Below, piece by piece: positions 1 to 64,000 of a stretch of DNA of 64,000 bases (the first letter of the stretch is position 1; the number at the start of each line of letters is the position of its first letter). Below the pieces are notes generated by a model. The model was not told the DNA's origin and did no database searches. It saw nothing but the letters and a program-made list of their open reading frames with translations. A program made the translations under genes and the position numbers. Location: NCBI RefSeq assembly GCF_001580045.1, contig NZ_LSZP01000060.1, positions 1-64,000 of the forward strand, in the 5' to 3' direction. This DNA comes from Cephaloticoccus capnophilus. Its GTDB lineage: Bacteria; Verrucomicrobiota; Verrucomicrobiia; Opitutales; Opitutaceae.

Positions 1-1302
1 TTAAAGGCAAAAGTCAGTTCGACCCTAAATCGGCGCACGGCACTGCGTGGGGCGAACTACGTCTTCTGCGTGGTGCGTACCGGCGGCCTCGAAGCCTTTA
101 CACACGACATCGATATTCCGCTCAAATACGGAATCGACCAATGCGTGGGCGACACGCTTTGCGCGGGCGGTATCATGTACGGGCAGCGTGGGATCGCGGT
201 ACTCCTCGACATCTGCAAAGACATCCGCGAAGTCGCCGCGCCGAATTGCCTACTCCTCAACTACGCTAACCCGATGGCGATGATGACTTGGGCGGCCAGT
301 GTTTACGGCGGCGTGCGCTGCGTCGGCCTTTGCCATGGCGTGCAGGGCGGCATACACGAGATTGCAAGAGCAATCGGCGCATCCGCTAAGGATCTTGATG
401 TGATCTGCGTCGGCATCAACCACCAGACTTGGTTCACCGAAGTAAAGCACAACGGCGTCGATGTCCCGATGGACAGGATTCTCGCGGGTTTTGAGAACCA
501 CCCCGAGGCTGCACGCGATGAAAAGGTGCGTATCGATATGATGCGCCGCTTCGGCTACTTCTCCACCGAATCGAACGGTCACTTGAGCGAATACCTGCCT
601 TGGTATCGCAAACGCCCCGCTGAGATTAAAAAGTGGATCGATACCAGTACCAACGCTTGGATTCATGGCGAGACTGGCGGCTACCTGCGCTACGTGACCG
701 AAGGTCGCCATTGGTTTGAAGAAGAGTTTGGCGAAGGCCGCTTGCCCGCCACGCTTGAGTTCACCGCGGAGAATCGCAGTCCGGAGCACGGCAGCTACAT
801 CCTTGAGGCGATGGAGACCGGGCGCGTATATCGCGGTTTCTTTAATTTGGTAAATCGTAACACGATTTCCAATCTGCCTGCCGATGCGATTATCGAAGCC
901 CCCGGCTTCGTTGACCGCTTTGGGTTCAATATGCCACAGTTTGGCGATCTGCCCTTGGGTTGCGCCGCCGTGTGTAACGCGAGTATCTCCGTACAGCGTA
1001 TGGGGGCGCACGCCGCCGCCACTGGCGACATCAACCTACTGCGCCAGGCCATGCTCATGGATCCACTCGTCAGTGCCGTTTGTAACCCGCCCGAAGTGTG
1101 GCAACTGGTGGATGAGATGCTCGTCGCCCAAGCGGAGTGGCTGCCGCAATACAGCGAGGCCATCAAAGGGGCGAAAGCCCGGCTCGCCAAGGGGCCATTG
1201 ATCAAAACCAAGGCGGGCTACAAAGGCGCGGCTAGAAAGAAAATCCGCACGACCGCCGAGATTCGCGCCCAGGAAAAGGGGAACCCACGCGGTGGGCATT
1301 AA
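1..1302 (+). CDS. GH4 family alpha-glucosidase/alpha-galactosidase (5' end cut by window)
   Basis: The frame is open from base 1, so the N-terminal NAD-binding Rossmann part begins outside the window and 433 residues are visible. The visible protein follows the family 4 glycoside hydrolases (MelA/AglA type): ALRGANYVFCVVRTGG, then DTLCAGGIMYGQRG, LNYANPMAM, GLCHGVQG and GINHQTW. The Cys and His of GLCHG and the His of GINH are the family's divalent-metal ligands. GH4 enzymes use NAD(H) and Mn2+ and pass through a 3-keto sugar intermediate. They are cytoplasmic, so the substrate must be imported. The neighbours (a Gfo/Idh/MocA oxidoreductase, sugar-binding proteins, a DUF1080 protein) fit sugar catabolism. 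The exact sugar specificity cannot be read. The stop codon lies inside a small palindrome (1301-1315). Confidence 0.9.
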   Translation, partial: LKAKVSSTLNRRTALRGANYVFCVVRTGGLEAFTHDIDIPLKYGIDQCVGDTLCAGGIMYGQRGIAVLLDICKDIREVAAPNCLLLNYANPMAMMTWAASVYGGVRCVGLCHGVQGGIHEIARAIGASAKDLDVICVGINHQTWFTEVKHNGVDVPMDRILAGFENHPEAARDEKVRIDMMRRFGYFSTESNGHLSEYLPWYRKRPAEIKKWIDTSTNAWIHGETGGYLRYVTEGRHWFEEEFGEGRLPATLEFTAENRSPEHGSYILEAMETGRVYRGFFNLVNRNTISNLPADAIIEAPGFVDRFGFNMPQFGDLPLGCAAVCNASISVQRMGAHAAATGDINLLRQAMLMDPLVSAVCNPPEVWQLVDEMLVAQAEWLPQYSEAIKGAKARLAKGPLIKTKAGYKGAARKKIRTTAEIRAQEKGNPRGGH

Positions 1303-1315
1303 GGTCGCAGACCTT
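1301..1315. repeat. micro-palindrome AAGGTC-GCA-GACCTT at GH4 stop codon
   Basis: Perfect 6-bp inverted repeat around a GCA centre, overlapping the TAA stop at 1300-1302. It is one of a family in this window with the same centre and different stems. Confidence 0.75.
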
Positions 1316-1330
1316 TTGATTTAGCAAGAA

Positions 1331-1364
1331 GGCCCCGAGTGAAGATTTTCACTCGGGGCCTTTT
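1331..1364 (+). terminator. Rho-independent terminator after GH4 gene
   Basis: The stem GGCCCCGAGTGAA pairs with its complement across a 3-4 nt loop and is followed by TTTT. It lies 28 bp after the GH4 stop. A second, weaker hairpin (ACCGCAGAGC/GCTCTGCGGT, 1402-1425) sits between it and the convergent oxidoreductase gene. Confidence 0.85.
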
Positions 1365-1436
1365 CATTTGCAAAAAGCAAGCAAGAGGCGGCTTCCACGT
1401 TACCGCAGAGCAAGTGCTCTGCGGTCTTTCTGAGTT

Positions 1437-2498
1437 TTAGAGGTTGATGGTGATGCCTCGTTGGGCGGCGGACTCTTCGGCCGCATCAAGCACTTTTTGA
1501 ATCTCCGCACCGCGTGCGAAGTCAGGGGCCCGGGGGCCGTCTTCGCCGCGTATCGCTGCGATAAAGCGCGCTTGGTTATCAGTCACTGGGGCGACCTCGA
1601 TCGATTGCCACTTCGGTTTCTCCAAGTCGGCCTCTAAGCAGGCAGTTAAGGTTCCCAGCTCTCCACTGGTGCTGACTTCAAGAGCCCCCTTGGTGCCGTA
1701 GGCTTTGAGGCGCAGATCGTTGAGGTGACCGCTGGCGACACGGGTCTGCGAGATTGTGCCTAGGGCACCATTGGCGAGTGAGACCTGCATTGTCGCACTG
1801 TCGTTAGCATCGAGCACGTATTCGCCGATTTTGTTGCCGGGGGCTTTATTGTGCAGCGCAAAGCGACACGATACGTCAGCGACTGGCAGGTCCATCACGT
1901 AGGTGGCGAAGTCGACAATGTGCACACCGACATCGCCGAGCGCACCCTTCGAGCCGTGGGCACTTGAAAGCCGCCACAGCCATTGCGGAGTTGTCGTCCA
2001 CTCGCCCCAAGCCGGTTGGTGCAACCAACTTTGTAGGTAGCTGGCCTCGAAGAAGCGGACTTCGCCAATCAACCCCGAACGGACGAGCTCGGCGGCTTTT
2101 TGCATGGCCCCGCCAGAGCGGTAGCTGAAGTTTACGGCGTTGACCACACCGGCTTTGGCGGCGGCTTCAGCCATCTTAACGGCGTCAGCCGCGTTAGTTG
2201 CTAGCGGTTTTTCGCACAGGACGTGCTTGCCAGCTGCGAGCAAGGGCAAGGTCGTCGGATAGTGGAAGCGATCGGGGGTTACGTTGCTAACGGCGTCAAA
2301 TTGGCCCCATGCAATCGCCTCTTCAACAGAGCTAAAAGTGTTGGGGATTTTATATTCTTTGGCGAAAGCCGCGAGCAACTCGGCTTGTACATCGACAGCC
2401 GCGACAACTTCTACTCCGGGCATTTGCTGATACCTGGCAGAGTGGCCTTTGCCTTGACCACCCGCACCGACCATGAGGATTTTCACGGGCTTGCTCAT
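1437..2498 (-). CDS. Gfo/Idh/MocA family oxidoreductase
   Basis: A 353-residue, two-domain NAD(P)-dependent sugar or inositol dehydrogenase-like enzyme. The N-terminal Rossmann fold shows GAGGQGKGH at residues 11-19. The family motif EKPLA follows at about residue 96, and the C-terminal alpha/beta domain carries GDVGVHIVDFATYV, the region that usually holds a catalytic His. The start is backed by AGGAGGTG nine bases upstream. It is convergent with the GH4 gene and is separated from it by terminator hairpins. The family oxidises or reduces sugar hydroxyls, often at C3. With GH4 and the DUF1080 protein this suggests keto-sugar chemistry, but the substrate is not defined by the sequence. Confidence 0.9.
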   Translation of the reverse strand: MSKPVKILMVGAGGQGKGHSARYQQMPGVEVVAAVDVQAELLAAFAKEYKIPNTFSSVEEAIAWGQFDAVSNVTPDRFHYPTTLPLLAAGKHVLCEKPLATNAADAVKMAEAAAKAGVVNAVNFSYRSGGAMQKAAELVRSGLIGEVRFFEASYLQSWLHQPAWGEWTTTPQWLWRLSSAHGSKGALGDVGVHIVDFATYVMDLPVADVSCRFALHNKAPGNKIGEYVLDANDSATMQVSLANGALGTISQTRVASGHLNDLRLKAYGTKGALEVSTSGELGTLTACLEADLEKPKWQSIEVAPVTDNQARFIAAIRGEDGPRAPDFARGAEIQKVLDAAEESAAQRGITINL

Positions 2499-2933
2499 TT
2501 GACACCTCCTGCCTGCTGTGCACAGACGAGCACTTCAGTCACTTCGTGGATGGGGGTGGGCGCGACCTTGCTAGGACTAAACACTTGGGCATTGGCCCTC
2601 TTTTGTTCGCAGGTCAGTTCTCTAGACACAGTTGATCGTATCAGCATAGGATCTACTCCTTTTGTTGTTTGGGTTATGGGGAGCTGGGCCCCGCACTCGA
2701 CTAAGAACAGGTACGCAGGCCCGAGCGCGCGAACGCTTTCAACCCAAGCCTCAAACACAAGAGGATTTTGTCAGCTAAGCTGAGACTCACCGCTCAAGCC
2801 CCCGAGTAGCTTGTCCCAGTCTTCGAGGTACTCGCAAAAATAAGGAAATGTTCTATGGGGATGAAGAGGCACCATTCGTCATTGCATGGGAGCGATTCTA
2901 CGAGTTTCTACGCGTCAAGCTTTCCTCTGCCTT
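2499..2933. other. divergent intergenic region with palindrome
   Basis: About 435 bp between two divergently transcribed genes, presumably holding both promoters. A perfect palindrome TCAGCT-A-AGCTGA at 2771-2783 is a possible operator. A reverse 87-codon ORF (2495-2758) overlaps the oxidoreductase start by ATGA. It has no recognisable domain, and its last codons are the oxidoreductase ribosome-binding site, so I do not call it a gene. Confidence 0.4.
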
Positions 2934-4331
2934 ATGAATCTCTCACGCTCTCTTAGTGATCGGTTTCTCTCCCCTGGTGGCCTGCTGATTTTGAGCTTCG
3001 CAGTGGTGTCCAGCATCTTGGTGGCACTCTTACCCAGTTCAGAGCCCGAAGGCATTGAGTACTGGGTCTTCGTCCAAGAGCATGCCTCCGCCTACGAGGC
3101 CCGAATTGAACGCTGGAATCGGGAAAACCCTGATCGGGTTTTTGCGATGAAGCTTTTGCACGCGGGCGCGCTGGAACGCCGAATGCTCTCCGGTTTCCTT
3201 ACTGGCACACCCACAGCAGACCTCATGGAGGTAACGGTCGGAATGTCTCCTAAGGCCTTTCTTGGGCCCATTGATCGTGTGGGCTTTCTAGACCTTACCG
3301 AGCGGCTTCATGAGGAGGGGCTTTACGAGCAGTTTAACAAGCCGTCACTCTCGCCGCATACTTCGCGCGGACACATTTTTGGGCTACCACATGATGTGCA
3401 CCCCGCAGTGCTTGCCTACCGCGCCGATATTGTGGAAGCGGCAGGGATTGATGTCTCCGAAATCGAGACTTGGGAAGACTACTTCCGCGTGATGCGACCG
3501 CTGATGGTAGACCTTGATGGCGATGGTCGACCGGACCGTTACTCGCTCAACTTCTCCGAGTTTGATCAAGACATGATCATCGGCTTTCTACTCCAAAACG
3601 ATGGCGTGATTTTCGACGAGCAGGAGCAACCTGCCTTTGCCAACGAGCGCAATGCGCGCAGCCTAGCCACGATGGTCACATGGGTCACGGGGCCCGAGCG
3701 CGCCTCAACCCCCGTCCCCATCCATTCGCCCTCTGGGCTTAAGCAACTCATGGATGGGCTCGTTATCGGCACTCCAATCGGGGATATCCAACTTGGCATG
3801 TGGAAATTCAATACGCCTCGCTTAGGCGGGATGATGAAGGTGATGCCGCTGCCCGCATGGGAACGTGGCGGGCGGCGCACGACCGTTCTGGGCGGAGGCA
3901 CGATGATCGGAATTAACAAACGCAGTCCAAATATCGAAGCGGCATGGGAAATGGCGAAGGAACTCTATATGTCGCGGGAAATTGCGGAAGCCACCTACCG
4001 TACGAATATGATTATATCGCCGGTAATGGCATTTTGGGACGAAGCGTTCTACCATGAGCCCGACCCCTTCTTTTGCGGTCAATCTCCCGGCTCCTTTCTG
4101 GTGGCCGCCGCGCCCGATGTCCCCACACGTCCGTCTTCGCCCTACACTCCAACCGCTTACAGTCGGATCGGTGTAGCGATGATTACCCTGCGTGCCTATG
4201 CCGATAAGCACGGGATTTACGATGCCGAAGGGCTCTATCCGGAAGCACTACGGCTCCTCCAAGAGGAGGAGGAATCACTCAATAAACTCATCTCGCGCAA
4301 CCTACTCTACAGCGAGTCTTCGGAGACTTGA
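2934..4331 (+). CDS. membrane-anchored extracellular solute-binding protein (family 1-like), copy 1
   Basis: About 465 residues. The start at 2934 (MNLSRSLSDRFLSPGG) is preferred because it aligns with the N-terminus of the paralogue at 8134; an in-frame ATG at 2886 is possible. A single hydrophobic segment (about residues 14-36) looks like an uncleaved anchor, with no lipobox. The rest resembles periplasmic sugar-binding proteins of ABC importers: LDLTERLHEEG, GLPHDVHP, WEDYFRVMRPLMVD, and AWEMAKELYMS near the end. An acidic loop DLDGDGRPDRY matches an EF-hand-like calcium site. No ABC permease or ATPase is adjacent. The neighbours are a glycosyltransferase-like gene, a TonB-dependent receptor and a close paralogue. 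The role is probably capture of a carbohydrate in the periplasm. Confidence 0.8.
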   Translation: MNLSRSLSDRFLSPGGLLILSFAVVSSILVALLPSSEPEGIEYWVFVQEHASAYEARIERWNRENPDRVFAMKLLHAGALERRMLSGFLTGTPTADLMEVTVGMSPKAFLGPIDRVGFLDLTERLHEEGLYEQFNKPSLSPHTSRGHIFGLPHDVHPAVLAYRADIVEAAGIDVSEIETWEDYFRVMRPLMVDLDGDGRPDRYSLNFSEFDQDMIIGFLLQNDGVIFDEQEQPAFANERNARSLATMVTWVTGPERASTPVPIHSPSGLKQLMDGLVIGTPIGDIQLGMWKFNTPRLGGMMKVMPLPAWERGGRRTTVLGGGTMIGINKRSPNIEAAWEMAKELYMSREIAEATYRTNMIISPVMAFWDEAFYHEPDPFFCGQSPGSFLVAAAPDVPTRPSSPYTPTAYSRIGVAMITLRAYADKHGIYDAEGLYPEALRLLQEEEESLNKLISRNLLYSESSET

Positions 4332-4429
4332 GCCGGGTACTGAAAAGGAGGGGTACCTTCGTTTAAAAGTGCCCCTCACTCCTAATCACAGGCTTCCGCG
4401 CCAGAGGCGCTAGCCATTTCGGTAAGTCA

Positions 4430-5254
4430 TTAGCTTAGTTGACTACCGCTAACAAAGCGCCGCCAGTTCTTCTGAAAATGCCAGAGTCTTGCGTAAGTGA
4501 CATAATGGTGCATAACCGCTTTACACTCAATGGCCTCAGGAGGATCAGGGAGTAATACGTAATCCTTCGGATCAGGATAGATGCACTCGCGGTCGCTTAG
4601 GTGGAGAGCGAAAAGGGTTTGCTCAACATGGTGAGCACTCCCTCCGTGCGCGGTCAGCTTTTTCGCCCAAAACTCCATCTGCTCCCAGTCTATATCCGCT
4701 GAGCGAATCCCGAGGAGACCAGCATTAACCCGCTGAAGTACTGGACGACCGGCCAACTCGCTCAAGTAGTCAATCGAAGCACTATAAGCATTCTTTATAT
4801 CATATAAGTAGAGCTGAGCTTGAGGCAAGTCGTACCATTTCAGAACAAACTCCGGCGAGCGGAAAAATAGAATGTCTGAGTCCATTTGCAGACGCCATTC
4901 GACCTGTCCCGCGTGAATATCTAACAGCTTACGATAGATTGGGTTAACGCGATGTTGCGCCCGTAGCGTCGGGTAGTGGCTATCCGGAAGGTGGGTGTCT
5001 AGCCAATCCAAAGATTGAGTGGCACCGACAAAGGTAAGCTTAGGAAAAGTCCTCTTCAGTGCCTCAATATGCTCCAGTTTAAGGCTGCCATCGTCAAAAA
5101 TGACAGGGGCCACCGCACGTCCTGATGCTGCGGCAAAGGACCACAGACAAAATGCAGCCTGATACCAGTGTCGCTCTCCAGTCAGGATATGTATTTTTAC
5201 TGCTGGGCCCTTAGTCGGAGAAGGGGGCGGGAGCGTATAGGCTGCCTGCTCCAT
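4430..5254 (-). CDS. glycosyltransferase-like protein (GT-A fold)
   Basis: About 274 residues from the chosen start (MEQAAYT), which follows AAAAGGCGG on the reverse strand. Further in-frame ATGs reach up to 5386 but lie in AT-rich DNA. The protein opens with AVKIHILTG and a WSFAAAS segment. It then shows LQMDSDILFF near residue 125, a DxD-type metal and nucleotide-sugar site typical of GT-A enzymes, followed by INAGLLGIRS-like and HHVEQTLFALHL segments seen in family 8-like transferases. No signal peptide is visible, so it is probably cytoplasmic. It lies opposite to, and between, the first binding-protein gene and the receptor gene. Donor and acceptor are unknown. Confidence 0.65.
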   Translation of the reverse strand: MEQAAYTLPPPSPTKGPAVKIHILTGERHWYQAAFCLWSFAAASGRAVAPVIFDDGSLKLEHIEALKRTFPKLTFVGATQSLDWLDTHLPDSHYPTLRAQHRVNPIYRKLLDIHAGQVEWRLQMDSDILFFRSPEFVLKWYDLPQAQLYLYDIKNAYSASIDYLSELAGRPVLQRVNAGLLGIRSADIDWEQMEFWAKKLTAHGGSAHHVEQTLFALHLSDRECIYPDPKDYVLLPDPPEAIECKAVMHHYVTYARLWHFQKNWRRFVSGSQLS

Positions 5255-5360
5255 CTCTCGACCGCCTTTTTCAGTGAGCTCCTGGTTTTTCTCATAGTTA
5301 TTGTACATCATAGTGTTATGAGAGCTCATTGCTGTTTTAGAATGAGTCATTCCAACTAAG

Positions 5361-5400
5361 ATAAGTAAATGTAGTGCGCGTTCCACTACGCTTTACTTAT
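5361..5400. repeat. long imperfect inverted repeat upstream of receptor gene
   Basis: ATAAGTAAATGTAGTG (5361-5376) pairs with CACTACGCTTTACTTAT (5384-5400), with a one-base bulge and one mismatch. It lies in the 398-bp AT-rich gap (5255-5652) between the divergent glycosyltransferase and receptor genes. It could be an operator or an mRNA hairpin. The rest of the gap shows nothing else I can name. Confidence 0.6.
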
Positions 5401-5652
5401 GACGTTATTAATGAAGCTTCCATTCCTCAAATAAGGAAAACTGAAGAAGCGAAACTGCATTAATGGGCTGTTAACTCATTTATATCATAAGACTAAGTAA
5501 TTTTACTAAAGCGATCTTGACTCATATATATATCCCTTCATTTCCCCCGTCGCTTGTCTGCTAGGTGAAAGCACACACCCGCGCTTTCTGCCCTGCGATG
5601 AGTGCCGCCCTCTGCGGCCTTTACCAAACCTAAACCCCTAACCCAGAAGGTT

Positions 5653-7986
5653 ATGCCCCCTAAGAAATTAATCCCGACGGGCCTTGTACTCGCCCTGTCT
5701 TGCTCCCTGTTGAGCTCCGCGTCGTTATTCGCTCAAGAGTCTCCTTCTTGGGATCAAGCTGCCGAAACAGTAGAAGATACCTACGTTTTGCCCACCTTTA
5801 CTGTGGAGAGCGAGACGGTAGACCGCTATCGAGCCGCCGATGCGGTTTCCGCCGTGCGGATTCGCACTCAGATGATCGAAACGCCGGCAACAATTAGCGT
5901 ACTGACAAAGGACTTTATTGAGGACGTCGCTCCCGTGCGCATTCTCGATGCGACCCGCTACAGTGCTGGCGTCCAAGCGGGTTATCACCAAGCTTTTGCA
6001 GATACGATGACCATGCGCGGTTTCGAGTCTGCGTGGAAAACTATCGATAACTTCTTGGAGACCTCTGGTTACTTAATGGAGCCAGCGGTGATTGAGCGGA
6101 TCGAGATTTCTAAAGGCCCCAATGCAATTTTGTCGGCCGGAATTCGCCCTGGTGGACACGTTAACATCGTCACTAAGTCCCCTCAGTTTGAGCGCAGCAC
6201 ATCCATCACAGGTATCTATGGCGAATGGGATGCCAATAAGTTCTCTTTCGATACCACTGGCCCGCTAGACGACTCTGGACGTTTCGCCTACCGACTCATC
6301 GGCGTCTACCAAGATACACACCGCTATTGGTCGAAAGATTTTGAACGTAGCCGCAGGGTAATCGCACCGTCCTTCACTTGGAGAATTAACCCGACCACGG
6401 AGCTCGTTATCCGTTATAACTATCGCAACACGACCGAAGCGCACTCGGCACATGCGATCCTTGATCCTTCTGTTACTCAGCGTGGACAAAAGCCTATTCT
6501 CGCCCCCGGGTTTTCCTATCGCGGTATGAATGGCATCCCCAGGTGGGCAGTCTTGAATTATGCAGGTGGGACGGCTCAGGCACAACTGACCAGCTCCTTT
6601 AACGAGCACATCACTATGCGGCTCGCCGTCTTTGCGGATCGTGGTGGAGAAACCTCCGCGGTAGTGCGCCCCAATCTTCCCCAGCTTGCTGATACCGTAA
6701 CTCCCTATACGGGGAATGATCGCTACGACCCCTACACCGGATACCTAACCCAAGACTACGTATGGTCGCGTCAAAATCCTAGCCTGCCCTATGATGAGCA
6801 GACTAACCCCTACATCTCGACCTTTAGCCCTTACTATGACCCGACGAATATCCAAGTTAGAGCATTAGATATTTCGGCGTGGGCCAAAACTCGTGTCATA
6901 CAAAATGACTGGGTATTTAACTATGAGCTCCCGGTCGTGAAGCTCCAAACGGTCACTGGTTGGGCTTACAAACACCGCGAAGCCGAGTACCGAGCTATCG
7001 TCGGCGCTATGGCACCGTACAGCCTCTATGATTTAGAAAACCAAGACCAAAGCGTGGTGTGGGGGAATAGCTTTGAATCTAACAACGAAAGCGCCGATAG
7101 GACTACGGAGATTTTCCTTAATCAGCGTGCATCCTTCTGGGAAGATAAGATCGCGATCTCTGGGGGGGTAATGTATTATGAAACGATGAATTCAGTAACG
7201 GACAAGGTCAGGCCTAGCGACAGTTCGCGATTGTCCGACTCCCAAGAGATGTATATGGGCAGTGCGCTCTATCGCATCACAGAGCAGGCATCGGTTTACT
7301 ATAGCTACTCGACTAACAGTATCCCGACCGCCGCTAACGGAGTGGCGATGTGGAGTGAGGGCAAACAGCACGAGTACGGGGTAAAATCGGAGTTCTTTAA
7401 CAGGCGGCTCTCAATCAACCTCGCCTATTTCGAAATCACTCAGACGAATGTTACCTCTGGTAATCCTGCTAGAATAGCCGGAGACATGAATGCCCCCGCC
7501 ACTCTTGTCTCTGACCAAAAAAACCACGGTTTTGAGGTCGAGGTAAATGGAGCACTGACCCGCAACCTCTCTGCACTCGCCAGCTTCAGCCAAGTCAAGA
7601 TGAGCGATCAGTGGGGCCGTGATGTCCGCTTCGTCTCGAAGAACTTGGCAGCAGCACTTCTTACCTACCGCGTTCACGACGGAGCGCTCTCCGGCCTGAG
7701 TGCCACTCTCGGTGCGGTTTATACCGGTGAATTCGCGGGTGAAGTTCCGTCTCTTGACTTAACGCCGCTTGGCGTCGTTGTGCAGCCAAGTTTCTACATT
7801 CCTAGTTACACGCTGGTAAATGCAGGCTTAGGCTACGATTGGGGCCGCTATCAAGTCCGCCTCTATGTCGATAACGTCCTCGACAAGAAGAACTATGTTC
7901 AGACCGGTGGGGCCCGTTATGGTTCTGAAGGCCTGTTCACTGGTGCGGGAAGGCTCTTTAAGGTTCAAGCGACCGTAAAGTTCTAA
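5653..7986 (+). CDS. TonB-dependent outer-membrane receptor
   Basis: About 777 residues from ATG 5653. An in-frame GTG at 5602 is possible but gives no signal peptide at the N-terminus. Residues 1-28 (KK, a hydrophobic stretch, then SLFAQ) form a Sec signal peptide. A short acidic stretch TYVLPTFTVESE is TonB-box-like. The plug domain covers about residues 55-175, with RGFES, ERIEISKGPNAILS and GGHVNIVTK. The remainder is a beta-barrel ending with aromatic-rich strands and a terminal KF, typical of ferric-siderophore-type receptors. It should import a large ligand energised by TonB-ExbB-ExbD, none of which is in the window. Flanking by two paralogous sugar-binding proteins argues for a glycan or glycoside ligand, but siderophore uptake cannot be excluded. 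Confidence 0.9.
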   Translation: MPPKKLIPTGLVLALSCSLLSSASLFAQESPSWDQAAETVEDTYVLPTFTVESETVDRYRAADAVSAVRIRTQMIETPATISVLTKDFIEDVAPVRILDATRYSAGVQAGYHQAFADTMTMRGFESAWKTIDNFLETSGYLMEPAVIERIEISKGPNAILSAGIRPGGHVNIVTKSPQFERSTSITGIYGEWDANKFSFDTTGPLDDSGRFAYRLIGVYQDTHRYWSKDFERSRRVIAPSFTWRINPTTELVIRYNYRNTTEAHSAHAILDPSVTQRGQKPILAPGFSYRGMNGIPRWAVLNYAGGTAQAQLTSSFNEHITMRLAVFADRGGETSAVVRPNLPQLADTVTPYTGNDRYDPYTGYLTQDYVWSRQNPSLPYDEQTNPYISTFSPYYDPTNIQVRALDISAWAKTRVIQNDWVFNYELPVVKLQTVTGWAYKHREAEYRAIVGAMAPYSLYDLENQDQSVVWGNSFESNNESADRTTEIFLNQRASFWEDKIAISGGVMYYETMNSVTDKVRPSDSSRLSDSQEMYMGSALYRITEQASVYYSYSTNSIPTAANGVAMWSEGKQHEYGVKSEFFNRRLSINLAYFEITQTNVTSGNPARIAGDMNAPATLVSDQKNHGFEVEVNGALTRNLSALASFSQVKMSDQWGRDVRFVSKNLAAALLTYRVHDGALSGLSATLGAVYTGEFAGEVPSLDLTPLGVVVQPSFYIPSYTLVNAGLGYDWGRYQVRLYVDNVLDKKNYVQTGGARYGSEGLFTGAGRLFKVQATVKF

Positions 7987-8001
7987 AAGCTGAGTTACTG
8001 C

Positions 8002-8036
8002 GCCCCCGCTTACTTATGCTAAGCGGGGGCACTTTG
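8002..8036 (+). terminator. terminator after TonB-dependent receptor
   Basis: Perfect 11-bp stem GCCCCCGCTTA/TAAGCGGGGGC with a 7-nt loop, 15 bp after the stop, followed by ACTTTGTCTT. The tail is short on T but the stem is strong. Confidence 0.8.
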
Positions 8037-8133
8037 TCTTGCGGAAGTAGATTTAAATCTGCTTCCTCTGTAAAAAATCGCCCCTGCCTGCAAACAGGTC
8101 GAAGGCAGATCCCCTTTACCCCGACTCACTGTT

Positions 8134-9528
8134 ATGCCGAATTTTCTTAAAACGCTAACAGATCGCTTCTTTTCCCCAGGGGCGCTAGTCATCGTAAGCT
8201 TGGCGGTACTGAGTTCACTCGTTGTGATACTGCTGCCAGTTGAGAAGCCTGAAGGCATTCAGTATTGGGTTTTCTCCAGCCATCACGGCGAAGCGAGAGT
8301 TGAAGACATTGCTGAGTGGAACCGGTCGCATCCCGATAAGCCCGTGGTTATGAAGTTGATGCACATGGCCGCCATTGAGCGGGGGATGCTCTCGGGCTTC
8401 CTAAGCGGCACGCCACTGGCAGATATAATTGAATCCAACCATGATGTTTATCCCAAAGCCTTTCTCGGCCCACTTGATCAGATTGGTTTCCTAGACCTTA
8501 CGGATCGGCTACACGATGAGGGGCTCTATGAGCAATTCAACGCGCCCTCATTTTCTACCATGACCTCGCGTGGTCGGATATTTGGTCTACCCAAAGATGT
8601 GCACCCAGTGCTACTGGGCTATCATGTAGACCTAGTGGAGGAAGCAGGTATTGATGTTAACGAAATCGAAACTTGGGAGGATTACTTCCGCGTGATGCGA
8701 CCGCTAATGGTAGACCGTGATGGCGACGGACGTCCCGACCGCTATTTACTTAACCTCTCAGAAACCGACACAGAGCTCTTGCTGCTATTGATGATGCAAA
8801 ATGATGGAGTCTTTTTCGACGAAAATGACGTACCCATATTCGCCAATGAGCGCAATGCTCGCTCCCTCGCAACAATCATCACTTGGCTTACTGGGCCTGA
8901 TCGCGTTGCGGCTCCAGTCACCTCAGGCCCTTCTGGATTTCGTCAGCACCTCGACGCCTTCGTAGTGGGTAATCTATTCCCCGACTGGGTTTATGGAGAT
9001 TGGAAAATAAATAACCCCGCTATGGCTGGAAGGATAAGGCTCATGCCCCTACCGGCTTGGGAGCCCGGTGGGCGACGTACCAGTGTGATGGGCGGCTCCA
9101 ATATTGGGATCAATAAGCACAGCCCTTATGTTGAAGAGAGTTGGGAAATCGCAAAGATGCTCTACACCTCAGCCAGGGGAGCAGAAAAGATCTGGCAGAC
9201 AACGAACATTCTCTCTCCCGTTAAAACGCTCTGGGATGAGCCATTTTATCATGAGCCCGACCCTTTCGTCGGTGGTCAGCGAGCAGGGACACTCTATATT
9301 GAACAAGCACCGCATGTGCCGGAGCGGCCCTCATCGCCCTACAAAAACACCGCATTTGGGCAAGTCAGCGCCGCTGCGATTGCACTCCGAGCCTACGCTG
9401 AACAAAACAGTATCTATGAAGTTGATCGCCTGATCCCCGAGGCACTGCGACTCCTAAAAGAAAGGGAAAGTGCGCTTAAACGCCTCATATCGAGAAACGT
9501 GTTTCAAGAGGGATATCTCGATCAGTGA
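8134..9528 (+). CDS. membrane-anchored extracellular solute-binding protein, copy 2
   Basis: 464 residues, colinear with the protein at 2934 and identical at most positions of the central part: PKAFLGP, GLYEQFN, WEDYFRVMRPLMVD, FANERNARSLAT, and a DRDGDGRPDRY acidic loop. It has the same N-terminal anchor (DRFFSPG followed by a hydrophobic segment) and no lipobox. The divergence falls in patches (for example residues 105-115 and 215-230), which would fit different ligands after duplication. It follows the receptor and its terminator by about 100 bp, so it probably has its own promoter. No permease or ATPase is linked. Confidence 0.8.
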   Translation: MPNFLKTLTDRFFSPGALVIVSLAVLSSLVVILLPVEKPEGIQYWVFSSHHGEARVEDIAEWNRSHPDKPVVMKLMHMAAIERGMLSGFLSGTPLADIIESNHDVYPKAFLGPLDQIGFLDLTDRLHDEGLYEQFNAPSFSTMTSRGRIFGLPKDVHPVLLGYHVDLVEEAGIDVNEIETWEDYFRVMRPLMVDRDGDGRPDRYLLNLSETDTELLLLLMMQNDGVFFDENDVPIFANERNARSLATIITWLTGPDRVAAPVTSGPSGFRQHLDAFVVGNLFPDWVYGDWKINNPAMAGRIRLMPLPAWEPGGRRTSVMGGSNIGINKHSPYVEESWEIAKMLYTSARGAEKIWQTTNILSPVKTLWDEPFYHEPDPFVGGQRAGTLYIEQAPHVPERPSSPYKNTAFGQVSAAAIALRAYAEQNSIYEVDRLIPEALRLLKERESALKRLISRNVFQEGYLDQ

Positions 9529-9550
9529 GGGAAGGTCCTTTCCCTCACTG
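9523..9550 (+). terminator. hairpin overlapping the stop codon of the second binding-protein gene
   Basis: CAGTGAGGGA (9523-9532) pairs with TCCCTCACTG (9541-9550), and the inner bases AAGG/CCTT extend the stem with a one-base bulge. The TGA stop is inside the stem. There is no T-run after it, so it may act as an mRNA 3'-end stabiliser rather than a terminator. Confidence 0.55.
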
Positions 9551-9656
9551 CCCTAGGGCTCTTCTTTGGGGCCCCGAGTCTGTCTGACTATCTCGTTGGG
9601 GCTTGGCCGAGTAGCTGTGCACACAGGGTACAGCCGCTCGGCCTTTAGCTCACCAA

Positions 9657-10394
9657 CTAAAGCTCGCGTATCCAAATGTTACGGAAGCTGACCTGCTCTC
9701 CGTGGTCTTGCAGCATAAGCGGCGCGGGGCCGTGCGGACTGTAAGAGGGAGGATCGCGGTATTCGGTTTTCCCTGACAAGGTAACGTTGTTTTGGACGAT
9801 GACGCCGTTATGTATCACGGTGATGCGTGCCGGCGAGATCAGACCGCCGCCCTGCGAGAAACGGGGGGCCGTCCAAATGATGTCATAGGTCTGCCACTCG
9901 CCCGGTGCGCGCGAGGCATTTACCAAGGGGATAGCCTGCTTGTAAATCGCGGCAGCCTGACCGTTCACGTAAGTTTTATTCTCGTAGCTATCGAGCACCT
10001 GCACTTCGTAGCGCTGTTGAAGGAAAACGCCGCTATTACCCGGCCACTGCCCGGTCTTCTTCTCGGCATAGATGGGCGTGCGCCATTCAATGTGGAGCTG
10101 GGCGTCACCGAAGCTACGTTTCGTGCGAATGTCCTTGGTGCCAGGTACAACGGTGAGAATGCCCCCCTCCTCTACCTGCCAAGATGCGTCACCGCCCTCC
10201 ACACTCTCCCACTCGGAAATTCCGGAGCCGTCGAAAAGCACAATCGCATCCGACGGTGCAGCATTTAAGGGAGTAGCGACGTGCGCCGGCTCCGGTGCCC
10301 AAACTTCGTTATCAAGGGGCGGGGGATCCACTTGTGCGTTTACAGATGCAGCGGCAATTGCCGCCCCAGTGTTAAGAGTGCCTTTGATTGTCAT
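9657..10394 (-). CDS. DUF1080 / 3-keto-disaccharide hydrolase domain protein
   Basis: 245 residues with a short N-terminal leader (about 20 residues, AAIAAASVNA) that may be a signal peptide. The DUF1080 jelly-roll domain follows: IVLFDGSGISEWES, EWRTP, GNSGVFLQQRYEVQVLDSYEN, AIYKQ, WQTYDIIWTAPRF, ITVIHNGVIVQNN, and at the end ICMR-like FRNIWIREL. The family is known for hydrolysis of 3-keto-glycosides made by Gfo/Idh/MocA-type oxidoreductases. It shares the region with a GH4 enzyme and a Gfo/Idh/MocA oxidoreductase, which supports a 3-keto-sugar route. It is transcribed toward the second binding-protein gene. Confidence 0.85.
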   Translation of the reverse strand: MTIKGTLNTGAAIAAASVNAQVDPPPLDNEVWAPEPAHVATPLNAAPSDAIVLFDGSGISEWESVEGGDASWQVEEGGILTVVPGTKDIRTKRSFGDAQLHIEWRTPIYAEKKTGQWPGNSGVFLQQRYEVQVLDSYENKTYVNGQAAAIYKQAIPLVNASRAPGEWQTYDIIWTAPRFSQGGGLISPARITVIHNGVIVQNNVTLSGKTEYRDPPSYSPHGPAPLMLQDHGEQVSFRNIWIREL

Positions 10395-10621
10395 GATTTT
10401 GAGGTTTCAGCTTACAGTTAAGTTACCCAAGCCGACTTAACAGGCTCGTGGAAACTGCGGTGAAGAATGAGGGATGGCTACGTAGCGCAATACCTGATTT
10501 CCCCCGCCCCGACCTAAAGAAAACTAGAACCTAAGCTGCTAGGACACGTAGCCGGATTGATACCCTCGGTGCAGGCGGCGTTGCCCTACGCGCTGTTTCG
10601 TTTTGGCAGAGGCAGCACGCC

Positions 10622-11236
10622 TCACCGATAGGTAAAGGCGTGGCAAATGGCGGCACCGGCGGCATCGGCTTCGTCGGGCGCGAGTGTCGCGCCGTGCCCC
10701 ACAAGCCCCATCACCATTTTTTGCATTTGCTCTTTGCTGGCGCGGCCTGTGCCAACGACCGCCTGCTTAATCCGTGTAGGCCCGTATTCGAAAATCGGCA
10801 GCGCGCGCAGTGCGGCCGCGGCGATTGCCGCGCCGCGCGCAGCACCGAGGATTTGCGCCGTCTGAAAATTCTGCACGTAGATGGATTGCTCGACTGCAAC
10901 ATGCTGAACCTCGTGCCCGTCGAGCGCAGCACTCACTGCGCGGTGGATGGTTGCCAGTGCCTCCGGCATCGGCACGCGCGGCGAGATCGTAACGGTGCGG
11001 CAGTGCAGCAAGAGTGGCATACGGCCCGTGCGAAATTCCACAACGGCAAGCCCCGTTCCGCGCAGACTTGGGTCGATGCCGAGCACTTGCCCCTCAAAAG
11101 CGCCGCGGCCCGCGTGCGCCCCACCGGCTTGGCGCGCCGCCGTAATGGCAGATGCACTACTTCGACCGCGCGCACCGCCGCTGCGCGGCACACTTAATCC
11201 GGCGAGCTTCGCCGCCCACATTTGCCGAATGTTCAT
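10622..11236 (-). CDS. ruvC: Holliday junction resolvase RuvC
   Basis: 204 residues. The RuvC core begins at about residue 50 with VLGIDPSLRGTG (catalytic Asp55). It continues with VAVEQSIYVQNFQTA (catalytic Glu) and ends with DEADAAGAAICHA (last two acidic residues). It is a dimeric endonuclease that resolves four-way junctions after RuvAB branch migration. The first 48 residues (MNIRQMWAAKLAGLS, then Ala/Gly/Arg-rich) are an extension beyond the usual 160-175 residues. No later ATG could serve as start. It overlaps the upstream yggS stop by four bases (ATGA), so it is translationally coupled. ruvA and ruvB are not in the window. Confidence 0.92.
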   Translation of the reverse strand: MNIRQMWAAKLAGLSVPRSGGARGRSSASAITAARQAGGAHAGRGAFEGQVLGIDPSLRGTGLAVVEFRTGRMPLLLHCRTVTISPRVPMPEALATIHRAVSAALDGHEVQHVAVEQSIYVQNFQTAQILGAARGAAIAAAALRALPIFEYGPTRIKQAVVGTGRASKEQMQKMVMGLVGHGATLAPDEADAAGAAICHAFTYR

Positions 11237-12078
11237 GCGGTGCTGTCCTCGCTAGGTTTCGCCTTTTCCGTCTCCAGTGCGCCACTTGGCCAGTAATGGC
11301 TATCGGGAGTCGCGCGAGCACCGAAGATCGCTTGGCCCACGCGGACGACACTCGCGCCTTCCTCAATCGCCAACTCGAAGTCGCCACTCATCCCCATCGA
11401 GAGTTCGTCCAAAGAGATGCGACTAGGCGCGTCTTGTCGGAGCCTCTCGCGCAACTCGCGCAAAACCACGAAGCAACGGCGCACGCGCTCGGCGTCATCG
11501 GAAAATACCGCGAGCGTCATTAGCCCGCGCACGCGCAGCGCGCTAAAGCTGGGCAGCTCGCGCAAAAACGCGGCGACCTCTTCTGGCGGCAGCCCGTACT
11601 TGTTGGCCTCACCCGAGGTGTTGACCTGCACAAAGACATCGAGCCCGCGCCCCTCAGCCTGCAAACGGCGTTCCAATGCCTCGGCCACGCGCAAGCTATC
11701 GAGTGCCTGAAACTCGCTGGCGCAGCGGGCGACGAGCTTCGCCTTATTCGTCTGCAAGTGGCCAATCACCGACCAGCGCAAGTCGGGCAATTCCGTGCAC
11801 AGCGCCTCCCATTTCGTGTGTGCCTCTTGTGGTTTGTTTTCCCCGAAAATGCGGACCCCTGCTGCATAGGCGAGCCGCACTACTTCGGCTGGTTTGGTTT
11901 TACTCACAGGCAAAAGCCTCACCTCCGACGGGGCGCGCCCGACACGCGCGCAAGCCGCCGCGATTCGCGCATTCACCGCAGCGAGATTCGCACGAAACCT
12001 CTCAACGCTCTCAGCCTCCGGCCAGCAGTTGTGTTGATCGTTTTTCAGAGCGGTAGTCGTAGAGTCATTAAGGTTCAT
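11233..12078 (-). CDS. yggS: YggS/PROSC family PLP-binding protein
   Basis: 281 residues with a single alanine-racemase-like TIM barrel. The PLP lysine lies in LLPVSKTKP (Lys60). Further family motifs are FGENKPQEAHTKW, WSVIGHLQTNKAK, VQVNTSGEANKYG, RGLMTLAVF and LSMGMSGDFELAIEEGAS. The family keeps pyridoxal phosphate homeostasis and has no racemase activity. It is third in the reverse operon recF-TSUP-yggS-ruvC, 35 bp after the TSUP stop and overlapping ruvC. The C-terminal tail of about 25 residues is longer than usual. Confidence 0.92.
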   Translation of the reverse strand: MNLNDSTTTALKNDQHNCWPEAESVERFRANLAAVNARIAAACARVGRAPSEVRLLPVSKTKPAEVVRLAYAAGVRIFGENKPQEAHTKWEALCTELPDLRWSVIGHLQTNKAKLVARCASEFQALDSLRVAEALERRLQAEGRGLDVFVQVNTSGEANKYGLPPEEVAAFLRELPSFSALRVRGLMTLAVFSDDAERVRRCFVVLRELRERLRQDAPSRISLDELSMGMSGDFELAIEEGASVVRVGQAIFGARATPDSHYWPSGALETEKAKPSEDSTA

Positions 12079-12113
12079 TTTTGGTCACTTGCTTAGCTTG
12101 GGCGGCGAACAAC

Positions 12114-12929
12114 TTATCCCGCCCAAGAGCGGTAGAGCAGGTTTAATCCGGCGACGACAGACAGGACGAGTGCGATCATTTCAAAAAGCTGCTGCTTCAT
12201 TTTTTGCAGAACGACGCGCCCGATCAGCGTCCCGACAAAGACCGCAGGCGCGAGGATCAGATTCCCTTTTGCGCTTTCCCAATTGATGAGCCCAAGGTCC
12301 ACCATGAAGGGCACTTTAAAACAATTCATAAGCAGGTAAAAATAAGCCGCTGTGCCCATGAACTGCAGCTTCGGCAACCGCATCGCCAGCAGGTAAATCG
12401 CCATAATCGGCCCGGCCGCATTGGCGACCAAGGTCGTAAACCCGGCCATGATCCCAAAGGTAGCGACAAACCCAGTGCCATGAGTTTTCTGATCCGCAGT
12501 GGCGGTGGCCTTACGCAAAGCCGACGGGCCGCCAACGCGTGTCCCGCCAGACGAGCGGGGCTTTGTCCCTTGGCGGATGAGATGCACCGCGATAAACACC
12601 AAAATAATCGTCCCGATGAAAGCGCCCGCTTGCGCGTTCGTGAGGTGCCCCATCGCAAAATAGCCACAAACAACGCCCAGCCCCGTCCACGGAAACAGCT
12701 TTAGGAGCATCGCCCACTGCGCATCCTTTCGGTAAGCGGCGACTGCCACGCAGTCCCCCATGATCAACATCGGGAGCACGAAGCCCGACGAGAGCTTTGC
12801 CGGCATCAGATTCGCAAAAAGCACGATTCCCAACATCCCCAGCCCGGCGATTCCAGTTTTTGAGACACCGATGATAAATGCGCAGGCCGCCGCCAGCACC
12901 CACTCGCCCAACCCCCACTCGGCTAGCAT
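12114..12929 (-). CDS. TSUP (TauE/SafE) family membrane transporter
   Basis: 271 residues, nearly all hydrophobic, with about eight membrane segments. It has the glycine-rich repeats of this family: an N-terminal half around [19 protein letters not shown] and a C-terminal half with [19 protein letters not shown]. Members export or import sulfite, sulfoacetate or related organosulfur anions. No sulfur gene is nearby, so the substrate is open. Its ATG overlaps the recF stop by seven bases (12923-12929), which indicates coupling. Confidence 0.88.
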
Positions 12930-14095
12930 GGCACGTTCTCCTTTGGCTGAACTTCTGTAGTTATAAGCTCATTACGCTCTGGATTTCTTTCGGTAAACTT
13001 CCCGCCACTGACCTCAAAAATCTGCCACTCACCCAAGCTCGTATCGGGCGGCTGCGTGCCCGTCGCGATGATTTGGCTTTCGGCGTCAATCGCCGCCCAA
13101 AATCGCTGCCGCCGCTGGGGGTCGAGCTCACCCAGCACATCGTCGGCCAAGAGCACGGGGCGGATTCCCGTTTTGGCGCGAAACCACTGCACCTGTGCTA
13201 AACGCAGCGCGAGGACGAGCCCACGCTGTTGCCCTTCAGAGGCGTAGTCGCCTGCAGCCTGCCCATCGTGCAAAAACAAAAAATCGTCGCGGTGCGGCCC
13301 ATTTAGCGTGCTCCGAAACTGCCGATCGCGCTCCCGTCCCTTGGCCCAACGCTCGATCCACGTGCCCTCGTTTTGGGCATCGAAATTCGGTGCGTAACGC
13401 AGCGCCGCTTCGCCGCTGGCCCCTCCAAGTTTTACTCCAGCTTCGCGGAGTAGCTCGCTCAACTCATCGAGCCCCGTGTGTCGCCGTGAGACGATCTGCG
13501 CCGCTGCAGGCGCCATTGTCTGCTCAAAGGCGGTAAGAGCGGCATCACTCGCCCCCGTTTTTAGCAAACTATTCCGACTCGCCAGCGCACGGTGATAGCT
13601 CTGCAAGCTGCGCAGATACTCTGCATCGACCGCTGCGAGTGTCAGGTCGAGCCACCGCCGCCGCAGTGCAGGCGCACCGCGCAACAAGGCCATGTCCTGC
13701 GAAGAAAACACCACGCACGGGAATTGCCCAAGATGAGCCCCCAGCCGCGCGACTCGCTCGCCGTCGCGCCAAAGCTCGCGCCCGTCTGTGCGCAGCTTGA
13801 TGATCAACTCGACTGCTTCACCGAGCGCTCCACCGGTCGCCGCCCGAGACAGCGAAGCCCCATTGCCGACCGCAACCTCGCAGCGAATCGCCGCTTCGCG
13901 TGCGTCGTTGGCGATTAAGTGCCGTGTCTCGCGCGTGCGAAACGAGCGCAGCGCAGTGATGAAGCCTGCCGCCTCTAGCAGATTGGTTTTTCCCTGCCCG
14001 TTTGGCCCGAGCAAAAAGCTCTGCCGCCCCCGAAATTCCAGCCGCGCAAAACTGATGTTTCTAAAGTTCTGAAGCGTGATTGAGCGCAGCCGCAT
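12923..14095 (-). CDS. recF: DNA replication/repair protein RecF
   Basis: 390 residues from ATG 14095 ([13 protein letters not shown]). An in-frame ATG at 14119 would add eight residues encoded by a palindrome. It is an SMC-like ATPase with Walker A GPNGQGKT at residues 30-37, signature SEGQQRGL and Walker [12 protein letters not shown]. It loads RecA at single-strand gaps with RecO and RecR. It is first in a four-gene reverse operon, not beside dnaN or gyrB as in many bacteria. A 17-bp palindrome (14098-14114) lies directly before the start and covers the ribosome-binding region. Confidence 0.93.
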
Positions 14096-14097
14096 AA

Positions 14098-14114
14098 AGT
14101 GGTCAGTGACCACT
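14098..14114. repeat. micro-palindrome AGTGGTC-AGT-GACCACT at recF start
   Basis: Perfect 7-bp stem around AGT, three bases upstream of the recF start. In mRNA it would cover the ribosome-binding region. The sequence and the bases after it (CTCCCATT) match the left end of the large repeat at 43987-44010 (GCGGTC-AGT-GACCGC, then TTCCATT). Confidence 0.7.
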
Positions 14115-14290
14115 CCCATTCACCTCTCGGGCAGAATGCAACACGCAAGGTAATCTCCCAGCTGACGGCCACTCGGGTCTGCTCCCGTTTCAAGCGCGAG
14201 CCGCGCTGCTGCCCTCCCCCATCCTTCACACGCAAACAAAGGTACTGCTGCACAAAGAATAGCTTTCAGCGCGCCAAGCGGCTCTGCTAT
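14098..14290. repeat. degenerate/scrambled remnant of the large repeat family
   Basis: It holds three pieces also found in the full copies: the AGT palindrome with CCCATT (14098-14120); a block at 14175-14212 with GTCTGCTCCCGTTTCAAGCG and GAGCCGCGCTGCTGC, matching 48521-48560 and 62001-62036; and GCCAAGCGGCTCTG near 14272-14286, one arm of the third hairpin at 48643-48657. No complete hairpins or terminal repeats remain. It fills the recF-gmhA divergent gap and so carries or replaces their promoters. Confidence 0.6.
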
Positions 14291-14304
14291 TTCTGCTTGG
14301 CATC

Positions 14305-14862
14305 ATGATCTTCGCCGACGCGCTCCACGCTAGCCTCTCTGCGCTCAAAGCCCTCAAGACTATCCGCCCGCAAATCGACGATGCGGCAGCCCTCATCCTC
14401 GATACTCTCCGGCACGACAAAAAACTCCTCATCTGCGGTAACGGAGGCAGTGCCGCCGAAGCCTCGCACTTCGCCACCGAACTCGTGGGCCGCTACCAGA
14501 AAACCCGCGCCTCCCTCCCCGCTATTTCGCTCTCCAGCGACGGCTCGCTGCTGAGCTGCATCGGCAACGACTTTGGCTTTGAGCAAGTTTTCGCCCGCCA
14601 AATCGCCGGACTCGCCCGCCCAGGCGACCTCGTGGTTGCGATCAGCTCCAGCGGAAACTCACCCAACATCCTCGCCGCGCTCCACGAAGCGAAAACGCTC
14701 GGGCTGAGCAGCCTCGCCCTCCTAGGGCGTGGTGGAGGCGCTGCGGCCCCACTCGCCACTTGCGCGCTTACTATTCCCAGCGAAAGCGGGGCTGCCTGCC
14801 AAGAAGCCCACCTCTTTCTTATTCACTACTTCTGCGAATTGATCGACAGCGTACACGCCTAG
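14305..14862 (+). CDS. gmhA: phosphoheptose isomerase (SIS domain)
   Basis: 185 residues, one SIS domain: CGNGGSAAEASHFATEL, GNDFGFEQVF, DLVVAISSSGNSPNI, and QEAHLFLIHYFCELID at the end. The motif set is that of D-sedoheptulose-7-phosphate isomerase, which makes D-glycero-D-manno-heptose 7-phosphate for the LPS inner core. Together with waaA (53749) it supports an LPS-bearing envelope. A DiaA-like role is a less likely alternative. The gene starts 15 bp after a repeat remnant and is followed by a cyclophilin gene after 130 bp. Confidence 0.88.
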   Translation: MIFADALHASLSALKALKTIRPQIDDAAALILDTLRHDKKLLICGNGGSAAEASHFATELVGRYQKTRASLPAISLSSDGSLLSCIGNDFGFEQVFARQIAGLARPGDLVVAISSSGNSPNILAALHEAKTLGLSSLALLGRGGGAAAPLATCALTIPSESGAACQEAHLFLIHYFCELIDSVHA

Positions 14863-14992
14863 TCGACTCGCCGAGCGCGCGCTCACTCCTTAACTTTGAG
14901 CAAGCTCACCTGCTTCCCAAGCTCAGTGTTATATTAGGAACAGGCTCGACGCGTGTTAAGTCGCGCCATTCCTTCGCCGTCTTTATTCCATT

Positions 14993-15517
14993 ATGAGCAC
15001 TACCTCTTCCCCCGCCGAACAGGCCATCATCAAAACGACCTATGGCGACATGACCCTCGCCTTCTGGCCCGAAGTCGCCCCCAAGACTGTTGAGAATTTC
15101 AAAAAGCTCGCCCGCGAAGGGTTTTACAACGGCACCGCCTTTCACCGGATTATTAAAGGCTTCATGATTCAGGGTGGCTGCCCGAACACCAAACAAGGTG
15201 AGAGTGGTATGCCCGGTACAGGTGGCCCCGGCTACCAAATCGCGGCCGAGTTTAACGCACGCCCCCACGTTCGCGGCGTCATCTCGATGGCCCGCTCCTC
15301 GCATCCCGACTCCGCTGGCTCGCAATTCTTCATCGTTCACGGTGACGCCCGCTTCTTAGACAATCAGTACACGGCTTTCGGCGAGCTCGTCGCCGGCGAC
15401 GACGTGTTAGAGCGGATTGCGACCGTACCTACGCAAAACAGCGGTGGCGGCGAAAAAAGCACGCCCATCGATCGTATCGAGGTCCTCTCAATCGAGATCA
15501 CTCCCGCCGCGGCTTAA
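14993..15517 (+). CDS. cyclophilin-type peptidyl-prolyl cis-trans isomerase
   Basis: 174 residues without signal peptide, hence cytoplasmic. Cyclophilin motifs: FHRIIKGFMIQGGCP (catalytic Arg of FHR), GPGYQIAAEF, GVISMARSSHPDSAGSQFF, and TAFGELVAGDDVLERI. It catalyses proline isomerisation in folding proteins. It is followed by folA after 36 bp in the same direction, so the two may be cotranscribed. Confidence 0.92.
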   Translation: MSTTSSPAEQAIIKTTYGDMTLAFWPEVAPKTVENFKKLAREGFYNGTAFHRIIKGFMIQGGCPNTKQGESGMPGTGGPGYQIAAEFNARPHVRGVISMARSSHPDSAGSQFFIVHGDARFLDNQYTAFGELVAGDDVLERIATVPTQNSGGGEKSTPIDRIEVLSIEITPAAA

Positions 15518-15553
15518 CGCCTTCGGTACGAGTGAGCAGGCGCCTTCCGAGCT

Positions 15554-16048
15554 GTGAAAAAGCCCATCAACCTCGCCGTCGCGTGCAGTGAGAACCGAGT
15601 CATCGCGCGCGACGGGATGACGCCTTGGCGCATTCCCGAAGACCTTGAGCACTTTCACAGACTCACCGCTGGGCAAAGCGTCATCCTCGGTCGGCTCTGC
15701 TACGAGATTTGGCCGCGTGTGTCGCTTGATGGACGCACGCCCATCGTCATCACGCAAAACCGCGCGCTCGCCAAACCGGGTGTGCACATTGCGGCCGATG
15801 TCGCGGAGGCACTCGCCATTGCCCACAGCCTTCCGGGCGAAATCATGGTTTGTGGCGGGCAGCGGATTTACGAAGAACTCATCGACGCCGCTGACCGGAT
15901 TTATCTGACGATCGTCCACGTCGAAATCCCGGGAGATCGGTTTTTCCCCGAGTGGCGGCACCTCAGTTGGCGCGAGAGCGAGCGACGTACGTCGCAGGAT
16001 GCCCACTACCGCTACACCTTTTCGACGCTCGACCGCGTTCGCACTTAG
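15554..16048 (+). CDS. folA: dihydrofolate reductase
   Basis: 164 residues from a GTG start; no nearby ATG fits. DHFR motifs: LAVACSENRVIARDG, PWRIPEDLEHF with the catalytic acidic residue at Asp30, SVILGRLCYE, VCGGQRIYEELI, and DRIYLTIVHVEIPGDRFFPEW. It reduces dihydrofolate with NADPH to supply tetrahydrofolate. thyA is not adjacent. It is followed by a strong bidirectional terminator. Confidence 0.92.
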   Translation: MKKPINLAVACSENRVIARDGMTPWRIPEDLEHFHRLTAGQSVILGRLCYEIWPRVSLDGRTPIVITQNRALAKPGVHIAADVAEALAIAHSLPGEIMVCGGQRIYEELIDAADRIYLTIVHVEIPGDRFFPEWRHLSWRESERRTSQDAHYRYTFSTLDRVRT

Positions 16049-16080
16049 GAATTCGCGTAGTGCTAAAACCATTACAAAGA

Positions 16081-16118
16081 AAAGGCCGCCCTTCTACTGA
16101 AGGGCGGCCTTTCGCTTT
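16081..16118. terminator. bidirectional terminator between folA and the rnk-like gene
   Basis: Perfect 14-bp stem AAAGGCCGCCCTTC/GAAGGGCGGCCTTT with loop TACT. T-rich tails follow on both strands (CGCTTTT on +, TTTTCTTTG on -), suiting the convergent genes. Confidence 0.92.
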
Positions 16119-16147
16119 TCAAAGATTACACAGCGAGTCCGTTTCGC

Positions 16148-16564
16148 TTACGAAACGGGCGGCTGAATTACTTTACTGATGTAGAGTTGGCGAGTGCCGC
16201 CGGGGGTGCGCCAAATGAAGCTATCGCCTTCGGCGAAGCCGATGATCGCCATCCCGATCGGTGCGAGGATTGAGAGGCGGCCTTCCGCACCGTCTGCCTG
16301 CTCCGGGTAAACGAGCGTGTAGGTGTCCAGTTCGCCGCTTTCTTTGTCTTCGATTTGCACAGTCGCTCCCATGATAACGACGTTTGAAGGGATGTCCGCT
16401 GGAGCCAGCACTTCGGCGCGCTTAAGCTCGGCTTGAAGCGGAGCGAGTGTCTCGCGCAAGCGGGGCTGGGATTGAATCGCCGTATCGACGAGCAAGCGCA
16501 GGCGGTCGTGGTCAGCCGTCGTGAGCCGAAGCCTTGGCAGAGAGTTGGTAGCTGTGTCGTTCAT
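16148..16564 (-). CDS. GreA/GreB C-terminal-domain protein, Rnk-like
   Basis: 138 residues. A short N-terminal helical part (about 50 residues) is followed by a GreA/GreB-type FKBP-like C-terminal domain: NVVIMGATVQIEDKESGE, YTLVYPEQADGAEGRLSILAPIGMAIIGFAEGD and a final Rossmann-free beta segment. This matches Rnk, the regulator of nucleoside diphosphate kinase, which binds RNA polymerase and lacks the Gre coiled coil. It lies directly downstream of ndk on the same strand, although a terminator separates them. A transcript-cleavage factor is unlikely given the short N-terminus. Confidence 0.8.
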   Translation of the reverse strand: MNDTATNSLPRLRLTTADHDRLRLLVDTAIQSQPRLRETLAPLQAELKRAEVLAPADIPSNVVIMGATVQIEDKESGELDTYTLVYPEQADGAEGRLSILAPIGMAIIGFAEGDSFIWRTPGGTRQLYISKVIQPPVS

Positions 16565-16619
16565 AAGTGTGTGTAAAAGGAGTTAGGGGTTAAGGAAGAG
16601 TGAGGAGTCAGTAGAGAGT

Positions 16620-16655
16620 GCACAAAACCCCGCAGCAGATAGGCGCTACGGGGTT
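16620..16655 (-). terminator. terminator after ndk
   Basis: On the reverse strand AACCCCG..AGC pairs with GCT..CGGGGTT around a small loop and runs into TTTTGTG. It lies 70 bp after the ndk stop and before the rnk-like gene. Confidence 0.75.
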
Positions 16656-16724
16656 CTTGGGCTTTCACGCCACGGCGATTTCACCGGCCGTGAATGCAAT
16701 AGGGTTTGGCGCTTTCGCGTTAGC

Positions 16725-17144
16725 TCAAATCTCAAAAATTTCGTCAGGGCGGAAGAAGCGTGCGAGCTCGATCTTGGCGTTCTCGTCGCTGTCGGAGGCG
16801 TGGACGACATTGGTCATCATGTCGGTGCCGAAGTCGCCGCGAATCGTGCCTTTAGCTGCCTTGGTCGAGTCAGTGGGGCCGAGCAGGTCGCGCACGCGCG
16901 CAACAATACCGTCGCCTTGTAGAGCCATCATAATGACAGGCCGCTGGCTCATGAACGCCTCAATCTCCGGGTAAAACGGCTTGTCGGCGACGTGCGCGTA
17001 GTGCTCGCGCAGCAACTCGGGGCTCAGCCGTGCGAGCTTGCAGCCCACGACATCGAAGCCCGCCGCTTCGAAACGCGCCAGCACCTCGCCCACATGCCGC
17101 TGCGCCATACAATCCGGTTTAAAGATAACAAAGGTCTTCTGCAT
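16725..17144 (-). CDS. ndk: nucleoside diphosphate kinase
   Basis: 139 residues, full length. Motifs: FVIFKPDCMAQRHVGE, NVVHASDS with the phospho-accepting His115, and RGDFGTD. It balances NTP pools by moving the gamma-phosphate from ATP to other NDPs. The usual N-terminal KPD is intact. A TC-GCA-GA half-palindrome of the window's micro-repeat family lies just upstream (17146-17160). The neighbour on the downstream side is a Rnk-like protein, a known regulator of this enzyme in enterobacteria. Confidence 0.95.
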   Translation of the reverse strand: MQKTFVIFKPDCMAQRHVGEVLARFEAAGFDVVGCKLARLSPELLREHYAHVADKPFYPEIEAFMSQRPVIMMALQGDGIVARVRDLLGPTDSTKAAKGTIRGDFGTDMMTNVVHASDSDENAKIELARFFRPDEIFEI

Positions 17145-17264
17145 AAAGGTCGCAGACGCTAGCCGAGAGCAGCGCCTTGGAAAGGCTAAATCTGTGCGCC
17201 GGCAACACAGGCCTGTGGGGGGGCTCCCAACTCTCTCTATAGCTTACTTTTGCAGGTACCGAAC

Positions 17265-17339
17265 TGGTACCCTCACGGGGAATCGAACCCCGGTTTGATC
17301 CGTGAGAGGGATCCGTCCTAGCCGCTAGACGATGAGGGC
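17265..17339 (-). tRNA. tRNA-Glu (anticodon CTC)
   Basis: On the reverse strand the acceptor GCCCTCA pairs with TGAGGGT. The D-stem is GTCTAGC..., and the anticodon arm is GATCC-CTCTCAC-GGATC, giving anticodon CTC. The T-loop is GGTTCGATTCC-like, and 3' CCA is encoded (17265-17267). The other glutamate isoacceptor (TTC) is not in the window. Confidence 0.95.
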
Positions 17340-17344
17340 AAAAG

Positions 17345-17421
<77 letters not shown>

Positions 17422-17573
17422 GCAAAAGAGAGTCGGGGAGCAAGCAGGTGAGTCGCTGTGAGCGCAAGTGCCAATTTTGAGAAATTCACGTTGTGCTCAC
17501 CGTGCTGGGGGCGCTGCCCGTGGTCACTGTCTCCCCCGCCCCAGTGTGGCGGGCGCTTAGGCGTCGCTCTGTT

Positions 17574-19370
17574 TCATCGCTTACCGGCCGCGCGGGTTGG
17601 ATTCTCGTGAAGGCGCCAGTCGACGAGTTCGAGTTGGAGAAGTTTGCGTTCGCGGAAGTAGTTCCAGGTGAGCTTTAGAGCGAGGTCGAGCGGTGCGTCT
17701 GTTGGCGGAATGCGGTCAGCCATTTTCCAAGCCACGCCGTAGAGCCGCCGCCACGTTTTGTCCACGAGTTGAAAGCGGAAGTGCATATCTTTGAACACCG
17801 CTGGAGCTCCCGCGAGGTACACGCCGCGCATGCCAAAAATCGGCTCGGGGTTGCCTTGGCCAAAGGGATGCAGGGTATCCAGTTCCGCCATGAGTGCTTC
17901 GCCGATTTCCTCGGGGCTTATCCACGCCGCAATTGGCAACTCAGCATCGGAGATATCGCGCCCGGCATGCTCGCGGACGGCATGCGCAAATTTTTGGCGA
18001 AAGCTCGCGAGCCGCTGTTTATCGAGCCCAACGCCGACAGCCATCGGGTGGCCGCCCCAGCCTTCGAGCTCTTCGGCACAATCAGCCAGCACATCGACGA
18101 GATTCACGCCAGTGACGCTGCGGCCCGAACCTTTGGCCAGTTCGCCATCGTTACCGAGCACGACACAAGGACGGTTGTATTTGCGCGTCACGCGGCCCGC
18201 GACGATGCCGACAACGCCCGGGTGCCACTTGTCGGAGTAGAGGACGATACCTTGGTCATCGGCATAGTGTGCGTCTATCATCGCCTCCGCTTCTTCGGTC
18301 ATCTGTCGCTCAATGTCTTGGCGCTCTCGGTTAAACGCGTCGAGTTGCTGCGCAGTCGTCTCGGCAAAGCGAGAGTCGCTAGTCAGCAGCAGCTCGACCG
18401 AGAGCGCGGCATCGGCGAGGCGTCCGCTAGCGTTGATGCGCGGGCCGAGCCGAAAGGAAATATCCACCGGTGTAATCGCCTGTCCGGGCGGCAGCCCGGC
18501 CACCTCCATCAGCGCGCGCAGGCCGGGCCGCGCAGTCTTCTCAATCATTTTTAGCCCGTGCCGTGAGAGGATTCGATTCTCGCCGAGGAGCGGCACGAGG
18601 TCGGCCACGGTGCCGAGCGCGACGAGGTCGAGCTCTTCGCGAAGCTGAATCGTATTGGCGATTTCATTACCTTCGGGCCGGAGGAGCTTGAGCAGGCCGT
18701 GTGCGAGCTTAAACACGAGCCCGACGGTGCAAAAGTTGCGGTAGCTTTCGCTGAGCTCGCCCGCATCGACTTGGATATGCGGGTTAACGAGGATGCACTG
18801 CGGCCCACCCTCCCCTTCGCTTTGAGGCAGGGGACTCGCGACTGCGGTCAGCTCGTCGTCGCGCGAGCGGTGGTGATCGACAATGAGCACATCGATACCG
18901 AGCCCGATTAGGTAAGCGATTTCGTCGTGCGAATTCGTCCCGCAATCGAGCGCGACAAACAGCGCGGGCCGTCCGGCTTCAAGCGCGCGATCAATCGCGC
19001 TACGCGAGAGCCCATACCCATCTTCCGCGCGGAGCGGCACGATGAAGCGCGGGGCTAGGCCGAAGCGGCGCAGGAGCCCGACAAGGAGTGTCGTGCTGCT
19101 GACGCCATCGACATCGTAGTCGCCGAGGACGACGACTTGCTCGCGGCGCTCAATCGCGCGGTGCAGTCGCTCGGCGGCGCGCTTGAGCTGCGGCACGACG
19201 AATGGGTCAGCGAGTGTCGCGAGGCGCGGGTGCAGGAACTGCGTGACTGCCGCGCGGTCGGCTAAGCGGTGCCGCAACAGCAGCTCGGCCAACACACGGC
19301 TGAGCCCGCCCGATGCAGAAGTGAGTGCCTCGACCTGCCCAGCCGAAGGCGGCGTGTAGGTCCAGAGCAT
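17574..19370 (-). CDS. recJ: single-stranded-DNA-specific exonuclease RecJ
   Basis: 598 residues. DHH motif I is GDYDVDGVSS (83-92), and LDCGTN and VDHHRS (165-167) carry the metal ligands. DHHA1 motifs come later: HPGVVGIVAGRVTRKYNRPC and GWGGHPMAVGVGL. The C-terminal OB-like domain ends at RKLLQLELVDWRL. It degrades ssDNA 5'-3' in the RecF pathway. It is last in the reverse operon yajC-secDF-recJ, 46 bp after secDF. About 12-15 residues (ASPLPQSEGEGG) between VDHH and ILVNPH look inserted; the DNA there (18811-18834) is a small palindrome. Confidence 0.93.
   Translation of the reverse strand: MLWTYTPPSAGQVEALTSASGGLSRVLAELLLRHRLADRAAVTQFLHPRLATLADPFVVPQLKRAAERLHRAIERREQVVVLGDYDVDGVSSTTLLVGLLRRFGLAPRFIVPLRAEDGYGLSRSAIDRALEAGRPALFVALDCGTNSHDEIAYLIGLGIDVLIVDHHRSRDDELTAVASPLPQSEGEGGPQCILVNPHIQVDAGELSESYRNFCTVGLVFKLAHGLLKLLRPEGNEIANTIQLREELDLVALGTVADLVPLLGENRILSRHGLKMIEKTARPGLRALMEVAGLPPGQAITPVDISFRLGPRINASGRLADAALSVELLLTSDSRFAETTAQQLDAFNRERQDIERQMTEEAEAMIDAHYADDQGIVLYSDKWHPGVVGIVAGRVTRKYNRPCVVLGNDGELAKGSGRSVTGVNLVDVLADCAEELEGWGGHPMAVGVGLDKQRLASFRQKFAHAVREHAGRDISDAELPIAAWISPEEIGEALMAELDTLHPFGQGNPEPIFGMRGVYLAGAPAVFKDMHFRFQLVDKTWRRLYGVAWKMADRIPPTDAPLDLALKLTWNYFRERKLLQLELVDWRLHENPTRAAGKR
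18811..18834. repeat. small palindrome inside recJ insertion
   Basis: TCCCCT and AGGGGA pair across 12 bases. It encodes the middle of the SPLPQSEGEGG insertion between the DHH motif and the following conserved ILVNPH segment. Confidence 0.5.
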
Positions 19371-19416
19371 GAGGAGTAAAGGTTATGCGTTTAATGCCTA
19401 AAGGGCGCGGCGCACG

Positions 19417-21966
19417 TTAGTCCGATGCTTTGCTGGAGCCGGCCCACTCGTACTTCGGGGCGATATCGTGGTGTTTCTCGACGTGTTTGCGGTCGCCCTT
19501 GTGCCACCAGTAGAAGACGGGGCTGGCAATAAAGAGCGAGGAGAAGGTGCCGGTGAGAACACCGATGAGGAGGGTAAAGGCGATGTCGTTTACGACGCCG
19601 CTCGTCACCACGAAGAGCACGATGGCCGTAATCAGCGTAGTGCCGCCGGTGATGACGGTGCGCGAGAGCGTGAGGTTGAGCGAACGGTTGATGATGTCGC
19701 GCAAGGTCGCGCCCGGGTTTAGTCGCAGCTCCTCGCGTATTCGGTCGAAGACTACGATGGTGTCGTTAATTGAGTAACCGGCGACGAGGAGGATGGCGGC
19801 GACCATCGCGGCGTTAAACTGCCGCCCGAAGAGCACGAAGACGCCCACCGTTACGACTATGTCGTAAACCGTCGAGACGACCGCGCCGATGCCGTAGCCA
19901 AACTCGAAGCGGAATGCGATGTAGCCGAGGATGAGGAGCAGCGACCAGAAGATGGCCCACAAGGCGTTGCGCTGAATCTCCGCACCGACACTCGGGCCGA
20001 TTCGTGTTTCGGAGATTGGCGAAAGCCCCGCGTCAGGATGTGCGCTTTGCAGGGCTTCGACGAGTGGTGCAGTTTGGTCAAAGGGCGTCGTCACGCGCAG
20101 CACTTCGGTATCGCCACCGATTGCCTGCGTGTAGCTCAGGTTGATGTCTTCGAGCCCGAGCCGGTTGGCGACGTCGCGGACTTGCGCGAGCTCCAGCTTC
20201 TTACCGAACGCGAGCACGACTTGGTCGCCCCCGGTGAAGTCGATGCCGTAAACGTCCTTGCCCTTGTAGACGACGGCCCCCGCACCAATGACGACCACCG
20301 AGGTCGCCAAGATAAACGCGGGGCGCGTGTATTTGAGGAAGTCGAAGCGCGTGCCTTCGAGGATGCTGAACATTTTCAGCGACTTGATTTTCACGCCGTT
20401 AATCAGCCAATCGAGCAGGAAGCGGCTGATGACGAGCGCGGCAAACATCGTGCCAAAGATGCCGATGGCGAGCGTAACACCGAAGCCCTTCACCGGACCA
20501 GTGCCGAGCGCGACCATGATCATCGCGGTGATGAGGGTCGTGAGATTGCCGTCGAGAATCGCCGAAAAGGCTTTCTCGAAACCGGCATCGAGCGCGGCCG
20601 GAAGCGATTTACCCAGCTTCATCTCTTCACGCATCCGCTCGAAAATCAGGATGTTCGAGTCGACCGACATGCCGATGGTGAGGACGACGCCCGCGATGCC
20701 CGGCATGGAGAGCGTCGCGCCGATGCTCGCCATCACGCCGAGGATCACGAGGACGTTGCTCGCCATCGCGATAACCGCGAGGAGCCCGCCGCTCGTGTAG
20801 AAAACGATGATGAAGCCTGCCGTGAGCGCGGTGCTAAGGATGAAGGCTTTTTGTGCGCTTGTAATCGCGTCGGCGGCGAGCGAGGGGCCGACTTCGTATT
20901 GCTCCTTAATGATGAGGGGCAGGTCGAGCGGGTTGTTGAGAACGTTGGCGAGGTTGAGGGCTTCGCGCTCGCTGAAACTGCCGGTGATTTGCGCGCTCTC
21001 GCTGTCGATTTCGTCGCGCACGCTGGGGGCCGAGTAGAGCCGCCCATCAAGCACGATTGCGAGGCGACCGGGGATGCCCGTTTGACGACCGAGCGTGGCG
21101 ATTTCGCGAGTGACTTCGGCGAAACGGCTGCGGCCTTCGGAGGTAAATTGGAGGATGATCTCGGGCTTCCCGTACATGTCGGGCCGGGCAAAAGCATTGG
21201 CAATTGCCGCGCCGGTCATCTCGGGGAGGCGCTTAACGTAAAGCTCTTCGTAGAGGAGTTCGCCACGCGGGCTTTCTTGCTCGAGAGCCATGCGCTCGTA
21301 ACCCGCGGGGGCGACCGGGCTCGTCTGCGGCGAAGCGGTCGGATGGACGAGACGGAAGTCGAGCCGCGCGGGCTTCTTCACGCTATCGACGACTTCGGGG
21401 TTATCTTTGGTGCTGACGCCCGGGAGCTGCACCTCAATCCGCGTATCGCCCACGGGGCGAATGATCGGCTCGGCCACGCCCAGCCCGTCGATACGGGTTT
21501 CGAGGATTTCGATGGCCTTGGAGAGTTTTTCGCGGCGCTCGTGTTCGCCGAAACTGGCTGCCGCCGCCTCGTCGACTTCGAGGGTGAAGGCCACACCGCC
21601 GCGCAGGTCGAGCCCGAGCTGCAGCGGACTACGGGAGCGGCGTAGCATCTCGTTTAAGAGGATGTCGTTTTTGCGCTCGATATTGCGCAACGAGCCCTCG
21701 AAGCGGATGCCCGGGAAGTGCTTGGCGAGGTCAATTTTGCGCTCTTTGCCAAGTTGCTTAAGCGCGACGAAAACGCTCGGCGATTCGCCCGCTGCGACGC
21801 GCGCCTCGGCCTCGTCTACGAGCCGCGTGAACTCGGCACGCTCGGCACTGGCCTTTGATTTTATGTAGTCAGGAAAGGGTTGATCCTGGAGGGGGAGAAG
21901 CGAAGCGACCGCCCAAAGCACAATCAGAGTGCTCAGGCTCAGCTTCCAGAGGTTACGCTTAAGCAT
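19417..21966 (-). CDS. secDF: protein translocase subunit SecDF (fused)
   Basis: 849 residues: SecD (about 1-530) fused to SecF (about 550-849). The SecD part has an N-terminal membrane segment and a large periplasmic region containing LGLDLRGGVAFTLEVD, LPGVSTKDNPEVV and a P1 head. Five membrane segments follow, with GVVLTIGMSVDSNILIFERMREE. The SecF part repeats this: GIDFTGGDQVV, then GYSINDTIVVFDRIREELR. Both conserved membrane acidic residues are present. It uses the proton-motive force to pull exported proteins through SecYEG. It is coupled with yajC upstream (154 bp gap) and recJ downstream. Confidence 0.95.
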   Translation of the reverse strand: MLKRNLWKLSLSTLIVLWAVASLLPLQDQPFPDYIKSKASAERAEFTRLVDEAEARVAAGESPSVFVALKQLGKERKIDLAKHFPGIRFEGSLRNIERKNDILLNEMLRRSRSPLQLGLDLRGGVAFTLEVDEAAAASFGEHERREKLSKAIEILETRIDGLGVAEPIIRPVGDTRIEVQLPGVSTKDNPEVVDSVKKPARLDFRLVHPTASPQTSPVAPAGYERMALEQESPRGELLYEELYVKRLPEMTGAAIANAFARPDMYGKPEIILQFTSEGRSRFAEVTREIATLGRQTGIPGRLAIVLDGRLYSAPSVRDEIDSESAQITGSFSEREALNLANVLNNPLDLPLIIKEQYEVGPSLAADAITSAQKAFILSTALTAGFIIVFYTSGGLLAVIAMASNVLVILGVMASIGATLSMPGIAGVVLTIGMSVDSNILIFERMREEMKLGKSLPAALDAGFEKAFSAILDGNLTTLITAMIMVALGTGPVKGFGVTLAIGIFGTMFAALVISRFLLDWLINGVKIKSLKMFSILEGTRFDFLKYTRPAFILATSVVVIGAGAVVYKGKDVYGIDFTGGDQVVLAFGKKLELAQVRDVANRLGLEDINLSYTQAIGGDTEVLRVTTPFDQTAPLVEALQSAHPDAGLSPISETRIGPSVGAEIQRNALWAIFWSLLLILGYIAFRFEFGYGIGAVVSTVYDIVVTVGVFVLFGRQFNAAMVAAILLVAGYSINDTIVVFDRIREELRLNPGATLRDIINRSLNLTLSRTVITGGTTLITAIVLFVVTSGVVNDIAFTLLIGVLTGTFSSLFIASPVFYWWHKGDRKHVEKHHDIAPKYEWAGSSKASD

Positions 21967-22074
21967 GTGGGTTTGTTTTGTTTGTTAATTGAAAATGAAA
22001 GCGCCGCCCGGGGATGGCGGCGTGTGCGTGTGAACAGGCGGAGAAAATGCAGGCCCCTGTTGGGCTTCGTTTAA

Positions 22075-22096
22075 CGGTCGGCCAGCGTGCCGACCG
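22075..22096. repeat. hairpin between yajC and secDF
   Basis: CGGTCGGC and GCCGACCG form a perfect 8-bp stem with a 6-nt loop. A second inverted repeat GCCGCC/GGCGGC lies at about 22003-22021. No T-run follows on the reverse strand, so this is an attenuator or processing site at most. Confidence 0.55.
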
Positions 22097-22120
22097 CATA
22101 ATTGAAACAGCCCGCGACTG

Positions 22121-22459
22121 TTACTCGCCCGACTTCTTCACGCACGCGCTGATGAAGCTCTTGCCCACCTCGATTTTTACGTTGTCGGCGATACGCACGA
22201 CAAAGCGGTCGTCCTTCACGTTGGTGATTTGACCGTAAATCCCGCCGGTCGTCACGACCTCGTCACCGCTCACCAGTGCTTTGAGCATCGCATCGTGCGC
22301 CTTCTGCTTTTTGCGCTGCGGAGCGATCATCAAAAAATACATCGCGCCAAAGAGCAGAATGATAGGCAGCATGCCGCCGAGAAGCCCGCCGGGGGCGGGC
22401 GCAGCGTCCGCTTGGGCGAGGAGGTTAAGGGCATCAAAAAGGGGGGACATTTTCGGCAT
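22121..22459 (-). CDS. yajC: preprotein translocase subunit YajC
   Basis: 112 residues: a Gly/Pro-rich start, one membrane segment (about residues 27-46, MLPIILLFGAMYFLMI), then APQRKKQKAHDAMLKAL and the small beta domain GDEVVTTGGIYGQITNVKDDRFVVRIADNVKIEV. It is an accessory subunit of the SecDF holocomplex. It is first gene of the operon yajC-secDF-recJ and divergent from speA. Confidence 0.95.
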   Translation of the reverse strand: MPKMSPLFDALNLLAQADAAPAPGGLLGGMLPIILLFGAMYFLMIAPQRKKQKAHDAMLKALVSGDEVVTTGGIYGQITNVKDDRFVVRIADNVKIEVGKSFISACVKKSGE

Positions 22460-22631
22460 TGCGTGTTGGTGATTTTAGAAAAAGAAACCGCGCACTTAAG
22501 GGAGCCGCCTCTAACCATAGCAAGCCCTAACGCGGCGACACACCGCCTTAGCCTCCACCAAAAACGTCCTCGCAAACGGCCCCTTCGCACCGCACCAAAC
22601 CGCATACGCAGCCCAATCGAACCTCACGCTC

Positions 22632-24587
22632 TTGAAACGCAAACCTGCCGCCCACTGGTCCGCCGCCAAATCCGAAGAACTCTACGGCTTTAAGCGATGG
22701 GGCGACGGCCATTTCGCCGTCGATAACGAAGGCTTCGCAACCGTCCAGCCACTGGGCGACGAGCGAAAAATCCGCATCCTCGACGTGGTGCGCGAGGCCG
22801 TCGGCATGGGCCTATCTGCGCCGATGGTCATCCGCTTCCAAGACCTGCTGCGCAACCGCGTCAGCCAGCTAAACGAGGTCTTCGCCAAGGCGATTAAAGA
22901 GGAAGACTACCCGGGCCGCTATCGCGGAGTCTTCCCTATCAAGGTCAACCAACTGCGTGAAGTCGTCGAAGAAATCATCGAGGCCGGACGCGACTTTGAC
23001 TACGGGCTAGAGGCCGGTTCGCGGCCCGAGCTCATGATCGCGCTCGCCATGCACGAAGGCACGAAGCGACTGATCATTTGCAACGGTTACAAGGACCTCG
23101 ACTACCTGCGGCTGGCACTCCTCGGGCGCAAGCTCGGCAAGCAAGTCATCATTGTCGTCGAGCAGCTCAGCGAGCTCGACGACATCATCGCCTTGGCCGC
23201 AGAGACCGGCGTCGAGCCCATGATCGGCTTTCGCGCTAAGCTCCAAACACGCGGCGAAGGTAAGTGGGCGACCTCCACCGGCGACAACGCCAAGTTCGGC
23301 CTCAACACCGCCGAAATCCTCTCCGCTTGCGAGAAACTCAAAGCCTCCAAGCTCAGCGACTGTCTACGGCTCGTGCACTTCCACATCGGCTCGCAAGTGC
23401 CGAACATCCTCACGATTAAAAACGCCGTCACCGAGGCATCGCGCTTCTACTGCCAGCTCCACAAAATGGGCTTCCCGATGGGGCTGCTCGACGTGGGCGG
23501 CGGGCTCGGCATCGACTACGACGGCTCGCGCACCAACTTCGAGTCCTCGATGAATTACACGATGGCCGAGTATGCGCGCGACATCGTCTCCAATATTCGG
23601 GAGATCTGCACTGCCGAGGCCGTGCCGCCGCCCGACATCGTCAGCGAGTCAGGTCGCGCGGTCGTGGCCCCGCACGCGCTGCTCGTCGTCGAAGTCGTCG
23701 AGCGCATCAATAAACGCGAGTCACTCGGCAAGCACCGCCAACCCGCCGAGAAACACGCCATCGTCTCCAGTCTCGAAGCGACGCTCCAAAACCGCCCTCG
23801 CCTCGGAAAGCTCGAACGCTTCCACGATGCTGTGCAGAAAAAGGCCGAAGCCTTTTCGCTCTTTAACCTAGGCTACCTCGACCTCGAAAACCGTGCCGCT
23901 GCCGAACAGCTCTTTTGGCAAATCTGCGAACAAATCGCCAAAGAAATTAAGAAGACCGGCTACGTCCCTGAAGAGTTGCACGAGCTGAACAAGCTCCTCG
24001 CCGACCAATACGTGTGCAACTTTTCGGTCTTCCAGTCACTGCTCGACCACTGGGCACTCGGGCAACTCTTCCCCGTCGCCCCCCTGCACCGGCTCACCGA
24101 AAAACCCAGCGTCGACGCCATCCTTGTAGACATTACGTGCGACTCCGACGGCAAGATCAGCCGCTTCATCGACCTGCAAGACGTGCAAGACTACGTCCCC
24201 CTCCACCCGCTCGGGAACAAACCCTACTACCTCGGGATTTTCCTCACAGGTGCCTACCAAGACATCATGGGCGACATGCACAACCTCTTCGGTCGCGTAA
24301 ACGAAGTGCACGTCTTCCTAGAGGACGACGAAGAAGACGGCTTCTACATCGAAGAAAGCATCAGCGGCAGCTCGGTCGGCGAAGTGATGGAGGACGTGCA
24401 ATACCAACAAGCCGACCTGTGCCGCCGCATGAAACGGCAAATCGACAGCGCCACCCGCAAAGACGTGCTCAAGCCCCGCGAAGGCATCCGCTTGCTCGAA
24501 CTCTACGAACGCCAACTGCGCAACAAAACCTACCTCGGAACCGAGCCGTTCTCCACTCGCCCAAAACGCAAAGTAAAAAAGCGATAA
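22632..24587 (+). CDS. speA: biosynthetic arginine decarboxylase
   Basis: 651 residues from a TTG codon; no in-frame ATG or GTG precedes the conserved N-terminus WSAAKSEELYGFKRWGDGHF. It is a PLP enzyme with an alanine-racemase-like barrel (fold III): PIKVNQLREVV (PLP Lys), GLEAGSRPEL, VHFHIGSQ, DVGGGLGIDYDGS, SESGRAVVAPHALLVVE, and DITCDSDGKI with the catalytic Cys. It makes agmatine from arginine for polyamine synthesis. speB or an agmatine deiminase is not in the window. Confidence 0.93.
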   Translation: MKRKPAAHWSAAKSEELYGFKRWGDGHFAVDNEGFATVQPLGDERKIRILDVVREAVGMGLSAPMVIRFQDLLRNRVSQLNEVFAKAIKEEDYPGRYRGVFPIKVNQLREVVEEIIEAGRDFDYGLEAGSRPELMIALAMHEGTKRLIICNGYKDLDYLRLALLGRKLGKQVIIVVEQLSELDDIIALAAETGVEPMIGFRAKLQTRGEGKWATSTGDNAKFGLNTAEILSACEKLKASKLSDCLRLVHFHIGSQVPNILTIKNAVTEASRFYCQLHKMGFPMGLLDVGGGLGIDYDGSRTNFESSMNYTMAEYARDIVSNIREICTAEAVPPPDIVSESGRAVVAPHALLVVEVVERINKRESLGKHRQPAEKHAIVSSLEATLQNRPRLGKLERFHDAVQKKAEAFSLFNLGYLDLENRAAAEQLFWQICEQIAKEIKKTGYVPEELHELNKLLADQYVCNFSVFQSLLDHWALGQLFPVAPLHRLTEKPSVDAILVDITCDSDGKISRFIDLQDVQDYVPLHPLGNKPYYLGIFLTGAYQDIMGDMHNLFGRVNEVHVFLEDDEEDGFYIEESISGSSVGEVMEDVQYQQADLCRRMKRQIDSATRKDVLKPREGIRLLELYERQLRNKTYLGTEPFSTRPKRKVKKR

Positions 24588-24664
24588 GGCTTCGGCCTGC
24601 GCTCACTGCTCAAACGGCGCGGGCCTCGGTCTGCGACTGCGAGCACGCTGCTAATCAAACAAGG
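24588..24664. repeat. intergenic copy of a repeat also found inside mfd
   Basis: The stretch GGCCTCGGTCTGCGACTGCG plus AGCACGC at about 24621-24648 matches about 26 of 29 bases at 39510-39537 inside mfd. It is centred on TGC flanked by GGTC/GACT. The preceding GCGCTCACTG resembles the palindrome before parA (35912-35926). Confidence 0.6.
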
Positions 24665-27358
24665 CTAAGCCCTCCATTCGTGGCGGGGATAGCGGCGGGA
24701 GAGTTCGGCGCGGATTTTTGGATATTGCTCGCGCCAAAAACTCGTTAAGTCGTCGGTGATTTGGATGGGGCGTTGGTTCGGCGCGAGGACTTCGATTCGC
24801 ACCGGCACTCGGCCTTGGCCGAGAGTGAATTTTCCCTCCACATCATAGAGTTCTTGGATTCGTGCGCTGAGAATTGGCGGCCCCTCCGGCAGATAGCGCA
24901 GCCGCGCCCGCCCTCCCCTTCCGCTTCGTTGGCCATTTCCCATTACAAGCCGTTCGGGCAGGTAGAGGTCGAGTGCGGCGAGCTGCTCGGCAGAAAGCCA
25001 TTCGCGCAAAACGGGCATTACTGGCTTTTCGCGCACTGCCCGCGCCGAGCTTTCGCCGTAGCACAGTTGCTCAATCAAGGTCGCCCTATCCTCCTCGGTA
25101 ATCGGACTCGACTCCAGTTCGGGAAACCACTCCGCCAAGCGATTCACTCGGATAATCCATTGTTCCACCGCCTCATCCCAGTGTTTGAGTGCGATGCGGC
25201 CCGCCAGCACCTCGCGGGCAAGCAGGGCTGCCGCCTCACTCGGCGGCACTTCGTCGCCGCTCACTTTTGCTTCGAGCACGAGGTCGCGAAACCGCCGTTC
25301 GTGCCGCGCAACGACGCGCTTGGCGGCCTCGTCGTAGCCCACGCCCGTGGTCACCGAGTAGTCGCCCGGGAAAAGCTCCTCCAGCCACGCTTCCTCAATT
25401 TCAGTCGCGAGCCCGAGCAGCGTCGCGACTTCACCACGGCCGCCGACTTCGGTGATTTCGGCCACGACCAAAAGCGGGGCTTGCTGGCAGACACTTTCGC
25501 GTGAGAGCAGCCCGCGCCGCCCGTGCACGAGGTCGCAGCGCAGCGTCCCCGCATCGAGTCGCCGTGCGACTTGATCGGAAAACCCGGCTAGGACGCATTT
25601 ACGAAGTTCGCTTTCGGCCGCCGGGCCTGTCTCCAGTTCCAAGCCTTCTCGTTGGGCAATGTTCAAAAACTGTTGAAACACCGGGCCGACCTGTCGCGCC
25701 GCTTGGGCGTGAATCCCGAGTGCGCGGCAAAACTCCACATCGAACCTTGCCTCTGCGGCCGCTTCCCAAGCCCGCATCAAAAGCAAAAAATCGCTCGTGT
25801 GCGCCTCGCCAAGGCGTCGTTCGCGCTCGGCCTCCACCGACTTGGGAACGTTCTTGAGCAAGAAACTCCGGTCCTGAGTGAGCGCGGCCATGAGTGCGAC
25901 CTCGCGGACGCAGCCGCGTTTTTCGGCTTCGATAAGCATCCGCGCATAACGCGGGTGCAGCGGGAATCGGAGCATCCGCCGCCCCAGTTCGGTGATTTTT
26001 GAGTGCGCGTTTGCAGAGTCTTCACGCGAAACCCCGCCTAGGTCTTTTAGCAACTGCTCCGCGCGCATAAGTGCCGCCGGATTCGGCGGCTCAATCCACG
26101 GGAAGCCTGCAACATCCGCGATCCCGCTCGCTTTCAGCGTTAGGACGACCTCTGCAAGATCGAGCCGCTTGACCTCGGGCACTTCTTGCGGGGCGCGCCG
26201 CTCGTGTTCGCGCTGCGTCCAAAGCCGCAGGCAACGGCCCGGCGCAGTGCGCCCGGCGCGGCCCGCTCGCTGATCGGCACTGGCGATTGAGATTTTTTCG
26301 ACGAGCAAGGTATTGATTCCGCGATGCGGATCGTAGCGGGCGACTCGCGCCAGCCCGCTATCAATGACGAGCGTCACGCCCTCAATCGTGAGCGAAGTTT
26401 CGGCGACGTTGGTTGAAACGATGATTTTTCGGCGCGCGCCAGGTGCGGCACCGCCCGCGCTGCGCTCGAGCGCCCGGTCTTGTTCCGCAGCAGGCAAGTC
26501 GCCGTGGAGCGGAAAACACTCGAAATCCCTCAAAGCGCGCCGCGCCCCAATCGCCTGCACCGTCCGCCCAATTTCGTAGGCCCCGGGCATAAAAATGAGC
26601 ACATCGCCATCCGGCTGCGACCCGCCGCCATCGGACGCGCGCCGAGCAAGGGCCTCTTCAAGGTACTTTGCCGCAAGTTCCCAAACCGGCTCTGTATCGA
26701 AATTTACCGGACGCGGCAGGTACTCAATTTCGACCGGAAAACTCCGGCCTGCGGAAGTGAGCACCCGACACGGAGCGAGATAGGCTTCAAGTGTCGCGGT
26801 ATCCAGCGTGGCTGACATCACGATGAGCCGCAGATCGGGCCGCGTGCTGCGCTGGATTTGGAGCGCCCGCGCGAGCGTGATGTCGCCGTAAAGGTGCCGC
26901 TCGTGAAACTCGTCGAAAAGGATAGCCGACACGCCGCGTAACTCAGGATCGCCCAGCATTTGGCGCAGCAGCACGCCCTCGGTCACAAAGCGGATACGCG
27001 TCGCCGCTGAGGTCCGCGACTCTAGCCGGATTTGGTAGCCGACCGTTTCGCCGAGGGCGCTACCGAGCTCGGCGGCTACCCGCTTGGCGAGCATCCGCGT
27101 GGCTAAGCGGCGCGGCTGCAAAATGACGATTTGGCCGCCGCTCGCAGGGCCGCTAGCCTCGTTACCCGCCGAGTCGGCGAAGCCGTGCTTAAGTAAAATC
27201 TTCGGAATCTGTGTAGACTTTCCCGAACCAGTTGGGGCCTGCACCAGCACCCGCACGCCAGCGGGCTTCCCCACTGCGTCACTGGCTTCCGACGCGGCGC
27301 GCAACGCGGCGACGAGCGGTTCTTCCAATTCGTAAATCGGCAGGCTTAGCGGGTTCAT
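24665..27358 (-). CDS. hrpB: ATP-dependent helicase HrpB
   Basis: 897 residues from ATG 27358 (MNPLSLPIYELEE); an upstream in-frame ATG at 27544 would add an unlikely basic leader. DExH motifs in order: APTGSGKSTQIPK, QPRRLATRMLAKRVA, LFDEFHERHLYGD (motif II as DEFH, typical of HrpB), MSATLD, TNVAETSLTIEGV, QRAGRAGRTAPGRCLRLW. An HA2 domain follows, then an HrpB-specific C-terminal region ending with FWREQYPKIRAELSRRYPRHEW. It is a putative RNA helicase of unclear role. It is divergent from typA with about 205 bp between them. Confidence 0.93.
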   Translation of the reverse strand: MNPLSLPIYELEEPLVAALRAASEASDAVGKPAGVRVLVQAPTGSGKSTQIPKILLKHGFADSAGNEASGPASGGQIVILQPRRLATRMLAKRVAAELGSALGETVGYQIRLESRTSAATRIRFVTEGVLLRQMLGDPELRGVSAILFDEFHERHLYGDITLARALQIQRSTRPDLRLIVMSATLDTATLEAYLAPCRVLTSAGRSFPVEIEYLPRPVNFDTEPVWELAAKYLEEALARRASDGGGSQPDGDVLIFMPGAYEIGRTVQAIGARRALRDFECFPLHGDLPAAEQDRALERSAGGAAPGARRKIIVSTNVAETSLTIEGVTLVIDSGLARVARYDPHRGINTLLVEKISIASADQRAGRAGRTAPGRCLRLWTQREHERRAPQEVPEVKRLDLAEVVLTLKASGIADVAGFPWIEPPNPAALMRAEQLLKDLGGVSREDSANAHSKITELGRRMLRFPLHPRYARMLIEAEKRGCVREVALMAALTQDRSFLLKNVPKSVEAERERRLGEAHTSDFLLLMRAWEAAAEARFDVEFCRALGIHAQAARQVGPVFQQFLNIAQREGLELETGPAAESELRKCVLAGFSDQVARRLDAGTLRCDLVHGRRGLLSRESVCQQAPLLVVAEITEVGGRGEVATLLGLATEIEEAWLEELFPGDYSVTTGVGYDEAAKRVVARHERRFRDLVLEAKVSGDEVPPSEAAALLAREVLAGRIALKHWDEAVEQWIIRVNRLAEWFPELESSPITEEDRATLIEQLCYGESSARAVREKPVMPVLREWLSAEQLAALDLYLPERLVMGNGQRSGRGGRARLRYLPEGPPILSARIQELYDVEGKFTLGQGRVPVRIEVLAPNQRPIQITDDLTSFWREQYPKIRAELSRRYPRHEWRA

Positions 27359-27563
27359 TCGGACAAAGCCCCGATGACGCAGCGGCACCGCACTCGTGCA
27401 AAATAAATCGGCGTAATCCTCCGCAGTCTCTACGCAAAGCTCCGACAAGAAAAATGAGAGAAGTATTTGCGTAGTGGGATTGGGCTCCCGCAGCGTTTGC
27501 CCCTTTTTCAAAAAAAACGTCAACCGCCTACGCCTACACCGCATCGCAGCCTAGCCCAATCGC

Positions 27564-29396
<1,833 letters not shown>

Positions 29397-29442
29397 CCGA
29401 GCGCTCAGTGACGACTTCCCGTTTGGCACGCCGCTCGTTTTT

Positions 29443-29468
29443 GGCACGCCGCCCGCGGGCGGCGTGCC
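29443..29468. repeat. 26-bp perfect palindrome after typA
   Basis: GGCACGCCGCCCG followed by its exact reverse complement, with no loop. The first ten bases (GGCACGCCGC) also occur at 29425-29434, just upstream, after TTT. It lies between the convergent typA and phosphoesterase genes. It lacks a T-run downstream on either strand. Confidence 0.8.
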
Positions 29469-29541
29469 AGAGCGGCTAAGCTCGCCCCCGCCTTTCCGGC
29501 TGGGCGAGTCGCCAAATACACGGGTTTTTCACGCGGCTGCT

Positions 29542-30402
29542 CTATAGCTGCCGGTAGCTCTGCTCGGCCTCTTCGAGGCTGAGCGTGGGGCGGGCGGTTT
29601 TAAGCAAATTGAAGTGTCGCAAAAACGGAACGACCTGGGGCGCGCCCGTCGCGATCTCGCGCATAAACATCCGCCCAAGCACCCCCGCGCGCGCCGTGTA
29701 GCCGGTTTCTTGGCAACGGCGCAAGGTCGCCTCGACATCGTAAGCCACATTGCGGTGCTCCACGCGAATCGCAGCGGGGCGACCTGCTGCAGAGCGGCTG
29801 CGAGTGAGCACGCAAAACTGGGGACGCGGATGCCCATCGAGTGGCAGCCCCACCGCCCCCGTCGTCACAATCCGCCGCCTAGGCTCCTGCACTAGTCGCC
29901 GCCCGCGCCACTCACGCGTTGAGCAAAAATGATTGTGCGAACGCACAATCAGCGGCGGCGCATTTTGAGAAAACATCAGGTCAAGCGCCTCGCTTGGCGT
30001 GTGCGGCCAAATCGAGTCCGCATCGCTGCGCTGCGAGGCGTGGACGATGAGCAGCCCCGGCCAATCCCGCGAAGTCCACGAAAGCGGCAGCGCCGCAAGC
30101 TCGGCGCGCTGGGCCACGCTCAAGTTTTCCAGCGTGTAATGCAGCGGTGCAAATTGCGGCGTCGCCCAAACCGGGTCCGCACGCACGGTGCCGAAATCAA
30201 AAACATAACGCTCGTGATTCCCGCGCAGGACCGGACAGCCGAGCGACTTTACCCGCTCCCAGCAAAGCGCCGAATCCGGCCCGCCATCGACCACGTCCCC
30301 CGAAACCACGATTTGGTCGGGCGCAACCTGCTCAAGCTCGGCAAGCACCGCCTCCAATGCCGCCAAGTTGCCATGAATATCACCAATAACCGCAAGTCGC
30401 AT
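29542..30402 (-). CDS. calcineurin-like metallophosphoesterase
   Basis: About 286 residues from ATG 30402 (MRLAVIGDIHGN); longer in-frame starts up to 30504 exist but add nothing recognisable. Metallophosphoesterase blocks: GDIHGNLAALEAV, VVSGDVVDGGPDS, LRGNHERYV, LLIVHASQRSD and VRSHNHF, which together supply the two-metal site. It resembles YfcE/MJ0936-type cytoplasmic phosphodiesterases. The C-terminal part (RGGVLGRMFMREI and beyond) is not typical and may give specificity. The substrate is unknown. Confidence 0.85.
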   Translation of the reverse strand: MRLAVIGDIHGNLAALEAVLAELEQVAPDQIVVSGDVVDGGPDSALCWERVKSLGCPVLRGNHERYVFDFGTVRADPVWATPQFAPLHYTLENLSVAQRAELAALPLSWTSRDWPGLLIVHASQRSDADSIWPHTPSEALDLMFSQNAPPLIVRSHNHFCSTREWRGRRLVQEPRRRIVTTGAVGLPLDGHPRPQFCVLTRSRSAAGRPAAIRVEHRNVAYDVEATLRRCQETGYTARAGVLGRMFMREIATGAPQVVPFLRHFNLLKTARPTLSLEEAEQSYRQL

Positions 30403-30484
30403 AATCCCGCAGACACTCAGCGAGCGGGTATCCGCTGCGCCACTTCTTTTATGGCGCAAAGCCTCCGATAAAATACCTATGCCA

Positions 30485-30523
30485 AGAAAACCAAAAGCGC
30501 GCACCCGATTAGGTGTGCGCGCT
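30485..30523 (-). terminator. terminator after the redoxin gene
   Basis: On the reverse strand AGCGCGCAC..GTGCGCGCT forms a stem of 10 or more bp with a small loop and is followed by TTTTGGTTTTCTT. It ends the redoxin transcript before the phosphoesterase gene. Confidence 0.85.
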
Positions 30524-30540
30524 CTAAGTAAGCCAGCCGT

Positions 30541-30571
30541 GGCCTAGTAGTGGCCTAGTAGTGGCCTAGTG
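30541..30571. repeat. short tandem repeat, 11-bp unit x 3
   Basis: GGCCTAGTAGT occurs three times head to tail (the last copy incomplete), immediately before the redoxin stop codon region. It is probably slippage-generated. It contains CTAG in each unit. Confidence 0.8.
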
Positions 30572-30573
30572 AT

Positions 30574-31179
30574 TTAGTACTTAATCGTGCAGCCGTAAGG
30601 CAGAGTCACGGTGGTCGCTACAGGCTCACCGCGCCGGAGTGCATCGAGCGCACTCGTTACATAGTTCTCTGCCTTTTCAATGTCGCTCTGGCGAGTCGAG
30701 CGGATGCTATCAATCGCCCCATCGTAAGCGAGTGAGCCATCCGCAGTGATGATAAACAAATGCGGAGTCGTCTTAGCATCGTAGAGCCGCCCCACCGTGC
30801 CGTCCGGGTCGCGGAGATATGCGCTCGCCGCCGCTCCCGTACTCGCCTGCCACGCGCGCGCTTCGTCTGCGCTATAGTCGCCCTGTGCTTCGGGATGCGC
30901 CGAGTTGATAAGTAGCCAGACGACGCCTTCGGCGGTGGCGGCCTCTTGAGTCTTAGGCAAATTACCGCTCTCGTAGTGTTTTACGACAAAGGGGCATTCG
31001 GGATTCACCCACTCGAGGATGACAGTCTTACCGCGATAGTCGGAGAGCCTATGCGTATGACCGTCGATGTCTGTAAGGGTGAAGTCAGGAGCGGCCGCAC
31101 CAATTTCGACACGGGCGCTTGCTAGAGAGGCGAGCCCAAGGCTCGCCGCGAGGAGGCTGATAAGTGTTTTCAATTTCAT
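30574..31179 (-). CDS. exported redoxin / thioredoxin-fold protein
   Basis: 201 residues with a clear signal peptide (MKLKTLISLLAASLGLASLASA). The AhpC/TSA-redoxin fold follows: IGAAAPDFTLTDIDGHTHRLSDYRGKTVILEW, NPECPFVVKHY with a single peroxidatic-type Cys, and TTPHLFIITADGSLAYDGAIDS. A second Cys near the C-terminus (LPYGCTIKY) may be the partner for a disulfide. It is likely a periplasmic thiol-disulfide or peroxide-handling protein. It has its own terminator downstream and is divergent from the exosortase gene. Confidence 0.85.
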   Translation of the reverse strand: MKLKTLISLLAASLGLASLASARVEIGAAAPDFTLTDIDGHTHRLSDYRGKTVILEWVNPECPFVVKHYESGNLPKTQEAATAEGVVWLLINSAHPEAQGDYSADEARAWQASTGAAASAYLRDPDGTVGRLYDAKTTPHLFIITADGSLAYDGAIDSIRSTRQSDIEKAENYVTSALDALRRGEPVATTVTLPYGCTIKY

Positions 31180-31340
31180 GGTCGGACAGTAGGAGAGCGA
31201 AGACTGCTAACGCGCTTTGCGGAAGATGCGAACCCATCACGCGGTTTTTTCTTAGTTTTGGGCGGCTTTTACGGATCACCCCTAGCTTGCCCAACTACGT
31301 AGAGTGAGCTTCACTCGCCCCCGCTTCGCCGAAACTTCTT

Positions 31341-32993
31341 ATGACTTTCGCCTCCGGCATTTCCATTTTTCAAAAGCTCCCGCTGCTGCTTCGCATCAGC
31401 TTGGTCATGTTGCTATGCCTGTTGGGAGGTAATATCGCGTTACTCTGGCCGCACTGGCGGACAAACCCCGACCTATCACACGGCTTCTTCGTCCCGATTC
31501 TATTTTTCCTGCTGCTGCGCGAAGGGATGCAGCAACCCCGTCCGCGCTATCTCCCCGCTCACTGGCTAAAAACGCTTGCGACGCTCGGGCTCCTCACTGG
31601 AGGGCTGCTCGCAATCCTAGCAGGCGGCCTCTATTCGGCCGCGGTCGGCTGGAGTCACTCGCTCGTCGTATTTACGATGACGGCGGGCGGCTGCATGCTA
31701 CTGTGCGCGACGCTCCTCGTGCTTTCGGATACACGTTGGCGGCTCGTCCCCTTTTGCTGGCCAGTGCTCGTAGGGATCGGGCTGTGGCTGCTGTGTGCTC
31801 CGATTCCGCCCGGCACTTACAGCCGCCTCATCGTCGCGCTACAACTCATGGTGACTGAGCACGTAATCACCGCGCTGCACTTGCTCGGCATCATCGCCAC
31901 TCAACAGGGTAACATTATCGAGCTGGCGACTACCCAAGTCGGTATCGAGGAAGCGTGCAGCGGCGTACGCAGCCTAATCTCCTGCGTCTTCGCGGGCTTC
32001 TTTTTCTCGGCAAGTCTCGTGCGGCAAACGTGGGCGCGCGTGCTCATCATCGGCCTGTCGGCACCGCTGGCACTCGTCATGAACTTCCTGCGCTCGCTGA
32101 CGCTTACCCTCATGGCCAACGCCGAGATGGACATCACCGGCACCCTGCACGACGTGACCGGCTTCGCCGTCCTCGGCATCACTGCCGCGCTCCTTAGCGG
32201 GCTCGCGATCCTTCTCGACCGCCCTGGGCCCGAAGCGCTTGCCGACTCGGAAAAACCCTCCTCCGAAGCAGCACCCGCTCGGGACAAGCCCGCCCGTACT
32301 CCTCGCCTTTTCCCCAAGCTCGACTCACTCGGGCTCGCCTCCGGGCTCGGGCTTACCTGCTTACTCGTACTCGGGTTTATCCTCCTGACTCGCGCTCCTG
32401 AGGAAAGCGCCCAGCAGCCGGATTTATTGGAGCTGCTCCCAAGCCGCGCGGCAGGCTGGCAGGTCAACGCAAACCCAAAGCTCTACCAATTCAGCGGCGT
32501 GCTCCAAACCGAGAACCTCGCCGAGCGCACCTATCGCAAGAGAACCGAAGATGGCCGCGACCTGCAGATCACCATCTACCTCGCCTATTGGGAGCCCGGC
32601 AGCACCTCGGTCAGTCAAGTCGCCATGCACACGCCCGATGCCTGCTGGCCAGGCGCGGGCTGGACGCTCGTCGAGGACGGCACACGCCCCCGCGAGGCCC
32701 TTCGCCTCGCCGGTGATCAAAGCCTGCCCACCGCCGAAGCTCGCCATTTTAAAAACGGCAACTACCCGCAGTACGTCTGGTTCTGGCATCTCTACGGTGG
32801 TCGCCCAATCGCGTACGAAGATCCCCGCTCGCCCGTCCGCCTGCTCAAGCAAGCCTGGCAACACGGCTTTAGCCGTAACGGCAGCCAATGCTTCATCCGC
32901 GTGTCGTCCAACTACCCTTGGGAAACCCTCAAAGACGAACCGCTGCTAAACGAAGTATTTGAAAACCTGCGCCCACTCGGCCTCGACGCCTGA
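31341..32993 (+). CDS. exosortase fused to EpsI-like domain
   Basis: 550 residues. The N-terminal half has about eight to nine membrane segments and the exosortase catalytic triad: Cys206 in [10 protein letters not shown], Arg251 in NFLRSL and His270 in LHDVTGF. After one more membrane segment (about 330-350) a periplasmic EpsI/DUF3485-type domain follows, with [10 protein letters not shown] and [12 protein letters not shown]. Exosortases cut PEP-CTERM proteins and attach them to a surface polymer; EpsI-like domains often accompany them. The only PEP-CTERM protein in the window is the 1346-residue product at 44305. The gene stands alone between divergent and terminator-separated neighbours. 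Confidence 0.92.
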
Positions 32994-33051
32994 GCCGGCG
33001 GATAGCCGCGGGAAACGGGTTGGGTTGGGCGGGCGCATCTTGTCGCGGCAG

Positions 33052-33096
33052 CGCAGCCGCAGGCTGTTTTTTGATCCGGGGCGCTGTGCCCCTTTT
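33052..33096 (+). terminator. two consecutive terminator hairpins after the exosortase gene
   Basis: CAGCC-GCA-GGCTG (33054-33066) is followed by TTTTTTG. GGGGC-GCTGT-GCCCC (33078-33092) is followed by TTTTGG. The first has the same GCA centre as the micro-palindromes elsewhere in the window. Confidence 0.8.
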
Positions 33097-33122
33097 GGAA
33101 TGGACGGGAGGGCAGTCGTCCC

Positions 33123-33141
33123 TAGAGGCTGCGCGCCTCTA
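33123..33141 (+). repeat. micro-palindrome at fabV start (TAGAGGC-TGCGC-GCCTCTA)
   Basis: Perfect 7-bp stem with loop TGCGC. Its last base is the A of the fabV start codon, so the whole ribosome-binding region sits in the hairpin. No Shine-Dalgarno-like sequence lies outside it. Confidence 0.7.
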
Positions 33142-34325
33142 TGATTATCAAACCCAAGGTTCGTGGCTTCGTTTGTGTTACCGCTCACCCCGAGGGCTGC
33201 GCCGCCCATGTCCAAGAGTGGATTGATTACGTAAAAGCCCAGCCGTCGATTCAAGGCGGCCCAAAAAAAGTTTTAGTCATCGGCTCCTCGACCGGCTACG
33301 GCCTCGCCTCGCGCCTCTCACTCGCCTTTGGCGCCCGCGCCGCGACCCTAGGCGTCTTCTTCGAGCGCCCTTCCGAAGAAGGCCGCCCCGCAACCCCTGG
33401 CTGGTACAACACCATCGCCTTCACCAAAGCGGCCCGCGCCGACGGCCTCTATGCCCGCAACATCATGGGCGATGCCTTTTCCGACGAAATTAAGGCACAA
33501 ACCATCGACGCCATCAAAGCCGACCTCGGCCAAGTCGACCTCGTTGTTTACTCGCTCGCCTCGCCCCGCCGTACGCATCCGAAGACTGGCGCCGTCCACA
33601 AATCCTGCCTCAAACCACTCGGCGCACCTTACACCAATAAAACCGTCGATACCGACAAAGGCATCGTCAGCAGCATCACCATCGAGCCCGCCGACGAAGC
33701 CGAAGTCGCCGACACCGTCGCCGTCATGGGTGGCGAAGACTGGGAGCTGTGGATTGACGCGCTCCGCGCTGCCGGAGTGCTCGCCCCCGGTGCGCAATCG
33801 CTCGCCTACTCCTACATCGGCCCAGAAGTCACTTGGCCTATTTATCAAAACGGCACCATCGGCATGGCCAAAAACGACCTCAGCCGCGCCGCCAAAGCCA
33901 TCGATGCAAAACTCAGCCCCAGCGGCGGTCGCGCCTTCATCTCGGTAAACAAAGCTCTCGTTACCCAAGCCAGCTCAGCCATCCCGGTCGTCCCGCTCTA
34001 CATCTCCATCCTCTACAAAGTGATGAAAGCCGCGGGCCTCCACGAAGGCTGCATTGAGCAAATGCACCGACTCTTTGCGACCCAAGTCTACAACGGCCAC
34101 ACTCCCACTTTCGACGAAGCGGGCCGCGTGCGAATCGACGATCTCGAGATGCGGCCCGAAATCCAAGCCGCCGTCGCTGCACTTTGGCCCACGATTACGA
34201 CCGAAAACCTCGAGTCCGAAACTGACATCGCAGGCTATCGCACCGAGTTCCTAAAACTCTTCGGCTTCGGCCTAAACGGCGTAAACTACGACGCCGAAAC
34301 CGAGCCGCACATCCCGCTGATTTAA
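33141..34325 (+). CDS. fabV: enoyl-ACP reductase FabV
   Basis: 394 residues, full length. The Rossmann motif VLVIGSSTGYGLASR is at about residues 45-59. The FabV active-site spacing Y-x8-K is visible in PIYQNGTIGMAK. Family motifs VVYSLASPRR and RIDDLEM are present. It reduces trans-2-enoyl-ACP to acyl-ACP with NADH, the last step of each elongation round. fabF, another step of the cycle, lies at 55181. FabV enzymes tolerate triclosan. The start is embedded in a hairpin (33123-33141), so translation may be weak or regulated. Confidence 0.95.
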   Translation: MIIKPKVRGFVCVTAHPEGCAAHVQEWIDYVKAQPSIQGGPKKVLVIGSSTGYGLASRLSLAFGARAATLGVFFERPSEEGRPATPGWYNTIAFTKAARADGLYARNIMGDAFSDEIKAQTIDAIKADLGQVDLVVYSLASPRRTHPKTGAVHKSCLKPLGAPYTNKTVDTDKGIVSSITIEPADEAEVADTVAVMGGEDWELWIDALRAAGVLAPGAQSLAYSYIGPEVTWPIYQNGTIGMAKNDLSRAAKAIDAKLSPSGGRAFISVNKALVTQASSAIPVVPLYISILYKVMKAAGLHEGCIEQMHRLFATQVYNGHTPTFDEAGRVRIDDLEMRPEIQAAVAALWPTITTENLESETDIAGYRTEFLKLFGFGLNGVNYDAETEPHIPLI

Positions 34326-34360
34326 GGGAGGAGCCACACGCCAACTATTCAGCATTTCGC

Positions 34361-34400
34361 AACGCCGCGTGGGCTTACGAGCCACGCGGCGTTTGTTTTC
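34361..34400. terminator. terminator between fabV and the MFS gene
   Basis: Stem AACGCCGCGTGG/CCACGCGGCGTT with loop GCTTACGAG, followed by TGTTTTC on the + strand. It serves convergent genes. Confidence 0.88.
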
Positions 34401-34409
34401 CGGCCTTCC

Positions 34410-35747
34410 TTAATGCCTCGCAGCACCGGGATCCTTAGGCAGTAGCCCCGCCAAGAGCCCGATCAGCGGCAGCCACGCGCAGATCTGGAACACCGTCTCG
34501 ATGCTCGTCGCGTCGGCCAGCCGCCCCAAGAGGGCCGAGCCGAGCCCGCCCGCCCCAAAGGCGAAGCCAAAAAACAAGCCCGAGACCAAGCCCACTCGCC
34601 CGGGAATCAGTTCCTGAGCGTAGACCAATATCGCTGAAAAGGCCGAGGCGAGGACTACGCCAATCACAACCGTTAGCGCGACCATCGCCCAAAGCGTATC
34701 GACTTGCGGCAGTGCCAGCGAGAAGGGAGCCGAGCCCAGAATTGACGCCCAGATGACTTGTTTGCGCCCTACCCGATCACCGACCAAGCCGCCGATGATC
34801 GTCCCCGCCGCGACCGCAAACAGAAATGCGAACAAACAAAGCTGCGCACCATAAACCGAAAGCCCCAGCTTATCGATTAGGTAAAAGGTGTAGTAGTTGC
34901 TGATACTCACCATGTAGAAGTATTTGGAAAAGATCAGCACGAGCAGGACGCCTACGACCCACGCCGTCTTAGCAACACTCGCAGACGGCTTCACTCTACG
35001 TGCTCCCGTTGGTCGCAGCGCAGGCTCACTTCCGCCCGATGCTCGCTTCGGCTGCCGTTCGGCTTTGTTTCCTAAAAACCCAGCATACCAATTCCCCGCC
35101 CAGCCGAGGACTGCGATGCCAAGCAACGCGACGAGACCGAACCACAGCACCGCCCCCTGCCCCCGCGCCACGACTAGCATCGCCGCCAGCGGGCCAAACG
35201 ACGACCCGAGATTACCGCCCACTTGGAAAAACGATTGGGCAAACCCATGCCGCCCGCCCGAAGCGAGCCTCGCCACCCGAGACGCCTCCGGGTGAAAAAT
35301 CGCCGACCCCGTCCCGATTAATGCAACGGACGCGATAATCACGCCGTAGCTCCACGCCTGCGACAGGAGCACCAGCCCCACCAGCGTAATCCCCATCCCG
35401 ATCGCCAGTGAGTAAGGCCTCGGTCGCTTATCGGTATACGCTCCCACCACAGGCTGAAGCAGCGAACCCGCGAGTTGGAAAACAAAGGTGATAAGCCCAA
35501 TTTGCGTATAGTTCAGCGCAAACGCGTCCTTGAGCACCGGATACATCGCCAGCGGCAGCGTCTGAATCGTGTCATTGAGCAAGTGCCCGACGCTCAGCGC
35601 GCTTAAGACAGGCATCACCAATGCCGCTCGATCTGCCTCCGCCCGCGTGCCTACAGCCCTCGCCGCCGCCCTCGCGGATGCACCGCTCGCCGCCGACCGC
35701 GCAGATGCACCGTTCGCTGCCACGTCACTATTCCGAGTCGCTTCCAT
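34410..35747 (-). CDS. MFS transporter, Fsr (fosmidomycin resistance)-like
   Basis: About 445 residues from ATG 35747 (MEATRNSD); a longer start at 35843 adds a basic leader. An Ala/Arg-rich N-terminal tail of about 45 residues precedes twelve membrane segments: SVGHLLNDTIQTLPLAMYP, LLQPVVGAYTDKRP, GTGSAIFHPEASRVA and GGLVGDRVGRKQVIW. These match the Fsr group of drug exporters. The central loop (GNKAERQPKRASGGSEPALR) is longer than usual and may carry a repeat-derived insertion. The natural substrate is unknown. Confidence 0.85.
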   Translation of the reverse strand: MEATRNSDVAANGASARSAASGASARAAARAVGTRAEADRAALVMPVLSALSVGHLLNDTIQTLPLAMYPVLKDAFALNYTQIGLITFVFQLAGSLLQPVVGAYTDKRPRPYSLAIGMGITLVGLVLLSQAWSYGVIIASVALIGTGSAIFHPEASRVARLASGGRHGFAQSFFQVGGNLGSSFGPLAAMLVVARGQGAVLWFGLVALLGIAVLGWAGNWYAGFLGNKAERQPKRASGGSEPALRPTGARRVKPSASVAKTAWVVGVLLVLIFSKYFYMVSISNYYTFYLIDKLGLSVYGAQLCLFAFLFAVAAGTIIGGLVGDRVGRKQVIWASILGSAPFSLALPQVDTLWAMVALTVVIGVVLASAFSAILVYAQELIPGRVGLVSGLFFGFAFGAGGLGSALLGRLADATSIETVFQICAWLPLIGLLAGLLPKDPGAARH

Positions 35748-35911
35748 AAGAAAGCGCGCAGCGTGGGATGCTTTTTCCCCTTCGCAAAAGTGAAAACCAC
35801 GTCTTTGAGCGAAGCGTCGTGCCCCCGCCACCACTTCGAGCACGGAAGGCCCAGCCTCAGCAGGGAGAAACTGGCTGCTTGCCTCATTTTGTCGTGCGAG
35901 CGTGAGTGGCT

Positions 35912-35926
35912 GCGCTCACTGAGCGC
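35912..35926. repeat. micro-palindrome GCGCTC-ACT-GAGCGC before parA
   Basis: Perfect 6-bp stem around ACT, ending five bases before the parA start codon. It is the ACT/AGT-centre class also seen at 14098 and 43987. It would occupy the ribosome-binding region of parA. Confidence 0.7.
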
Positions 35927-35931
35927 GCCTC

Positions 35932-36732
35932 ATGCCTACCACTTCCCCTCCCTCACGCACCACGGTTTTCACAATCGCCAACCAAAAAGGCGGTGTCGGC
36001 AAAACCACCACCGCCGTCAACCTCGCTGCTGCGCTCGCCGCGCAGGAAATCCCCACGCTGTTAATCGACCTCGACCCGCAGGCGAATGCGACCAGTGCGC
36101 TCGGGCTCGAAAAAACCGAAGGCCGCAGCCTCTACGGCCCGCTTCGCGGCGAAGGCGAAGCCGCCGAAATGCTCACGCCGACCGCAATTGACGGGCTCAC
36201 AATCATCCCCTCCGAAGAAGACCTCGCCGCCGCCGAAATCGAGATCGCCCAAAGTGAAAACTACCTCTCGCTGCTGAGCCGCGTGCTCGCGCCCATCCGC
36301 GCGAGTGGCGACTACCGCGCCATCCTCATCGATTGCCCACCCGCGCTCGGCATGCTCTCGATGAACAGCCTCTGCGCCGCCGACTCGCTCCTCATCACGC
36401 TCCAATGCGAATACATGGCCCTCGAAGGCTTGGGGCAAATCCTGCGCAACGTCGAGCGGCTCAAAACCGCCAACATCAACCCCGACCTGCAACTCGGAGG
36501 CATCGTCATGACTATGTTCGACGCGCGCACCAATCTCTCCCGCCAAGTCGTCGAAGAGGTTAAAGCACACCTGCCCGATAAGATTTTCAAAACCCTCATC
36601 CCGCGCAGCGTGCGGCTAAGTGAGGCCCCGAGCTTCGGGCAGACCATCTTCGACTACGACCCGCAAAGCGCAGGCTCGCTGGCTTACCGCGCACTCGGCG
36701 AGGAGGTAATCACCCGCTTCGGCTTGCGCTAA
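35932..36732 (+). CDS. parA: ParA/Soj family ATPase
   Basis: 266 residues. Deviant Walker A NQKGGVGKTTTAVNL (about 18-32), LIDLDPQANATSALG, switch II LIDCPPALGMLSMNSL, and TMFDARTNLSRQVVEEV, all typical of chromosomal ParA/Soj. It should form ATP-dependent dimers on DNA and act with ParB at parS sites. No parB follows. Instead two ABC-2 permease genes come next (85 bp gap). No parS-like TGTTNCACGTGAAACA site was seen nearby. Another role for a ParA-type ATPase, such as positioning, is possible. Confidence 0.9.
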   Translation: MPTTSPPSRTTVFTIANQKGGVGKTTTAVNLAAALAAQEIPTLLIDLDPQANATSALGLEKTEGRSLYGPLRGEGEAAEMLTPTAIDGLTIIPSEEDLAAAEIEIAQSENYLSLLSRVLAPIRASGDYRAILIDCPPALGMLSMNSLCAADSLLITLQCEYMALEGLGQILRNVERLKTANINPDLQLGGIVMTMFDARTNLSRQVVEEVKAHLPDKIFKTLIPRSVRLSEAPSFGQTIFDYDPQSAGSLAYRALGEEVITRFGLR

Positions 36733-36816
36733 GCGAGGACGCCCTTTCCTTCGCGCGCCGCTCCCCTCGCACTCGCCCCACTCGCCAAATCTGATGACCC
36801 GCCGAGCCGCCAACGA

Positions 36817-37641
36817 GTGGCTCGCCCCAAAATACCACTAGTGATCTCCAAATACGCCCAAGTCTTCCTTGTCGGGTTGCAGAGCAATCTCGTCTACCGG
36901 TGGAACTTCCTCCTGCGCGGCGTCTTCTCGCTGTTTCACCTCCTCGGCGTCTTCATCCTTTGGTCAGCGGCGTTTTCGGGAAACGCGACAATCGGCGGCT
37001 TCGATGTGCGGCAGACGATGACCTACTTCATCTCGCTGATCGTCCTCCAGTTCTTTGTCGCTGCCGCGAATGAGGACCACCAAGTCAGCGACGAAATCCG
37101 CAACGGCCTCATCAACCAGTTCCTGCTAAAGCCGATTAGCTACTTCGCCTACCGGTTCACACTCTACCTCGCCGCGCGGCTCGTCTCGGGGTTCCTCGTC
37201 CTCATCCCGCTCGCCGCCGCCTTCCCGCTTTTACGCGACTACATCGTGATGCCCACCGAGCCTTGGCGTTATGTCGCCGCAGTCCCTGCGCTGCTGCTCT
37301 CCGGCCTCATCCAGTTCAGCATCGCGTACTGCTTCGGACTGCTGAGCTTCTGGTTCTTGGAAATCCAAGGCTTTATTATGCTCTCCTACGCGGTCGAAAC
37401 CGTCCTCGGCGGTAACCTCTTCCCGCTCGATTTGATGCCCGCGCCCATATTCAAGGCCGCCCAATACCTCCCCTTTTATTACCAAATGTATTTCCCCGCA
37501 GCGATCCTCACCGGCCGCATCGGGCTAGAAAGCGCCACCAGCGGACTCCTCATTCAGAGCGCTTGGGTCTGCGTGCTTTTCCTTGTCAGTCACTTTTTAT
37601 GGAAACGCGGGCTATGGCTCCATACCGCAGTCGGCGGCTAA
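36817..37641 (+). CDS. ABC-2 family permease (first of a pair)
   Basis: About 274 residues from GTG 36817; GTG 36841 is a shorter alternative. Six predicted membrane segments: NLVYRWNFLLRGVFSLFHLLGVFILW, TMTYFISLIVLQFFVAA, and later LLLSGLIQFSIAYCFGLLSFW and WVCVLFLVSHFLW. The motif RNGLINQFLLKPISYF (a G-x-L-x-x-x-L-x-KP pattern) is typical of the paired ABC-2 permeases that work with a separate ATPase. Its partner is the next gene. The cognate ATPase is not in the window. Confidence 0.82.
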   Translation: MARPKIPLVISKYAQVFLVGLQSNLVYRWNFLLRGVFSLFHLLGVFILWSAAFSGNATIGGFDVRQTMTYFISLIVLQFFVAAANEDHQVSDEIRNGLINQFLLKPISYFAYRFTLYLAARLVSGFLVLIPLAAAFPLLRDYIVMPTEPWRYVAAVPALLLSGLIQFSIAYCFGLLSFWFLEIQGFIMLSYAVETVLGGNLFPLDLMPAPIFKAAQYLPFYYQMYFPAAILTGRIGLESATSGLLIQSAWVCVLFLVSHFLWKRGLWLHTAVGG

Positions 37642-37661
37642 AGTCCCGCCGCGCCCCCACG

Positions 37662-38459
37662 ATGCATAAGCTCAACTATTACCTAAAACTCTGGCTCGCC
37701 AGTGTGCGCTACTCGGTCACGCGCACGCTGATGTTTCGCGCCGACTTCCTGCTTTGGTCCACGGTCGAGCTATTCTGGATGGGGATCAACATACTGCTTG
37801 TCAGCGTCATCTACGCGCACACCGACTCAATCGCCGGATGGAGCAAATACGAGATGCTCCTCCTCCTGGGCACATCGATGCTCGTCCAACGTTTGCTGAT
37901 CGGCTTTTTTTGGGCAAACATCCACGAACTCGGCGACAACATCCGCACCGGCAAGTTCGACTTCTTCCTAGCGCAGCCCGGAAACCTCATGTTCATGGCT
38001 TCGACGCGTAAGCTCGACCTCGACAGTTTAGCCAACTCGGTAGTCGCGATCGCCCTCGTCGCCTACTCCGCTCGCGAACTCGGGCTCTCGCCCTCACTCC
38101 TCGACCTCGCCACCTATGCGTTCCTCGTCGGCTGCGGGCTGGTCATCCACTACAGCTTCATGCTCACCATGGTTTCGTTGAGCTTTTGGATCACCAACGC
38201 GCAAGGACTCGAAGGCAGCTACTTTACGCTCTTCTCGTTTTCGCGAATCCCGCGCGAAGCATTTAGAGGCGTTACGCAACTCGTCTTCGTGTGGACGCTC
38301 CCCGTCGTCATCGTCAGCAACGCCCCCGCACAAACAATCCTCTACGGCTTTAATCCCCAACTCTGCCTCTGGCTCGCAGGCGCAGCGGCCTTCTGGTTCG
38401 CGCTCACCGTCATCGTTTTCCACTGCGGGCTGAAACGTTATTCCAGCGCGAGTTCGTAA
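37662..38459 (+). CDS. ABC-2 family permease (second of a pair)
   Basis: 265 residues from ATG 37662 (MHKLNYYLKLW); the longer in-frame ORF overlaps the previous gene and is not needed. Six membrane segments, with the permease motif RTGKFDFFLAQPGNLMF. It lies 20 bp after the first permease gene and 8 bp before rnc, so it is in the same transcript. Such pairs form heterodimeric exporters for lipids, drugs or polysaccharide. Without the ATPase the direction and substrate cannot be assigned. Confidence 0.82.
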   Translation: MHKLNYYLKLWLASVRYSVTRTLMFRADFLLWSTVELFWMGINILLVSVIYAHTDSIAGWSKYEMLLLLGTSMLVQRLLIGFFWANIHELGDNIRTGKFDFFLAQPGNLMFMASTRKLDLDSLANSVVAIALVAYSARELGLSPSLLDLATYAFLVGCGLVIHYSFMLTMVSLSFWITNAQGLEGSYFTLFSFSRIPREAFRGVTQLVFVWTLPVVIVSNAPAQTILYGFNPQLCLWLAGAAAFWFALTVIVFHCGLKRYSSASS

Positions 38460-38467
38460 GCTACCCC

Positions 38468-39316
38468 ATGAATGCGCCCCACCAGAATCTGACGAGCGGA
38501 CAAGGGCCACTCGCCAATGAAGAGGGCCTGCGCCCCCTACAAAAAAAAATCGGCTACGCCTTCCGCAACTTGCGTCTGCTGGAGCAGGCACTCACGCACC
38601 CGTCTGCGCTAAACGAGCTGCCTCGCCGCCGAGCGGGCAACGACCGCTCGCCCCAAAAAACGGTCTGCGAGCGAGACCGAGACCAAAGCAATCAACGACT
38701 CGAGTTTTTGGGCGACTCCGTCCTCCAACTCATCCTCTCCGAGGCGCTTTACTCGCTCTACCCCGACGACCGCGAAGGCGCCCTCAGCACTAAACGCTTC
38801 GCACTCGTCAAAGGCAGCACGCTAAGCGCACTCGCCCGCGAAATCGCACTCTACGAACACATCCGCGTCGGCCAAAGCGAGCGCACGAACACCGGCACAG
38901 CGAACACCGGAAATCCGACTGGCAGTGACAACACCAGCGCGACGGCCAGCCTGCGCGACTCGATCCTCGAAGACGCTTTTGAAGCCCTCGTCGCCGCCAT
39001 CTACCTCGACTCCGACTTGCCGACTGCGCGTGAAATCGTCCTCCGGCTCTATGGCGACATCGCCCAAAAACTCGCCGCCGCCGCACCCGACACCAACCCC
39101 AAAGGCCGACTCCAGGAACGCGTCCAACCGCGCTACGGAAATGACGCGCTCCACTACGAGGTAATCGCCACCCACGGCGAAGCACACGCCCGCGAGTTTG
39201 AAGTCGCCCTCCGCCTCCGTGATCAGCGGATCGCCACCGGGCGCGGCTCCTCCAAGCAACGCGCTGAAGAAGCCGCCGCCCGCGAAGCACTGGCCCATTG
39301 GACGGACACGGAATGA
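38468..39316 (+). CDS. rnc: ribonuclease III
   Basis: 282 residues. Endonuclease domain: ALTHPSALNE, signature QRLEFLGDSVLQ, and EDAFEALVAAIYLDSD with the catalytic acidic residues. The C-terminal dsRBD (about 205-280) has GNDALHYEVIATHGEAHAREF and GRGSSKQRAEEAAAREAL. It processes rRNA precursors and other duplex RNA. About 20 residues between ALNE and QRLEFLG (RRRAGNDRSPQKTVCERDRD) are extra compared with typical family members. Their DNA contains the GGTC-TGC-GA core of the window's micro-repeats. A second extra segment (SERTNTGTANTGNPTG) precedes the catalytic helix. The stop overlaps the mfd start. Confidence 0.93.
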   Translation: MNAPHQNLTSGQGPLANEEGLRPLQKKIGYAFRNLRLLEQALTHPSALNELPRRRAGNDRSPQKTVCERDRDQSNQRLEFLGDSVLQLILSEALYSLYPDDREGALSTKRFALVKGSTLSALAREIALYEHIRVGQSERTNTGTANTGNPTGSDNTSATASLRDSILEDAFEALVAAIYLDSDLPTAREIVLRLYGDIAQKLAAAAPDTNPKGRLQERVQPRYGNDALHYEVIATHGEAHAREFEVALRLRDQRIATGRGSSKQRAEEAAAREALAHWTDTE

Positions 39317-42300
39317 GCAAGGCCAGGGCCCAAGTCGTCAGCGGTGTCTGTCCACCGGCGCGCGGACTCGCGCTCGCCGAGCTCATCGCCGCGCACCCGG
39401 AGCAAACGCTCTGGCTCGTCGTCGCCCCTGACGCTAAAACCGCCGAACACCTCGCCGAAGACATCCCGTTTTTTCAGAACCTTGGCGAAGCTCGGAGCAC
39501 AAAGACGCGCGCCTCGGCCTGCGACCGCGAGCACGCGCCGAAAAAAAAGCGGGCTGCGCCCCCGCGCCCCATAATAGAGGCGGCGACCTTTCCGGAAGCG
39601 ATGCCGGACACGCGCGACATGCGCGACGCCTTCGCCGCCTCCAGCCAGCGGCTCGCTGTGCTGTCGAAGTTGCGCGAACTCCGTGCGACTGTAGCGGGCG
39701 ACTCCACTCGCCGCCGCTCAGCCCCTCTCGACGCACGCGCTGGCGCACCGCTCGTCGTCCTGTGCACGCTGCCCGCGCTCCTCCAGCCCGTCCCCGCACT
39801 CGAGGCGCTAAGCTCGCGCGAAATCACTCTTCGCACAGGCCAAGCCCAGCCCTTCGCCGGACTTTTAGAGCAACTCCAAGCCCTCGACTACGACTGCGAA
39901 GCGCTCTGCGAAGCCCCCGGCCACTACGCCGTGCGCGGCGGCATTATCGACCTGTATCCCATCACCGCCACGCAGCCCTACCGCGTCGATTTTTTTGGCG
40001 ACGAAATCGAATCCATCCGGCTGCTCGATCCCGTAACGCAGCGCTCCGGCTCGCCCGTCGAGTCGATCACGCTCTCCGCAACCCCCCGTGTAAAACTTGA
40101 TCCCGCTCGTAGCGGACTCGCCGACTACCTGCCCGCCGACCACACGGCACTCGTCTTCATCGAAGCGGCCGAACTCGACGAAGTCTTTAGGCGCGAAACC
40201 ACAAGCGAAGGCGAAGGCCAGGCCGACCCACTCGAAACACTCTCCACCATTCGCGCCAAGGCCGCACTCAGCATCAGCCTCTGCGAAATCGAGCAGGAGA
40301 GTGAGCTTTTCCCGACGCCACCCCATGACGCCGAAGGGCCGGCGCGCCCCTCGCTAGACAAAAGGGTCTGCGACCCACTCGCGCTCCACCGCCGTTATCC
40401 CACCGAGGCCCTCCTCGCCCACGAACGCGTCGCCGCCGAGGCCGATGCGCGCCGCGACTTCCTCGAACAACTCGTCCAGTGGCAACGCGATGGATACGCG
40501 CTCCACTTCGTCGCCTCGCGAGACGGCGAGGCCCAGCGAATGACCGAGATTTTGGAGGAAGAGGGGCTGGCGAAAACACTCCGTGTGCAAACGCATATCG
40601 GCAGCCTTAACGAAGGCTTCCTCTATCGCTCTGGTGCGGACTCCAGCCCGCGCAGATTGGCCTTCGTGACCGAGGTAGAAATCTTTGGCCGGCAGCGCGC
40701 ACGCCGTCCGCGCGCCACCACACAGCAAGTCGCCCAGCGCGCCCAAATCGACCAGCTCCTCGATTTTTCCGAACTCGTCGAAGGCGACTACGTCGTGCAC
40801 CTGCAGCACGGCATCGCGCACTTTCGCGGGCTGGCTACGCTCGACACCGCCCAAGGCCCACGCGAAGTCATTTCCCTAGAGTTCGACGAGCAAGTGACGC
40901 TTCATGTGCCGCTCCAAGAGTCGCACCTTATCAGCCGCTACGTGGGCCTCACCAAAGTGCGCCCGCAGCTCGGGAAAATCGGCAGTGGCCGTTGGGAAAA
41001 AACGCGCAAAGCCGCCGAACGCGCCACCATCGACCTCGCCGCCGAGCTCCTGCGCATCCACGCCGCGCGCGAGGCCCAGCCCGGCTTTGCCTGCCCAGCA
41101 GACACCGATTGGCAAAAGGAGTTTGAAGCCTCCTTCCCCTACACCGAGACCCGCGACCAACTCCGCGCCATCGAGGACACCAAGGCCGACATGGAGCGCA
41201 CTCGCCCGATGGATCGGCTCATTTGCGGCGACGTCGGCTTTGGGAAAACAGAGGTCGCCATCCGCGCCGCATTTAAGGCCGTGCAAGGCGGCCGCCAAGT
41301 CGCGCTCCTCGTCCCCACGACCGTTCTCGCGCAGCAGCACCTCAACACCTTTCGCGAGCGCATGGCCGGCTACCCGATTGTCGTCGAGATGCTCAGCCGC
41401 TTTCGCTCTCGCAAAGATCAACAGGCAATCCTCGCCGCGACCGCCGCCGGACAGGTCGACATCCTCATCGGCACGCACCGGCTGCTCCAAAGTGACGTCG
41501 CCTTTAAATCGCTCGGGCTTCTAATCGTCGACGAGGAGCAACGCTTCGGCGTGAAGCACAAAGAGCGCTTCAAGGCCCTCCGCGCCACGCTCGACGTCCT
41601 CTCCATGAGTGCCACGCCCATCCCGCGCACGCTCTACATGGCACTCACCGGCGCACGCGACTTGAGCGTTATCGAGACCCCGCCCGCCGACCGGCACCCC
41701 ATTCATACGATTGTCAAAACCTATGACGAGAAACTCGTCGCCGAAGCCATCCACCAAGAACTCCGACGCGGCGGCCAAGTTTTCTACCTGCACAACCGCG
41801 TGCAAACCATCGACCTCATCGCAGCGCGTTTGCGCGAGCTCGTGCCCGGCGCGCGCGTCGGCGTCGGGCACGGGCAAATGGAGCCGACCGAGCTCGAACG
41901 CGTGATGACCGACTTCGTCGCGGGCACTTACCAAGTCCTCGTTTGCACGACCATCATCGAGAGCGGCCTCGATATCCCCAACTGTAACACCATCATTATC
42001 GAAAGCGCCGACCGCTTCGGGCTCTCGCAACTCTACCAACTGCGGGGCCGCGTGGGCCGCTTCAAACACCAAGCCTACGCCTACCTCCTCCTCCACCGGC
42101 ACAGCCGCTTGCTCGACATCGCGCGGCAACGACTCGGCGCGATGCGCCAACACAACCAACTCGGCGCAGGCTTCCGCATCGCCATGCGCGACCTGGAACT
42201 GCGCGGCGCGGGCAACCTCCTCGGCTCCCAGCAAAGCGGTCACATCGTCGGCGTAGGCTTCGAGCTTTACTGCCAACTCCTCCGCCAATCCGTCGCCCGA

Positions 42301-42945
42301 CTCAAAGGCGAAGCCCAAGCCGCCGCCATCCGCGCCACCGTGAAACTCGACTTCGTCGTAGTCGGCGACGACCGTGAAACCGCGGAAACGAAAGCTGGCG
42401 ATGACCTGCGGCCGACCCGCCGCACGCAAAACAAAGGACAGTTTGTGTCCGGCTATACCGCGCTCAGAGACGCCGAGCACGCTGCCGCGCCGCCGCTCGC
42501 GCCCATCCGCGCTTGCCTCCCCGCCAACTACATCCCCGAGACACGGCTGCGAATCGACTTTTACCGCCGCCTCGCACTCGCGGGCTCGTCTGCGCAACTC
42601 AAGGAAATCGCCGCCGAGCTACGCGACCGCTTCGGCAAATTCGGCGAGCCGGTAAACGCCCTGCTCACCCTCACGGAAATCCGCATCCGCGCGGAGCAAA
42701 AGGGAATCCTCTCCGTCGAAACCGAAGGCGCGAAATTGAAGTGCTTGCGGGCAAAACCGCTAAATACGCCCAGCGCTCCCCCCGGACGCGCAAGCAACGG
42801 CTCCCCGCCAAATAACCCGGCCAAGCAGCCCTGGGTGCAGCACGGCACGCGGTTTCCACGATTGACCGCTCCCAAGCCCCTCCTACGGTTGCGCGAGATT
42901 CTCATTTTCCTAAACAATTTACCCGACTCGCCGCCCAACTCATGA
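39313..42945 (+). CDS. mfd: transcription-repair coupling factor Mfd
   Basis: 1210 residues from ATG 39313, overlapping the rnc stop (ATGA). An N-terminal UvrB-like part (CEAPGHYAVRGGIIDLYP, VDFFGDEIESIRLLDP) is followed by an RNA-polymerase-binding domain (DYVVHLQHGIAHFRGL). The RecG-like translocase module has Walker A GDVGFGKTEVA (about 640), DEEQRFG, SATPIPRTLYMALTGARDLS and QLRGRVGR. The C-terminal TRCF domain follows. It removes stalled polymerase and recruits UvrA. Residues about 63-97 (ARSTKTRASACDREH and KKKRAAPPRP) and about 345-355 (KRVCDP) look like in-frame repeat insertions. The last 40 residues are Pro-rich and atypical. Confidence 0.95.
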   Translation: MSKARAQVVSGVCPPARGLALAELIAAHPEQTLWLVVAPDAKTAEHLAEDIPFFQNLGEARSTKTRASACDREHAPKKKRAAPPRPIIEAATFPEAMPDTRDMRDAFAASSQRLAVLSKLRELRATVAGDSTRRRSAPLDARAGAPLVVLCTLPALLQPVPALEALSSREITLRTGQAQPFAGLLEQLQALDYDCEALCEAPGHYAVRGGIIDLYPITATQPYRVDFFGDEIESIRLLDPVTQRSGSPVESITLSATPRVKLDPARSGLADYLPADHTALVFIEAAELDEVFRRETTSEGEGQADPLETLSTIRAKAALSISLCEIEQESELFPTPPHDAEGPARPSLDKRVCDPLALHRRYPTEALLAHERVAAEADARRDFLEQLVQWQRDGYALHFVASRDGEAQRMTEILEEEGLAKTLRVQTHIGSLNEGFLYRSGADSSPRRLAFVTEVEIFGRQRARRPRATTQQVAQRAQIDQLLDFSELVEGDYVVHLQHGIAHFRGLATLDTAQGPREVISLEFDEQVTLHVPLQESHLISRYVGLTKVRPQLGKIGSGRWEKTRKAAERATIDLAAELLRIHAAREAQPGFACPADTDWQKEFEASFPYTETRDQLRAIEDTKADMERTRPMDRLICGDVGFGKTEVAIRAAFKAVQGGRQVALLVPTTVLAQQHLNTFRERMAGYPIVVEMLSRFRSRKDQQAILAATAAGQVDILIGTHRLLQSDVAFKSLGLLIVDEEQRFGVKHKERFKALRATLDVLSMSATPIPRTLYMALTGARDLSVIETPPADRHPIHTIVKTYDEKLVAEAIHQELRRGGQVFYLHNRVQTIDLIAARLRELVPGARVGVGHGQMEPTELERVMTDFVAGTYQVLVCTTIIESGLDIPNCNTIIIESADRFGLSQLYQLRGRVGRFKHQAYAYLLLHRHSRLLDIARQRLGAMRQHNQLGAGFRIAMRDLELRGAGNLLGSQQSGHIVGVGFELYCQLLRQSVARLKGEAQAAAIRATVKLDFVVVGDDRETAETKAGDDLRPTRRTQNKGQFVSGYTALRDAEHAAAPPLAPIRACLPANYIPETRLRIDFYRRLALAGSSAQLKEIAAELRDRFGKFGEPVNALLTLTEIRIRAEQKGILSVETEGAKLKCLRAKPLNTPSAPPGRASNGSPPNNPAKQPWVQHGTRFPRLTAPKPLLRLREILIFLNNLPDSPPNS
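40364..40376. repeat. micro-palindrome GGGTC-TGC-GACCC inside mfd
   Basis: Perfect 5-bp stem around TGC, preceded by AAAA. It is read in frame as KRVCDP between the N-terminal and polymerase-binding parts of Mfd. Confidence 0.7.
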
Positions 42946-43940
42946 CCACGTCCCCGCTGCCCCGCGCGCTTCTCGGCTTCGTTTGCTCGCTCCTCCTCGC
43001 GGCGACGAGCGCCCTCCACGCCCAAAACGACAACCTCGACCTACGCTTTGCCAACGGCATCGCGGCAATCGTCGAAGAGAAAGTCATCACCGTCGACGAT
43101 ATCCGCCGCGAAATCGCCCCACTCATCCCCGAAATCCAACGCTCCGCGCGTAACGAAGCCGACTTTACCCGCCGCCTCGAAGAGCTCCAAGACAGCATCA
43201 TCCAAGACCTCATCGACCGCGTCCTCATCATTAAGGAATTTCGCAAAGACGATAAACGGCAGATCCCACCCGGCTTCATCGACCGCCGCATCGCCGATAT
43301 CCAAGCCGAGCAATTCGACAATGATCGCTCCAAGTTCCTCTCCTACCTGCGCACTCGCGGAATCACCATGCGCGAGTATCGCCGCGAGGTAGAGGAAGAC
43401 ATCATCTACGGCTACATGCGCGCCCAACAACGCCGCTCCGAAAGCATTATCAGCCCCGTCCGCATTGAGACTTTTTACGAGGAAAACCAAGACCGCTTTT
43501 ACCAAGAAGACAGCGTCCACCTCCGCCTCATCCAGATAAACCGCGCCCCCGGCGAAACCGAGCCCCAGCACTACAGCCGCGCTAGCGAGATCGTGGCCCG
43601 CTTCCGCGCCGGCGAAAGCTTTGCCGAACTCGCCCGCCAGCACAGCCAAGACTCGCGCCGCACGCGCGGCGGCGATTGGGGCTGGCAAAAACGCTCCGAC
43701 CTAAAGGCCGAATTCAGCGACCCGCTCTTTGAGCTTAAGGAGGGCGAGATCAGTGCCCCCGTGATGACTCCCGAGGGCTGCTTCATCCTCTACGCCGAAG
43801 CGCGCAAATATGCGGGCATCCAGCCAATCGACGAAGTCCGCCCAGAGATTGAGCGCATGCTCCTCCAACAGATGGGCCGCCAAAGCGAAGACCGCTGGCT
43901 CGAACGCCTCCGCCGCAACGGCTACGTAAAGCACTACTAA
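42942..43940 (+). CDS. SurA-like periplasmic chaperone / parvulin PPIase
   Basis: 332 residues. Signal peptide (LLGFVCSLLLAATSALHA, about residues 10-27). A helical SurA N-terminal region follows (GIAAIVEEKVITVDDIRREI, and DSIIQDLIDRVLIIKEF). One parvulin domain lies at about 185-285: VHLRLIQI, AGESFAELARQHSQDSRRTRGGDWGW, and SAPVMTPEGCFILY. It should help fold outer-membrane proteins. Its ATG overlaps the mfd stop (ATGA), so rnc, mfd and this gene are translationally coupled. The large repeat element begins on the first base after its stop codon. Confidence 0.9.
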   Translation: MTTSPLPRALLGFVCSLLLAATSALHAQNDNLDLRFANGIAAIVEEKVITVDDIRREIAPLIPEIQRSARNEADFTRRLEELQDSIIQDLIDRVLIIKEFRKDDKRQIPPGFIDRRIADIQAEQFDNDRSKFLSYLRTRGITMREYRREVEEDIIYGYMRAQQRRSESIISPVRIETFYEENQDRFYQEDSVHLRLIQINRAPGETEPQHYSRASEIVARFRAGESFAELARQHSQDSRRTRGGDWGWQKRSDLKAEFSDPLFELKEGEISAPVMTPEGCFILYAEARKYAGIQPIDEVRPEIERMLLQQMGRQSEDRWLERLRRNGYVKHY

Positions 43941-44303
43941 CTTTTCCCACTGCGCGTGGGGCCCTTTTTCCACTGCGCGTGGGGCGGCGGTCAGTGACCG
44001 CTTCCATTTAATTTGGGATTTCTCATCGCGCTACCGCGCGATCACGAAATCCCAAATTTGAAAGCATTCTCCCTGTCGCGTTGCGATAGGGAGAGCAGTA
44101 AAAGGGAAAGTAGAGTGATAACCCGTTTGGGCGAGGTGGGAAAAATCACCAGTAAACTCCCGCCTCCAAAGTTTGGGTTCCTTTCTACCGAACGCTTGGT
44201 TGCCGTGCGAATGCACGGCGGCCAAGCGTTCGGTAAATGGGTGCAGCGACACGCTGTCGCCCCACGCGTAGTGGAAAAGTGCCTCACGCGTAGTGGGAAA
44301 AAC
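43941..44303. mobile_element. MITE-like repeat element, full copy B (+ orientation)
   Basis: Terminal inverted repeats: TTTTCCACTGCGCGTGGGG on the left (with a tandem extra copy at 43942-43960) and its near-complement on the right (also doubled, 44260-44298). Inside are three hairpins. Hairpin 1 is AATTTGGGATTTC/GAAATCCCAAATT, 44010-44058, with a nested CGCG stem. Hairpin 2 is CTCCCTGTCGC/GCGATAGGGAG, 44069-44093. Hairpin 3 is ACCGAACGCTTGG...CCAAGCGTTCGGT with inner GCCGTGC-GAAT-GCACGGC, 44187-44234. A conserved linker at 44111-44180 contains GAGTGATAACCCGTTTGGGC. The element has no ORF. It starts right after the SurA-like stop and ends one base before the PEP-CTERM stop. Its left CCCAC-TGCGC-GTGGG stem followed by CCCTTTTT could terminate the mfd operon. 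Confidence 0.75.
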
Positions 44304-44304
44304 G

Positions 44305-47300
44305 TTACTCCTGATTGGGGCGGCGCGGTTTGTGGCGGCGCCAGAGGAGTAAGCCCAAGCCGGTCGCACCGAGGATTGCCCCGTAGGTGCTCGGTTCGGG
44401 GAAGTAGGTGGCCATTTGTCGGGGGAAGGGTGTGACCTCGTAGTAGTCCTCGTTGTAGTGAGCGATGTAGAGGAAACTGTAGCCTTCGAATTCAACGCGT
44501 TGGTTAGTGTTAGCCAAAATACCGCCGTTAAGGCCGGATGGATCGGTGTACCTGTACTCGTCGTATTTGGAGCGGTGGACGAGGAGGTAGTCTTCGCCCT
44601 CGAACCAGTTGCGAATGGTCAGTTTTGAGCCGACCCCAATGATCAGTTCGTCGATGTAGAGGTAGTTGGCCATGCCGACCTCGCCGCCTCTGAAGTCGAT
44701 TACCCCTTGGCCCTGCACCTCCAGCGTCTTGAGCCGGTGTGTGGTTCCGGCAAAGGCAGTCGTCCCCGGCAGACCAGCAGGCTTGAGCGCAAACTCTAAA
44801 ACGCCCGCGCCATAGTTGCCGCCGCGCAGGACGATATGCCGCTCGCCAGTGAGCTGGTTATTGTATTTCGGCAGACGCAGGACATCCGTTCCCGAGCGGT
44901 CGCCCACGATGATTTTACCAGTCGTGTTAATCCGACCGTTGGCACCGAGATCGAGCTCCAGTCGCCCCCCGTGGACGTAGATATTCCTAAAGCTACTCGT
45001 GCCGTCGCTTGTGAGTCGGAGCGTTTCGGGGCCGGCTTTTACAAAGTCGATACCGCCAGTAATCCGCGCATTAATCTCGGCCGTAGCGCCCCCGCTTCCG
45101 CTACCGTAAACGTGCGCGTAAAGCGTCCCCCCACTGGCAGTTGTCAGCGAGCCTGCGCCCGAGATTTTCCCCGCGGCACCGTTCGCAAAGAGCAGGCCTC
45201 CCGAGTCAACCGTTAGCGTACGGCCTGCGGCGAGGTTGAGCTCTCCCGAACCCATTCGCAGCGAGCGAACCGCGCGGCTCTGGTCGAGCGTCCGGTTCGT
45301 ATTGCCGATGTTGATGTTGCTCGTGGTCGTCCAAGTCGCCCCCGGGGCAGCAGTCACGTAGTCCGCGAGTTGCGTAATGGTGCCGTTGGCATCTTGGCTC
45401 ACCCAATCCGTTCCGTTAACGGTCGCCCACGGGCTCATATTGCCAAAGTCGCCAAAGGCGTTCTGCGCATTGGGAAGTTGTAGCCGGACACCGGTCGGGC
45501 TAAACACCGCCTCGCTTATCAAGTCGAGTGTCGCCCGCTCGTCGTCGTTGCGATCGAAGCCCGCGAACTCCAGAACCATCGCTCCGGTCGCTTCGATCGC
45601 TATCGTATTGCTGCCGCCCTCAAGCTTGAGCGTGCCGAGCGTCTCGGTGTCGCGCGCGCCCGAGCCCGAACCCTTGCGATAGCGAAAGGTGCCGCCGTCG
45701 AGTGTGAGCGTAGAGTTTGCCCCGAGTCGTCCCGCAAGGTCAGTCGTACGATTATCAAGTGTGAGCGTTCCCGACTCGCGGACGAAAATCTGTGTTCCTG
45801 TCAGAACACCGCCAACCAGAATGCCCGGAAGAGCGCCCGCCTCATTCAGAGTCACCGTGGCACCCCGTACGCTAAACGTGTTCAGCGCGTTCGCCGCCCG
45901 CATCGCGAGACGCCCATCGCCCACGATTACAAGCCCCGTGCCACTGACGCTTTGATTGAGCACCGCATCGTAATCGACCGAGTCTAGGCGTCCTCGCGCC
46001 ACGCGGACGGTTTGAGTGCCATTCGTCTCAAGCGCCTTGTCCCAGGTAAGCGTCGCGCTCGACAGCGAGTGCCCAAGGATAAGCTCGCTCCCATCGCTCA
46101 GGAAATGCTCGTCTTCCCAAGAAAGTGAACTCTCAGGATCGGTTCCGATACGAATCGTGGTGGACGACTCCCCCGCAGCAAAGCCGCCGCTGCCGAGCCA
46201 CCGGAACTCCCCGTTTCCCGTGCCAAGGGATACGGTAAACACCTCGTTCGCGCGGTTCTTCATATTCGGCATATAGACGCCGCCCGCGAGTCTGAGGTTG
46301 GTGAAGTTGAGATTGTTGACGTCGCCTTGAAGTGCACCTGCTTCGATACGGGTTCCGCCATCGTAAGACGAAGCGCTACTCGTTAGCCGCAGGAGTCCCT
46401 CCCCAGTTTTGACCAAGCCAAAGCCCTCACCACTCAGCGCCCCCTCCATCTGGGCCACGCCCTCCTGTATCTCAATCACCCGCTGATTCGTGTACCTGCT
46501 ATTAGTGTCCAGCCCCGCGTCAGCAAGCAACGCCTCGTACTCTGCTTGGAACTGAGCATGGTTCCCAAAGTAGATATCGTTTTTCCAGTGGAGGAAGCCC
46601 TCGTAAGTTTCTGAGCCGAGGACAAGACGCCCTCCGTTTTGCATGTTAATAGTATCCTTGTCTGCGAATCTATGTTCCCAGCTCCCCATAAAGCCACCTT
46701 TGTGCCAGTTAACCCTCCCGCCCGCCGTTACGTTATCCACCGATGAACTTATTGGCGGACCGTGTGACACCGTGAGATTCACGGTCTTTTCCGTGGTCCC
46801 GCGTGCGAGAAAACCTCCCCGGGCCCCTATCCATTTCACAGAGCCCGCCGGCAAAGCGCCATTCTCCCACCCCCCATCACTCACTTTCCGTGTGAAGTGC
46901 GTATCGACTCCCAGCCCCAAAACGCCTCCTGACAAAAGGAGTGTCGTCGCGAAGCTTAGCTCCGCATTAAAGCCTCCAGAAAGTGCCCAGTGCGAGTTTT
47001 CGATCCTCAATTCGCCCATCACAATCTGAGTCCCTCCAGTCCCCTTGTTACCTTGGTCGGGGAACTGCACATTATCGGCATAGGTCAAGGTAATCACCCC
47101 TTGCCCGTCTTTCATAAACATACTACTCTCGATATCGATCTTTCCTGTGAGCTTAAGGTTTCCAGATCGTGAGTAAAACCAAGTAGGAAACAGTGCACTA
47201 AACTGTGGGTTGCTGTGTTTAATCGCGGAGCTGATCGTGTTGTCGCCGCTATCGTTGTAAATCGCTCCGGAAAAGCCAGCTGCTTTTCGGTAGTCTGAGC

Positions 47301-48345
47301 CGGAGGGGTTATCAATATTAGTACTCCGGCCCGCGCCTTGGCTAAAGACGTAAATCTCCTTGGGCGCGAGCGTCAGCCCGTTCGGTGCGGTGTCCAGCGT
47401 CGAACGCAGCATTAAAGTCCCATTAGCGGACCTGGGGTTGAGCTCGGTTTCGGTTACGAATTGATTCACAGTCGTGGTAGCGCTTAGTGCCCCACTGTTT
47501 TTGATGACCGCGATCGCATGGCCCACAATATTCAGCGAGCCATTCGTCCATCCTGAGTTATTGGCGTTCAAGATGAGCTGCGTTCTATCTGTATCCACAT
47601 CGATTCGTCCCGTGCCGGTGAGGCCCGAGGCGATATGAGTCATTGAGCCGCCGCGAATTTGGAGCTTATGCGAGCCAATGCCGAAGGTGCTGCCCGTGGC
47701 CAGTGGGTCGTTGATGCCAGTGGGCTGCCCTGAAATGAGGAGCCCCGCTAGGCTCTGATTGCTAATCCGCACGGTGGACGCGGCAGTGCTATGAATCGAA
47801 ATCGTGGGAGCGAAAATTCGCGTTTCGCGCGACCGATACCAATCGGCCACGGCAATGATATGCTCCTGATCGCCCACGTTCGCCCCCAGAGTGAGCCCGC
47901 CATCGCTCGACAGCGTGTAGCCCGGACCTTCTTCATGCCCCTCAAACCAAAGCGACCCAATCGAAGTGCCCCCCGCAATCACGACCTCCTCCCGCGCATC
48001 TAGATCTGCCCCAAAACTTGAGAGCGCACCAAAAAATACCGCCGCGTCATCCGGCGGCACTTGATTGTCCTTGTTCGGGTCTGGGTGCGACCAATTTGCG
48101 CCGTCACCCCAACTTTGTGTCCCTGCCCCTTTGTCCCATACGTAACTATCGGAAGGCGGCACCAGCACAATGACCTGTGCATCAAGCGGCAGGCTCACCG
48201 CTCCAAAGCCGACCAGAAGTCCGAAGACTACCCTAAAATACTTACTTAAGTTATTATTTAAGAGTATCTTATGCCTCGGGTGGGGGCGTAAGATACTCTT
48301 ACTATCTCGGAACTCGGGCGCATGAGGGCAGTCGTTTAAGTACAT
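44305..48345 (-). CDS. giant PEP-CTERM protein with autotransporter-associated beta-strand repeats
   Basis: 1346 residues; start at 48345 backed by AGGAG six bases upstream. About 30 hydrophilic residues precede a hydrophobic signal segment (YFRVVFGLLVGFGAVSLPLDAQ, cleavage near residue 57). The body is Gly/Asn/Thr-rich beta-helix sequence with recurring autotransporter-associated strand repeats, for example LVKTGEGLLRLTSS with YDGGTRIEAGALQG, and FVKAGPETLRLTSDG. The C-terminus is a PEP-CTERM sorting signal: FPEPSTYG, a hydrophobic stretch GAILGATGLGLLLW, then RRHKPRR. It is predicted to be exported, cut by the exosortase (31341) and displayed on the surface. There is no outer-membrane barrel. 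Inverted copies of the large repeat flank it on both sides. Confidence 0.88.
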   Translation of the reverse strand: MYLNDCPHAPEFRDSKSILRPHPRHKILLNNNLSKYFRVVFGLLVGFGAVSLPLDAQVIVLVPPSDSYVWDKGAGTQSWGDGANWSHPDPNKDNQVPPDDAAVFFGALSSFGADLDAREEVVIAGGTSIGSLWFEGHEEGPGYTLSSDGGLTLGANVGDQEHIIAVADWYRSRETRIFAPTISIHSTAASTVRISNQSLAGLLISGQPTGINDPLATGSTFGIGSHKLQIRGGSMTHIASGLTGTGRIDVDTDRTQLILNANNSGWTNGSLNIVGHAIAVIKNSGALSATTTVNQFVTETELNPRSANGTLMLRSTLDTAPNGLTLAPKEIYVFSQGAGRSTNIDNPSGSDYRKAAGFSGAIYNDSGDNTISSAIKHSNPQFSALFPTWFYSRSGNLKLTGKIDIESSMFMKDGQGVITLTYADNVQFPDQGNKGTGGTQIVMGELRIENSHWALSGGFNAELSFATTLLLSGGVLGLGVDTHFTRKVSDGGWENGALPAGSVKWIGARGGFLARGTTEKTVNLTVSHGPPISSSVDNVTAGGRVNWHKGGFMGSWEHRFADKDTINMQNGGRLVLGSETYEGFLHWKNDIYFGNHAQFQAEYEALLADAGLDTNSRYTNQRVIEIQEGVAQMEGALSGEGFGLVKTGEGLLRLTSSASSYDGGTRIEAGALQGDVNNLNFTNLRLAGGVYMPNMKNRANEVFTVSLGTGNGEFRWLGSGGFAAGESSTTIRIGTDPESSLSWEDEHFLSDGSELILGHSLSSATLTWDKALETNGTQTVRVARGRLDSVDYDAVLNQSVSGTGLVIVGDGRLAMRAANALNTFSVRGATVTLNEAGALPGILVGGVLTGTQIFVRESGTLTLDNRTTDLAGRLGANSTLTLDGGTFRYRKGSGSGARDTETLGTLKLEGGSNTIAIEATGAMVLEFAGFDRNDDERATLDLISEAVFSPTGVRLQLPNAQNAFGDFGNMSPWATVNGTDWVSQDANGTITQLADYVTAAPGATWTTTSNINIGNTNRTLDQSRAVRSLRMGSGELNLAAGRTLTVDSGGLLFANGAAGKISGAGSLTTASGGTLYAHVYGSGSGGATAEINARITGGIDFVKAGPETLRLTSDGTSSFRNIYVHGGRLELDLGANGRINTTGKIIVGDRSGTDVLRLPKYNNQLTGERHIVLRGGNYGAGVLEFALKPAGLPGTTAFAGTTHRLKTLEVQGQGVIDFRGGEVGMANYLYIDELIIGVGSKLTIRNWFEGEDYLLVHRSKYDEYRYTDPSGLNGGILANTNQRVEFEGYSFLYIAHYNEDYYEVTPFPRQMATYFPEPSTYGAILGATGLGLLLWRRHKPRRPNQE
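48259..48301 (-). promoter_or_regulatory. 13-bp inverted repeat in the 5' coding leader of the PEP-CTERM gene
   Basis: TAAGAGTATCTTA (48259-48271) and TAAGATACTCTTA (48289-48301) are exact complements across 17 bases. The stem covers codons 15-29, between the start and the signal segment. It may act as an mRNA hairpin controlling translation, or as a binding site. Confidence 0.6.
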
Positions 48346-48361
48346 TTCTCCTAGGGTTATT

Positions 48362-48431
48362 TACGTAACCCGACCCGCGAACCTCTCACTACAATCAAAA
48401 AGTACGTAGAGAATACGTATAACTACGTATT
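48362..48431 (-). promoter_or_regulatory. cluster of four TACGTA sites upstream of the PEP-CTERM gene
   Basis: TACGTA occurs at about 48362, 48403, 48414 and 48424. The last three are 11 and 10 bp apart, one helical turn each, and the first is about four turns away. The last two form AATACGTA-TAAC-TACGTATT (48412-48431), a perfect 8-bp inverted repeat. This is AT-rich promoter DNA 17-90 bp before the start codon. Confidence 0.55.
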
Positions 48432-48518
48432 TAAATCGCCTTTTAGCGCAGTTTTTTTAGCCAAGCGCGCCCGCCATTAGAATTTCGGCGTAAAAAATGC
48501 GTAATTCCACACGGAATG

Positions 48519-48879
48519 CCCTAGGGGCTGTTCCCGTTTCAAACGCGAGCCGCGCTACTGCGTTTTTTCCACTACGCGTGGAGCGGCAGGCTGTGCCTGC
48601 ACCCATTTACAGAGCCGCTTGGTTGCTGTGCATTCGCACAGCAGCCAAGCGGCTCTGTGAAAAGGAACCCAAACTTCAGGACGTGGATTTATCCGTGATT
48701 TTCCCCACTTCGCCCAAACGGGTTATCACTCTACTCTCCCTTTTACTTCTCGCCCTGTCGCAACGCGACAGGGGGGGAATGCTTTCAAATTTGGGATTTC
48801 GCTTTCGCGCGATAGCGCGAGCCGAAATCCCAAATTGAACGGGTGCAGCGACACGCTGCCGCCCCACGCGCAGTGGAAG
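48519..48879. mobile_element. MITE-like repeat element, full copy C (core inverted)
   Basis: It begins with a block (48519-48562) shared with 61999-62041 and 14175-14212. The left terminal repeat with GCAGGC-TGT-GCCTGC (about 48585-48600) follows. Next are hairpin 3 (48609-48658; inner GCTGTGC-ATTC-GCACAGC), the linker in reverse (48665-48742), hairpin 2 (CCCTGTCGC-AAC-GCGACAGGG, 48753-48773) and hairpin 1 (AATTTGGGATTTC/GAAATCCCAAATT, about 48787-48836). The right terminal repeat with GCAGCG-ACA-CGCTGC ends near 48879, eight bases before the ClC gene stop. Relative to copy B the core is reversed. The stems differ by paired changes while the loops match. Confidence 0.75.
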
Positions 48880-48887
48880 CTCTGCCC

Positions 48888-50675
48888 TTACGCTGTTGCG
48901 GCACGCTCGCCGCTTTTCCCCTGTTCGACGATGGCCAGCATCAGGTCGTTTTTGGAAATGCTGCCGAGTAGGATACCGCTCGCATTGACCACTGGCAGCC
49001 GCTGGACCTCGCTGCCGATGAACTTCCCTAAGGCCTCGCTCAGCGATTGCTCGGGCCGCACAGTTGGGAAGTCTTCGCGCAAGATATCGCCTGCCAGCAC
49101 GAGGTCGACCAGCGTGGGCTCGCTTAGGTAAGGCTTGATGTCGTGTAGCGAGACTGCGCCTATCCAGCGGCGCGTCACCTCGTCGGCCACATACACATTA
49201 TTAATCCGCACGCTGAGGAAGAGTTTCGCCAACTGGGCAAAGTGTGCGCGCGGGCTCACCGTAGGAGGATCCACCTTGATGAGGTCGCGCACCACTCGGC
49301 TTTCCAGCACATGCGAGGTACTCTCCGCCTCCTTACGCCGCAGGACCTCGCCATACAGCGAGTGCGAGTCGATTCCCCGCGCCATGAAGTAGGCCACGAC
49401 ACTGCACAGCATCAGCGGCAAGATGATGTTGTAGCTCAACGTCATCTCAAAGAGCAGGATGACGGCCATCAACGGCGCGCGGCTCGCCGCCGAGAGGAAC
49501 GCGCCCATCCCCACTAGCGCAAACGCCGAAGGGTCGATCGCTGCCTGCGGCCAAAGCCCGTTGACCGCCGTGCCAAAAAGATAGCCCCCGGCCGCGCCCA
49601 TGAACAGCGTCGGCGTAAACACGCCACCTTGCGCGCCCGACCCCACCGAAGAGGCGGTAGCCAGCCATTTGCAGATGAGGATGCCAATCAAGGCCACCCA
49701 CGCGATCCGCCCATTTAAAATATCGACGACTACCGTGTATCCATTTCCCGCAACCTCGGGCACGCTAATCGCAATCGCTCCCACAACCAGCCCCCCGAGC
49801 GTCAACCGTGCCACGAGCGGCAAGCGTGTCTCGACAAACAGGGACTCCGCCCGCCGCAGCGATTTTAGGAAAAACGGGGCGACTGCTCCCGCCAGAAGCC
49901 CCAGCACCAAGTAGGGCCCCATCTCTAGGGGCGAGTGCAGCTCGAAGCGCGGCACTTCGTAAATCGCGCCGGAGCTCCCCAACACCTGCATCGTCAAGGT
50001 CGCCGCGACGGCGGCAGCGATAAGTGCCCCCAAGCTCTCCATCGCAATCGTCCCAAGCAAAATCTCTGCCACGAAAAACGAGCCGCCAATTGGCGCGTGA
50101 TACGCCGAGGCGATTCCCGCCGCAGCCCCGCAGGCCACTAGCAAGCGCAACTGCTGCGGCGAAAACCTCCGCCAACGCCCGACCAACGACGCGAGCACCG
50201 CCGCGAGCTGCACCATCGACCCCTCGCGCCCCACCGAGCCGCCCGAGCCGATAGTAAACAGTGAGGCCGCGATTTTGACCAAGCTAGTCCGCAGCGGCAG
50301 CCGCCCATCGCCGATGACGATTGCCTCCATGTAGTCGGTCGCGCTCTGCCCTTTCAAAAACCGCGCGCCGAGCAGCAGCACCATCCCCGCCAAAAACCCG
50401 CCAGTCGCCGGCACCAGCAGCCGCGCCCACCACGGCAAAACGCGCATCGACTCGACCACGCCCGCCGTCGAATTCGTCAACACTTGGTGAATCCCCTCCG
50501 CGCAAGCCGAGAAGAACAAGGCGGCCAGCGCACCGAGTAGCCCCGCCAAGGCCGCCCACAGCAGCGTCACCTGCCACTCGGTCGGGTGCAGCTTCTCCGC
50601 CAGCCACACCCGCCAACGCATCAAACGCAGTAAGCGCTGCATGAATTGTTTGGCCGGGTCAGTGACTGCCTTCAT
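48888..50675 (-). CDS. ClC family chloride channel/transporter with CBS pair
   Basis: 595 residues from ATG 50675 (MKAVTDPAKQF), 38 bp after the upstream SNF2 stop; the longer ORF would overlap that gene. About ten membrane helices. The ion-path motif GSGGSVGREGSMVQ (gating Glu of GREG) is followed by HAPIGGSFFVAEILLG and GGVFTPTLFMG. The C-terminal 130 residues form two CBS domains (VDPPTVSPRAHFAQLAKLF and DFPTVRPEQSLSEALGKFI) that probably sense adenine nucleotides. Channel or Cl-/H+ antiporter function cannot be told apart here. The first codons (AVTD) are encoded by a degenerate AGT-centre micro-repeat. Confidence 0.9.
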   Translation of the reverse strand: MKAVTDPAKQFMQRLLRLMRWRVWLAEKLHPTEWQVTLLWAALAGLLGALAALFFSACAEGIHQVLTNSTAGVVESMRVLPWWARLLVPATGGFLAGMVLLLGARFLKGQSATDYMEAIVIGDGRLPLRTSLVKIAASLFTIGSGGSVGREGSMVQLAAVLASLVGRWRRFSPQQLRLLVACGAAAGIASAYHAPIGGSFFVAEILLGTIAMESLGALIAAAVAATLTMQVLGSSGAIYEVPRFELHSPLEMGPYLVLGLLAGAVAPFFLKSLRRAESLFVETRLPLVARLTLGGLVVGAIAISVPEVAGNGYTVVVDILNGRIAWVALIGILICKWLATASSVGSGAQGGVFTPTLFMGAAGGYLFGTAVNGLWPQAAIDPSAFALVGMGAFLSAASRAPLMAVILLFEMTLSYNIILPLMLCSVVAYFMARGIDSHSLYGEVLRRKEAESTSHVLESRVVRDLIKVDPPTVSPRAHFAQLAKLFLSVRINNVYVADEVTRRWIGAVSLHDIKPYLSEPTLVDLVLAGDILREDFPTVRPEQSLSEALGKFIGSEVQRLPVVNASGILLGSISKNDLMLAIVEQGKSGERAATA

Positions 50676-50712
50676 CGCGGGGGACAAGCTCGGACTCTTC
50701 GGCACAGCCAAA

Positions 50713-53691
50713 TCAAAAGTCGAACTCCGATTGCTGCGCAGTCTCACGCCGCGGCAGCTCGAGCGCAGAGTCAACGGGCTTCGCGCTGGATGGTAGCGAA
50801 GGCGCGTCTGAAACACTAGGAAGCGTCGCCGCCAAGGCCGCGAGGTCGAGCCGTGGTGCCGCTCGTGGCAGCTCCAAGAACTCGGCCGGCTCAAGTTCGG
50901 GAGTACCTGACGCTCCTCCAATGAGAGGCCCGCTCGAGGAAAGCGTCTGCGCCCCCTCGCCCAGCTCCACCAAGCTTCGCAGCGAGGCAAAGTGCGCGCC
51001 AAGGTCGATATCCCCGCCGCCGCCGCCCGGGCCGCCGAGCAGTTTATCAAACAGTTCTCGTTTCTCCGCCTTCAGGGCTTGGATCCGCTCCTCAATCGTC
51101 CCCGCCGTGACCATTCGATAAACAAAAACGGTATTCGTCTGCCCAATACGGTGTACCCGATCAATCGCCTGCGCCTCGACCGCCGGGTTCCACCACGGGT
51201 CGAGCAAGAACACATAATCCGCCGCGTGCAGCGTAATCCCCGTGCCCGCTGCCTTGAGCGAGACCAACATCGCCGCCGCGCCAATGGCGGTCTGAAACTC
51301 CTGCACTGGCCGCTGCCGATCGAGCGTCGCGCCCGTCAGCTCGAAGCGAGGCAAGAGCGGATAGTGCACATCCAGAGCCGCCTTCACGCGGTCGAGCAGT
51401 TTCACGAACTGCGAGAAGATGACGACCTTGTGCCCGTTATCGATGACCTCGGCGAGCTTCTCCACAAGCAAGGTGAGCTTCCCCGAATCGCTCAGCGGTG
51501 CCTCGCGCCAGGGCAGCAAATCCGGGTCGCAACACGTCTGCCGCAGCCGCGTGAGCAGCGCGAGAAAGCCAAACGACTTTTCGCGCAAGGCCGCCGCCAT
51601 GTCTTCGCCCAGCCGCTCCAAGCCCTCCGCACAAGTCCGCGCGTACTCCGCTTTTTGCACGTCACTGAGCGGGCACAGCAGCTCAATCTCGACCTTCTGC
51701 GGAAGCTCCTTGGCGACTTCGCGCTTCGTCCGCCGCAAGATAAACGGCGCGAGCTGCGCGCGTAGCCGCTCGGTCGTGCCCACGCGGTCGGCAGCCAGCG
51801 CGGCCTCAAAGCCCGCTCGCGTGCCAAGTAGCCCGGGCAGCAAAAACCGAAACAAGCTCCATAGGTCGAGTTGACGGTTTTCGAGCGGCGTACCCGTCAA
51901 TACGATCCGCCGCCGCGCGCGGATTTCCCAGCAGCTCTGCGTAATCTTCGCATCTGGGTTTTTGATAAATTGGCCCTCGTCGAGCACCGCATAGCCAAAG
52001 TCCGCTGCGGCCAATTGATCGCGGTGTTTGCGAAGCTGCGTGTAGCTCGCAATCCACACCAAGTCGCCGCGCCGGTCGTTCGCAAAATCGTGTCCCGCAT
52101 TGAGCACTGCGGTGCGCAACTCGGGGGCAAAACGCGCAATCTCCTCCACCCACACCGGCACCACACTCGCCGGACAAACCACGAGCGAGGGAAGCGGCTT
52201 CGGCGCCCACTCAGCCTCGCAGCCGCCCGCTGCGATCACGCTTCCGCTTTGCACGGCGGGCGCTGCATCTGGTCTAACCGGATGCTTCGCTAAAAGCGTG
52301 ATGACCTGGAGCGTTTTCCCTAAACCCATCTCGTCGGCCAAAAGCCCGTGACAGCCCACCTCGCCCAAGTGCGCCATCCACTCCACACCGCGCCGCTGGT
52401 AAGGCCGCAAAATCTCCGGCAAATCCGCGCTCGGCGGCGGCACTGCCAACACCTGCTGCCGCCACGCCTCGACCTCCGGTGTCAAGGTCACCCGCAGGCC
52501 CGAATCGTTAAAAAGCGAGAAGGCCAAGTACGGCGGAAGCGAGCTCGTCTGCTGAGCCGGAGATCGGACTTCAGCCCCATCCCCTTTTTCCTCTGGGCGG
52601 TGAAGCCCTGTCTGCGACGGCAGCTCCGGGCCGAGCAAAAGGGACTGCGTCCCCTGTGAGTGTCCGCTCCACAGCTGATATGAGGCGAGCTTCTCGGGCT
52701 CGATTCGCACAATCCCTAAATCGGGCAAAATCACCGGCTGCCCATCGCTCTTGAGCAAGGCCCGTACCTCGCTCGGCGAAAGCAGCTTCTCGCCCGCACG
52801 GAAAATCCAACGCAGGTTGATCCCTTCCGTAAGCTCCGCGGCCGCCGCCGCGCGTCGCGCGGAAGCCGCAAAGGCTTTGGCGACCACTCCCTCAATATCG
52901 ATCGAGCGCGTGCCCTCCATCAGGTGCCCAGCCCGCTCGTCGAGCTCGATACGGAAAATCTTTTCCCAAGCGAGCAAGGTCGTTTTCAAAAACTGCGGAA
53001 TCTCGACGAGCGATTCCATCAAGTAGACCCCACTCTGCTGGTCGTAGTGCAAGTGTGCCTTCCGCGCGTAAGCGGCCAGCCCGATTAGCTTCGCCCGCTC
53101 CGCACTACTCACATGCGCGCTGGCGCTGCCCTCCGCCTGCGCATGCGCCGCAGCCCCAAGGGCCGGACTGCGCCGCCCCGCCTCATCGACCCAAAATGCG
53201 CGAAAACTTAAGCCCGCTGACTTCACCTTAAACACGAGCAGCAAGTCGCGATCGGGACGCGCGCCGCCACTCTCATGGGTCGGCTTTTTCGCGACTTCGC
53301 GCGGGGCCTCTTCCTCTGCCTCGCCACCCTCGATCGCGGTTGCCGGGATTTCGTCAGCGACGAGCTCCTCGATCTCATAAAACCCCGCTACGGCCAGCGC
53401 ACGCGCCTCCTCCAAATTAGTCGTCGAAGAGCGCACATTGAGCCGCTCGCGGCCCTCCTCCGTCGCCTCCCACTCAATGAGCGCGTATTCGTCGCGCTTA
53501 TCGACACGGCGGTGGATGATCGCCTCGCCCTCTGTCAACTCCAGCTCCCGCACCTGCCCTTCGCGATAAAATCGCCGCCCTTGTTCTAATTGGCTGTCCT
53601 TAAAGCGCTTCGACCAGTCTTCACTCAATTTTTGGAACCAAAACTCGAGCGATCTTGGGGAGTAAATGCGCTTTGTGGCATGCGGTTGCAT
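50713..53691 (-). CDS. SNF2-family DEAD/DEAH helicase
   Basis: 992 residues. An N-terminal region of about 400 residues (GRRFYREGQVRELELTEGE is SWIM-like without zinc Cys) precedes the SNF2 core: LLADEMGLGKTLQVI, VVCPASVVPVWVEEI, LDEGQFIKNPDAKI, LTGTPLENRQLDLWS, LLPGLLGTR, VIFSQFVKLLD, LVSLKAAGTGITLHAAD and RVHRIGQTNTVFVYR. It is an ATP-driven dsDNA translocase of the bacterial HepA/RapA-like or SNF2_N group; its target is unknown. About 40 residues (QGTQSLLLGPELPSQ, then TGLHRPEEKGDG) before LPPYLAF look inserted, and their DNA has two TGC-centre palindromes. It lies 57 bp after waaA. Confidence 0.88.
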   Translation of the reverse strand: MQPHATKRIYSPRSLEFWFQKLSEDWSKRFKDSQLEQGRRFYREGQVRELELTEGEAIIHRRVDKRDEYALIEWEATEEGRERLNVRSSTTNLEEARALAVAGFYEIEELVADEIPATAIEGGEAEEEAPREVAKKPTHESGGARPDRDLLLVFKVKSAGLSFRAFWVDEAGRRSPALGAAAHAQAEGSASAHVSSAERAKLIGLAAYARKAHLHYDQQSGVYLMESLVEIPQFLKTTLLAWEKIFRIELDERAGHLMEGTRSIDIEGVVAKAFAASARRAAAAAELTEGINLRWIFRAGEKLLSPSEVRALLKSDGQPVILPDLGIVRIEPEKLASYQLWSGHSQGTQSLLLGPELPSQTGLHRPEEKGDGAEVRSPAQQTSSLPPYLAFSLFNDSGLRVTLTPEVEAWRQQVLAVPPPSADLPEILRPYQRRGVEWMAHLGEVGCHGLLADEMGLGKTLQVITLLAKHPVRPDAAPAVQSGSVIAAGGCEAEWAPKPLPSLVVCPASVVPVWVEEIARFAPELRTAVLNAGHDFANDRRGDLVWIASYTQLRKHRDQLAAADFGYAVLDEGQFIKNPDAKITQSCWEIRARRRIVLTGTPLENRQLDLWSLFRFLLPGLLGTRAGFEAALAADRVGTTERLRAQLAPFILRRTKREVAKELPQKVEIELLCPLSDVQKAEYARTCAEGLERLGEDMAAALREKSFGFLALLTRLRQTCCDPDLLPWREAPLSDSGKLTLLVEKLAEVIDNGHKVVIFSQFVKLLDRVKAALDVHYPLLPRFELTGATLDRQRPVQEFQTAIGAAAMLVSLKAAGTGITLHAADYVFLLDPWWNPAVEAQAIDRVHRIGQTNTVFVYRMVTAGTIEERIQALKAEKRELFDKLLGGPGGGGGDIDLGAHFASLRSLVELGEGAQTLSSSGPLIGGASGTPELEPAEFLELPRAAPRLDLAALAATLPSVSDAPSLPSSAKPVDSALELPRRETAQQSEFDF
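52608..52653. repeat. two micro-palindromes inside the SNF2 gene
   Basis: CTGTC-TGC-GACGG (52608-52620, one G-T pair) and GGGAC-TGC-GTCCC (52641-52653, perfect) lie 20 bp apart, in the segment encoding a low-complexity insertion. Confidence 0.65.
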
Positions 53692-53748
53692 CCGAAAAAA
53701 AGGGCGACCGTAGAACCACCCCTACCCCCTGCAATCATGAATTGTGGC

Positions 53749-55167
53749 TTAACGAACGCTTGCCGCCGGCTTGGCGAACAGCTCCGAAGTCGCTTCCAAG
53801 GTACGCGCCAGCGCCCCTACGTTTTGCGCGTGCCAAGCTCGCCCTGCTGCGCCCATCGCCTCACGTTTCTCGCTGTCTAGAAGTAGCTTACAAGCTTGGG
53901 CGGCCAGCGCTTGCGAATCGCCAACGACTCGGGCCGCACCGCAGTCGACCAACTCGCGCGCAATTTGCCTAAAACTCCCCATTCCTGGCCCAAACAAAAT
54001 CGCTCGCCCCAAAATCGCCGCCTCGACTGGCGTCTGCCCCTCCGTGTGCGGCGGCAAACTTTTCCCCACAAACACTAGGTCGGCGACCTGCAAGAGCCGC
54101 TGTAACTCGCCTGTCGTGTCGGCAAGCGACACATCGACGCACTCCGAATCACTGCGACTCTCACTCAAGTACTCGGAGCGGATTCGGTACCTAAACCCGC
54201 TCTCACGCAGCACAGCCACGATCTCAGCTCTGCGCTCCGCATGCCGAGGCACCAGCAGCAGCGAACAGGCAATGCCCTTCACGCGCAGGCTCCGCAAGGC
54301 GCTGATTAGCGCCGCCTCCTCGCCCGGCCAAGTCGACGCCCCCATCAGAATCAACTCGCCCGACTCCACAGGCCGAAGCCCAAGCTCACTGCGCAACTGC
54401 GCCTTCGCGCCCGCGTCCAGCACAGGCACCGCAACATCGAGCTTCATATTTCCCGTGGTGATGACCCGGTCTGGCGCAAAGCCCAGCGCACGAAAGCGCC
54501 GCGCATCCTCTTCCGCGCATGCGAGGATTTTAGTAATGCCGCCAAACAAAGGCTCAATTGCCCAAAGACAGCGCCGCATCCGTCGAAAACTCCTATCCGA
54601 GAGCCGCGCATTGAGGCAGACGACCGACACGCCGCGCCGCGCCGCTTGCGCGATATGCTCCGGCCAACGCTCGCCCTCCATCAACAAGGCCACATCCGGC
54701 TGCACTGCCGCCCAAGCATTTCGGCTAAACGGCCACCAATCTAGCGGCAGATACCCAATTCCAATGGTAAGCGCGCCGTAACGCTCGCGTGCCAGCCGAT
54801 AGCCCGTGCTCGTCGTCGTCGTTAGGTAAACCTCGTGCCCCTCGCGCGCCCACGCCTCCAAAAGTGGCGCGACCGCCAAAAGCTCGCCCACGCTCACCGC
54901 TTGGAGCCAAAGCCGCGACACCCCCTCTCGTTTCGCTGGCAGCGAAGGCACGCGCCCAAACCGATGAGAAAACCCCTCACGGTAGCCGCCACGCCGCCAC
55001 ATCCGCCGCAGATAAAACGGCGAGCCGATCAGCAGTGCAAACGGGTAAAGGGCGCGATACAGCCACAGGTGCACCGTCGCCGCGCGCTTCTGTTTACACT
55101 GCGGACCGTTGGCCGCTGCGTCTGACTCGGGAAACGAGCGATTCATTTGCGAGGGCTCGGCACTCAA
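53749..55167 (-). CDS. waaA: 3-deoxy-D-manno-octulosonic acid (Kdo) transferase
   Basis: 472 residues. A membrane-associated N-terminus (YPFALLIGSPFYLRRMWRRGGY) is followed by the GT30 N-domain with the catalytic Glu in QAVSVGELLAVAPL. Then TTTTSTGYRLAR, ARLSDRSFRRMRR, TGNMKLDVAVP, GASTWPGEEAALI and FVGKSLPPHTEGQTPVEAA. It transfers Kdo from CMP-Kdo to lipid A precursor at the inner membrane. It is about 40 residues longer than usual. The stretch SEYLSESRSDSECVDVS before LADTTGEL looks inserted, over a GAATC-ACTGC-GACTC palindrome (54146-54160). It starts 13 bp after the fabF stop. Confidence 0.92.
   Translation of the reverse strand: MSAEPSQMNRSFPESDAAANGPQCKQKRAATVHLWLYRALYPFALLIGSPFYLRRMWRRGGYREGFSHRFGRVPSLPAKREGVSRLWLQAVSVGELLAVAPLLEAWAREGHEVYLTTTTSTGYRLARERYGALTIGIGYLPLDWWPFSRNAWAAVQPDVALLMEGERWPEHIAQAARRGVSVVCLNARLSDRSFRRMRRCLWAIEPLFGGITKILACAEEDARRFRALGFAPDRVITTGNMKLDVAVPVLDAGAKAQLRSELGLRPVESGELILMGASTWPGEEAALISALRSLRVKGIACSLLLVPRHAERRAEIVAVLRESGFRYRIRSEYLSESRSDSECVDVSLADTTGELQRLLQVADLVFVGKSLPPHTEGQTPVEAAILGRAILFGPGMGSFRQIARELVDCGAARVVGDSQALAAQACKLLLDSEKREAMGAAGRAWHAQNVGALARTLEATSELFAKPAASVR
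54146..54160. repeat. micro-palindrome inside waaA
   Basis: GAATC-ACTGC-GACTC: a 5-bp stem with one G-T pair, at the insertion-like segment before the conserved DTTGEL motif. Confidence 0.5.
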
Positions 55168-55180
55168 AAAATGCGGCCAC

Positions 55181-56512
55181 TCACAGCCTTGCGAAGCTGA
55201 GCGAGGCGTTGGTACCGCCGAAGCCGAAGCAGTTTGAGAGGGCGGCGCGGACTTCGCGTTTTACCGCCACGTTGGGCGTAAAATCGAGCCCGCTCGCGGC
55301 GCAGTCGGGGTCTACGTTGTCTAAGTTAATCGTCGGCGGCACCAGCCCTTCGGCGATCGCCTTCACCGCCGCAAAGGCGCCGAGTGCGCCCGCGCCGCCG
55401 AGCAAGTGGCCGGTCATCGACTTTACGCCGCTGACGTTGAGCTTGCTCTTCGCCTCGCCAAACACCGCCGCAATCGCCGCGGCTTCTTCGCCGTCGCCGC
55501 CGGGGGTCGAGGTGGCGTGCGCCGAGACATAGTCAACGTCGCTCGGCGCAAGCCCGCCGCTTTCGAGAGCCGCCCGCATCGAGCGCACCGAGCCTTCGCC
55601 ACCGGGGGCGAGCGAGGTGAGGTGATAGGCATCGGCACTCGCGCCGTAGCCGCGCAGCTCGGCGTAAATCCGCGCCCCGCGTCGCCGTGCATGTTCGTAC
55701 TCTTCCAAAACAAAAACGACTGCGCCTTCCCCGAGCACGAAGCCGTCGCGGTCGGCGTCGTAGGGACGCGAGGCGATGGCGGGCGCATCATTGCGCGTGG
55801 ACAGTGCGCGCATTTGAGCAAAAGCCCCGACGGCAAGCGGCGTAATGGTCGATTCCGCTCCGCCCGCGATCATCACCTCGGCCTCACCACGCGCGATTGC
55901 CGCCGCGGCCTCGCCCAGTGAGTGCCCGCTCGTCGCGCAAGCCGATGCGACGCTCATATTAGGCCCGCGAAAATCGAGCAGCAGGCTCACTTGTCCAGCG
56001 AGCAGGTTGGGCGCGATTTGGATAATAAAGAAAGGCGAGATCTTCCTAAACCCGCCCGCCTGCCAAGTGTCGTGCATCGCCTCCATTTCGGGCAATCCGC
56101 CAAGCCCGACGCCCAAGTTTACGCCCATCCGCTCCGGCGAGAGTTCCGCGCGAGCCGCATCAAGCCCGCTATCCGCATAGGCTTCGACTGCCGCGACCGC
56201 GCCGAGATGCGTAAAGCGGCCAAACTTCTTCATGTCCTTCGGCGTAAACACTTGGGTGAGCGGCGGGCCGTCGGCGCCGCGCGGCGCGAGCGGACTTGCC
56301 ACTGCGCCCGTCGGCTCCAGCCCGCGAACCTCGCCCGCGATTTGCGCCGAGCAGCCGCTAGCGTCGAAACGCGAGATCGGGCCGATCCCGCTCTTGCCCG
56401 CCGCAAGCGCCGCCCAAGTTTCGCCCGCACTATTACCGACAGGAGTAACGGCTCCGAGTCCGGTAACAACCACTCTGCGCCGTGAAGAATGAACTGAAGG
56501 GATTACGCTCAT
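55181..56512 (-). CDS. fabF: beta-ketoacyl-ACP synthase II
   Basis: 443 residues, thiolase fold. RRVVVTGLGAVTPVGNS opens the protein. The active-site Cys is in VASACATSGHS, and the catalytic His residues are in SAHATSTPGGD and SMTGHLLGGAGA. The C-terminus is SNCFGFGGTNASLSF. It condenses malonyl-ACP with acyl-ACP in fatty-acid elongation. It is first in the reverse operon fabF-waaA-SNF2-ClC, linking acyl-chain and LPS synthesis. The acyl carrier protein gene is not in the window. Confidence 0.95.
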   Translation of the reverse strand: MSVIPSVHSSRRRVVVTGLGAVTPVGNSAGETWAALAAGKSGIGPISRFDASGCSAQIAGEVRGLEPTGAVASPLAPRGADGPPLTQVFTPKDMKKFGRFTHLGAVAAVEAYADSGLDAARAELSPERMGVNLGVGLGGLPEMEAMHDTWQAGGFRKISPFFIIQIAPNLLAGQVSLLLDFRGPNMSVASACATSGHSLGEAAAAIARGEAEVMIAGGAESTITPLAVGAFAQMRALSTRNDAPAIASRPYDADRDGFVLGEGAVVFVLEEYEHARRRGARIYAELRGYGASADAYHLTSLAPGGEGSVRSMRAALESGGLAPSDVDYVSAHATSTPGGDGEEAAAIAAVFGEAKSKLNVSGVKSMTGHLLGGAGALGAFAAVKAIAEGLVPPTINLDNVDPDCAASGLDFTPNVAVKREVRAALSNCFGFGGTNASLSFARL

Positions 56513-56635
56513 AAGAAAGTCAGGGTTTTAGAAAAATTTCCCGTACAGCTGAGGCCCCCGCGCGCCGATGGCGAGCCACTATCTTTGGCTTTGCTTCGTG
56601 CCCCGCTTTGTGCCGCAGTCACCCGCACTCAACAG

Positions 56636-57172
56636 ATGGAGCAACTGCACCCTTATTGGCGGATGGACTACATCGCCGCGCCACGGTATCCCGAAACCGA
56701 GCGCCCTTTTACTGACCTGCCCGCACTAGGCGACGACGCCCGTGCCCTCATCGTGCACCGCAGCCGACTCAGCTACGTGCTGATGAACCGCTACCCGTAC
56801 AACCCAGGCCACTTGCTCGCAATCCCCTATCGCGAAGTCACCGACCTCGACCAGCTCGACGCCGCCGAGCGTGCCGACCTCAGCGACTCAATCCTCTACG
56901 CTAAAAAACTGCTCACCGCCACGCTCCGGCCCGACGGGTTTAACATCGGCTACAACCTCGGCAGCGCAGCCGGTGGCTCCATCGCTCACCTGCACGCGCA
57001 CATCGTCCCGCGCTGGCAAGGCGACAGCAACTTCATGCCCGTAATCGGCCAGACGCGCACGCTCCCCCAGTCACTCGACACACTCTGGGCGCGGCTGCGC
57101 GAAGTCGCCGCTACGCTCGCCGACCAAAACGACGCCGAGCCTCCCAACAACGACAGTAGCGAACACAAATGA
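56636..57172 (+). CDS. HIT family protein (diadenosine-polyphosphate phosphorylase-like)
   Basis: 178 residues from ATG 56636 (MEQLHPYWRMDYI); an ATG-less extension to 56585 is unlikely. The WRMDYI start and the HIT motif HLHAHIVPRWQGD near residue 110 match the Ap4A-phosphorylase-like HIT group common in actinobacteria and Verrucomicrobia. It hydrolyses or phosphorolyses nucleotide-linked phosphates. The last bases overlap phoH (ATGA), so it heads the operon HIT-phoH-HD-ybeY-DUF502. Confidence 0.88.
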   Translation: MEQLHPYWRMDYIAAPRYPETERPFTDLPALGDDARALIVHRSRLSYVLMNRYPYNPGHLLAIPYREVTDLDQLDAAERADLSDSILYAKKLLTATLRPDGFNIGYNLGSAAGGSIAHLHAHIVPRWQGDSNFMPVIGQTRTLPQSLDTLWARLREVAATLADQNDAEPPNNDSSEHK

Positions 57173-58176
57173 GTGCCGCACCCGCCGCCCGCGCCACCTC
57201 CAAATCCCTGCACTTCGCAACTCCGCGCCAGCGTGCACAGCTTTACGCTAGCCGCGAAGAAAACCTCCTGCGCGCCGAAGCGCTCTTAGGTGTCCGGCTC
57301 ACCGCCCGCGAGGACTGGATTAAAATCGACGCGCCCACCACCGCCGCACTCGCCCGCGCCGAGGCCGCCTTCACCTTCCTCGAAGCGGCCCGCGCCCAAG
57401 GCATGACCATTCGCACGCCCGACTTTGAGCGCATCGTCGAGACCTTTGCACGCGACGAAGGCGACTCGCTCCAAACGCTCATCACCCAGCCACTAATCAT
57501 CCCGACTCACCGCAAAAGCATCGTCCCCAAAACCCTCGCGCAAAAACTCTACCTTCAGTCCATCCTTCAGCAGTCGATCGTTTTTGGCATCGGCCCAGCA
57601 GGCACGGGCAAGACCTACCTCGCAATCGCCGCCGCCGTCCGCGCGCTCCTTCAAAACGAAGTCCAACGCATCATCCTCACCCGCCCCGCAGTCGAGGCCG
57701 GCGAGGCACTCGGCTTCCTCCCCGGCGATCTCCGCGAAAAAATCCTCCCCTACCTGCGCCCGCTCTACGACGGCCTCGGCGACATGCTCGCCTCCGACGA
57801 AATCGCCCGCCTCACCGAGAAAGGCATCCTGGAAATCGCCCCACTCGCCTACATGCGCGGACGCACCCTCTCCAACGCCTTTGTCATCCTCGACGAAGCG
57901 CAAAACACCAGCCCCGAGCAAATGATGATGTTCCTCACCCGACTCGGCGAAGACTCGCGGATGGTCATCACAGGCGACACCACGCAAATCGACCTGCCCC
58001 GCAGCAAGCAGTCCGGCCTCATCGAAGTGCAACGCATCCTAAACCACATCCCGGGCATCGCCTTTCACGCCTTCTCGGGGAGCGACGTCGTCCGCCACCC
58101 GCTCGTGCAAAAAATCATCGCCGCCTACGACCAGTTTCAAAACCCAATCGCCCAGCCTCACGAAGCTGAGGGCTAA
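57169..58176 (+). CDS. phoH: PhoH family ATPase
   Basis: 335 residues. An N-terminal KH-like part is followed by the PhoH ATPase: [16 protein letters not shown] (Walker A), [56 protein letters not shown]-like Walker B ([11 protein letters not shown]), and [16 protein letters not shown]. It pairs with ybeY in RNA metabolism. ybeY lies two genes downstream, separated by the HD gene, an order also seen in Firmicutes. A 98-bp gap containing a GAGTC-GCA-GACTC palindrome precedes the next gene. Confidence 0.93.
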   Translation: [335 protein letters not shown]

Positions 58177-58255
58177 GCGCCGCAGAACTCAAAAAAACGC
58201 GACCACCCCACAACAGTTCCAGGCGGGCCAGCTAACGGGCGCCCGTAAAATAAAC

Positions 58256-58268
58256 GAGTCGCAGACTC
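58256..58268. repeat. micro-palindrome GAGTC-GCA-GACTC before HD gene
   Basis: Perfect 5-bp stem around GCA, ending six bases before the ATG of the HD phosphohydrolase gene. It covers the ribosome-binding region. Confidence 0.7.
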
Positions 58269-58274
58269 CGCATC

Positions 58275-60725
58275 ATGTCTTTCACCAACCACATAAAAAC
58301 ACTCCTCGGGCTGCGACGCCAACGACGGCGAGCCGAGCCCGCCGCCTTCATGGCCTTCCTCGAAGGCAGCCGCCTCGTTACGGCCCTCATCTTTTTCACG
58401 ACTGTCGCGGCCATCGTCGCAATCAGCTCTGCCGGGCTAAACACGGCGCACCTGCCCGTCCTGCAAGGTCAAGTCGCCACCGTCCGCATCGCCGCAGCAC
58501 TCCCCTTCACTTACGAAAGCGCACTGCGCACCGCCTCCGCCCAAGCCCAAGTCCTCGAACGCGTCCCGCCCGTCTACCGGCTCGACACCGCAGAACTCAA
58601 AAAATTCTCAACCGCGCTGCGCGAACTCCACACCCACGCGCTCGAACTAGACGCTCACTCCGTCCCGCTACCGCTCCCGCAACCCGAAGACGCACTTGAC
58701 GATACCGATGACCCTTCCTCCGACGAACGGCTAGCGAACCACCCACAAACCGAACGAGTCGAAGACTCTGAGCTTGCCCGCGCCTTTTCCGCCTTCCGCG
58801 CGGCCGGCCCTTACCGCGCCAGTTTTGAGGATTTTAAAATCCTCCTTTCCCAAGTCCCCGATCCCACCACGCGCAGCGCACTGATCGAGGTCGGCCTAGA
58901 AATCCTCGCGCAAATTTACGCCGACGGCGTGCACGACAACAGCCTCCTCCCCGGCACCGCCTCGGGGGAACTCCCCCTCATCCAAGTCGCATCCCCGGGC
59001 AGCAGTAGTGGTAGCGAATCCGCCGCCGTCGCTCCCCGCCGAATCCAGTCGCAAGAAGAAGCCCTCTCCTACCTACGACTCAACCTCTCCGGCGAGGACG
59101 TGCCCCGCGCCGCCCAAGTCGCACTCTTCCGGCTGCTCCGCCACGGCGTCTCGCCCAACCTAGTCTTCGACCGCGAGGCGACCGCCGCACGCCAACGCGC
59201 CATCCTCGCCAACCTGAAACCCGTCCAAATCGAAGTCTCCCGCGGCGAGACCATCATCGAGCCCGACACCCGTGTAAGCCCCGAGCAATACGAGATGCTC
59301 ATGGCTCACCGCCAAGCCCTCCGAGCGAGCGGCACCGGCGAGACTGATGAGCGCATGCAGCTCTTCGGGCGCGTGCTACTCGTGCTAGCGATGGTGCTGG
59401 CGAGCGTCTTTTACGTGCGGCTCGAAGACCGCGAGACCTTCCAGAGCAACGGCCGCCTCGGACTCCTCGCACTCGTCGTCATCCTCAATATCGCCCTCGT
59501 CCGACTCGTCTTCTCGCTGGCGGAGATGGACTTCTTCGCGGCAAACAGCGACTGGGCCTCCACACTCCCCTATATCGCCCCCTCGGCCTTCGCCCCCCTA
59601 ATTCTCGCCATCCTCATTGATGCCGGCTCGGCCATTTTCATGGCCCTGTTTATCTCCATTTTCACGGGGCTGATTTATGGCAACCGACTCGACCTGCTCG
59701 TCGTAACTTTCCTCGCCTCCACCGTCGCCATCTTCTCCTGCCAAGACCTGCGGCGGCGCAGCCGAGTCGTCCGCGCCGCCGGTTTTGGCGGACTCGCGAT
59801 CGCACTCTTCGCGCTCCTAGTCGGCTTCTCCGAACAACTCCCCGCCGCGACGCTTTTAAAACAATTCGGCGTGGGCCTCGCCTCGGGCGTCAGCACCGGC
59901 ATCCTCGTCGTGGGCCTGCTGCCGATTTTTGAGACCCTCTTTAAGCGTACGACTAACATCACGCTGCTCGAGCTCACCGACTATAACCACCCACTCTTGC
60001 GCAAGATGCAGATCGAGGCGCCGGGCACCTACCACCATTCGCTGATGGTTGCCCAGCTCTCCGAGTCTGCCGCCACCGCCATCGGGGCCAACGGCTTACT
60101 CGCCCGCGTTTGCGCACTCTACCACGACATCGGCAAAACCGTGATGCCTGAGTATTTCATCGAAAACCAGCGCGGCGGCGAAAACCCCCACGACGAAAAC
60201 AACCCTTCGCTCTCCGCGCTCATTATCAAAAGCCACGTCAAAGAAGGCGTGGACATCGCCCGCAAACACCACCTCCCCCGCCCCATAATCGACGTCATCC
60301 GCGAACACCACGGCACTTCGCTCATTCGCTACTTCTACCACCGCGAATGCGTACGCGCCCAAAGCAATAACGGTCATGCCGCCACCGCGAATACGCCGAC
60401 GCTTCCCGGAATCGCCCCCGCCGAAGTGGCCGAAAGCACCTACCGCTACGACGGCCCGCTTCCGCGCACAAAAGAAAGCGCGATTATCTCGCTGGCCGAC
60501 GGTATTGAGGCCGCCTCACGCAGCCTCCGCCAGCTCAGCCCGCAACACATCAACGAGCTAATCGACTCGGTCATTACCGAGCGAGTGGAGACCAACCAGC
60601 TCGACGAATCCTCGCTCACCTTTGCCGAGCTAAGCACCGTCAAAGAAAGCTTCTCGCACACGATGATTAACATGCTGCACTCCCGCATCGAGTATCCAAA
60701 GCCCAACGACGGGAAAAAGGGATGA
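58275..60725 (+). CDS. 7TM receptor-HD phosphohydrolase (PgpH/YqfF-like)
   Basis: 816 residues. One N-terminal membrane segment (VTALIFFTTVAAIVAISSAGL) is followed by an extracytoplasmic 7TMR-HDED region (about 75-370) that includes an acidic loop. Seven membrane segments (about 370-575) and a cytoplasmic HD domain come next: HPLLRKMQIEAPGTYHHSLMVAQL, ALYHDIGKT (HD motif) and IREHHGTSLIRYFYHR. Homologous PgpH enzymes degrade c-di-AMP. It sits between phoH and ybeY, overlapping ybeY by ATGA. No diadenylate cyclase is in the window. Confidence 0.92.
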   Translation: MSFTNHIKTLLGLRRQRRRAEPAAFMAFLEGSRLVTALIFFTTVAAIVAISSAGLNTAHLPVLQGQVATVRIAAALPFTYESALRTASAQAQVLERVPPVYRLDTAELKKFSTALRELHTHALELDAHSVPLPLPQPEDALDDTDDPSSDERLANHPQTERVEDSELARAFSAFRAAGPYRASFEDFKILLSQVPDPTTRSALIEVGLEILAQIYADGVHDNSLLPGTASGELPLIQVASPGSSSGSESAAVAPRRIQSQEEALSYLRLNLSGEDVPRAAQVALFRLLRHGVSPNLVFDREATAARQRAILANLKPVQIEVSRGETIIEPDTRVSPEQYEMLMAHRQALRASGTGETDERMQLFGRVLLVLAMVLASVFYVRLEDRETFQSNGRLGLLALVVILNIALVRLVFSLAEMDFFAANSDWASTLPYIAPSAFAPLILAILIDAGSAIFMALFISIFTGLIYGNRLDLLVVTFLASTVAIFSCQDLRRRSRVVRAAGFGGLAIALFALLVGFSEQLPAATLLKQFGVGLASGVSTGILVVGLLPIFETLFKRTTNITLLELTDYNHPLLRKMQIEAPGTYHHSLMVAQLSESAATAIGANGLLARVCALYHDIGKTVMPEYFIENQRGGENPHDENNPSLSALIIKSHVKEGVDIARKHHLPRPIIDVIREHHGTSLIRYFYHRECVRAQSNNGHAATANTPTLPGIAPAEVAESTYRYDGPLPRTKESAIISLADGIEAASRSLRQLSPQHINELIDSVITERVETNQLDESSLTFAELSTVKESFSHTMINMLHSRIEYPKPNDGKKG

Positions 60726-61264
60726 GTGCCTTGATCGTCGAAATCGCGAATCAGCATCCGCGACTGCACGTCAAACGTGCGGAAGTAAAACGAGCCTTTG
60801 CGACTCTCGCAAAGTTTGCCGAACAGATCGTTCTTCCCAAAACGCTTCCCGCCGGGACGAAGACCGAGCCGCCAACAGCCGCTCGCCAAGCCAAAGCCAC
60901 CGCGAGCCCCGTAACCCTTTCGGTTGTTTTCATGACTGACGACGCGCTCGCCCAACTCCACGCAGATTTTTTGGACGACCCGACGCCCACCGATGTCATC
61001 ACCTTCGAGGGCTCGCCCGAGCTCGGCACTGCGGGCGAGATCTGCGTCTCCGCTGACCGCGCCGCCGCCTTTGCCGCTGAGCACCAGCGCGATTTTAGCG
61101 AAGAACTCACCCTCTACCTCGTTCACGGCTGGCTACACCTCGCCGGTTACGACGACCTGAAGCCCACACTCAAACGCCAAATGCGCGCCGCCGAAACGCG
61201 GGCCATGCGTTGCCTAAGCGAAGCGGAGGCGATTCCCCACTTCACAATTGCCGCGCACAAATAG
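60722..61264 (+). CDS. ybeY: endoribonuclease YbeY
   Basis: 180 residues. SVVFMTDDALAQLHADFLDDPTPTDVITF is followed by GEICVSADRA and the metal motif LVHGWLHLAGYDD. The family pattern is H-x3-H-x5-H. Here His135 and His139 are present, but the third position (145) is Asp. Aspartate can still bind metal, so activity is plausible. It matures the 3' end of 16S rRNA and works in rRNA quality control. It overlaps the HD gene by four bases and is followed by the DUF502 gene. Confidence 0.92.
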   Translation: MSALIVEIANQHPRLHVKRAEVKRAFATLAKFAEQIVLPKTLPAGTKTEPPTAARQAKATASPVTLSVVFMTDDALAQLHADFLDDPTPTDVITFEGSPELGTAGEICVSADRAAAFAAEHQRDFSEELTLYLVHGWLHLAGYDDLKPTLKRQMRAAETRAMRCLSEAEAIPHFTIAAHK

Positions 61265-61317
61265 ACTTTTCGGCAGACTCGCTATCGCGGCAGACTCCGC
61301 GCTCTTTCAGAGCCCAA

Positions 61318-62019
61318 ATGTCGCCCACCGAACCCACAGACACTGCCCACCCCAAACTCGTCACCTTCCGCAAAGCCTTTTTCACTGGCTTGGCCTTGAT
61401 CGCGCCACTGGTCATCACGCTCTGGGCCCTGCTCAAAATCATCGCCTTGGTCGGTGGCGCAGTGCGACCCTTCCTCGTCCAGTTCATCCCGGGCGACCTC
61501 CCCGGAATCCCGCTATTCTGGGATGTTTTGGCGACCGTCATTGTGCTGCTCTTGGTCGCGCTGCTCGGCTACGTCTCGCGACACGTCTTTGCCCGTTTCC
61601 TCCTCCATACCAGCGAACGGCTCATGCTCGTAATCCCTGGAGCGGGCACGATCTACAACACCGTCAAACAAATCGTCGGCACCTTTGGCGCACAAAATCG
61701 CAACCTCTTTAGCAAAGTCGTCCTCGTCCAATTTCCCAAAAACGGAAGCTGGATGCTAGGCTTTGTGACGAGCAAGGAGCAGGCCGAGCCGCAGGCAAAA
61801 ACCGGCCTAAACGAGCCGTGGACGATCTTCGTCCCCACCTCGCCCAACCCGACGACCGGCTTTCTCTTGTTTCTGCCGCCCGAAGATATCGTCGAACTCG
61901 AAATGAATGTGGCCGACGGCATGAAACTCATCATCTCCGGCGGTAGCGTCATCCCGCCTTGGGCTCCACCGACAGCAAGCTCGGACTCAGCCTCTCGCCT
62001 AGGGTCTGTTCCCGTTTAA
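61318..62019 (+). CDS. DUF502 family membrane protein
   Basis: 233 residues from ATG 61318 (MSPTEPTDTAHP); a longer ORF from 61210 overlaps ybeY and is unlikely. Two membrane segments (TGLALIAPLVITLWALLKIIALVGG, and VLATVIVLLLVALLGYV) precede the conserved LMLVIPGAGTIYNTVKQIVGTF and WTIFVPTSPNPTTGFLLFLPPEDI. The function is unknown. The last codons and the TAA stop lie within the left block of a repeat element (61999 onward), so the native C-terminus may have been replaced. Confidence 0.88.
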   Translation: MSPTEPTDTAHPKLVTFRKAFFTGLALIAPLVITLWALLKIIALVGGAVRPFLVQFIPGDLPGIPLFWDVLATVIVLLLVALLGYVSRHVFARFLLHTSERLMLVIPGAGTIYNTVKQIVGTFGAQNRNLFSKVVLVQFPKNGSWMLGFVTSKEQAEPQAKTGLNEPWTIFVPTSPNPTTGFLLFLPPEDIVELEMNVADGMKLIISGGSVIPPWAPPTASSDSASRLGSVPV

Positions 62020-62244
62020 AACGCGCGCCGCGCCGATACGCTTTTTCCCACTGCGCGTGGGGCGGCAGGCTGTGCCTGCACCCATTCAATTTGGGATTTC
62101 CCATCGCGCTATCGCGCGAAAGCGAAATCCCAAATTTGAAGGCACTCCCCCTGTCGCGTTGGGGGAGAAAGTAGAGTGATAACCCGTTTGGGCGAGACGG
62201 GAAAAATCACTAATAAACCCACGTCCCGAAGTCTGGGTTCCTGA
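61999..62244. mobile_element. MITE-like repeat element, truncated copy D
   Basis: The left block (61999-62041) is shared with copy C. The terminal repeat TTTTTCCCACTGCGCGTGG follows, with GCAGGC-TGT-GCCTGC (about 62042-62086). Next is hairpin 1 (AATTTGGGATTTC/GAAATCCCAAATT, about 62087-62136). Hairpin 2 is altered: CTCCCCC/GGGGGAG replaces the longer stem after a deletion, yet still pairs. The linker with GAGTGATAACCCGTTTGGGC continues to GGGTTCCTGAG at 62244. Hairpin 3 and the right terminal repeat are missing. AT-rich DNA starts at the break. Confidence 0.72.
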
Positions 62245-62477
62245 GAACTGGGCCTAGCATTGAGGGATTGTATTACTGATGCTAAAATCAGGTATTTCTA
62301 TTTCACCTTCCGATCTAAAAATTCAGATATTTTCGTAAGACTCGCGTTATTTTGCTCTGAGTTGAACAACCGAACTACTCCGTTACTAGCTCTGCAAAAT
62401 GCCTATTTTGATTTTAGTGTCATAAAATCAACACTTTATTGAATAGGTGGAGGATTCTCGAGAAATCTCCTTTTCTC
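62245..62477. other. AT-rich gap after truncated repeat
   Basis: About 230 bp of AT-rich DNA with no convincing gene. A 60-codon ORF at 62260-62442 has no recognisable features. It probably holds the promoter of the membrane-protein gene that follows. Confidence 0.4.
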
Positions 62478-64000
62478 ATGAAATCCAATGAATTAGAGCG
62501 GCGTGACAGCATATCGCAAATCAACTTAGTAAAGACTGATTCTTACTGGAGTGGTATGGGTTGGAGGGCTTTTAGGCTATTTACACTTATACTTACAGTA
62601 TGTGCGCTGTGGTTGACCATTGAGAATCGATGGGGGAGTAATTTCCAGTTTCCCGTTCGCTATACTGGCGACTCTCATTGTGTTATGGCACTAATTAAAC
62701 TAGTCAAAGAGGGAGACTTAGGGCTTTTTACTTACATCTACACCGACTCACTTGGAGCTCCATTTACTGCTCAATTAAATGACTTCCCCCAGACTGAGCG
62801 AGTGATTATATGGACTGCGGGGCAGATATCTAAAGTAATTGGGCTTATGCCCGCAACAAACGCCATTCTGATGCTATCATGCGCGCTCGGAGCTTCTTCG
62901 TTTTATATAGCAGCGAGACTCTGGAGGGTTCCTCGATTGGCAGCATGGGCTTTGGCTATTGTCTATGCGTTTCTTCCCCAAAGCCAGCGCTCGCTGGATC
63001 ACATAGGAATAGGGTTTACAGGACTTCTCCCACTTCAGTTCTATTGCTGTTGGTATATCGCCACTGCCCAGAAGCTATCGTGGAGGTCATTCCGATTCAG
63101 ACTCACTTTTTTAATTAGCTTACTGAGTGGCTTTTTAAATATCTATTGGGTATTCTTCTTTATCCACCTCTATGCGCTTGCCATCCTGTGCCGAACAGTA
63201 AAATACCGAAAGGGAGTGATAGTTTCGTTCATTCCCTTGGCAGCTACCTGTGTAGCATCCGTGGCATTTATGGCAAGTTTTATCGCCTATAGAGCAAGTT
63301 ATGGAAGAAACCCTGCCGCTCTTATTAGATCTTATTTTGATGCGGAACGATGGGCGCTTAAACCGATAGACCTTTTACTTCCCAACTGGGGCCCCTATAT
63401 TTCCCCCGACTTTTTTTCGAGATACTATGACGGAGGAAGACTGGAGGTAGGAGAGGAATGGTGGGGAGCCTACATTGGTCTCTGCTCTATCGCAGGTCTG
63501 CTTCTCTTGCTTTTAAAGGGAACTCGACGGCAACTAAAAAAGCAAAGCGCCCCCCTACCCTACTTGGCTTTCTGCTGGCTTATTATTTATACCGGCGTCG
63601 GTGGAATCCATGCCATTATCAGTCTGATATTGAACTTTTACGACATACGGGGGATAAATCGATACTCTGAAGCTATTGCGGCACTTGGGCTACTGTATTT
63701 CGCTTTTTCAATCCATAGGGGAATGAGAAACTGGCCTTTCCGAGCCAAGCTTTTCTCCTTAGCCCTACTGGCCCCACTTGCCATACTTGATCAGTCTTTT
63801 AAAATGTACACCTTTCCTTTCAACATTAATTCTTCTATTAAAGAACGAGTCACAGCGGATAGGGGTTTGGCTTCTACCTTGGAAAGTAGGGTCGAGGCAG
63901 GATCCATGATCTACACATTACCTGCCATGGACTTTCCTGAGCCCTTTTTGGGGCGCGGGGCCTCTAGGTTTGGGTCGTCCTTCTATAACTCCATGCGTCC
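62478..64000 (+). CDS. polytopic membrane protein, possibly GT-C type (3' end cut by window)
   Basis: Open from ATG 62478 to the window edge, 507 codons without a stop. The protein has a short cytoplasmic start, then at least nine to ten hydrophobic segments: LFTLILTVCALWL, MLSCALGASSFYIAARLW, LAAWALAIVYAFLP, LISLLSGFLNIYWVFFF, FIPLAATCVASVAFMASF and LCSIAGLLLLLL. A first extracytoplasmic loop RYTGDSHCVMALIKLVKEGD with DSLGAPF and NDFPQTERV recalls GT-C glycosyltransferases and related sugar or lipid-modification membrane proteins. I do not recognise a specific family. Codon use is AT-rich, unlike all genes upstream, which suggests acquisition. Confidence 0.65.
   Translation, partial: MKSNELERRDSISQINLVKTDSYWSGMGWRAFRLFTLILTVCALWLTIENRWGSNFQFPVRYTGDSHCVMALIKLVKEGDLGLFTYIYTDSLGAPFTAQLNDFPQTERVIIWTAGQISKVIGLMPATNAILMLSCALGASSFYIAARLWRVPRLAAWALAIVYAFLPQSQRSLDHIGIGFTGLLPLQFYCCWYIATAQKLSWRSFRFRLTFLISLLSGFLNIYWVFFFIHLYALAILCRTVKYRKGVIVSFIPLAATCVASVAFMASFIAYRASYGRNPAALIRSYFDAERWALKPIDLLLPNWGPYISPDFFSRYYDGGRLEVGEEWWGAYIGLCSIAGLLLLLLKGTRRQLKKQSAPLPYLAFCWLIIYTGVGGIHAIISLILNFYDIRGINRYSEAIAALGLLYFAFSIHRGMRNWPFRAKLFSLALLAPLAILDQSFKMYTFPFNINSSIKERVTADRGLASTLESRVEAGSMIYTLPAMDFPEPFLGRGASRFGSSFYNSMR

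Follow-up and report, generated by a model that had tools for sequence, protein, structure and literature searches.

Repeat copies in the window

Three copies of a dispersed, non-coding repeat lie in the 64,000-nucleotide window, which is the whole stretch analyzed and belongs to a genome of 2,092,503 bases in 66 contigs (G000). All three had been noticed in a preliminary description made from the sequence alone; direct reading finds them present, as members of a family of at least 142 (Table 1). The window also encodes, at 44305-48345 on the minus strand, a protein of 1346 amino acids with an autotransporter-type repeat and a PEP-CTERM anchor-like C terminus, and several other copies of the element adjoin genes whose C-terminal part is similar to that of this protein.

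The core of the element, about 283 to 308 bp, runs from CCACTRCGCGTGG to CCACGCGYAGTGG and contains five hairpins and a linker. The modules follow one another as end unit CCACTRCGCGTGG, left terminal hairpin, hairpin 1, hairpin 2, spacer, linker, hairpin 3, right terminal hairpin, and end unit. Copy 1 carries an extra end unit of 20 to 22 bp on each side of its core, which explains why it was initially bounded at 43941-44303, wider than the core alone. The starts first given for copies 2 and 3 (48519 and 61999) take in a separate flanking repeat, module A (CTAGGGNCTGTTCCCGTTT), which resembles an independent repeat and often flanks the element. The terminal inverted repeats expected of a dispersed element were confirmed, the arms of copy 1 being 45 nt long and 76% complementary. 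Hairpin 3 has the sequence originally reported, but its arms are 91 to 92% complementary in copies 1 and 2 rather than perfectly matched. Folded as RNA, copy 1 has a predicted energy of -184.3 kcal/mol (z -16.7), and its complement -169.5 kcal/mol (z -13.4).

Table 1. Features of the repeat in the 64,000-nt window
Feature	Position	Strand	Remark
Probable relic of left terminal hairpin (AGTGGTCAGTGACCACTCCCATTCA), G006-like	14096..14122	+	
Degraded module A beside relic hairpin	14172..14190	+	
Copy 1, extra outer left end unit TTTTCCCACTGCGCGTGGGGCC, duplicate of terminal unit	43942..43963	+	direct repeat D1
Copy 1, core element, 305 bp	43970..44274	+	
Copy 1, left terminal hairpin GCGGTC-AGT-GACCGC	43987..44001	+	
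Copy 1, hairpin 1 (slot 1), ATTTC allele	44010..44058	+	
Copy 1, hairpin 2, TCTCCCTGTCGC-GTT-GCGATAGGGAGA	44068..44094	+	
Copy 1, conserved linker GAGTGATAACCCGTTTGGGC	44113..44132	+	142 genome matches
Copy 1, hairpin 3 (slot 3), CCGAACGCTTGG allele	44186..44235	+	
Copy 1, right terminal hairpin GCAGCG-ACA-CGCTGT	44243..44257	+	
Copy 1, extra outer right end unit	44281..44300	+	direct repeat D2
Module A (CTAGGGGCTGTTCCCGTTT) flanking copy 2	48521..48539	+	
Copy 2, core element, 308 bp; hairpin 3 of CAGAGCCGCTTGG allele	48569..48876	-	
Module A (CTAGGGTCTGTTCCCGTTT) flanking copy 3	61999..62017	+	
Copy 3, truncated: left terminal hairpin, hairpin 1, shortened hairpin 2, linker	62048..~62244	+	right third missing

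Slots and alleles

Every hairpin position is a slot that can be filled by alternative alleles. In slot 1, 60 copies have the ATTTC allele, 24 have AATTGG, and 2 have AGATTTTGG; in slot 3, 33 have CCGAACGCTTGG and 38 have CAGAGCCGCTTGG. The AGATTTTGG hairpin cassette is shared by the two slots, its occurrence in slot 3 counting rows that our script labeled "other" because their first bases were cut off. Other copies carry left terminal hairpins of the form GCAGGC-TGT-GCCTGC or GCAGCG-TGT-CGCTGC, the end unit (CCACTRCGCGTGG) occurs in GTAG and GCAG versions, and the modules outside the core are chosen independently on the left and right. Linker conservation is 0.974, a value biased upward by the collection of most copies with the linker itself. 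A second hairpin repeat, GCAGCCGCAGGCTG...GGCGGCGGGCTCGTTGGCCCGCCG, lies within the left terminal hairpin or replaces it at L028, L064, L065, L088, L090, L091, and L099.

Family size and distribution

A search of the 2.09-Mb G000 genome with the 20-base linker returned 142 matches at three or fewer mismatches and none for a reversed control pattern, so the repeat family is not a product of chance; it occupies about 140 intergenic places. Stretches around some 100 linker matches were taken, yielding 88 copies with both ends, 64 of which have a core of 283 to 308 bp. Copies stand at or near contig ends in contigs C2, C8, C19, C21, C30, C46, C47, and C64, which suggests that the repeat broke the assembly; 142 is accordingly a lower bound, and the true number is probably higher.

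One congener (G006) carries a family built on the same plan, about 73% identical in sequence. When 57 genomes were searched by DNA and 200 genomes of the family with a covariance model, only G000 and G006 gave strong matches; the DNA search also listed a 31-base match in G010 and found no copies in seven congeners. A linker search of viral contigs gave no match. Scanning GTDB contigs with 18 bases of the linker, a set from which near relatives of the window were possibly excluded, gave a single exact match in each of four unrelated genomes, about the number expected by chance for 18 bases in 257 billion. Identity between copies is 88.3% within G000, 80.2% within G006, and 72.6% across the two species; with a mean of 88% within the genome, the copies are not recent exact duplicates.

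Paired stem changes and mismatch symmetry

The preliminary description had drawn attention to paired changes in the hairpin stems, and the larger set bears out the pairing. We aligned 23 left halves from both species, picked for diversity, without reference to structure. Of 713 stem cells, 99.9% are paired; 16 of the 31 pairs are altered on both sides, both-sided changes outnumber one-sided ones by 89 cells to 2, and the covariation score was reached by none of 500 shuffles. Pairing drops to 33 to 43% when the structure is slid along the alignment, a control that leans in favor of the stems since they were derived from the same 23 sequences. Several of the stem differences represent discrete slot alleles and not paired substitutions that arose independently. 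Hardly any wobble intermediates were seen, G-U occurring in 2 of the 713 cells.

Selection on an RNA would predict mostly G-T mismatches on its strand. A strand-symmetric scan of the G000 stems on the plus strand of the element counted 65 G-T and 68 A-C mismatches with 4 transversions, and the corresponding counts in G006 were 6, 11, and 8; with G-T close to A-C, no strand is favored. Such counts are not independent of one another because the copies share ancestry. Hairpin 3 of G000 taken alone has more G-T than A-C (47 against 27 cells, or 28 against 14 among unique variants), a hint of strand bias that may or may not be due to shared ancestry.

Within one copy, the arms resemble each other far more than they resemble those of other copies: in hairpin 3 of G006, arm divergence is 32% between copies and 3% inside a copy, and 15 of 19 stems are perfect across 19 to 27 bp. 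Some copies have several adjacent bases altered so that one arm matches the other. Block correction of this kind appears as GACGGGGCC in one copy, where the other 30 copies with the AATTGG allele retain a mismatched 3' arm, and as GCTTTCGCGC matched to GCGCGAAAGC in two further copies. Chimeric arms occur in L030, L036, and L043. The loops, at first taken to be constant, include some that are reverse complemented, with GTT/AAC, GAA/TTC, CGAATG/CATTCG, and CTTATG/CATAAG each present in both orientations. Homogenization of the arms is incomplete, as the inner parts of hairpins 1 and 3 retain shared mismatches in many copies.

Genomic placement

The copies are intergenic, judged against genes called with a simple codon score of our own making. 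The median distance from a copy to a gene is 50 bp for 3' ends and 135 bp for 5' ends. The gaps that hold them comprise 35 tandem, 30 convergent, and 11 divergent ones, convergent gaps making up 30 of 76 among the copies compared with 7 of 39 in the window (p 0.02). Between tandem genes, 23 copies are oriented opposite to the genes and 12 along them.

At about 12 of 30 G006 loci, the copy adjoins a gene that is flanked on the same side by a copy in G000; an estimate using an assumed occupancy puts the chance expectation at roughly 10 to 20%. Orientation at shared junctions is independent (6 the same, 8 opposite). Fourteen pairs of copies beside the same gene are 72.5% identical, compared with 72.6% across the species generally, which makes the identity of shared-site copies uninformative as proof of vertical descent. 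Looking for empty sites, as the preliminary description had proposed, we found two junctions empty in congeners, with gene names assigned by us from sequence. At aroG-mutS the element is absent from three congeners having that gene order, and the insertion point differs by some bases between the G000 and G006 copies. At rplS-tkt it is absent from all seven of seven congeners, and a short terminator-like hairpin stands there instead. The element-free aroG-mutS gap of one congener (G004, L177) contains other GC-rich hairpins. The probable relic at 14096-14190 of the window has a G006-like hairpin and occupies a junction that in G006 carries a full copy. Shared junctions could reflect either common ancestry followed by recombination or repeated insertion at favored junctions.

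Transposases and target sites

The element had been proposed as the target of a transposase that reads hairpins, a proposal that found no support. The direct-repeat score of the flanks was 2.63, against a permuted mean of 2.48 and maximum of 2.71, so that no target duplication rose above permutation; nor did paired inverted flanks, despite the striking appearance of individual copies, L054 and L058 among them. Three transposase families were sought in the genus: Y1, DDE_Tnp_1, and IS110-type (PF01797, PF01609, and PF02371). G006 had no match to any of them, and a RAYT/Y1 association was rejected for that genome. G000 had no DDE_Tnp_1 or IS110-type match and a single Y1 (L163:190-2001, contig C59) that adjoins a 488-amino-acid TnpB and belongs to an ordinary IS605-type insertion sequence. 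Among these three families, no transposase was found with ends matching the repeat.

Origin and maintenance of the hairpins

That paired stems point to a folded RNA or single-stranded DNA being selected or recognized, as originally suggested, holds as far as the pairing goes; the near parity of G-T and A-C mismatches, the inverted loops, and the chimeric arms pull the other way. Together with the scarcity of wobbles, these observations point to homogenization at the DNA level, and covariation does not necessarily mean that a folded form is selected. Studies of yeast genes attribute arm homogenization as well as spacer inversion to template switching (PMC8604942), and work on RNA genes credits it with the ability to create and maintain hairpins (PMC8794818). 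The well-matched G006 arms, inverted loops, chimeric arms, and block changes seen here are what published work describes for switching between the arms of an inverted repeat. We consider it somewhat probable (about 0.55) that DNA-level matching of arms by template switching, with recombination among copies, explains this mosaic repeat. The hairpin would form in single-stranded DNA during replication, and one arm would template the other by quasipalindrome template switching, which would repair mismatches in blocks and could flip the loop. Recombination among the many copies would then spread hairpin variants inside a species. The family may have entered or arisen in the lineage of G000 and G006, its copies perhaps tolerated mostly near gene 3' ends, and it may now be maintained chiefly by inheritance and recombination. 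We infer template switching from changes among present-day copies, read without a tree, and not from mutations seen to happen.

Parity of mismatches has a second possible source, in that strand bias would likewise vanish if selection favored a DNA cruciform or hairpins read on both strands. Stems kept by selection for DNA or both-strand structure, whether as a cruciform, a protein-binding site, or a two-way barrier to transcription between genes, would also suit the conserved linker, the proximity to 3' ends, and the excess in convergent gaps. Placement near 3' ends may merely reflect tolerance, however, and selection alone leaves loop inversion unexplained. A scan for terminators found only one such feature, the duplicate end unit to the outside of copy 1, and none among the core hairpins, and the lack of copies in seven congeners and at the two checked junctions means that any such role is not general; we regard this explanation as rather unlikely. 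For a structured RNA transcribed from the element, with its folding under selection, the very stable plus-strand fold, the strong covariation, and the G-T excess in G000 hairpin 3 can be cited. The mismatches nevertheless have no overall strand bias, wobble pairs are almost absent, both orientations occur between tandem genes, and the window copies belong to no Rfam family (a scan of the window at gathering thresholds found two tRNAs only), which together leave a selected RNA highly improbable.

The possibility that a Y1/RAYT-like or other enzyme reads the element as folded single-stranded DNA, shared sites being repeated independent insertions, concerns how the family spreads and is compatible with template switching of the arms. 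Random orientation at shared junctions, identity there no higher than between random copies, and the shifted aroG-mutS insertion point all fit it. We find it doubtful in view of the transposase search, with no Y1 in G006 and in G000 only that of a plain IS605 element with TnpB, and of the G006-like relic, which favors ancestral presence at its junction; the lack of target duplication counts less, since single-strand transposition need not make one. Ordinary MITEs of a now inactive DDE transposon would share the terminal inverted repeats, short non-coding sequence, and high copy number of this family, but they fit poorly with outer ends built of alternative modules on left and right independently and with the missing target duplication. 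Neither genome has a match to the two families searched in this connection, DDE_Tnp_1 and IS110-type, and we judge a MITE origin very unlikely. A more speculative proposal, to which we give little credence, takes the hairpin as the unit of exchange: cassettes would move between slots and copies through an enzyme-driven single-stranded DNA step, the enzyme so far unrecognized, and arm-to-arm copying would keep the hairpins near perfect.

Covariation in stems is usually read as the mark of a functional RNA, and the more than 100 copies here, with strong covariation, hardly any wobbles, and no strand bias overall, suggest that DNA-level repair of arms can give the same signal. If template switching does account for the paired stems, the family would offer natural material for testing the reliability of covariation methods and would show a bacterial repeat evolving one hairpin at a time.

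Relationship to known repeats

We read the repeat as a new family of intergenic mosaic palindromic repeats, with BIME and BOX elements as its nearest counterparts. BIME and REP sequences are high-copy intergenic palindromes built into mosaics (PMC2817692 and PMC3733652), the REPs being described as units of 20 to 40 bp that carry a GTAG or CGTC tag. The present repeat is likewise a high-copy, intergenic mosaic of palindromic modules, and has the palindromic units and set motifs by which a BIME is recognized. It differs from REPs in its five-hairpin core of about 300 bp and its lack of a constant GTAG/CGTC tag, and from REP/RAYT systems in lacking a REP-associated Y1 (none in G006, and one beside TnpB in G000); without a constant tag or a RAYT, we call it BIME-like and do not class it as a BIME. 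The pneumococcal BOX element (PMC3049150) is likewise composite and modular, is predicted to fold strongly, and reaches high copy number in a genome of about 2 Mb; the present repeat resembles it in these respects, a likeness of general plan only. BOX varies in its number of tandem boxB units, whereas here whole hairpins are swapped in fixed slots. The likeness to MITEs lies in short, non-coding sequence bounded by terminal inverted repeats, and the difference in the lack of a target-site duplication. With template-switch mutations (PMC8604942 and PMC8794818) the likeness is one of process and not of family, comprising arm homogenization and loop inversion; those studies inferred single events, whereas the inference here spans many scattered copies from two species.
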